A model generated the notes under the pieces. That model was not told where the DNA came from. It did not search any database and saw only the letters and a list, made by a program, of their open reading frames with translations. From IMG/VR virus record IMGVR_UViG_3300024062_000039, positions 1 to 29,349 of that record: a stretch of 29,349 nucleotides of DNA; one strand, written 5' to 3'. Of this stretch, positions 1-29,349 are shown in pieces. The DNA comes from a virus. A program made the translations under genes and the position numbers. The stretch's first letter is position 1; every line of letters starts with the position of its first letter.

Positions 1-29
1 GGGGTCGCTCCCTGCCAAAAGTATCTAGT

Positions 30-58
30 TTTACACATTTTATTAAAGTAGTTATTAC
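30..58 (+). promoter_or_regulatory. Possible weak promoter before the ParB-methyltransferase gene
   Basis: A TTTACA box at 30-35 is separated by 17 bases from TATTAC at 53-58, which resembles a sigma-70 promoter with a poor -10 box. The methyltransferase GTG start follows at 70 with a G-rich ribosome site at 59-64. The first 69 bases hold no other gene that I can see. The gene could equally be read from upstream outside the window. Confidence 0.25.
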
Positions 59-69
59 GGGGGGTTACA

Positions 70-1908
70 GTGCAAGCTATTAGAATACCTGAGGGTATTA
101 AGACAATCGAAATCAAAAAGTTGAAATTGTATGAGAATAATGCTCGTACTCACAGCCCTGAGCAAGTGGCTCAAATCGTAACTTCGATGCGTCAATATGG
201 ATTTACTAATCCGGTTTTGGTTGGTGCGGCTGATAACGTTATTGCAGGTCATGGCCGAATCGAAGGGGCTAAGATTTGTGGAATGACTAAGGTTCCATTT
301 ATTCGCCTTGGGCATTTAACGCCCGAACAAACTAGGGCCTACGTTTTGGCTGATAACCAGATAGCTTTGAACGCTGGTTGGGATGAAGATTTGCTAGCTA
401 AAGAGTTACAAGATTTATCGGCTGGTGATTACGATCTAAGCTTCATGGGTTTTGACGATGATTTTTTAGAAGAAATGTTAGGAAATGATTTAGGCTCACA
501 GTTAGATAATAAATCGGTTTTAGATAAAGACGATGAGCCTGAAGAAATAAAAGAGCCTGAAGTTTCAGAAGAGGAAATAAAGGCCGAAGAAATTCCAGAG
601 GTAGAAGAAAATAAACACGATGTTAAAGTTGGCGAAGCTTGGGATTTGGGCGCGAGTAAATTAGTTAATGGCGATTGTCTTGAATCTTTAAAGGCGTTGG
701 AATCTGATTCGCTAGATTCGTTGGTGACTGATCCCCCAGCTGGGATTTCATTCATGGGGAAAGATTGGGATGATGATAAAGGCGGCTCGAAGCAATGGAT
801 TTCTTGGATGACTGAAGTTATGGCCGAGTGTCTTAGGGTTTTAAAACCTGGCGCTCATGGTTTGGTTTGGGCTATCCCTAGAACTTCTCACTGGACCGCT
901 ACCGCTTTAGAGGATGCTGGCTTTGAGATTCGTGATGTAGTCACTCATTTATTTGGTTCTGGTTTTCCTAAGTCTCACAATATCAGTAAGGCTATTGATA
1001 AAGAGGCTGGGGTTGAGCGGGAAAAAGGGTTTAGGCCCATTGCATATCCAGATTCAGACTGTTGGGGAACGCCTAACTCAAGCGGCGAAGATATAAAAAC
1101 GAATGATAAGATATATAGCGATAGAAAATCAATGAAATCAAAACCAGGTATGATTGAAACCGACTATGCAGCAACCCCCGAAGCAAAAAAATACGAAGGA
1201 TACGGCACCGCCCTAAAGCCAGCTTCAGAGCATTGGATTTTAGTTAGAAAACCTTTATCTGAAGATACTATCGTTAAGAATGTTTTAAAGCATGGAACGG
1301 GTGGGATTAATATTGATGGGTGTAGGGTTGATGCTGGCGATCAAGATTCTTTAGAAAAAAATTGGGATAGGGTGCAAAGCGCAAAAAGAGGCGTTTCAGC
1401 GACTGGGCTTAAACCTGTAGATTTGTCGGATAGAAAAAAACAAGGCCGATTCCCTGCCAACCTAGTTCTATCCGGCGATGCGCCTGAGTTGTTGGATGAA
1501 CAGAGTGGGGAGTTGACTAGTGGCGCTAGTAAATCATCATATATTCAGAAGGCATCAGAAAATAAATCAATGTCAGGAAATAATTATGAAAGAAAAATGA
1601 AGGATAGAGATGCTGATTCCGGCGGAGCCTCCCGTTTCTTCTATTGCGCCAAGCCCGCAAAATCAGACAAGGGCGAAATCAATAATCATCCAACGGTAAA
1701 ATCTACAAAGCTAATGAGATATTTTATCACCTTAGTAACTCCAGAAAATGGAAAGGTATTAGATCCGTTTTTAGGTTCGGGAACTACGCTTATAGCTTGC
1801 CAGCAATTAGAGAAAGATTGCGTAGGCTTTGAAAAGGATCCCCACTATTGCAGCGTAATAATAGAACGCTGGCAAAACTTCACGGGGGAGAAAGCTTGCC
1901 GCCTATAG
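70..1908 (+). CDS. ParB-like nuclease domain fused to beta-class DNA methyltransferase
   Basis: The protein likely methylates DNA at N6-adenine or N4-cytosine, protecting phage DNA or marking it around packaging. Residues 10-130 resemble the ParB/Sulfiredoxin fold, with an IAGHGRIEGAK segment (58-68) like the ParB GHRR box. An acidic Glu/Pro-rich linker spans about 152-182. The methyltransferase follows: catalytic motif IV is DPPA at 221-224 in place of the usual DPPY, and the AdoMet-binding motif DPFLGSGTT is at 565-573. Motif IV before motif I places it in the beta class. The start is GTG at 70 behind a run of six G. The 3' end overlaps the small terminase gene, so the two are probably co-translated. 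ParB-methylase fusions next to terminase genes are common in tailed phages. Target sequence is unknown. Confidence 0.88.
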   Translation: MQAIRIPEGIKTIEIKKLKLYENNARTHSPEQVAQIVTSMRQYGFTNPVLVGAADNVIAGHGRIEGAKICGMTKVPFIRLGHLTPEQTRAYVLADNQIALNAGWDEDLLAKELQDLSAGDYDLSFMGFDDDFLEEMLGNDLGSQLDNKSVLDKDDEPEEIKEPEVSEEEIKAEEIPEVEENKHDVKVGEAWDLGASKLVNGDCLESLKALESDSLDSLVTDPPAGISFMGKDWDDDKGGSKQWISWMTEVMAECLRVLKPGAHGLVWAIPRTSHWTATALEDAGFEIRDVVTHLFGSGFPKSHNISKAIDKEAGVEREKGFRPIAYPDSDCWGTPNSSGEDIKTNDKIYSDRKSMKSKPGMIETDYAATPEAKKYEGYGTALKPASEHWILVRKPLSEDTIVKNVLKHGTGGINIDGCRVDAGDQDSLEKNWDRVQSAKRGVSATGLKPVDLSDRKKQGRFPANLVLSGDAPELLDEQSGELTSGASKSSYIQKASENKSMSGNNYERKMKDRDADSGGASRFFYCAKPAKSDKGEINNHPTVKSTKLMRYFITLVTPENGKVLDPFLGSGTTLIACQQLEKDCVGFEKDPHYCSVIIERWQNFTGEKACRL

Positions 1909-2450
1909 TTTCATTATCAGCTTATGCGCGCCACCGTAAATTAAATGTTAAGACGGTTCGCGATGCTATCGACCAAGGTCAGATCACAGCCGAGAGAAAA
2001 GACGGCAAGGTATTTATAGATCAAGAATCTGCAGATAAAGAATGGCTAGAAAACAGGGCCTCAAGGGGGCACTTATCACCAGGCGATAAAAAGAAACCTG
2101 ATAAATATGCAGCGGCCAGAGCGTTAAAAGAACAAGCCAACGCCGAGCTAGTTATTCTAACACTCGCAGAAAGAAAAAAGAGTTTAATAAAAATCGAAGA
2201 GGTTGAGCGCCAGGGCTATGAAATGGCTCGCCGTATTCGAAATTCAATTTTAAATATTCCTGCTAAAATATCCCCCTCACTAGCCGCCGTGGTTGATCCT
2301 CATGAAATGGAAGTGATTCTATACCGTGAGTTAAATCAGGCCCTTGAGGATTTATCGAAAATTAAAACTAATGCCCCGGTTGATTTAAGCGATAATGATC
2401 AAGGGGTAGTCGATGACCAGAGTGCAAATAATTCAGAAGTTAAGGGCTGA
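1896..2450 (+). CDS. terS: Terminase small subunit (Nu1-like)
   Basis: This 184-residue protein fits the DNA-recognition subunit of a lambda-type terminase. An N-terminal helix-turn-helix-like stretch (VSLSAYARHRKLNVKTV, roughly residues 5-21) is followed by a wing-like KDGKVFID segment, and then by a Lys/Glu-rich helical region. That is the layout of phage Nu1/DUF1441 proteins, which bind the packaging site and recruit the large subunit. The frame is open upstream to a TTG at 1848, but the TTG at 1896 has a strong ribosome site (GGGGGAG, 5 bases before it), so I start there, 13 bases inside the methyltransferase gene. The large subunit is not adjacent: a minus-strand operon lies between them. 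Confidence 0.72.
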   Translation: MPPIVSLSAYARHRKLNVKTVRDAIDQGQITAERKDGKVFIDQESADKEWLENRASRGHLSPGDKKKPDKYAAARALKEQANAELVILTLAERKKSLIKIEEVERQGYEMARRIRNSILNIPAKISPSLAAVVDPHEMEVILYRELNQALEDLSKIKTNAPVDLSDNDQGVVDDQSANNSEVKG

Positions 2451-2574
2451 GTTTAATAGGCTGGGCCGAGATGAGTTTATGATTCAAACCTTTGCTAGCT
2501 TGATCCTTACTTTGAGGCGATTGAAACAGGATGTTAAAGATACAAAGCGAAAATCAAATAAGCGAGCGCCATAG
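2413..2574 (+). CDS. Small basic protein of unknown function (53 aa)
   Basis: ATG at 2413 has a good ribosome site (AAGGGG at 2401-2406, 6 bases before the start) and reads 53 codons to TAG at 2572. The product is basic and helical, ending in a Lys/Arg-rich tail (KDTKRKSNKRAP). It overlaps the last 38 bases of the small terminase gene in another frame, which is typical of translational coupling in phage. I do not recognise a family. A packaging accessory role is only a guess from position. Confidence 0.5.
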   Translation: MTRVQIIQKLRAEFNRLGRDEFMIQTFASLILTLRRLKQDVKDTKRKSNKRAP

Positions 2575-2710
2575 GGCTTTAACTGAAATGGCTTGGAATC
2601 CTGTTAAGCATAAACAAGACGGATCGCTTTGGGTTAAGGGTTGCGCTTGTGGCCAGGTGGTTTATTGGTTTATATGCTCAAAGGGTTTTATTTGGGATTT
2701 CCACGATTAA
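2531..2710 (+). CDS. Small unknown protein with CxC motif (59 aa)
   Basis: ATG at 2531 reads 59 codons to TAA at 2708. The ribosome site is poor (ACAGG abuts the ATG). A shorter start at 2588 is possible. The C-terminal half is rich in aromatic residues and contains a CAC pair and a later Cys (GCACGQVVYWFIC), which suggests a small folded or metal-binding peptide. Its last 23 bases overlap tail-to-tail with the minus-strand gene ending at 2688. No family recognised. Confidence 0.4.
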   Translation: MLKIQSENQISERHRALTEMAWNPVKHKQDGSLWVKGCACGQVVYWFICSKGFIWDFHD

Positions 2711-2999
2711 GATTTTGCCCGTATTCTTTGATAACTTTCTTGGCTATAGTCAGAGCCGCCTTATCAACCTCATAGAATGAATCTATATGTTTAATCCAAT
2801 TTCTCACCGTTAAATAGGCTAGGTTTCTTATGTCGGTATTATCTTTCATGCAATTAATATCATCTTGAAAGAGATCATCGCCGATTAATTCCCATGAATC
2901 TTCAGCTTCACCATTTTTAGTCAGCCATTTTTTAGACATTCTTTTTTTAAAGAGATTTGCCTTTTCTTCGCTTTCGAATAAATGCGCCCATACTCCCAT
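2688..2999 (-). CDS. Unknown protein, last gene of the minus-strand operon (103 aa)
   Basis: The reading frame starts at ATG 2999 with a strong ribosome site (AAGGAGAG) upstream on the minus strand. The product is mixed-charge and helical, with several Trp residues (GVWAHLFES, DSWELIG, VRNWIKH) and no membrane segment or signal peptide. It is the last and longest gene of the six in this operon. I do not recognise a family. A cytoplasmic accessory function is the most that can be said. Confidence 0.6.
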   Translation of the reverse strand: MGVWAHLFESEEKANLFKKRMSKKWLTKNGEAEDSWELIGDDLFQDDINCMKDNTDIRNLAYLTVRNWIKHIDSFYEVDKAALTIAKKVIKEYGQNLNRGNPK

Positions 3000-3017
3000 G
3001 ATACTCTCCTTAGTTTG

Positions 3018-3185
3018 TTAAGATTTAACGCCTTTAGCTTCTTTCCATTCATTGAAAATCTTTAAGAACATATCGCTAGCCTTGTGGCCATAAGCTTCAC
3101 ATAATCTATCGAAGCTATCCTTGTCATTCTGATCACAACTAAAGCCTCCAACTATCGCAGGGTTTTTATATTTTTTCGCTGGCAT
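3018..3185 (-). CDS. Small unknown protein (55 aa)
   Basis: ATG at 3185 is preceded by AGAAGGAG at normal distance, one of the best ribosome sites in the window, and reads 55 codons to TAA at 3018-3020. The peptide starts MPAKKYKNPAIV and ends in an amphipathic helix (FLKIFNEWKEAKGVK). It overlaps the preceding gene by 20 bases in another frame. No family recognised. The ribosome site and gap-free packing argue that it is real. Confidence 0.5.
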   Translation of the reverse strand: MPAKKYKNPAIVGGFSCDQNDKDSFDRLCEAYGHKASDMFLKIFNEWKEAKGVKS

Positions 3186-3339
3186 TATCTACTCCTTCTT
3201 CTATTGCTAATTCCATTGCCTTTGTAGCTAGGTTTATTAGAGATTGAACTTCATCATTAGTGGTAACTTCTCCATGCTTTAATTCATATACCCTTAATTT
3301 TTTTATAGCTGTCATTAGGTGGTCCGATATTTCTTTCAT
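3166..3339 (-). CDS. Small unknown helical protein (57 aa)
   Basis: ATG at 3339 has AAGGA about 8 bases upstream and reads 57 codons to TAA at 3166. The product is predicted all-helical and slightly acidic (MKEISDHLMTAIKKL at the start, NLATKAMELAIEEG near the end). Its ATG overlaps the stop of the gene before it by 4 bases, so the two are coupled. No family recognised. Confidence 0.5.
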   Translation of the reverse strand: MKEISDHLMTAIKKLRVYELKHGEVTTNDEVQSLINLATKAMELAIEEGVDNASEKI

Positions 3340-3542
3340 TGGCTTTTCCTTTCGCTGTTATCGTAAGAGTGTTTTAATTCGGTTATCATGAATCCGTGTA
3401 CCTTCTCGGGGATATCGTTAAGCCTTATATATCTATGTTCGCCTAATACTTTGTAAAAAGAGTAACTAAAAAATTCACCATTCTTGCCAATGAATCCCTT
3501 GGCTAGTATTCCGTTTATGATTATTGAATGGCTTGTTTTCAT
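3336..3542 (-). CDS. Small unknown protein (68 aa)
   Basis: ATG at 3542 overlaps the stop of the upstream gene (ATGA), and its own TGA overlaps the next ATG. It therefore sits in a chain of coupled genes. The product begins with a beta-rich part (HSIIINGILAKGFIGKNGEFFSYSFYKV) and ends in a charged tail. There is no signal peptide or membrane helix. I do not recognise a family. Confidence 0.5.
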   Translation of the reverse strand: MKTSHSIIINGILAKGFIGKNGEFFSYSFYKVLGEHRYIRLNDIPEKVHGFMITELKHSYDNSERKSQ

Positions 3543-3763
3543 TTTTGATCAAACTCCAGGGTATAGCGCTCCTCGCCTTTGCGAGTTATTTTATACTTTA
3601 TATCGTATCTTGTTACGGCAAGTTCTAACAATCCATCTTCAACTAATTTATTTGAAATTAATATTTCTTCGCCAGTTAGATTGTTTCTATCCCAACCAGA
3701 ATCGCCAAGGTTAATTGAGAATTGTAAAATACTCATTTGTTTTTTTGTTAGTTTATTTTGCAT
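3539..3763 (-). CDS. Small winged-helix-like protein (74 aa)
   Basis: ATG at 3763 has GGGAG about 8 bases upstream. The layout resembles a winged helix: a first helix (TKKQMSILQFSINL), a helical part containing ISNKLVEDGLLE like a recognition helix, then a hairpin-like YKITRKGEERY, reminiscent of the wing of MarR/PadR-type proteins. It could be a small DNA-binding regulator of this operon or of packaging. The assignment is from pattern only, and no family match was tested. It is coupled (ATGA) to the next gene. Confidence 0.5.
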   Translation of the reverse strand: MQNKLTKKQMSILQFSINLGDSGWDRNNLTGEEILISNKLVEDGLLELAVTRYDIKYKITRKGEERYTLEFDQK

Positions 3764-3787
3764 TTTGTGACTCCCTTAGTTTGGTTG

Positions 3788-3803
3788 AGGCCCCGAAGGG
3801 CTT
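3788..3803 (-). terminator. GCCC-TTCG-GGGC hairpin after the first minus-strand gene
   Basis: In the minus-strand RNA the arms GCCC and GGGC (3790-3793 and 3798-3801) flank a UUCG tetraloop, directly after the TAA of the 3942-3802 gene. A further A-U and G-U pair extend the stem. No U-tract follows in the minus direction, so it is more likely an mRNA stabiliser or partial attenuator than a full terminator. A near copy lies at 10796-10811. Confidence 0.45.
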
Positions 3804-3942
3804 ATTTTTCAGATTGTACAATTTTAAGAATCCTAAGTTCTTTAAGCCTTCGCTTCATTGTCTCAACTACTTTTGGATCAGCTTCAATTTCTGCAGGGTG
3901 TGGGATGATCTTGATCTTGGTTTTTTTCGTTTCGTTGCTCAT
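3802..3942 (-). CDS. Small basic unknown protein, first gene of the minus-strand operon (46 aa)
   Basis: An open frame reaches a start at 4005, but ATG at 3942 has GGGAG about 8 bases before it in a leader (GGGAGCAACAAAATG) almost the same as that of the 3763 gene, so I start there. The 46-residue product is Lys/Arg-rich (KKTKIKIIPHPAE, then KVVETMKRRLKELRILK), suggesting a basic helix. No family is recognised. A nucleic-acid-binding role is a guess. Confidence 0.45.
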   Translation of the reverse strand: MSNETKKTKIKIIPHPAEIEADPKVVETMKRRLKELRILKIVQSEK

Positions 3943-4018
3943 TTTGTTGCTCCCTTTGTTGGTTATATATCTCTTATCGACATTTTTAAAAAATAAATTA
4001 GACAAACTTAATCGGCTA

Positions 4019-4051
4019 ATAATAATAGCTACTTATAAGCCCTATTATTAT
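4019..4051. promoter_or_regulatory. 10-bp perfect inverted repeat in the divergent promoter region (operator candidate)
   Basis: ATAATAATAG at 4019-4028 is repeated inverted as CTATTATTAT at 4042-4051, with a 13-base spacer. The right arm overlaps the best -10 box of the minus-strand operon. The arms are AT-rich, so chance is possible, but the placement between two divergent transcription units suits a repressor site. Confidence 0.4.
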
Positions 4052-4076
4052 ACAACCTCGGATAATTACATAATAA
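4047..4076 (-). promoter_or_regulatory. Candidate promoter for the minus-strand operon
   Basis: On the minus strand a perfect TATAAT (4052-4047) is preceded at 18 bases by TTATTA (4076-4071), a poor -35 box. Transcription would begin near 4040 and give a leader of about 100 bases before the ATG at 3942. Confidence 0.35.
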
Positions 4077-4083
4077 CAGGCGG

Positions 4084-4113
4084 TTACAACAATTGATGCA
4101 CAGTCTATATAAT
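4084..4113 (+). promoter_or_regulatory. Candidate promoter for the large terminase and head genes
   Basis: TTACAA at 4084-4089, an 18-base spacer and a perfect TATAAT at 4108-4113 form a sigma-70-like promoter. Transcription would start near 4120, leaving only about 10 bases before the terminase ATG at 4131, which has no clear ribosome site. That points to nearly leaderless translation from this promoter, or to read-through from another. Confidence 0.4.
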
Positions 4114-4130
4114 TCTGCTAGTTTAAAGCC

Positions 4131-7100
4131 ATGCCTTACACTCAAGCCCTAGCAAATGGCCTAAAACCGGATCCTATTTTAACTGTCAGCCAATGGGCCG
4201 ACAAATATAGGTATCTTTCGACTAAGGCATCAGCCGAGCCGGGGAAATATAGAACCGATCGAACGCCATATCTTCGCGAGCCGATGGACGCTTTGAGTCA
4301 TATGAGTACCATTCGTGAGGTTATTTTTAAAAAAGGAAGTCAGGTCGGGGCACCGCTTGCGCTTGATACAAAGGTACCTACTACCGATGGTGTCAAAACA
4401 ATGGAATCAATTGAGGTTGATGATTTTGTTTATGGTTCTGACGGTTGGCCTGTAAAAGTTATTGGCAAGTCTGAGGTTTTTAAAGATCAAGATTGCTATG
4501 AAGTTACTTTTGATTCTGGTGAAGTTATTAAATGCGATTCTAGGCATTTATGGACTTTAGAAAAGTCTAACCTTAAAGGGAAGTTTCAGACAGTTACTAT
4601 CTCAACGGATACCCTGTTAGATACATATAAAAAAAGAGATCGCAATGTATATAGATTGCCTAATATAAAGCCGATGATTTCTTGTGAGGCCGACCTTCCT
4701 ATTGATCCTTATACGTTAGGGGTTTGGCTGGGTGATGGTCATAGATCACAGAATAGAATATGTGCTGGCGCTCATGACTCTGATGAAATAGCTGGTTATA
4801 TCCCTTATAGAACTAAGGTTGAGAGTGAGCACAGATCAGTTAAAAATATTTTGATTGATCCTAGAGATGAAGTTTATTGTGTACGAGGCCATAGGTTTGA
4901 TGTAACTGGAAAGAATAAGCATGGCCGTTGCTCTGAATGTCATAGAATTAGATCAAACGGTGGCCAATTACCTGATAGAAAGCCTTCTTTTTACGAAAAA
5001 ATAAAAGAAAATAATCTTTTAAAGAATAAACATATCCCAGAAAAATATTTATATTCGAGCCTTTATCAGAGAATTGCTTTGCTTCAGGGCCTTATGGATA
5101 CTGATGGTTATTGCTCTAAAGATGGTTTGTGTGAGTTTAGCAATACGAACGAAAATATTTCTAGAGGTTTATTTTTTATTCTTGGTTCTTTAGGGTTTAA
5201 GCCTAGATTTAAGGTTAAAAAACCAAGGAGTGATAATAGGAAAGAGTTGTTTATAGTAAGGTTTACGGCCTATGCTAGTGATCCGGTTTTTAGATTGGTA
5301 AGAAAAAAAGGTAGGTTAAATAATTCTGGTAGAATTTTTGATACTAAATATAGACGGATATCAAAAGTTGAAAAGCTAGATAAAAAAATTGATACGGTTT
5401 GCATCAAGGTAGCAACGGCGGATTCGTTATTTGCGATAACTGATTCATTTATACTCACCCATAATACTGAAATGGGCAATAATTGGATTGGCTACGTTAT
5501 GGACTACGCGCCTGGCCCTATGCTGGTAGTCCAGCCCACGGTTGAGATGGCTAAGAAGTTTTCAAAGCAGAGACTGGAGCCATTGGTTGACGAAACGCCT
5601 CGGATAAAAGAAAAAATCGCAACCAAAAAATCAAAAGATTCAGATAATACGTTAATGAGCAAATCATTTCCCGGCGGAACGCTTTTTTTGACTGGAGCTA
5701 ATAGTAGTGCAGGGCTAGCCAGTATGCCCGCAAAAGACCTCATGTTAGACGAAGTGGATAGATATCCGGCGGACGTAAACGGTGAAGGTGATCCTTCAAA
5801 GCTAGCGAAGAAAAGACAGGCAACATTTTCCCGGCGGAAAACTTTAGAAATCTCAACGCCCACCGAAGATACCACTTCGAGGATTACCGCAAGCTTCGAA
5901 ACTACCGATAAAAGATATTATTATATCCCTTGCCCCCATTGCGATCATGCTCAAACCCTTGTCTGGGAGCAAGTTCGATGGAAAAATGATTCTCATGTAG
6001 GTGCCTGGTATGAGTGCATCGAGTGCGAAGAAAAAATCGAAGAGTGGCAAAAAACCAAAATGCTCGAAAAGGGTGAGTGGGTTGCTACCGCTGAAGCGAT
6101 TGATCCAAAGGTTAGGGGTTATCACTTAAACGCCCTGTATTCCCCTGTGGGCTGGTATTCGTGGGCCGATTGTGTCAAAGATTACCTCGAAGCTTTAGGC
6201 GATCAGAAGTTAATGAAGGTCTTTGTGAACACGGTTCAAGGGCTTTCGTTCAAAGATATGTTAGAGCAACCCGATTATAAAAGATTATGGGAGCGATCGA
6301 GATCGCCATCTTATAAATTCGGTACCGTTCCACGTGAAACGTGCTTTTTGACTGCAGGGGTTGACCTTCAGAGGGATAGAATAGAGCTAGAAATAGTTGG
6401 ATGGGCTAAAAATCATGTCTCTTATTCCATCGATTACATAGTTTTAGACGGCTCTACCGATCAACCACAAGTTTGGGCCCAGTTATTCGATGTCTTAAAT
6501 CGGGTTTATCCTTGCCAGGATGATCCAACACGGGGCTATAAAATTGCAAAAACTGCGATCGATACGGGTTTCAATACTCAAACCGCTTACAATTGGATTC
6601 GTAAAACAAAAACTCTCAAACTCATGGCTATCAAGGGTAGGGACGAAAGGGATACCGCCGTTTCTATTCCTAAGCCGGTCGATATAAAAATAAAAGGGCG
6701 TGGAGTTATAAAGAGGGGTTTAAATTTAAGCATCCTTGGTGTTAATATGTTGAAAGAAGAACTATATGGTTGGCTGGTCTCGGACGTTCCGGGTGAAAAT
6801 GATCCCATTCCTAGGGGTTATTGTAACTTTTTGCCTTATGGTGAAGAGTATTTTAAAATGCTAACCGCTGAAGCCGTTGAGACATCTATCGTTGGGGCTA
6901 AAGAAGTCCGAAAATGGAAAAAGCTATACGATAGGAATGAGGCGCTTGACTGCCGAATTTATGCAAGGGCCGCAAGTATAAGCCTTGGGAGCGATAGGTT
7001 TCGCGATTCTAACTGGGATTCGATGAAAACTAAAACCCATTTTATTAAAAAAGAAGATCAAGGCGCAAAAGAAACCGCTAAAGAAATAAAAAGTTCACCC

Positions 7101-7184
7101 GAAAAAGAAACTGTGATAAAAACAGAGATACCACTTCAGAAAAAATCGAAAAAAAGAAAACGATCGGTTTCATCATTTTTGTAG
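4131..7184 (+). CDS. terL: Terminase large subunit (GpA family) interrupted by an intein
   Basis: The packaging motor cuts and pumps phage DNA into proheads. The reading frame is 1017 codons; without the intein (residues 75-445) it is 646, close to lambda gpA (641). After splicing, the junction reads GSQVGA-TEMGNNWIGY, matching the ATP-binding loop region of GpA proteins. Walker B is LMLDEVD with acidic residues D540 and E541 (169 and 170 after splicing). A zinc-ribbon-like segment follows (CPHCDH, then YECIEC). The C-terminal nuclease shows GVDLQRDR and AIDTG acid motifs. The C-terminus is Lys-rich. Packaging cannot work until the intein leaves, because it splits the ATP-binding loop. The gene follows the divergent promoter region and precedes gpW and the portal. 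Confidence 0.92.
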   Translation: MPYTQALANGLKPDPILTVSQWADKYRYLSTKASAEPGKYRTDRTPYLREPMDALSHMSTIREVIFKKGSQVGAPLALDTKVPTTDGVKTMESIEVDDFVYGSDGWPVKVIGKSEVFKDQDCYEVTFDSGEVIKCDSRHLWTLEKSNLKGKFQTVTISTDTLLDTYKKRDRNVYRLPNIKPMISCEADLPIDPYTLGVWLGDGHRSQNRICAGAHDSDEIAGYIPYRTKVESEHRSVKNILIDPRDEVYCVRGHRFDVTGKNKHGRCSECHRIRSNGGQLPDRKPSFYEKIKENNLLKNKHIPEKYLYSSLYQRIALLQGLMDTDGYCSKDGLCEFSNTNENISRGLFFILGSLGFKPRFKVKKPRSDNRKELFIVRFTAYASDPVFRLVRKKGRLNNSGRIFDTKYRRISKVEKLDKKIDTVCIKVATADSLFAITDSFILTHNTEMGNNWIGYVMDYAPGPMLVVQPTVEMAKKFSKQRLEPLVDETPRIKEKIATKKSKDSDNTLMSKSFPGGTLFLTGANSSAGLASMPAKDLMLDEVDRYPADVNGEGDPSKLAKKRQATFSRRKTLEISTPTEDTTSRITASFETTDKRYYYIPCPHCDHAQTLVWEQVRWKNDSHVGAWYECIECEEKIEEWQKTKMLEKGEWVATAEAIDPKVRGYHLNALYSPVGWYSWADCVKDYLEALGDQKLMKVFVNTVQGLSFKDMLEQPDYKRLWERSRSPSYKFGTVPRETCFLTAGVDLQRDRIELEIVGWAKNHVSYSIDYIVLDGSTDQPQVWAQLFDVLNRVYPCQDDPTRGYKIAKTAIDTGFNTQTAYNWIRKTKTLKLMAIKGRDERDTAVSIPKPVDIKIKGRGVIKRGLNLSILGVNMLKEELYGWLVSDVPGENDPIPRGYCNFLPYGEEYFKMLTAEAVETSIVGAKEVRKWKKLYDRNEALDCRIYARAASISLGSDRFRDSNWDSMKTKTHFIKKEDQGAKETAKEIKSSPEKETVIKTEIPLQKKSKKRKRSVSSFL
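4353..5465 (+). mobile_element. Class 3-type intein with LAGLIDADG homing endonuclease inside the terminase
   Basis: The 371-residue intein (P75-N445 of the precursor) begins PLALDT and ends ILTHN, followed by Thr as +1 extein residue. Residue 1 is Pro, which cannot act as a nucleophile. The class 3 signature is complete: Trp in block B (W141, two after H139), Cys in block F (C424, VCIKV) and Thr before the terminal His-Asn (T443). In class 3 the block F Cys attacks the upstream splice junction in place of residue 1. The endonuclease has both LAGLIDADG motifs with their acidic residues (LGVWLGDG, D202; LMDTDG, D325), so it may be active. Between them lies a Cys/His cluster (C250, H254, C267, C270) like a zinc ribbon. 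Exact boundaries rest on the signature and on GpA alignment from memory. Confidence 0.88.
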
Positions 7185-7191
7185 GTAATTC

Positions 7192-7404
7192 ATGACTCAA
7201 GCCACTACTTGGACACTCGAAGATTTGCAAGCGTTAGAGAAATCTATTGCAAAGGGCGTTGTTAAGGTTAAATATACCGATAAAGAAATAGAATACCGCT
7301 CACTCGATGAGATGTTTCAGCTTCGGGACGCTATGAAAAGAGCATTGGGTTGCTCTAAAAAAACTAGGCGTTGCGTTATGACCACAAGCAAGGGGCTTTG
7401 TTAG
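7192..7404 (+). CDS. Head-tail joining protein gpW-like (70 aa)
   Basis: gpW sits in the portal channel and lets the tail or connector attach after DNA filling. The length (70 residues against 68 in lambda), the helix-strand-helix pattern (LEDLQALEKSIAKG, then KVKYTDKEIEYRS, then LDEMFQLRDAMKRAL) and the position between large terminase and portal all agree with gpW. The stop codon TAG shares its last base with the portal GTG start, so translation is coupled. Confidence 0.75.
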   Translation: MTQATTWTLEDLQALEKSIAKGVVKVKYTDKEIEYRSLDEMFQLRDAMKRALGCSKKTRRCVMTTSKGLC

Positions 7405-8888
7405 TGTTAATTGATGACCTCATTGGTTATATATCCCCAAAAGCTGGCATGAAACGGCTGGCATATCGCCAAGCAACAGAATTAAAAAAACGAAAATACG
7501 AAGGCGCGGCTAAAACAAAACGCACCGCTTCATGGCATACCAATTCCACTTCAGCAAATAATGAAAACCAAGGCTCGATACCTATCTTAAGAGATAGAGC
7601 TAGAGACTTGTGCCGTAATAACCCATACGCCAACAGAGCCAAGGGTTTGATCGCTACCAATATTGTAGGCTCGGGCATTATGCCAAATCTTGGTGAGGGT
7701 GCTTTCGGTGAAAAATGGAAAGAGTGGAGCGAAACAACAGCTTGCGATTACGATGGGCAATTAACTTTTGCCGGTATTCAAAAGATGGTTACAGAGGCAA
7801 CGGTTGAATCTGGGGAAATTCTAGTTAAAAGAATTTTGGTTCCTAATGATCCGGTTTTCCCTTTGAAGCTTCAGCTCATTGAATCCGATATGCTTCCAAT
7901 GGATCGGGTTTCTCTGACAAAAAATAACAATAATAGAATCGTGCAAGGCATTGAGTTAAACAGTAAAAATCAACGGGTTGCCTATCATTTATATGATACT
8001 CACCCAGGCGGCGTTGCCGAAGAACTTATAAAATCTACTTTCAGCACTAAAAGAATCCCAGAAAGAGACATTGCCCATATATTTAGACAAGATCGCCCCG
8101 GTCAATTTCGAGGCGTTACTTGGTATCATGCTGTTATGATTATCTTAAAAGAGCTTGACGAGTACCAGGATGCTCAACTAGTGAGGCAAAAAATCGCCTC
8201 TATGTTCGCTGGTTTCGTTAAGGATTACGAAGATAATGGCTTAGGCGATCATGATGATGCTGAGGACAGCGATGATTTTTGTAATTTGTCGCCTGGTACC
8301 ATTGAAGAACTAGCTCCGGGTAAAGATATTGTTTTTTCTAACCCTCCGGGCGTTCATGATTCTTATCGAGATTATATTTCTTCTGTATTGCATGGAATCG
8401 CTGCGGGCCTTGGTGTTTCTTATGAATCACTGACCGGCGATCTATCGGAAATTAACTTTAGTTCGGCTCGTATGGGCTGGCTAGAGATGCACAGGAATTT
8501 TGAGTGCTGGCGACAAACGGTAATTAATCCTAAACTTAATAGTAAAGTTTACAAATGGTTTTCCGATGTCGCATTATCTCAAGGTTTGAGCCAAGGATTT
8601 GAAAAGCGGGTTACGTGGACTTCTCCAAAGAGAGACATGATTGATCCGACTAAAGAAGTTCCGGCCAAGATTAAAGCTATTAGGGCGGGGCTTATTTCTC
8701 CATCCGATGCGATAAGGGAGCAAGGTAAAAATCCCGATGATCATTTTGCACAAGTTGCGAAAGATTTTGAAAAGATGGATACTTTAGGTTTAGTATTAGA
8801 TTCGGATCCGAGAAAAGTTAATTCTGCAGGATCAGCACAAATAGAAGGGGATGATAGTGAAAAAAGAAATGACACGGAAGCAAGTTAG
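7404..8888 (+). CDS. Portal protein (lambda gpB family)
   Basis: The portal forms the ring at one capsid vertex through which DNA enters and leaves. The sequence has the lambda-portal layout: an N-terminal LIDDLIGYISPKAG segment, NPYANRAKGLIATNIVGSGI near residue 75, ESGEILVKRIL, a DRPGQFRGV region and a GVSYESLTGDLSEINFSSAR segment typical of the family. An upstream TTG (7371) is in frame, but GTG at 7404 has AAGGGG 8 bases before it and overlaps the gpW stop, so it is preferred, giving 494 residues. The C-terminus is acidic and overlaps the start of the protease-capsid gene. Confidence 0.9.
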   Translation: MLIDDLIGYISPKAGMKRLAYRQATELKKRKYEGAAKTKRTASWHTNSTSANNENQGSIPILRDRARDLCRNNPYANRAKGLIATNIVGSGIMPNLGEGAFGEKWKEWSETTACDYDGQLTFAGIQKMVTEATVESGEILVKRILVPNDPVFPLKLQLIESDMLPMDRVSLTKNNNNRIVQGIELNSKNQRVAYHLYDTHPGGVAEELIKSTFSTKRIPERDIAHIFRQDRPGQFRGVTWYHAVMIILKELDEYQDAQLVRQKIASMFAGFVKDYEDNGLGDHDDAEDSDDFCNLSPGTIEELAPGKDIVFSNPPGVHDSYRDYISSVLHGIAAGLGVSYESLTGDLSEINFSSARMGWLEMHRNFECWRQTVINPKLNSKVYKWFSDVALSQGLSQGFEKRVTWTSPKRDMIDPTKEVPAKIKAIRAGLISPSDAIREQGKNPDDHFAQVAKDFEKMDTLGLVLDSDPRKVNSAGSAQIEGDDSEKRNDTEAS

Positions 8889-10788
8889 TATTCCAGATCA
8901 ATTTTTTCAAACAAGAGTTTTACCAGAGACTTTGAACGTAGAGAAAAGAACTATCGACGTAGTTTTTTCAACTGGCGCTCAAGTAAAAAGATTTAGTTTT
9001 ATGGATGGCGAATTTACTGAAGAACTTGCCATGGGATCGGAAAATGTTCGCCTTGGTCGCTTCAATAATGGCGCTCCACTTTTAAATAACCATAACCGAT
9101 TTTCAGGCGTTGAATCTGTGATCGGTGTTTTAGAAAATGCTAGAATGGAAAATGGAGAAGGTATTGCTACCGTTCGCTATTCAGAGCGCGAAGATGTAGA
9201 GCCTATTTTTCAAGATGTTAAAAACGATATCCTCCGAAATTACTCTGTTGGTTATAGGGTGCATACTTTCGAGGAAAGATTTGAAGATGGTAAAAGAATT
9301 TTGAGGGCTACCGATTGGGAACCAACAGAATTAAGTTTAGTCACTATTCCCGCTGATCCAGGCGCACAGTCTCGAAGTAGCGATAATTTTAATTCATGCG
9401 AAATACTTATGGAGGTTCGCGAAATGAAAACAGATCCAAATGCGCCAGCGGTAGTTACACCAGAGGCAAACCCAACAAGAGTTCAACCAGTGGAGGCTCC
9501 GAGTGTTGATACAGACAAAATCAGAGCTGAGGCAGCTCAACAGGAACGCACTAGAGCGAGTGAAATTAATACTTCAGTTCGCGCTCTTGGTCTTGATGAT
9601 TCCGTTGCTCAGAAATTCGTTGAAGATGGAACTTCTATCGAGGAAGTAAGAAAAGAGATTATCGCTCTATCTGCTAAGACTCAAGAAGATGGAACCGTCA
9701 GGACTGAGAATGTTAAAGTTCTTTCAAGTGATAAAGATCACACACGCGCGGGAATGGCTGACGCTCTTTCTTACCGTTCTGGAAGTGTTTCGAAGCCTAC
9801 TGATCAGGCGAAAAGATTCGTAAACATGACAGCTATGCAAATGGCTCGCTATACTTTGGATGATCATAGCTTTGCTTTAAGTCCGAATGAAGTTGCTAAA
9901 CGTGCTTTCCATTCAACTAGTGATTTCAGTGTTATTACTGAGGATGCTGCTAAGAAGTCTTTACGTTCTGCGTATATAGAAGCTGATTCAAATATCGAAG
10001 CTTTTTCTTCTCGCTCAACTACTAATGACTTTAAAGATGTTAAAAAATATCAGCTTGGAGAATTTTCTAGCCTTATTGAAAAGCCTGAAGGTGGCGAGTA
10101 TAAAAACTCAACCATGGGCCAAGGGAAAGAAACTAACGCCGTTAAGACTTTCGGACGTTCGATTGCTTTCACTAGAGAAATGTTAATCAATGATGATTTA
10201 TCCGCATTTAATAAGCTACCAAGCGCGATGGCGATGGCCGCGCGACGATTAGAGCTGGACAAAGTCTGGAACGTGTTAATTAACAATCCAACTATGGGTG
10301 ATGCAAATGCATTGTTTAGTGGCGCTCACAATAACGATGGTGCTGCTGCAGCGTTATCTGATGCAAGTTTAAAGCTTGGCCGTCAAGCTATGCGTCAGCA
10401 TAAGGGCCTTGATGATGAAGCTAGATTGAACTACACGCCATTTTATTTGGCTGTCGGTACTGGCTTAGAGCATGACGCTGAAAAGCTTGTTAGCTCAGTC
10501 AGTCCAACTTCTACCAGTGAAGTAAACCCATGGGCACCGAACGGTCGTACTCCGTTGCAATTAATCGTTGAGCCTCGCCTCGATGATATTGGTACCGCAG
10601 CATGGTTCCTATTCACTTCTCCAGGTCAAGCCGAGATGATTGACATCCTTAGCCTAACTGGTGAACAAGAGCCGACTATGGAAAGAAAAGAAGATTTCGA
10701 CACTGACGGCATTAAATGGAAAGTTCGTCATGAGATTGGTGTTGCTCCGGTCGATTACCGTGGTTTCTATAGAAACATTGGTGTTTAA
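8857..10788 (+). CDS. Prohead protease-scaffold-major capsid fusion protein
   Basis: One frame encodes three head functions. The first ~175 residues (numbered from ATG 8851) resemble the HK97-type prohead serine protease: the catalytic His is in LLNNHNR (H81) and the Ser in YSVGYRV (S132). Residues ~190-300 are charged, helical and scaffold-like (AEAAQQERTRASEI). From ~300 to 645 the protein resembles the Mu gpT-like major head subunit (GRSIAFTREMLINDDLSAF, then MAARRLELDKVWNVL). Proteolysis should release the capsid part. GTG at 8857 has AAGGGG 6 bases upstream and is preferred over ATG 8851, which touches that site. An internal start at 9424 may make scaffold-capsid alone. Confidence 0.87.
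   Translation: MKKEMTRKQVSIPDQFFQTRVLPETLNVEKRTIDVVFSTGAQVKRFSFMDGEFTEELAMGSENVRLGRFNNGAPLLNNHNRFSGVESVIGVLENARMENGEGIATVRYSEREDVEPIFQDVKNDILRNYSVGYRVHTFEERFEDGKRILRATDWEPTELSLVTIPADPGAQSRSSDNFNSCEILMEVREMKTDPNAPAVVTPEANPTRVQPVEAPSVDTDKIRAEAAQQERTRASEINTSVRALGLDDSVAQKFVEDGTSIEEVRKEIIALSAKTQEDGTVRTENVKVLSSDKDHTRAGMADALSYRSGSVSKPTDQAKRFVNMTAMQMARYTLDDHSFALSPNEVAKRAFHSTSDFSVITEDAAKKSLRSAYIEADSNIEAFSSRSTTNDFKDVKKYQLGEFSSLIEKPEGGEYKNSTMGQGKETNAVKTFGRSIAFTREMLINDDLSAFNKLPSAMAMAARRLELDKVWNVLINNPTMGDANALFSGAHNNDGAAAALSDASLKLGRQAMRQHKGLDDEARLNYTPFYLAVGTGLEHDAEKLVSSVSPTSTSEVNPWAPNGRTPLQLIVEPRLDDIGTAAWFLFTSPGQAEMIDILSLTGEQEPTMERKEDFDTDGIKWKVRHEIGVAPVDYRGFYRNIGV
9411..9426 (+). promoter_or_regulatory. 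Internal ribosome site and in-frame ATG inside the protease-capsid gene
   Basis: GGAGG at 9411-9415 lies 8 bases before an in-frame ATG at 9424 (Met192), exactly between the protease and scaffold parts. Initiation here would give a 454-residue scaffold-capsid protein without the protease, similar to the nested lambda C/Nu3 pair. The site is a stronger ribosome site than most gene starts in the window. Confidence 0.6.
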
Positions 10789-10795
10789 TTAATTA

Positions 10796-10811
10796 AGGCC
10801 CTTCGGGGCCT
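10796..10811 (+). terminator. AGGCCC-TTCG-GGGCCT hairpin after the capsid gene
   Basis: A perfect 6-bp stem with a UUCG tetraloop begins 8 bases after the capsid stop codon. No T-run follows, so it probably stabilises the capsid mRNA end or partly attenuates reading into the decoration gene. The same element, slightly shorter, occurs after the first gene of the minus-strand operon (3788-3803). Confidence 0.5.
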
Positions 10812-10833
10812 ATCTAACTTTTGGAGTTTTAAA

Positions 10834-11154
10834 ATGGATAATTCAGTTCAACCAGGAAAATATTTAGATCATGTATGCGTAGCGGCGCAAGTTTCTGGCG
10901 TTGCTTTCCTTCTAGGTGGGATGCTTGTAGTTCCTGTTTCTAGTGGTGAGATTGGCGATACTATTTCCGTATCTACTTGCGGTGTTTACGAGTTAGCTTT
11001 AAACAGTGGTGACACGCCAGGACAAGGCGATCCACTTTATTGGAGTGGTTCTGATTTAACTACTACTCCGGGTGCTAATCAGGTTGCTCAGTGCGCTGAA
11101 GCCGTTGCTTCTGGCACAGTTGTTAAAGCACTTCTCGGCGTTTATGGTGTCTAA
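10834..11154 (+). CDS. Capsid decoration protein, DUF2190-like (106 aa)
   Basis: This small beta-rich protein probably binds the outside of the mature capsid and stiffens it. It has the DUF2190 pattern: an N-terminal Q-P-G-x-Y segment, a valine/glycine-rich first half (VSGVAFLLGGMLVVPVSSGEIGD), a GVYELAL strand and the GDPLYW segment. It follows the capsid gene, as in other phages of this type. ATG has GGAG 8 bases upstream. The stop overlaps the next ATG by one base. Confidence 0.8.
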   Translation: MDNSVQPGKYLDHVCVAAQVSGVAFLLGGMLVVPVSSGEIGDTISVSTCGVYELALNSGDTPGQGDPLYWSGSDLTTTPGANQVAQCAEAVASGTVVKALLGVYGV

Positions 11155-11510
11155 TGACTGCTTTTAAGGGATTAGTTGATGATATGCTAGGCATCGTGAT
11201 CCCTTGTTGCGGTGAAGAAAATGGGGTGTTCTACCAACATAAAACTGGTGGCTCACCCTATAAAATACCGGCTGTTTTCGATCTATCATTTGAGTTTATA
11301 GATCCTGAAAGTGAAAACTTAATTTCTGGCAATGCCCCGAATTTAGGTATCAGGCTAAGTGATTTAAGATTACACCCGAACGTAGATGATAAAGTAACGA
11401 TTGGTAAAGTTACTTATTTAGTTACCGATAGCCTAGAGGATGGGCAAGGCGGGGCTAGATTGATAATGGTAGAGGACACGGAGTCAAACCAATACGATGA
11501 GCGGCAATAA
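11154..11510 (+). CDS. Head-tail joining protein, gpFII-like (118 aa)
   Basis: The length (118 against 117 residues in lambda gpFII), the position after the decoration gene and the pattern of a central beta region (NLGIRLSDL, then DKVTIGKVTYLVTDSLEDGQGGARLIMVE) support a gpFII-like joiner that sits between portal complex and tail. The early CCGEENGVFYQHKTG segment is typical of small head-tail connector proteins. It starts at TAATG, coupled to the decoration gene. The identity is moderately sure; a different neck protein is possible. Confidence 0.6.
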   Translation: MTAFKGLVDDMLGIVIPCCGEENGVFYQHKTGGSPYKIPAVFDLSFEFIDPESENLISGNAPNLGIRLSDLRLHPNVDDKVTIGKVTYLVTDSLEDGQGGARLIMVEDTESNQYDERQ

Positions 11511-12072
11511 AACAATCCAAGTAGATCGATCGAACATCCGAAGGGCGTTTGTTGAGGCTATTAAAACCGCTAATACCGTGGCCGGAAATACCGTTGTCAA
11601 TAACGCTACCAAAGCGACATGGATTGAAAAACTCCCTGCAGTTTCAGTCAACACAATTTCAGAATCAGCAAAAATATTTGAGCAATCGCCCCCTAGATGG
11701 AAGCGCACGCTAGATTTGCAAGTAGAGTGCAAGGTTGCCGTTAAGGGTAGCGATGAAGAAAAGCTATCTGATGCTATTGATTACTTGATGCATCAATGCG
11801 AGCAAGCTTTAGGCTATGCCTGGTCATTCAATGATAAATTCTCTTGTTTGATGAATGAGATGGAAATCACCTCAATAACGGTAGAGTTTGAAGATGGCGG
11901 CCAAAACTTGGTAGCTGGCGGCTCTATATTATATCAAATCGAATATTATCAGGACTTCACAAGTAAGCAGGCCAAGCTTGTTGATCTTGATTTGGTTCAT
12001 GTAGATTATAAACAAGGTGATAATGTAGATACCGAAATCAATTCAGATGAATTTTCCGTTCCAACTATTTAA
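11497..12072 (+). CDS. Probable tail terminator or tail completion protein (191 aa)
   Basis: It lies between the head-tail joiner and DUF2635, where Mu-type tails encode the terminator (gpK/DUF1834 slot). The alpha/beta pattern (SNIRRAFVEAIKTAN, then RTLDLQVECKVAVKGSDEEKLSDAIDYLMHQCEQAL, then strands ending in GSILYQIEYYQDF) matches small tail-end proteins that cap the tube. The 30-residue acidic tail is extra. The ribosome site is weak and the gene overlaps the upstream one by 14 bases, so coupling is likely. Function rests on position and fold pattern. Confidence 0.5.
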   Translation: MSGNKTIQVDRSNIRRAFVEAIKTANTVAGNTVVNNATKATWIEKLPAVSVNTISESAKIFEQSPPRWKRTLDLQVECKVAVKGSDEEKLSDAIDYLMHQCEQALGYAWSFNDKFSCLMNEMEITSITVEFEDGGQNLVAGGSILYQIEYYQDFTSKQAKLVDLDLVHVDYKQGDNVDTEINSDEFSVPTI

Positions 12073-12082
12073 GGGGTTTAAA

Positions 12083-12283
12083 ATGGAAAGATGTAAAATA
12101 AAGCCTTCAGATTCCAAGCTTGTTGTTAGAGATCCAAAATCTAAAAAAAAGCTAGAGGCTGATGGTGAGATTAAAAATTTATCTAGCTACTGGAGGCGTA
12201 GAATTAAAGACGGCTCAGTTGTTAAAGTATTAAAACCGGCTCCAGTTAAAAGAGCCTCTACTTATCAGGAGTCAAGTAAATGA
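12083..12283 (+). CDS. DUF2635-like small tail protein (66 aa)
   Basis: Mu gp38 and its relatives (DUF2635) are small conserved proteins directly before the sheath gene. Here MERCKIKPSDSKLVVRDP, KKLEADGEI and SSYWRRRIKDGSVV show the usual family pattern. An earlier ATG at 12047 lies inside the previous gene. ATG at 12083 has AAGGGG 6 bases upstream and is clearly the start. The stop overlaps the sheath ATG (ATGA). The role is unknown; DUF2635 is thought to help tail assembly. Confidence 0.75.
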   Translation: MERCKIKPSDSKLVVRDPKSKKKLEADGEIKNLSSYWRRRIKDGSVVKVLKPAPVKRASTYQESSK

Positions 12284-13761
12284 GTATTTCATTCAATGAA
12301 GTCCCTTCGAGTATTCGCGTACCTTTTATGTATGCTGAATTTGATAACTCGCGGGCTATTCAGGGATCAGGATCACAGCCATATACGGCTTTGATTATCG
12401 GACAAAAATTATCTACTGGCGCTGATGCTGAGTTGGTTCCGGCTGAAGTTACTAGCGCGGCTCAGGCTCAATCAAAGTATGGCGAAGGCTCGCAGCTTCA
12501 TCATATGGTAAAAGCTTTTAAGGATGTAAATCCTCTAATGGCTGTTACTTGTGTTGCTATCGATGATCTTCTAGCAGGTGTTGAGGCTACTGGAAAGATT
12601 GATCTAGGCGCGGCTCAAGCTGCTACTGCAGATGGAATCTATGCTGTTTATCATGGCGGTAGAAGATATCAAGTGGCTGTTAGTTCTGGCGATGATCAAG
12701 ATGCAATCGCTACTGCAATGGCCGCTGAAATCAATGCCGATACTTTAAGATTTTCCGATGCTGCCGTTAATGGCGTTAATGCATATGAAGTTGATCTTAC
12801 TTGTCGTCATAAGGGCGTTGAGGGAAGTTATATTGATACTCGAATCAATTATTATTCTGATGACGAGCTACCGGCTGGCGTAACAGCTCCGACTATTACT
12901 GCGATGGCTTCCGGCGCTGGAAATCCTGATATTCAAGAGGTTATCGATGTTCTAGATGATACTCAATATATCGGTATTATCCATCCTTGGACTGATGCGG
13001 CTAACCTTGCTGCTTTAAAGACTGAGCTAGATGATCGTAACGGTCCTTTGCGACAAGTTGACGGCATGGCGATTACAGCTAGAACCGATACATTTGCAAA
13101 TCAAACTACTCTAGGTGAGTCAAGAAACGATCGTTTTTTAACTGTAATGTCGGCTTATGGACCTGATCATCAGGCACGTTGGGCCGCTGCTTATGGCGCT
13201 CGTTTATTGCAAGCCGCTGAGATCGATTCGGCTAGAACTTCGCAAACTTTGACTCTCCCAGGTATTTTAGCTCCAGAGAAATCAGAGCGAAGAAGATTAG
13301 AAGAAAACAACCTTCATTTATATGATGGGCTTTCTACGTTCTCAATCGATGCAAGCGATACTGTCCAAATTCAAAGGGCTATCACAACCTACCGCCTTAA
13401 TGGTTCTGGTGGTGCTGACGAAAGTTATTTGGATTGTACTACTTTCTTTAATCTTTCTTTTATTAGATACGATTTTAGAACTTCATTTTTACAAAAATAT
13501 CCTCGTCACAAGTTAGCTGATGACGGCAATAACTATTCTAGCGGACAGCCTATTATGACTCCGACTGTTGGAAAAGCTTTCGCAGTTAGTAAGTTTCAGC
13601 AATGGCTAGAAGATGGCAAGGTTGAAAATTCAGATCAATTTATTAACGATCTTATTGTTGAGCGTAGTTCTTCAGATGTTAATCGTCTGGACTTTCTAAT
13701 GTCTCCAGATTTAATAAACAGTTTAATCGTTGGCGCTGCTAAATTCGCCTTCTTACTTTAA
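12280..13761 (+). CDS. Contractile tail sheath protein (Mu gpL family)
   Basis: This protein forms the outer sheath that contracts to drive the tube into the host envelope. The 493 residues begin with the characteristic ISFNEVPSSIRVPFMYAEFDN of Mu-type sheaths. The C-terminal domain has the LDYL-like strand and the ELxR-type core (VQIQRAITTYR, then YLDCTTFFNLSFIRYDFRTSF). Length matches Mu gpL (495). It makes clear that the virion is a myovirus. It is coupled to DUF2635 and followed by the tube gene. Confidence 0.92.
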   Translation: MSISFNEVPSSIRVPFMYAEFDNSRAIQGSGSQPYTALIIGQKLSTGADAELVPAEVTSAAQAQSKYGEGSQLHHMVKAFKDVNPLMAVTCVAIDDLLAGVEATGKIDLGAAQAATADGIYAVYHGGRRYQVAVSSGDDQDAIATAMAAEINADTLRFSDAAVNGVNAYEVDLTCRHKGVEGSYIDTRINYYSDDELPAGVTAPTITAMASGAGNPDIQEVIDVLDDTQYIGIIHPWTDAANLAALKTELDDRNGPLRQVDGMAITARTDTFANQTTLGESRNDRFLTVMSAYGPDHQARWAAAYGARLLQAAEIDSARTSQTLTLPGILAPEKSERRRLEENNLHLYDGLSTFSIDASDTVQIQRAITTYRLNGSGGADESYLDCTTFFNLSFIRYDFRTSFLQKYPRHKLADDGNNYSSGQPIMTPTVGKAFAVSKFQQWLEDGKVENSDQFINDLIVERSSSDVNRLDFLMSPDLINSLIVGAAKFAFLL

Positions 13762-13772
13762 GGGAGTAGAAA

Positions 13773-14132
13773 ATGTCAGGTAGAATTAGTGGAATAATTT
13801 TCGTAAAAGCTGATGGCGTTCAATACAAGGCTAAGGGTTCTTGGACTTATAACCTTGGCCAGCCAAAAAGAGAAATGATCGTTGGAAGCGATGGGCCTCA
13901 TGGTTACAAAGAACTCCCGCAAGCTGCCAGCCTTTCGGGTGTTATAACTGATCAAGGTGATTTGGATGTTGCTACTCTTTTGAATTTAACTGAAGTTGAT
14001 TTGGTTCTGCAGTTAGCAAATGGAAAATCTGTTGCTTTCGATCGTGGAACTTTTACAGCGGATGGTGATATCACAACAGAAGAGGCAGAGATTCAAGTTG
14101 AATTTATGGCTGAAAAAGCTAAGGAAATTTAA
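13773..14132 (+). CDS. Tail tube protein (Mu gpM family)
   Basis: The 119-residue product builds the rigid inner tube. It has the gpM features: MSGRISGIIFVKADGVQYKAKG at the start, a KREMIVGSDGPHGYKELPQ segment and the GVITDQGDLDVATLL region. Length equals Mu gpM (118). AAGGGAG lies 8 bases before the ATG. Confidence 0.9.
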   Translation: MSGRISGIIFVKADGVQYKAKGSWTYNLGQPKREMIVGSDGPHGYKELPQAASLSGVITDQGDLDVATLLNLTEVDLVLQLANGKSVAFDRGTFTADGDITTEEAEIQVEFMAEKAKEI

Positions 14133-14134
14133 AA

Positions 14135-14392
14135 ATGAAAACCCAATACCAACTAAAACAACCATTTGACCTTAAGGGCGCTAAAGTAGAAACCCTAGAA
14201 TTTAGGCGTTTAAACCTTGGTGACTTAAGAGGCGTTGAAAACCTCGCTGCGTTGACGATGAAAGATATTTGTCATTTAATCGGGAGATCGGCTAACCTAG
14301 CCCCTCCCGAATTAGATCGCATTGATGTCGCAGATTTGGATGGTATACAAGAAATCATCCAAGGTTTTTTAGTGGATTCCCAGCAGATTTAG
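14135..14392 (+). CDS. Tail assembly chaperone, zero-frame product (85 aa; Mu gp41-like)
   Basis: The short chaperone (G-type product) binds the tape measure and tube proteins during tail assembly. Its N-terminal part (YQLKQPFDLKGAKVETLEFRRLNLGDLRGVE) is the typical gp41/gpE pattern of Mu- and P2-like phages. The zero-frame stop at 14390 follows a slippery heptamer, so part of the ribosomes make the longer product listed next. AAGGA lies about 10 bases before ATG 14135. Confidence 0.8.
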   Translation: MKTQYQLKQPFDLKGAKVETLEFRRLNLGDLRGVENLAALTMKDICHLIGRSANLAPPELDRIDVADLDGIQEIIQGFLVDSQQI

Positions 14393-14541
14393 ATTTAGCA
14401 GTTTCAGTGCTTGCTGGGAAATTGCACTTTCAGCCTACCGAATTAAATCAACTTACCGATAAAGACTTTTCTTATTGGGTTGCTCGTTTAAACCAATTCA
14501 ACGAATTTGAAAAGGAATGTTACGAACGTGCCAACAAGTAA
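14135..14541 (+). CDS. Tail assembly chaperone, -1 frameshift product (135 aa)
   Basis: A shift at 14365-14371 joins codons 14135-14371 to frame -1 from 14371 to the TAA at 14539-14541. The extension adds 56 residues beginning SGFPADLDLAVSVLAGK and ending NEFEKECYERANK, the usual C-terminal part of GT-type or E+E' chaperones. The lambda G/GT, P2 E/E' and Mu gp41/42 pairs use the same arrangement, with a low ratio of long to short product. The last 14 bases overlap the tape measure start. Confidence 0.78.
14365..14420 (+). promoter_or_regulatory. Programmed -1 ribosomal frameshift signal
   Basis: The heptamer T TTT TTA (14365-14371) is in the frame of the chaperone. After a 5-base spacer a perfect 9-bp stem forms between TTCCCAGCA (14377-14385) and TGCTGGGAA (14412-14420), enclosing a 26-base loop. 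Slippery site, spacer and stem all match the standard design. A pseudoknot with the loop cannot be excluded. Confidence 0.88.
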
Positions 14542-16375
14542 TATAAAAGTAAAATTAAGTGACAAGGCATCAGCCGGGTTTAAAAAACTCGGCAAAAATG
14601 TCGGCGGTGTTACCAAAAAACTAACCATGATGTCGAATAAGATGGCTCTAACGAGGCAGAAATTCGAAGGCATTGGTAAGAGTGGTAAAAGCATAGCTGG
14701 TGCTGGTCGTAGAATAACGATGGGCTTAGGCGCTCCGTTAGCTTTACTCGGGGCTTCAGCTATTAGAGCCGGTCTAAACTTCGATAAGGCTATGAATGAA
14801 GTTGAGGCTAAGGCTGAGGTAGCCGGTAAATCAATTCTCGACCTTAGAAACCAGGCTAAAGAGCTAGGCGCTACAACCAAATTTAGCGCTTCACAGGCAG
14901 CATCAGCTATGGTTGAGATGGCCAAGGCTGGAAATGATACTCAAAAAATATATGATTCAATGCCAGCTATTTTAAGTTTAGCGGCGGCTTCCAATATGGA
15001 TATTGGCGAGACTGCAGACATCGCAACCAATATCATGGGGGCATTTAAATTAGAAGCTAAGGACATGACTCGGGTTGCTGATGTGATGGCTTCCACCATG
15101 GCTAGCTCAAATGTCGATATGTCAAATCTATCTGAAACCATGAAGGTAGCCGCGCCTGTTGCTGCCAAGTATGGTTTAACTATCGAATCAATGTCAGCGG
15201 CTACCGGATTGCTTGGAAATATTGGTATCAAGGGATCTATGGCAGGGACTACTCTTAGGGCTATGTTTATCAATATGGCTACCATGACGCCTAAAGTAAA
15301 AAAGGGATTGCGTGGAATGGGCGTCGAGATTACCGATAGTAACGGCAATCTTTTAGACTTTACTAAAGTGCTTCAGAATCTTGGTAAGGCTTTACCTCAT
15401 TTAGATCAGGCTTCAAGAATAAAAGTATTGAAAGATATTTTTGGTAAAAGAGCTATCGCTGGTGCGAGTGAACTAACCGACATGGCCACAAATGGTAAGC
15501 TTCAAAAATTCATAAAAAAACTAGGCAAAGTAGAAGGCGCGGCTAAAACCATGGCTGATACCATGGAGCAAGGCGCTGTTGGAGCCGTTACCAAAATGAA
15601 ATCAGCATTTGAAGGTGCTCAAATTGCAATAGCTGAATCTGGTTTGTTAGATTCGTTTGCAAAGTTTGCTGTTGAAGCTGCTAATATGTTCGCTTCTATT
15701 TCTAGGACAAACCCCGCTATATTAAAATGGGGCGTTATTATAGCCGGTGCTGCAGTCGCATTTGGTCCTTTACTAGTGGCTCTTGGCTCATTGATGATTA
15801 TGCTTCCAACTATAATAGGCGCGTTTTCAGCGCTAGGACTTACCACGGGTTTAACCCTTGGCCCTATAATTTTGGCCCTTGCCGGTATAGCTCTTGGTAT
15901 GGCTTCAGTCGGTAGAGCGATTTTTGTTATGCTTACAAATTGGGACGGCGTTAAACTATCTTTCCTTTCTATTATAGATACTATTGGCGATGCTTTCGAT
16001 GATATGATTCTTGGTATTCAAGATTCTATCCCTGATTTTATTGTTAAGTTCGCTGGCATTGAGTTAGATACTGACAAAAAACGAAAAGAATTAGAAAAAA
16101 AACGAAAAGAAAGAGATCTAAGAAGAGCCTTTGAGATCAGCGCTAGCATGGGAACTACTGCAAGTGGCGCGACTAGAGAGAGCCTAACTCAAGGATTCAC
16201 TAAGACCTTGAAAGAAAAAAGGGAGCATAGAGAAAAACTGGCTACCTTCGGGCCTCAAAATTCTAAGGTCGATGTAGTATTTAAAAACGCTCCGCTAGGC
16301 TTAAGAGCTAACGCCGATGATAAAAATACAAATGTAAGCTTTAGCAATGTTGGATTTCTAGGAGGCGGTTTATAA
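14528..16375 (+). CDS. Tail tape measure protein
   Basis: The product sets tail length and enters the host membrane on ejection. It has the TP901-type core (residues ~90-270: NFDKAMNEVEAKAEVAGKS, GATTKFSASQAASAMVEMAKAG, ASSNVDMSNLSETMKVAAPVAAKYG, GIKGSMAGTTLR). Strongly hydrophobic, membrane-like stretches follow at ~400-470. The C-terminus is charged (KKRKELEKKRKERDLRR). About 620 residues predict a tail near 90-95 nm using the usual 0.15 nm per residue. The frame is open to TTG at 14507; GTG at 14528 has AAAGGA upstream at about 11 bases and is preferred, giving 615 residues. It follows the chaperone, as in all such operons. Confidence 0.88.
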   Translation: MPTSNIKVKLSDKASAGFKKLGKNVGGVTKKLTMMSNKMALTRQKFEGIGKSGKSIAGAGRRITMGLGAPLALLGASAIRAGLNFDKAMNEVEAKAEVAGKSILDLRNQAKELGATTKFSASQAASAMVEMAKAGNDTQKIYDSMPAILSLAAASNMDIGETADIATNIMGAFKLEAKDMTRVADVMASTMASSNVDMSNLSETMKVAAPVAAKYGLTIESMSAATGLLGNIGIKGSMAGTTLRAMFINMATMTPKVKKGLRGMGVEITDSNGNLLDFTKVLQNLGKALPHLDQASRIKVLKDIFGKRAIAGASELTDMATNGKLQKFIKKLGKVEGAAKTMADTMEQGAVGAVTKMKSAFEGAQIAIAESGLLDSFAKFAVEAANMFASISRTNPAILKWGVIIAGAAVAFGPLLVALGSLMIMLPTIIGAFSALGLTTGLTLGPIILALAGIALGMASVGRAIFVMLTNWDGVKLSFLSIIDTIGDAFDDMILGIQDSIPDFIVKFAGIELDTDKKRKELEKKRKERDLRRAFEISASMGTTASGATRESLTQGFTKTLKEKREHREKLATFGPQNSKVDVVFKNAPLGLRANADDKNTNVSFSNVGFLGGGL

Positions 16376-17613
16376 TGGCTGGTATCTGGGCGAGAAGATT
16401 AAAATCAGCTTCATTTAGAGGCGTTCCTTTCTTCATAGATAGCCATGAGTTTAAGACGGGTAGAAATACCGTAGCTCATGAGGCCCCTGATCAAAACAAA
16501 ACCTTTGCAGAAGATATCGGATTAAAAACCCGTGAGTTTTCTATTCAGGGCCATATCCTTGGTGATGATTATTTTCGCCTAAGAGATAACTTAATCGATG
16601 CTTGCGAAGAAACTGGAAGCGGTGAATTATCTCACCCTTATCTAGGCGTTAAAACCGTTCAATGCGTTGATTTTAACTTTGCTGAAGATACCCAGGAGGG
16701 CCGGGTTGCTAGATTTAACATTAAGTTTATCGATGCTGGGGAGTCAAATTTCCCCTCTAATTTATTCGATGTTGTAGCTGAGTATTTCGATGCTGCTAAT
16801 AACGCGATTGATTCGGTTAAATCTGCTTTCGATGCTGTTTATAGCTTGGCTAATTTGCCTGGTTTTGTAACTGATGAAATGACCGTTCTAGTTGGCAATA
16901 TGCTTGACCTTGTAGAAAATTCTCTAGATACGGTTTCGGTAGTCGATTCTAAAAAAGCAGAAATGAAAGAAAAGATAGCTACTTTAAGGGCCGATATAAC
17001 AACGCTTGCGGCTTCAGCTAATTTAATATCAACCGAAGGCATCAACCTAATTAAAGATTTGAAAGAGGTTGTCGCAGAATCTACCGAAGATGATAGCGCT
17101 GCAATAGATACCAATTCTGGCAAGGATGATACCTTAACCATATTCGATACCTTGCTTACGTTCAACGATGACGCTCCCGATCTAGATGATTCAACCGATA
17201 CTAGGTCGGCTCAAAAGGTCGCCGCTGACGCTTTCGAGGCGCTAGTTAAACAAGCTACTATAATTACCTTAGCCGATCAGTCTGTTGTAAAAGAATTTAA
17301 AACAATCAACGCCGCTGACTCTCAAAGGGAAAGCCTTGTAGATTTGATTGAAGGCCAATTGGATTCTATTACCGATGATGATTTGTTTCAAAATTTCCAA
17401 GATTTAAAAGCAAATATAATCAAAGCAATTCCAAATGAAAATGCAATTACTGCCAATGAGGTAGAGGTTGAGACTAAGGCCGTTATGCCTGTATTAGCTT
17501 TGGTTTATGATCTTAATGAAAATCTAGATAATGAAAAAGATTTCATCGATAGAAATAAGGTTAGGCACCCAGGTTTTATAACTCCGGGTTCCTATACGGG
17601 ACTAAATGGTTGA
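16375..17613 (+). CDS. DNA circularisation protein N-domain, tail/baseplate protein (Mu gp43-like)
   Basis: The N-terminal ~120 residues match the DNA_circ_N domain (ASFRGVPFFIDSHEFKTGRNTVAHEAP, then KTREFSIQGHILGDDYF and DACEETGSGELSHPYLG), which despite its name is a baseplate or tail-tip component in Mu-like phages. The rest is helical and acidic, probably coiled-coil. GGAGG lies 9 bases before ATG 16375, which overlaps the tape measure stop. It sits directly before the hub gene, as in Mu. Confidence 0.85.
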   Translation: MAGIWARRLKSASFRGVPFFIDSHEFKTGRNTVAHEAPDQNKTFAEDIGLKTREFSIQGHILGDDYFRLRDNLIDACEETGSGELSHPYLGVKTVQCVDFNFAEDTQEGRVARFNIKFIDAGESNFPSNLFDVVAEYFDAANNAIDSVKSAFDAVYSLANLPGFVTDEMTVLVGNMLDLVENSLDTVSVVDSKKAEMKEKIATLRADITTLAASANLISTEGINLIKDLKEVVAESTEDDSAAIDTNSGKDDTLTIFDTLLTFNDDAPDLDDSTDTRSAQKVAADAFEALVKQATIITLADQSVVKEFKTINAADSQRESLVDLIEGQLDSITDDDLFQNFQDLKANIIKAIPNENAITANEVEVETKAVMPVLALVYDLNENLDNEKDFIDRNKVRHPGFITPGSYTGLNG

Positions 17614-18814
17614 TATAAATGTAATCAAGAATAGTTTTGTAAATCCTTTGAATGGCTCCGGTCAAACTGACAAGGATGCTATCTCTGTTTTTATCAATGG
17701 TACCACTTACAATTCTTGGACTGATATATCTATCAATCGTGATCTTGATTCTGCTATTGGTTCTTTTACCATGTCGTTTGTTGATAAATGGCGACAATCT
17801 GGCGATAGTTGGGTTATTACTCCGGGCCAGAAAATAGCTATTAAAATCGGCAATAGAAAGCTGCCTGTATTAAATGGATTTGTTGATTCTGTTGAGGCTT
17901 CGATTTCTAATACAGATCGCTCTATTTCCGTTACTGGCAGGGATAGAACTTGCGACCTTGCCGACTGCAGTTATATTGAAGAAAATGAAATTTCATCTAT
18001 TACCTTTTTAGGTCTTTGCGAAAAGATGGCTGGGTTTTTTGGTATCGATGTATATTATGAAAGCCCATTATATTTAGGCCCTTTGGATACGCCATTTAAG
18101 TTTATCTATCAGCAAGGCGATTCAATGCTAGAGGCTTTGTATAAAGAGGGTAAGCCAAGGGGTTTTAATCTAAAGACTGACGGCGAAGGCAATTTAGTTA
18201 TCTTTAATCGCAATGCCTCTGAGACTTTAACAAGATCGCCGGTTGCTCTATCTCAGGATGGAAATATTTTAAAAGCTTCCGTTTCTTTAGATCAATCCGA
18301 TCGATATTCTACCTATATAGTTAAGGGCCAATCCTCAAATGATGCGCTTGGTTGGGGCCTTAAAAAGAATACTCCAAAGGGTTCGGCTGATGATAGGGGC
18401 GTGACTAGAACTAGGCCGCTTGTGGTTATTTCTGATACTGAGGTCGATGATGTCACAGCACAAACACAAGCCGAACAAGAAGCCGATATTCGCAAGCGCC
18501 AATCCAACGATATATCTGCTGAAGTCCAGGGCTGGACTAAAACGCCATTGGGTGAACTTTGGTCGGTGGGCGATATTGTGCCTGTTGACGCTGGCTTTAT
18601 TGGTATTTCTAACGTCGATTTGCTTATAAAAAGCATTGGTCTATCGAAGTCAACTTCGGGCGGTACTATTACAACCATTGGAATGACTACGCCCGATTCA
18701 TTTAGAAACGAAAAAACCAAAACATCGGGCAATGATTTGTATGAAAAATTAGGATGGAAATTCACCTCTTCTATATCTAAAGAAAAAGCTTTGGAGCTAT
18801 CGCCAAAATTATGA
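17606..18814 (+). CDS. Baseplate hub protein (Mu gp44/gpP-like)
   Basis: The hub joins tube and spike. The N-terminal beta domain (VFINGTTYNSWTDISINRDLDSAIGSFTMSF) and the later KIGNRKLPVLNGFVDSVEAS, ISVTGRDRTCDLADCS and YQQGDSMLEALYKEG segments follow the gpP / GPD-type hub pattern, including the RDxxxDLxDCS motif. The C-terminal part has the W-x-V-GD-x-VPV region of these proteins. Length (402) is near Mu gp44 (379). It overlaps gp43-like by 8 bases and the spike gene by 4. Confidence 0.88.
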   Translation: MVDINVIKNSFVNPLNGSGQTDKDAISVFINGTTYNSWTDISINRDLDSAIGSFTMSFVDKWRQSGDSWVITPGQKIAIKIGNRKLPVLNGFVDSVEASISNTDRSISVTGRDRTCDLADCSYIEENEISSITFLGLCEKMAGFFGIDVYYESPLYLGPLDTPFKFIYQQGDSMLEALYKEGKPRGFNLKTDGEGNLVIFNRNASETLTRSPVALSQDGNILKASVSLDQSDRYSTYIVKGQSSNDALGWGLKKNTPKGSADDRGVTRTRPLVVISDTEVDDVTAQTQAEQEADIRKRQSNDISAEVQGWTKTPLGELWSVGDIVPVDAGFIGISNVDLLIKSIGLSKSTSGGTITTIGMTTPDSFRNEKTKTSGNDLYEKLGWKFTSSISKEKALELSPKL

Positions 18815-19389
18815 GAATTAAAGACGTTAGAAACATAATTAAGCATATGGTAGGCCCTTTAGCTAAGAGGGTTAGGATGTCTATTGCCAAGGCTGTGATT
18901 GATTCTGTTACTGATAGCACTGATATTCAGTCTTTAAAGGTTCAAATACTAGCCGATGAAGTCATTGGATCTATAGAACGTATGCAGGAGTACGGCTTTA
19001 GTAGCGTGCCATTTAATGGGACTGAAGCCGTTGCAGTTTTTGCAGGTGGCAATAGAGCCAACGGGGTAATTATTGCCACCGATGACAGAAGGCATAGGCC
19101 GAAAGGTTCTGAGGGTGATACCTTTATATATAATGCGGCTGGTGCTATAATAAAGTTAGATAATGCAACGGGTGATATTGAGCTAACCGCTCCTAGCGGG
19201 TTTAAAATCAACGCTTCAGATATATTTTTAGGCGATGAATTAACTGGGGAGTCAGCGGTGAAAGGCGAAAGTCTTAAATCTTGGTTAGATACTCATACAC
19301 ACGTTGGATCCGCGCCAGGCTCTCCAACTTCTCCGCCGTCAATTCCGCTACCAACTACCGCCCTTTCAACTATAACGAAGGTAGAATAA
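18811..19389 (+). CDS. Baseplate spike protein (Mu gp45-like)
   Basis: The membrane-piercing spike sits under the hub. The protein has an N-terminal helix, the OB-like middle (VLAD-EVIGSIERMQEYGFSSVP, then NGTEAVAVFAGGNRANGVIIATDDRRHRP) and a beta-helix tip ending in DTHTHVG with H162 and H164, followed by a Pro/Ser-rich tail. In Mu and P2 spikes the HxH pair at the tip binds iron. Length 192 against 197 in Mu. No good ribosome site: translation is coupled by ATGA overlap to the hub gene. Confidence 0.85.
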   Translation: MRIKDVRNIIKHMVGPLAKRVRMSIAKAVIDSVTDSTDIQSLKVQILADEVIGSIERMQEYGFSSVPFNGTEAVAVFAGGNRANGVIIATDDRRHRPKGSEGDTFIYNAAGAIIKLDNATGDIELTAPSGFKINASDIFLGDELTGESAVKGESLKSWLDTHTHVGSAPGSPTSPPSIPLPTTALSTITKVE

Positions 19390-19595
19390 TGGCCCTAGTT
19401 CAAGCGACAATTGAAACTACTATAAAAACCGAAATGGAAAATACTTTCGGCACGCCTGAAGATGCTGCCGAGATGGATAAATTCGCCGAGTCATTGGCCA
19501 AGATATTTATCGAGATATTAAAAAATCAGATGGTAGTCACTACAACGGTTGTGGGTGGCTCTTCGTCTGGTGTTTACGTGGACGATGTGACATGA
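19389..19595 (+). CDS. Small unknown protein between gp45- and gp46-like genes (68 aa)
   Basis: The frame is open from 19281, but ATG at 19389 overlaps the spike stop (TAATG) and is the likely start. The product is helical (LVQATIETTIKTEMENTFG, then DKFAESLAKIFIEILKNQM) with a small Gly/Ser/Val C-terminus (VVTTTVVGGSSSGVYV). Mu has no gene here. It is probably a small tail-tip or assembly factor. I cannot name a family. The gene is coupled at both ends (19389 and 19592), so it is very likely translated. Confidence 0.65.
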   Translation: MALVQATIETTIKTEMENTFGTPEDAAEMDKFAESLAKIFIEILKNQMVVTTTVVGGSSSGVYVDDVT

Positions 19596-20041
19596 GCGAT
19601 ATAGAAATTGCATTTGTTGACAATCAATTTTGTCTGCAAATAGAAAATGGCGATTTAAAGGATGATCAGGGGCTTGAAACCTCTGTTTCTATTAGTCTTT
19701 TTAGTGATCAGCGAGTGACAGAAGATGAATTAGGCGACCTTGAAACCGACAAAAAAGGCTGGTGGGCTGATTCAATTTCAGAAATTGAAAACGATAAAAT
19801 CGGCTCAAAGCTTTGGCTGCTCTCGCGTTCAAAGCAATCTGATTCTGTATTATCTGATTTTGAAATTTATTCAGCTAAGGCCCTTGAATGGATGACCGAA
19901 GATGGATTAACAAAAAATATTTCTACTTCCGCTGATTATAATGACAACGGCGATTTAATATTAGATATTGAGATAACAAAACCAGATAATAAAGTGATTA
20001 AAATTTCCAGAGTTTGGGACGGCCAGGAGGCTAAACGATAA
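19592..20041 (+). CDS. Baseplate protein (Mu gp46-like, GPW/gp25 relative)
   Basis: gp46 is part of the inner baseplate wedge. The sequence shows the family motif: DGxL-like segment (ENGDLKDDQGLETSVSISLFSDQR), an ED-ELGDLETDKKGWWAD region in which the GWWxD pair is diagnostic of gp46, and a final strand region. Length 149 against 144 in Mu. The ATG overlaps the previous stop by 4 bases; the GGAGG of the next gene lies at its end. Confidence 0.88.
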   Translation: MSDIEIAFVDNQFCLQIENGDLKDDQGLETSVSISLFSDQRVTEDELGDLETDKKGWWADSISEIENDKIGSKLWLLSRSKQSDSVLSDFEIYSAKALEWMTEDGLTKNISTSADYNDNGDLILDIEITKPDNKVIKISRVWDGQEAKR

Positions 20042-21126
20042 TGCCATTTACTAGACCGACATTACCAGAGTTAAGAGATCGCACAAAAGGCGATTTAAGG
20101 ACTGCTACGGGCGTTAAGGCGATCATTCGAAGATCATTCCTTGATGTTCTAGCTAAAGCCATATCGGGCGTAACCCATACCTTACACGGCCATATGGTTT
20201 ATATATCAAAGCAGATGTTTCCTGATCAGGCTGAAGATGAATTTTTGGAAAGATGGGGTTCGATTTATTCCATCGGTCGAAAAGCCGCGACCTTCGCAAA
20301 ATTAAATGTAGCTCTAACGGGAACTGACGGCACCAATATAACTGCCGGAACTGTATACACTAGAGATGATGGTTTAACTTATCAAGTTGAAGCGGTCGCA
20401 GTCGTTGCGACGGGTGTTGCTAGTGTCGTTTTAATTTGTGACACTGAAGGCTCAACGGGTAATCTTGACGCTGGCGAAATCGTTTCTATTCAGTCGCCAA
20501 TAGCTGGCCTTGATAATGATGGTACGGTTTCAAGTACCGACACTGAGGGCGATGATTTAGAATCTGACGATAACTATCGGGCTAGAGTAGTTGATAGAAT
20601 ACAGCAACCTCCTTCGGGCGGTACCGCTAATGATTATATTCAATACGCTACCTCAGTTTCAGGGGTTACTAGGGCTTGGGTTATTCCAGGTGGCATGGGT
20701 GAAGGCACCGTGGTTGTTTACGTGGTCGAAGATGATGAAGTTGATATTTTGCCAGATGTCGCAACACTCGCAGCGGTTCAAGCTGTATTAGATGAAAGCG
20801 CTCCAGTCACAGCGACCACTTTCGCAGTCTCTCCCATTGCTAAAGATTTAGATTTAACAATTAAAATCGAGCCGAATACGGTAGCCGTTCAAGAGGCTAT
20901 CAAGGCTGAGATAAAAGATTTGCTAGCTAGAGAGGCACAAGTAAAAGGCGGCTTCGAAGAGGTTGGATCTCAATACGATGGCATCATTGAAATATCAAAA
21001 ATTCAAGAGGCTATATCAATCGCTTCGGGTGAAGAAGATCATATTTTAGTTTCACCTACTGAGGATGTAGTGCCTTCGCAGGGTGGTTTGGTTATTGAGG
21101 GAACTTATACGTTTCAAGGGATTTAA
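20041..21126 (+). CDS. Baseplate wedge protein, baseplate J family (Mu gp47-like)
   Basis: This protein joins the baseplate wedges to the hub. The N-terminus (FTRPTLPELRDRTKGDLRT), the DEFLERWGSIYSIGRKAATFA segment, the repeated strands with DGLTYQVEAVA and the RVVDRIQQPPSGGTANDYIQYA motif are all typical of the J/gp47 family. Length 361 agrees with Mu gp47 (360). GGAGG at 20024-20028 precedes ATG 20041, which overlaps the gp46-like stop. Confidence 0.92.
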   Translation: MPFTRPTLPELRDRTKGDLRTATGVKAIIRRSFLDVLAKAISGVTHTLHGHMVYISKQMFPDQAEDEFLERWGSIYSIGRKAATFAKLNVALTGTDGTNITAGTVYTRDDGLTYQVEAVAVVATGVASVVLICDTEGSTGNLDAGEIVSIQSPIAGLDNDGTVSSTDTEGDDLESDDNYRARVVDRIQQPPSGGTANDYIQYATSVSGVTRAWVIPGGMGEGTVVVYVVEDDEVDILPDVATLAAVQAVLDESAPVTATTFAVSPIAKDLDLTIKIEPNTVAVQEAIKAEIKDLLAREAQVKGGFEEVGSQYDGIIEISKIQEAISIASGEEDHILVSPTEDVVPSQGGLVIEGTYTFQGI

Positions 21127-21773
21127 TGAGTAGTTTTATTAAAAAATATACAGAGCTATTTAGAAGGCTATTGCCCAAGGGAAAACTTTGGGATGATATC
21201 GCTTGTGATCCTTTATTTGATGGTGTGGTTGGTGAGTTTTCTCGCGTTGAGGAAAGAGCTAACGATTTATTAAATGTCGAGATGGATCCTTGTAGCGCTA
21301 GCGAGATGCTTACAGATTGGGAATCCATGGTAGGCATACCAGATGAGTGTACGCCTTTAGATCAAACGGATGAAGAAAGACGCGCTGCAGTCAAAGAAAG
21401 ACTAGCTAGAATCGGCTCTTTATCAGCTTCGTTTTATGAGCAAATAGGTTCGCTTCTAGGGTTTGATATTACCGTCGAAAACTGCGATGAGTTTTTGGTT
21501 GGCTATGGAACTGTTGGCGATGCGCTTTGTAACTCTCATAGAATCCCTGATGTATTTACCGTTGGCGATCATACCGTGGGCCAGCAATTAGCTGTTTTCG
21601 GTTGGCGATATTATTTCTCTGTTGAAGTCCCGATTAGTGAAAGTAGCTTTTTTAGAGTAGGTGAAAACACTGTTGGCGATCGCCTTCGAGAGTTTGGAAA
21701 TGAAAATGTTCAATGTTCTATTGAGAAATTAAAGCCAGCGCATACTGGAGCGTTTTTTAAATTTACTGAATAA
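21126..21773 (+). CDS. Baseplate protein, DUF2313 family (Mu gp48-like)
   Basis: gp48 connects the wedge to the fibres. The N-terminal LFRRLLPKGKLWDD motif, the DLLNVEMDPCSASEMLTDWESMVGIPD region (WExxxGIPD is diagnostic) and the later C-x-x-C-rich part fit DUF2313. Three related segments in the C-terminal half (VGYGTVGDALC, VGDHTVGQQLAVFG, VGENTVGDRLREFG) look like a short internal repeat. It overlaps the gp47-like stop by one base, with AAGGG upstream. Confidence 0.88.
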   Translation: MSSFIKKYTELFRRLLPKGKLWDDIACDPLFDGVVGEFSRVEERANDLLNVEMDPCSASEMLTDWESMVGIPDECTPLDQTDEERRAAVKERLARIGSLSASFYEQIGSLLGFDITVENCDEFLVGYGTVGDALCNSHRIPDVFTVGDHTVGQQLAVFGWRYYFSVEVPISESSFFRVGENTVGDRLREFGNENVQCSIEKLKPAHTGAFFKFTE

Positions 21774-21790
21774 CTAAAAGGAGTTTACGC

Positions 21791-22366
21791 ATGAAAAAAA
21801 CAGATGCTTCAGGGCATGATAATAACGAATACACGGAAGGAAATCCGGCCTTAAATATACCCGCAACGGTGGTTGGTTCCGAAGAGATGAATAATATTCA
21901 AAATGAGATAGTCGCAGTGGTTGAAGCTGCTGGGATTACCCTTGATGGTTCTGACCAGGATCAAATGCTGCAAGCTATCAACATTGGAATCTCTGAAGGC
22001 GGCTTAGGAGCCACTACATTAAACGTATCTCAATCCCTGCTAGATAACCAAGCTGCTACCACAATAAACGGCCTAGAGTTTTCAGCGGCGAGCGAGTTAG
22101 CTGTTGATATCCGCTACCACGTTTTAAGGCGTGATGATTCTGATAATTATGTAGAATCTGGAAAGATTCATTTATCATATAATTCCGAAACTACTTCATG
22201 GGATATCTCGGTAGATACCAATGATCATTCGGGCAATACTAAAGCGCCAGGACAAATCACATTTACTGTAAATGCTTCCGGTCAAGTTCAATACGCGACT
22301 ACAAGTTTTGGCGGTGCTAATTATTCTGGTTTAATTAAAGCTTCATTTAACAAAGTTATAGTGTAA
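21791..22366 (+). CDS. Short tail fibre protein, N-terminal attachment type (191 aa)
   Basis: The start is typical of phage tail fibres: YTEGNPALNIPATVVGSEEMNNIQNEI, with the NxIQxEI motif found after the baseplate gene in Mu-like and P2-like phages, and a VVEAAGITLDGSDQDQMLQAI segment. The rest (residues 80-191) is beta-rich and Ser/Thr/Asn-rich, fit for a trimeric domain. It is short for a full fibre and may be an adaptor on which later fibre parts are mounted. Strong AAAAGGAG site before the ATG. It follows the gp48-like gene. Confidence 0.7.
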   Translation: MKKTDASGHDNNEYTEGNPALNIPATVVGSEEMNNIQNEIVAVVEAAGITLDGSDQDQMLQAINIGISEGGLGATTLNVSQSLLDNQAATTINGLEFSAASELAVDIRYHVLRRDDSDNYVESGKIHLSYNSETTSWDISVDTNDHSGNTKAPGQITFTVNASGQVQYATTSFGGANYSGLIKASFNKVIV

Positions 22367-22377
22367 GGGGTTACGAG

Positions 22378-24420
22378 ATGAGAAAAGGTTTATGGATTGG
22401 ATTGGGTGCTCTTTGCGTTTTGCTCTTAGGAGCCAAGATACATAGAGATAATACAATTAGAGTTGGTGACGGTAATAATACCGATAAGGAATTAATTTTC
22501 GACGTTGGCGCTGCAAGTGATGATAACCCTCGTTTAAAGTGGGATTCTGCTACTTCAAAGCTTCAATTTACAAATGATAATACTAATATTTTTGATATCG
22601 GTTCTGGTTCTGGTTCTGGCGGCGGTGGTACTAATATAGTAGATAATGCTGGTGCTGAAAATGGTACTTCAAACTGGACTAATACTGGTTCAGGTTCTTT
22701 TACTACTTCGACCGTTGCGGCTGAGGTTGCACTTGGTGGCCAGTCTTTTGAGTGGAACGCTGATGCTGCTAGTGACACGTTGGAATCTGATGCGGTTTCG
22801 GTTGATGATTACAAGATTATTAAAAATCGTTTGTGTCTAATGTCGTTTTGGTACTTAGGCGGCGATGCGAATATCACGGCTCAGGTTTGGGATGGGGCTG
22901 AGGTTATAACAAGTATTGCTTTGGAAGCTGCAGCCGAATACACGGCTTCGGGTGATATTACTTTTGTTTGTCCTTCAACGGGTACGCTTGCGGTTCGGTT
23001 CTTAGCTAGCGCCGATGCCGCGACTATTCATGTTGACGATGTTTTCCTTGGGACTAGAACGCCTCAAAATGGAACGGTTCAAACGGATTGGGTTAATTTC
23101 ACGCCGATACTAACAAATGTCCCAACTACTGAAATTGAAGGGGCCTGGAGGCGTGATGGGCCTGATATGCTTGTAAAAGTACAAGGCTTAGTTAGTGGCG
23201 CTGTCACAGGTACTATAGGGCTTACCGTCCCAGACGGGAAATCCGTGATAGGCGAGTTGTTAGGCACAAGTAGTACAGTCAAATATATTCACGGTGAGGC
23301 GTTCGGTAGAGATGTGAGTGTTCCTTCAAATAATCATCAGGGCGTAGTTGTTTTTACAGATGCGACAACAATCGGTATTCGATCGGACGATATAACAAGC
23401 TGGGGAGCTTCTGAGCCTTTTGTCTGGGCTTCAAATGACAGGATCACACTAAATATTAGAATTCCAATAACCGAATGGGCAGGCACATCCCTAGTTTTCC
23501 AGCCTACCGTTGACGATTTGCCTTTTACTAATTGGAAGTCTTACAGCCCTGTTTTTGTAAATGATACTGCACATGCACCCAGCACTTCAACTTTTCTATG
23601 GAGGCGTGACGGGGCAGATATGCTAATAGAATTTGCATACAGTCCCTCAGCTAATGGAACTGACGGGGGCGATTGGACTTTTTCAATCCCGCCTGGACAT
23701 ACAATCATAAACCCAACAGAGCCAAATAGATTTGGCGGCGTTTCATATCTTATCGAGGCCCCTGGTGGTGATACTTATGGCGAAGGAACTATACGGAAAG
23801 CAACAGATACTACTCTCAAAATTATCTTTGGCCGCCCCGTGGACGACCTTGTGGGCGATGTTTCCGGCAACGAGATAGGAACTAGTGTAAACAATCTTAT
23901 TAGAGGAATTAACTCAAATGGCGCTATTAGAATCCCAATCGTAGAATTCGCCAACGCCCCATCCCTACCACCAATAGGCGTAGAGGTTGCTAGTGATGGT
24001 AAGCCGGGTCTTCAAGATATAGAAGATTCAGGTGAGCTTGACCTACCCGCGTTGAGTTGGAACGGCACGCCTCCGTCGTCTTTGACTTATGGTAAATATA
24101 GATGGTGGAGAGACGGCGATCAGGTGACTGTGGTTTGGCGGGCGAGATATGGCGTATCTGGTTCGGGTAATTTGTCTGCTAACTGGGCTTTGCCTGGTTC
24201 TATGCCTACACCGTTGGTATTTTCAGTTACCTCTACATCTCAATATTTGTCATATCACGGCTCGGGGGCGCTACAAACTTCAATATCTTCCGGGGGTACG
24301 ACTGGGGTAACTAAGATGTTTTACCCTTCGGCAAATAATTTTAATGTTTACATTGTAGTGAACTCATCCACGGCGGCTCAGGCTATTGGTGGAACCTTGA
24401 CATATACAACGGCGGATTAA
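22378..24420 (+). CDS. Large fibre-like protein with N-terminal membrane anchor and three repeated modules (680 aa)
   Basis: Residues 4-19 (LWIGLGALCVLLLGAK) look like an uncleaved signal anchor, unusual for a tail fibre. Residues 25-78 form a beta-rich part ending in a Gly/Ser linker (GSGSGSGGGGTN). Residues 86-226 resemble a jelly-roll carbohydrate-binding module (NAGAENGTSNW, then WDGAEVITSI, then HVDDVFLG). Three related modules follow at about 238-369, 386-523 and 559-676, each with a Trp-Arg-Arg/Trp-Asp-Gly motif (AWRRDGPDML, LWRRDGADML, WWRDGDQVTV). The first two are very alike in DNA. It is likely a receptor-binding fibre or an exported surface protein. Upstream TAAGGGG with 8-base gap. 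Confidence 0.65.
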   Translation: MRKGLWIGLGALCVLLLGAKIHRDNTIRVGDGNNTDKELIFDVGAASDDNPRLKWDSATSKLQFTNDNTNIFDIGSGSGSGGGGTNIVDNAGAENGTSNWTNTGSGSFTTSTVAAEVALGGQSFEWNADAASDTLESDAVSVDDYKIIKNRLCLMSFWYLGGDANITAQVWDGAEVITSIALEAAAEYTASGDITFVCPSTGTLAVRFLASADAATIHVDDVFLGTRTPQNGTVQTDWVNFTPILTNVPTTEIEGAWRRDGPDMLVKVQGLVSGAVTGTIGLTVPDGKSVIGELLGTSSTVKYIHGEAFGRDVSVPSNNHQGVVVFTDATTIGIRSDDITSWGASEPFVWASNDRITLNIRIPITEWAGTSLVFQPTVDDLPFTNWKSYSPVFVNDTAHAPSTSTFLWRRDGADMLIEFAYSPSANGTDGGDWTFSIPPGHTIINPTEPNRFGGVSYLIEAPGGDTYGEGTIRKATDTTLKIIFGRPVDDLVGDVSGNEIGTSVNNLIRGINSNGAIRIPIVEFANAPSLPPIGVEVASDGKPGLQDIEDSGELDLPALSWNGTPPSSLTYGKYRWWRDGDQVTVVWRARYGVSGSGNLSANWALPGSMPTPLVFSVTSTSQYLSYHGSGALQTSISSGGTTGVTKMFYPSANNFNVYIVVNSSTAAQAIGGTLTYTTAD

Positions 24421-24423
24421 CCA

Positions 24424-25299
24424 ATGAAACATCTACTCACAATCCTACTTCTATCATCTTGCTCAACGTCTCAAGTAAAGCCGAGCAAGGTGTATGATTT
24501 AACAGATGCGCTTTTCGTCCGTGATAACCTCATAGAGACAGTTCAAAAAGATTCTGAAGGTCTATCGGTTGAAGTTAAAAAAGATTGCGATGGGATGATT
24601 TGGCAAGGTCAATGGTGCGCTGTAAATGGTTGTAGCATTGACTCATACGAAGATTCTAGCCGCAATGGAAAGTTCTACCGAAGGCCAGAGCCTAGATGCT
24701 GGGTTGAAGAAAATAAAGATCAAAGACAGGACGCTTCATCGGACTGGAGCCGAGATCAATTTTCTTGTGGCCTTGGGATTTATGGGCTTGTGGCTAAAGA
24801 TCTAAATATGTTCGAGCGACATATTCAATACGGCCAGGATAATCTATTTGTGATGGGTGAGCCTACCCTATCTAAAGGTTATGATCCGAGAGTGGTATAC
24901 ACGCCTAATGTAAGGGCTTACTTATATCATGCCTCATATTCTCTAGGTGGCAAAAAACATTCTGGTTATAATTGGCCTTCGACCTATCCAAAGGGAAAAA
25001 CAGATTATCACGCTCATTTGCAATTATGCTCTATTTTCGCTCGTGGCTTATCCGATGGAAAGATAAACAACCAGATGGCCGCAAGGATTCAAGAGCATTA
25101 TAAGCGCGATAAAACCGACCTATGGGCGGCTCTTTTATGGGGCAAATACTCAGGTGATTATGATCGAATTTATGGCTTATGTTCAAATCCTAAGCTTGTG
25201 GTTCCAAGTTATGTAAGATGCGACAAAACAAAAACAGACTGTAAAAAAATGCACAAAGCTTTTATTTGTCAACAGATGATTGAGGATTTAAAGAATTGA
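24424..25299 (+). CDS. Phage-encoded lipoprotein of unknown function (291 aa)
   Basis: A very short signal peptide ends in the lipobox LLSSC (Cys13), so the protein should be lipidated and placed in the periplasm or outer membrane. The mature part has nine or more Cys (KDCDGMIWQGQWCAVNGCS, then PRCWVEE, and a cluster near the end), suggesting disulphides. A WSRDQFSCGLGIYGL segment recalls the toroidal (alpha/alpha)-type enzymes, but I cannot name a family. It lies before the lysis genes; possible roles are superinfection exclusion, surface hydrolysis or lysis help. No clear ribosome site is present (stop of the fibre gene only 3 bases upstream), so coupling is likely. Confidence 0.6.
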   Translation: MKHLLTILLLSSCSTSQVKPSKVYDLTDALFVRDNLIETVQKDSEGLSVEVKKDCDGMIWQGQWCAVNGCSIDSYEDSSRNGKFYRRPEPRCWVEENKDQRQDASSDWSRDQFSCGLGIYGLVAKDLNMFERHIQYGQDNLFVMGEPTLSKGYDPRVVYTPNVRAYLYHASYSLGGKKHSGYNWPSTYPKGKTDYHAHLQLCSIFARGLSDGKINNQMAARIQEHYKRDKTDLWAALLWGKYSGDYDRIYGLCSNPKLVVPSYVRCDKTKTDCKKMHKAFICQQMIEDLKN

Positions 25300-25640
25300 T
25301 CGAAGCCCCTCAAATGGATGTTAATTTTTTCTTTCAACTGGTAACGGCTGCAGTCGCTATCGGTATTGCAGTTTGGCGCGTGAGTGCTGTTATCAATGGT
25401 GCTTGTAAAAAGATTGAAGATAGAATCATGGCTTTAGAGCTAAAGATTTCTAAAATCGAGGCGATAACTGAAACAGTGAAAGAAGATCACGATAAATTAA
25501 CTGAAATCTGCGTTTATAACGAACAAAATAAAGCAAGCCTAGATCAATGCCATTCAAAAGTAAGGTCTTTAGAATCCAATTTCGGAGGCTTAAATCAAGT
25601 CATTTCAGGGCTAAGAGCCAAAGGGGTAAATCATGGATAG
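25296..25640 (+). CDS. Small single-pass membrane protein with coiled coil (114 aa; holin or spanin-like)
   Basis: TTG at 25296 overlaps the lipoprotein stop and has GAGG 10 bases upstream; ATG at 25314 is the alternative. One hydrophobic segment (residues ~10-35, FFFQLVTAAVAIGIAVWRVSA) is followed by a long charged coiled coil (~40-105). This is the layout of an inner-membrane spanin or of a pinholin-like helper. It precedes the amidase by a few small genes, so a lysis role is likely, though not proved. Confidence 0.55.
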   Translation: MIEAPQMDVNFFFQLVTAAVAIGIAVWRVSAVINGACKKIEDRIMALELKISKIEAITETVKEDHDKLTEICVYNEQNKASLDQCHSKVRSLESNFGGLNQVISGLRAKGVNHG

Positions 25641-25917
25641 AATCGAATCAATGCCAGAGACTTCGGATATCGTGGAATTTGTTGATAATGTAGTTGAAGA
25701 TTTAGTTAAGCATATTTCTGATGATGGAAAAATCGACGGCTTCGAGATTACTCAAACCGTTATAGAAAATGCTCCGGGTGCTGTTAAAGCTTCTATGGGT
25801 TCTGCGAAGGTTATAGCTGAGTATCAATCAGCGCCTCAAGAGGATCAAGAAAAGATGTTCAAATACCTAGCAAGCACAGTGATGGGAATTGCTTCAGCTT
25901 TCGCGGCTAAAAAATGA
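25633..25917 (+). CDS. Small acidic unknown protein in the lysis region (94 aa)
   Basis: ATG at 25633 has AAGGGG upstream with good spacing. The product is acidic and helical (DIVEFVDNVVEDLVKHISDDGKIDGFEI) and ends with a weakly hydrophobic ASTVMGIASAFAAKK. The DDGKIDGFE stretch resembles an EF-hand-like loop but lacks the full set of ligands. Families of this shape appear near holins in several phages. It overlaps its neighbours by 8 and 4 bases and is therefore in a coupled cassette. No family name can be given. Confidence 0.55.
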   Translation: MDRIESMPETSDIVEFVDNVVEDLVKHISDDGKIDGFEITQTVIENAPGAVKASMGSAKVIAEYQSAPQEDQEKMFKYLASTVMGIASAFAAKK

Positions 25918-26093
25918 TTTACGCTCAAGTAATCTTAGCTGCTTTATCTTTTGGACGTGAGTATTTAAAATTCATACGTTCAAAAGAATCATGCAAAACC
26001 AAGCAAAAAGCGAAGGTTCAAACCTTCCGTCAAAAATTAAAGGATAAAAATAGTGAAGATATTGAAAAAATGTTTACCGATCTTGATCTTTAG
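25914..26093 (+). CDS. Small membrane-associated protein, possible inner spanin (59 aa)
   Basis: ATG at 25914 overlaps the previous stop (ATGA) and reads 59 codons to TAG at 26091. The N-terminus is hydrophobic (MIYAQVILAALSFG) and the rest is basic then acidic (KTKQKAKVQTFRQKLKDKN, then DIEKMFTDLDL). Its last 41 bases overlap the start of the lipoprotein gene in a second frame, which is the nested pattern of Rz/Rz1 spanin pairs. It is short for an inner spanin, so the assignment is tentative. Confidence 0.5.
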   Translation: MIYAQVILAALSFGREYLKFIRSKESCKTKQKAKVQTFRQKLKDKNSEDIEKMFTDLDL

Positions 26094-26292
26094 CTTTGTG
26101 GGCTGTGCTACTTCTAAGCCCTACGCTCCAAAGGTCTGGTTTTCAAACCCTACAAAGGTAGCTATCGAGCGTAATAAACAGCTTATTCAGTGTGAATCCA
26201 CAAGTTTTCAAGGTCATGTTTGTTTAACTCAAATGGAATTTACAAAGCTATATGAAAAATGCACAGAGAAATCTTGGTATAAATTTTGGTAG
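26053..26292 (+). CDS. Small lipoprotein, possible outer-membrane spanin (79 aa)
   Basis: GTG at 26053 has AAGGA 8 bases upstream. The signal peptide (KILKKCLPILIFSFVGC) ends in lipobox FVGC with Cys18, followed by ATSKPYAPKVW. The mature part is about 61 residues and contains four Cys. Small lipoproteins starting inside an upstream membrane gene and placed before the amidase behave like Rz1-type outer spanins. It lacks the Pro-rich character of many Rz1 proteins. The last 4 codons overlap the amidase start. Confidence 0.6.
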   Translation: MKILKKCLPILIFSFVGCATSKPYAPKVWFSNPTKVAIERNKQLIQCESTSFQGHVCLTQMEFTKLYEKCTEKSWYKFW

Positions 26293-26711
26293 ATTTCAAA
26301 CGTGTAATCGTTCATTGCTCCGATACTCCAGATTATCAGGCTGATCAAGTCAGGTATGATTACGGCGTTGAAGATATTAGGCAATGGCATTTAGATCGTG
26401 GATGGTCTGATATTGGCTATCATTTTGTTATTACCCGCATGGGTGATGTTCAAGAGGGTAGATCAATTGCAAGGCGTGGCGCTCACGCTAAAGGCCACAA
26501 TCACGATTCAATAGGCATATGCATCATAGGAAAAGAAGAGTTTCTAGAGAGCCAATTTAAGGCCCTAGCTGATTTGTATTCTTATTGCCTAATAAACTAT
26601 AAAATCGACGCTGATAGCTGGTGGTGTCATTATCAATTTAATTCTGGGAAAACTTGCCCCGGTTTTAAATACGATTATCTCAGAGGTTACTTAAAAGGTA
26701 TTAGGGCTTGA
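26286..26711 (+). CDS. Endolysin: N-acetylmuramoyl-L-alanine amidase (T7 lysozyme type, Amidase_2)
   Basis: This enzyme cleaves the bond between muramic acid and L-alanine in peptidoglycan during lysis. The zinc ligands are visible: IVHCSDTP (H10), WCHYQFNSGKTCPG (H115 and C124), with catalytic K122 and Y45 in DIGYHFVI. Length 141 against 151 for T7 lysozyme. There is no signal peptide, so a holin is needed to release it. The only possible start is TTG 26286 (a stop lies just before, apart from a rare ATT), which has a poor ribosome site and overlaps the lipoprotein stop; coupling with that gene is likely. Confidence 0.92.
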   Translation: MVDFKRVIVHCSDTPDYQADQVRYDYGVEDIRQWHLDRGWSDIGYHFVITRMGDVQEGRSIARRGAHAKGHNHDSIGICIIGKEEFLESQFKALADLYSYCLINYKIDADSWWCHYQFNSGKTCPGFKYDYLRGYLKGIRA

Positions 26712-26714
26712 TAT

Positions 26715-27050
26715 ATGGAAACGCCAATAGGTCGATCGAAAACCTCTCAAAATATACAGCCTATCGTCATTCCGGCTGGCTCTACTGTCACGGTAGATAG
26801 CATTTTATTTGCCTCATATTTCAAGGCGAACTACCAAGTTAAAATTTACAATACGTCAAATAGTCACTACTCAGGCTTTAATCTTGACAGTATGAGAAAA
26901 TCCTCAGAATTAGATTTTAGTGTTTTCGGACTATTAGGCGATAATACCAACAGGCAGATTAATTATTCTGTCATTGGTGCCGATGTAATTTTTGCAGTTA
27001 CCAATGGGGAATTATTCCCTTTGACTTTCGAGGCTGTAAAATTCACTTAA
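26715..27050 (+). CDS. Unknown probable structural protein (111 aa)
   Basis: The product is beta-rich, starts METPIGRSKTSQNIQPIVIPAGSTVTVDSI and has no signal peptide. The short alternating strand pattern (YQVKIYNTSNS, INYSVIGADVIFAVTNGE) suits a small virion head or tail decoration. It lies between the amidase and the appendage genes. I do not recognise a family. AGGG lies about 9 bases before ATG 26715. Confidence 0.55.
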   Translation: METPIGRSKTSQNIQPIVIPAGSTVTVDSILFASYFKANYQVKIYNTSNSHYSGFNLDSMRKSSELDFSVFGLLGDNTNRQINYSVIGADVIFAVTNGELFPLTFEAVKFT

Positions 27051-27066
27051 TTAGAGGAGAAACGAA

Positions 27067-28224
27067 ATGTCTAGACAAGGCTTTTCAATTGAAAAATGGT
27101 TAGAGATAACCGGCGAAAATGAATCTAGAGGCGATGGAATTAAATTGCTTCCAGTCAGTGCGGCCCCTGGTGGCGACACTGGCCCACAAGACGAAGCTGG
27201 TATCGGTTCACTAGCAATGCATACAACCACCGGAGCGATCTATAAAAAGATTGCTAACGCTGGCGCACTTGCTGACTGGGATGAATTGACTTCAACCGTT
27301 GCTGTTACTTCAGTTTGGCGTAATGAGTTAGTTAGAATCTCAACCAATGACACTTTAGCAATTGGTAACGTTAATCCAACTACTTTAACCGATAACGATG
27401 GTGGACTAGATCACACGGCTTTCGCAGTTGGTGATTATGTTTATTCCGATGCTGATGGTTCCCCTGCGTTTTTCGAGGTTGCTTCAATCTCAGCTCCGAA
27501 TATTGTTTTACAAGCGCCTACCGTTGCACTAGCTGCAGGTGATATTTTTGGCGTAAGGCATAACCTTCCAGATCCAAACGGCCAAGAAGATTCAGCGATA
27601 CTTCTTTACACTGGTACCGCGACTATTAAGCAAGCCGATTTTAACTGGGAAATTGCAAACGCTTTATATCTAACTTCAGGATATGCAGCGCAAAATGGAA
27701 CGATCGCGCCTAGTGAAGATCTTGATTCGGCTATCTCAAAGCTAGATGGTAACCAACAAGATATCCAAACCGCTTCGGGAATATCTCAAGGCGATACCAA
27801 TTATGGTACTTGGACTTCTCCGGTTGATCTTTTGTTATCTGCTACCGCGACTGCTAAAGAGCTATTCCAAAGGTTTGGCGTTCTTTTAATGCAATTAAGA
27901 GGCGTTGAAGTTACTGGTATCACGGCACAAACCATGGTCGATCAAGTGCCTGTTGCTTCAGTTTGCAAAGTTGTTTGGATGTATTGCGCTAAAGAAGATG
28001 CAACGCCAGCCAATAGAGAATCGGGAATCATATCAGCGTTAAATGATGGTTCAACTGGTGAAGATCATACTAGTCCTTATGCAAAAAACAAGGTCGGTTC
28101 AAACTTCAACTTTGATATTGATGTCGATATTTCCGGCGGTAACATGAGACTTCTAGCGACTAGCTCGACGGCTGGTGTAACTGTTACGGTTCGAAGAATC
28201 GAAGTAGTTAAGAGCGTTCTTTAA
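27067..28224 (+). CDS. Probable tail fibre or appendage protein (385 aa)
   Basis: The N-terminal part contains a pattern often seen in phage fibres: GIGSLAMHTTTGAIYKKIANAGALADWDEL, where GSLxxxTTTGxxYxK marks a small N-terminal domain. The rest is rich in Ala, Thr, Asn and Asp, beta-structured, with ASGISQGDTNYGTWTSPVDLLL and a final strand region (FNFDIDVDISGGNMRLL). There is no membrane segment. GAGGAG precedes ATG 27067. It is coupled to the next gene (TAATG). It is likely an appendage chain protein; no enzyme domain seen. Confidence 0.55.
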   Translation: MSRQGFSIEKWLEITGENESRGDGIKLLPVSAAPGGDTGPQDEAGIGSLAMHTTTGAIYKKIANAGALADWDELTSTVAVTSVWRNELVRISTNDTLAIGNVNPTTLTDNDGGLDHTAFAVGDYVYSDADGSPAFFEVASISAPNIVLQAPTVALAAGDIFGVRHNLPDPNGQEDSAILLYTGTATIKQADFNWEIANALYLTSGYAAQNGTIAPSEDLDSAISKLDGNQQDIQTASGISQGDTNYGTWTSPVDLLLSATATAKELFQRFGVLLMQLRGVEVTGITAQTMVDQVPVASVCKVVWMYCAKEDATPANRESGIISALNDGSTGEDHTSPYAKNKVGSNFNFDIDVDISGGNMRLLATSSTAGVTVTVRRIEVVKSVL

Positions 28225-28586
28225 TGGTAGTTAAGGCAAAAAATGCATTTGATCTATCTGATGATGGAATAATATTTCAAGATGATGATAGTAATCAAGT
28301 ACTTTGGATTGGGGGCGGCGTTGCCGTTCCTAATTTCACTTTGCCTTGTCCCGGTCATTACATAAGAACCAATGGCGATAATTATTTTAATGTTGACGGG
28401 CTACCTGGCTCTTGGGTTTTGCAGACGATTAGCGGACCCGCAACGGATCACCACTCAGCAATCGACTGTGTTTTGGATGGGGAAACTCTGACGATAGAAG
28501 AGAAAAAACAGATGGTTGTTTTTCGTCACTTCAAGCTGGAAGGATGCTTAGTTTTAAAGGGTTCTTTAATCCTTAAGGAAGGTTAA
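28224..28586 (+). CDS. Small beta-structured appendage protein (120 aa)
   Basis: The C-terminus has a layered pattern (LTIEEKKQMVVFRHFKLEGC, then LVLKGSLILKEG) like the end repeats that close small beta-helices of phage fibres. The N-terminal half has WIGGGVAVPNFTLPCPGHYI and a DHHSAIDC segment. It sits between two fibre genes and is coupled to the first. No firm family name. Likely an adaptor or fibre tip. Confidence 0.5.
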   Translation: MVVKAKNAFDLSDDGIIFQDDDSNQVLWIGGGVAVPNFTLPCPGHYIRTNGDNYFNVDGLPGSWVLQTISGPATDHHSAIDCVLDGETLTIEEKKQMVVFRHFKLEGCLVLKGSLILKEG

Positions 28587-28587
28587 T

Positions 28588-29184
28588 ATGTCAAGCGCTT
28601 TAATGACTCTATATACAGGAGCCGACCCAGGAACAGCGGCTCCAGCTAACTCTATTTACTTTTGGATAGACCCTACAACGAAAAGACCAAAGGGAAGGGA
28701 TGAGAATAACGTACTTTTTAATTTAACTGGACCAGCCGGATCAGCCGGACCAGCCGGACCAGCCGGACCAGCCGGGCCATCGGGACCAGGATCAATTTTA
28801 TCTTATGCTACGAGTTCGACGTTTCTTCAAAACCAGTCGTCCACAATTTGGGCGGATTATGGCGTGACAATAACATACACGCCGCCTTTGGCAGGAACAT
28901 ACGACTTACAAACTTCTTATCTTTGGTCTTTAGATGATACGGGTCAAGACTTTCAGGCTAGGTTTTCAGTGAATGGGACATTTATAGAATTTCACAGGGA
29001 AGAACCTAAAGACAAGGAAGGCGCGGGAGACGGTGGCACTGACCAGAGACACCCATCATCTTATAGTGAACCAGTGACCCTAACAGCGGGAGTGAACACA
29101 TTAAAATTACAATTCAAAGGCAGCGCAGCCAGTAAAAAGGCAGCCATTCACAGAGGATCTCTTTACGTCAGGAGCTTGCCATAA
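28588..29184 (+). CDS. Collagen-like tail fibre protein (198 aa)
   Basis: An N-terminal segment (MTLYTGADPGTAAPANSIYFWIDPTTKRPKGRDENNVLFN) resembles the attachment domain of phage fibres. Residues 48-68 are seven Gly-X-Y triplets (GPAGSAGPAGPAG and on), which form a trimeric collagen-like shaft. The C-terminal ~125 residues form a beta domain (TYDLQTSYLWSLDD, SVNGTFIEFHRE, VTLTAGVNTLKLQFKG), probably a jelly-roll binding head of C1q/TNF-like or similar shape. AAGGAAGG precedes ATG 28588. Confidence 0.75.
   Translation: MSSALMTLYTGADPGTAAPANSIYFWIDPTTKRPKGRDENNVLFNLTGPAGSAGPAGPAGPAGPSGPGSILSYATSSTFLQNQSSTIWADYGVTITYTPPLAGTYDLQTSYLWSLDDTGQDFQARFSVNGTFIEFHREEPKDKEGAGDGGTDQRHPSSYSEPVTLTAGVNTLKLQFKGSAASKKAAIHRGSLYVRSLP
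28729..28791 (+). repeat. 9-bp tandem repeat coding Gly-Pro-Ala-Gly-X-Y
   Basis: The unit GGACCAGCC recurs in tandem with one CCA-to-TCA change in the second unit and a diverged end. It codes the collagen-like shaft. The near-identical DNA units allow length variation by slippage. Confidence 0.85.
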
Positions 29185-29349
29185 TGGAACTATCGGATTT
29201 TAAAATTTATGACTTAGTTGATGATGCTTTTACGGGCCTTAGTTATTACAACCTTGACCTAACAAAACACCTTCAAGAAAATTTAGTGCTTAAGAAGTTA
29301 GTCACCAGAGAGGCTAACGGAAGGCCAACCCATGCTATGTATTCCAGCG
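29184..29349 (+). CDS. Start of an unknown protein, cut by the window end
   Basis: ATG at 29184 overlaps the collagen-like gene stop (TAATG). The visible 55 codons give MELSDFKIYDLVDDAFTGL, then SYYNLDLTKHLQENLVLKKLV. The frame stays open to the end. It could be a further appendage or chaperone protein. Too little is visible to name it. Confidence 0.55.
   Translation, partial: MELSDFKIYDLVDDAFTGLSYYNLDLTKHLQENLVLKKLVTREANGRPTHAMYSS

Follow-up and report, generated by a model that had tools for sequence, protein, structure and literature searches.

A six-gene leftward operon between the small and large terminase genes of a lambda-type phage is a probable accessory cassette

In a 29,349-bp viral contig of late genes, whose full length is referred to here as the window and whose uncultured phage has a lambda-type GpA terminase, the small (TerS) and large (TerL) terminase genes are separated by a tiling of six minus-strand ORFs (2688-3942). 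This module is very probably an accessory cassette. On balance, we favor its interpretation as a leftward moron operon at a swappable site, whose products are most likely directed against competing phages.

Organization and coding evidence of the module

A previous sequence-only reading had described a six-gene minus-strand operon that splits the terminase pair, and our analysis agrees, with TerS (phrog_57) and TerL (GpA) found on either side. The span of 2688-4130 proposed for that operon required adjustment, since the genes do run from 2688, but none of them extends beyond 3942, which leaves 3943-4130 as intergenic DNA. The features of the region are as follows.

70-1908: N6/N4 DNA methyltransferase with a fused ParB-like domain; overlaps TerS by a few bases
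1896-2450, plus strand: TerS, small terminase subunit (phrog_57, E 2.5e-29); TTG start inferred from SD and codon score
2413-2574, plus strand: 53-aa ORF overlapping the TerS end; SD AGGGG; top-scoring of its six frames
2531-2710, plus strand: 59-aa ORF predicted by the codon-usage gene finder; top-scoring of its six frames
2999-2688, minus strand: P1, 103 aa, last operon gene; GTW...GDDDLFD...DxR family
3185-3018, minus strand: P2, 55 aa; SD AAGGAG; codon score 15.0 bits
3339-3166, minus strand: P3, 57 aa; SD present; codon score 10.3 bits
3542-3336, minus strand: P4, 68 aa; ATGA overlaps at both ends; own frame best of six, -6.4 bits
3763-3539, minus strand: P5, 74 aa; codon score 15.1 bits; possible winged-helix regulator
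3942-3802, minus strand: P6, 46 aa, ATG start, first operon gene; SD AAAGGGAG
3943-4130: divergent intergenic leader, common to the module and TerL
4131-7184, plus strand: TerL, large terminase GpA (ATPase and nuclease) interrupted by an intein (PF05876/PF20454 plus LAGLIDADG_3)

The ribosome sites and ATGA overlaps noted earlier are indeed present, the latter at P5/P4 and P4/P3, together with a 20-nt overlap at P3/P2 and SD-like motifs (AGGAG, GGGAG, AGGA, or GGAG) ahead of the module ORF starts. The real tiling comprises 6 ORFs and 1227 nt with an SD on every one, and none of 2000 dinucleotide shuffles came close to this length, the maximum being 438 nt with SD and 603 nt without the SD condition. 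Across 104 antisense windows over late genes, at most 534 nt were tiled. In addition, scoring with the codon usage of the phage itself placed the annotated frame at the top of the six frames for all 6 ORFs, with P4 being the sole ORF whose absolute codon score is negative, and only slightly so. The module also differs in composition from its neighbors (GC of 35% vs 41% for the contig), and the GC skew changes sign across it.

Collectively, the tiling beyond all shuffles, the codon usage, the homology of P1, and a leader that is kept up to the P6 ATG (both described below) lead us to conclude from sequence comparison that the six frames are coding, the P1 homologues being the best direct evidence. 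Chance open frames, to which the small size of the ORFs and the fact that five of the six match nothing in the databases might point, have a negligible probability in view of this same evidence and are refuted in practice; the possibility named earlier that the frames are not protein-coding is answered in the same way by the codon scores, shuffles, and P1 homologues.

On the plus strand, the end of the 59-aa ORF overlaps that of P1 by 23 nt in convergent orientation. Searches for homologues of the 53-aa and 59-aa ORFs found none.

The leader and the same site in related phages

A sister phage (L146), whose portal is 69% identical to that of the window, also has minus-strand genes immediately upstream of TerL. 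The leader at 3940-4011 aligns with L146 140-209 at 80.6% identity over 72 bp, compared with 66.9% for the adjoining late genes, and its Smith-Waterman score was 106, whereas none of 1000 shuffles exceeded 49. The conserved block stops exactly at the P6 ATG, which supports the placement of that start codon at 3942. The L146 genes behind the leader were considered as homologues of the window genes and rejected, since their bodies are unrelated and none matched. Judging from these alignments, the two phages have a conserved leader with exchangeable cargo.

The leader contains an inverted repeat (4019-4028/4042-4051), next to which the minus strand reads TATAAT (4052-4047), and we regard the leader as a candidate promoter of the module. 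The earlier proposal that the operon has its own promoter is backed indirectly: the leader is conserved in L146, but a sigma-70 search of its minus strand returned no site above threshold. A terminator search of the minus strand gave no match.

The leader is present twice in L146. A 20-nt leader repeat, TTTTCATTGAGCTTTTCAGG, occurs ahead of both L146 cassette genes (L163 6333-6352 and 6780-6799, reversed coordinates) and also at the end of the contig of another phage, L147 (4-23), and could possibly be a recombination site for swapping cassette genes. There is a hint that L147 may lack one leader-gene unit found in L146. A clean loss of a single cassette gene between the 20-nt repeats was not retained as the origin of L147; the breakpoint fits, but the contig ends only three bases beyond the repeat.

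The TerL intein is located at the ATPase P-loop region, where it joins GSQVG and TEMGNNW. It is also present in TerL of L146 (775-3825) and L013 (743-3763) and absent from that of L147 (128-2068). Since L147 lacks the intein although most of the DNA that it shares with L146 is 97-98% identical, the element appears to be mobile between sister phages.

With TerL as bait, we fetched 80 related contigs. TerS and TerL abut or overlap in 48 of the 55 relatives with a recognized TerS, and the exceptions that were inspected (WO phage wKue, L013, L020, and L029) carry plus-strand genes in the gap. In wKue, the gap is filled by gp14, a plus-strand ankyrin-repeat gene (L006 3304-4785), which indicates that the gap accommodates accessory genes in WO too. 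Among the 52 loci holding both the ParB/methyltransferase gene and TerL, with genes called by our rough codon-based finder, at least one minus-strand gene lies between the two in 42 and at least two in 24. An opposite-strand small-gene operon in this interval is likewise what the window contains. The relatives' cassette sits mostly ahead of TerS, that is, at the ParB/methyltransferase-TerS junction, which is closed in the window by the overlap of the two genes; a cassette placed after TerS, between TerS and TerL, is rare. The module is absent from most relatives' terS-terL pairs and is replaced by unrelated genes in L146, as is typical of non-core genes.

The commonest cassette gene among the relatives is DUF3489/phrog_10315. 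DUF3489-bearing cassettes recur in the sampled Gammaproteobacterial genomes, between a divergent TerS and a convergent methyltransferase gene, and AcaML1 gp27-gp32 is likewise an opposite-strand small-gene operon. Like these AcaML1-like and Gammaproteobacterial DUF3489 cassettes, the module converges on the upstream late-strand gene and diverges from the terminase genes. In contrast to them, it has no DUF3489, phrog_14596, or phrog_1987 gene, and it follows TerS, whereas the AcaML1-like type precedes it.

Recognizable defence genes were found in the cassettes of only two of the examined relatives, most cassette genes having no assigned function. L034 encodes an AbiLi/AbiLii-like ATPase and RloB pair on the minus strand (2969-4890; E ~1e-97 and 2e-30), at the cassette end that adjoins the methyltransferase gene, which corresponds to the slot of P1, the cassette itself lying next to TerS. 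AbiL acts against phages in other settings. The minus-strand HigB/HigA-like pair of L071 (3934-4974) matches PD-lambda-2 A and, partially, PD-lambda-2 B, and it occupies the slot that a P1 homologue holds in the close relative L072. PD-lambda-2 likewise acts against phages in other settings (PMC9519451). Given these defence pairs in the slot and the differing contents of the cassettes, the site behaves like the defence hotspots of P2 and P4 prophages (PMC9122126). Those hotspots share with the present site a short locus of ~1-5 kb, high gene turnover, and a position flanked by conserved phage genes and near packaging functions (PMC9122126; PMC9519451); they belong to a different phage family, and the window has no recognized defence protein. 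The low GC, the non-packaging content, and the relatives' variable opposite-strand cassettes at this location, some with known defence genes, bear out the original suggestion of a moron or accessory module.

P1 and the other module proteins

Scans of all six proteins against Pfam, PHROGs, and NCBIfam returned no named family and only weak PHROGs matches, in keeping with the earlier statement that none of the six is a packaging gene. PADLOC matched no defence model in P1, P2, P5, or P6, and tblastn of the six proteins against 50,697 phage records gave nothing. Scans of viral contigs with P1 alone, TerS, and P5 had as their sole match a contig identical over the module. This contig, IMGVR_UViG_3300024059_000755, is identical across 7773 bp including the module and thus carries no evolutionary information.

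Homologues were nevertheless found for P1, while searches with the other five proteins yielded nothing usable, and by sequence these five remain orphans. For P3 and P4, the searches produced no homologues. P2 was considered as a replisome organizer from a match of its C-terminus to phrog_13246 (E 3.6e-4, 33 residues), which is too weak to use. P5 had been read as winged-helix-like; its predicted order of elements, H-H-H-E-E, is compatible with this, but the prediction is of low confidence (pLDDT 50). The start of P5, KLTxxQxxIL, resembles the N-terminus of DUF3489 proteins at a level that is not significant (rank 8 of 1000 against shuffles), and we do not claim P5 as a truncated DUF3489 protein on this suggestive resemblance. 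Indeed, no module protein had a Pfam match, and the comparison of P5 with DUF3489 profiles was not significant. DUF3489 itself has been linked to a known SCOP superfamily through remote homology (PMC4520260), the one passing mention that we found in the literature.

P1 is 27-29% identical to its homologues. A minus-strand gene of L072 matches it over its length, and the L072 protein is in turn matched by the product of an Agarilytica plasmid gene whose neighbors are a DUF3489 gene and a methyltransferase gene. Against a profile of the homologues that excluded P1 itself, P1 scored 35.3 bits, whereas the best of 999 shuffles reached 9.5. The homologue is the terminal gene of an opposite-strand cassette in L072, L096, L098, and the prophages of Agarilytica and Hahella, and the methyltransferase gene adjoins it in both of these prophages and in two viral contigs. 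A distal P1-like gene is a feature of a subset of the members with a ParB/methyltransferase-cassette-terminase arrangement, and the window has it too, sharing with the Agarilytica and Hahella elements a P1-type gene in last place.

The AlphaFold2 model of P1 is all-helical (pLDDT 79), and fold searches with it gave no significant match. The P1 signature (GTW, GDDDLFD, and DxR) was also found as a domain in large proteins of T4-like marine phages (most of L099-L142), T4-like being our own reading of these contigs and the virion role of the proteins resting on the phrog_3004 label. L099 has two copies of the P1-like domain. The presence of this domain in such virion proteins explains the weak phrog_3004 match of P1. 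The phrog_3004-type virion structural proteins have GTW...IGDDDLFD...DxR in common with P1; there, however, the signature is one domain of a larger protein (up to ~1370 aa, several of the frames being contig fragments), unlike the free-standing 103-aa P1.

Possible roles of the module

Tab/anti-Tab of Pseudomonas phage JBD26 is a known prophage defence (PMC10884400). The minus-strand tab has its own promoter and lies between TerS and TerL, and the plus-strand atab overlaps TerS (PMC10884400; JN811560). The same layout is seen in the window, i.e., minus-strand small genes between TerS and TerL and a convergent plus-strand ORF overlapping TerS. Tab is, however, one gene where the window has six, and JBD26 belongs to the Mu-like D3112 group, as opposed to a lambda-type GpA terminase here. 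Tab (83 aa), anti-Tab, and JBD26 TerS showed no detectable sequence similarity to the window proteins, and homology to Tab/anti-Tab was rejected on this basis. As far as this comparison goes, the likeness is one of plan, not of membership.

According to the model that we favor, the six genes would be plugged into the late cluster by the terminase genes as a leftward accessory operon, which is probably transcribed from its own conserved TerL-proximal leader, independently of the rightward late genes. Expression would most likely take place in the prophage. The 29 kb revealed neither an integrase nor a repressor, and we therefore infer lysogeny of the window phage from its relatives. The products would most likely interfere with competing phages through superinfection exclusion or defence, and P5 is a candidate DNA-binding regulator. 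Comparison with the known systems points to defence against competing phages in preference to anti-defence, and, by analogy, we put defence or superinfection exclusion as the main role at slightly under an even chance. By analogy with anti-Tab in JBD26, the 53-aa and 59-aa ORFs may shield the phage from its own module in lytic growth, although we hold such an anti-type role for these plus-strand ORFs to be rather unlikely.

An early lytic module, with leftward expression beginning shortly after the DNA enters the cell and yielding small proteins for host takeover or anti-defence, is unlikely but still deserves some weight. Phage takeover genes typically form tight operons with strong ribosome sites and encode small proteins that are unrelated and evolve fast, and an orientation against the late genes fits early expression equally well. 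However, the relatives' slot holds complete defence or toxin-antitoxin systems, which are sensible in a lysogen, the site adjoins late genes and not the early region, and homologous cassettes lie in prophages of sequenced bacteria.

Since the cassette head diverges from the terminase genes in both the window and its relatives, P5 (and perhaps P2 or P6) might instead bind the shared intergenic region and time TerL expression. The inverted repeat beside the TATAAT, the link of DUF3489, commonest in the relatives' cassettes, to a SCOP superfamily (PMC4520260), and the possible winged-helix nature of P5 are consistent with this. Nevertheless, the gene content changes completely from one phage to another even where TerL is similar, and cassette genes are missing from several relatives, which makes a core regulatory role unlikely; in addition, the winged-helix fold of P5 comes from a low-confidence prediction. 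We judge such a regulatory module quite unlikely. A toxin-antitoxin or addiction module built on an overlapping pair, e.g., P3/P2 or P5/P4, is improbable: small gene pairs do overlap here and HigBA occurs in the equivalent L071 cassette, but the window proteins scanned had no toxin or antitoxin match in Pfam, NCBIfam, or PADLOC, and six genes exceed a simple pair.

A more specific and very improbable extension of the favored competitor-directed moron operon is that P1, as a free-standing version of the virion-protein domain, is produced by the prophage and acts as an assembly decoy that poisons the virion assembly of competitors, with the 53-aa or 59-aa ORF serving as its antidote in lytic growth. 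If true, this would be a second, unrelated family that follows the strategy of Tab and occupies the same place in the genome.

Terminase-proximal accessory cassettes and prophage defence hotspots are already known as a kind. New, as far as we have seen, are a cassette located between TerS and TerL in phages of this group, its set of six genes of which five are orphans, the conserved leader, and the family to which P1 belongs. A conserved leader followed by interchangeable genes offers a simple sequence handle for finding more candidates, and P1 ties orphan cassette proteins to a virion-protein domain of abundant marine phages, which yields a testable prediction of the P1 target. More broadly, if the favored reading holds, the idea of prophage defence hotspots would also cover the terminase region in the large AcaML1/WO-like lambda-type group.
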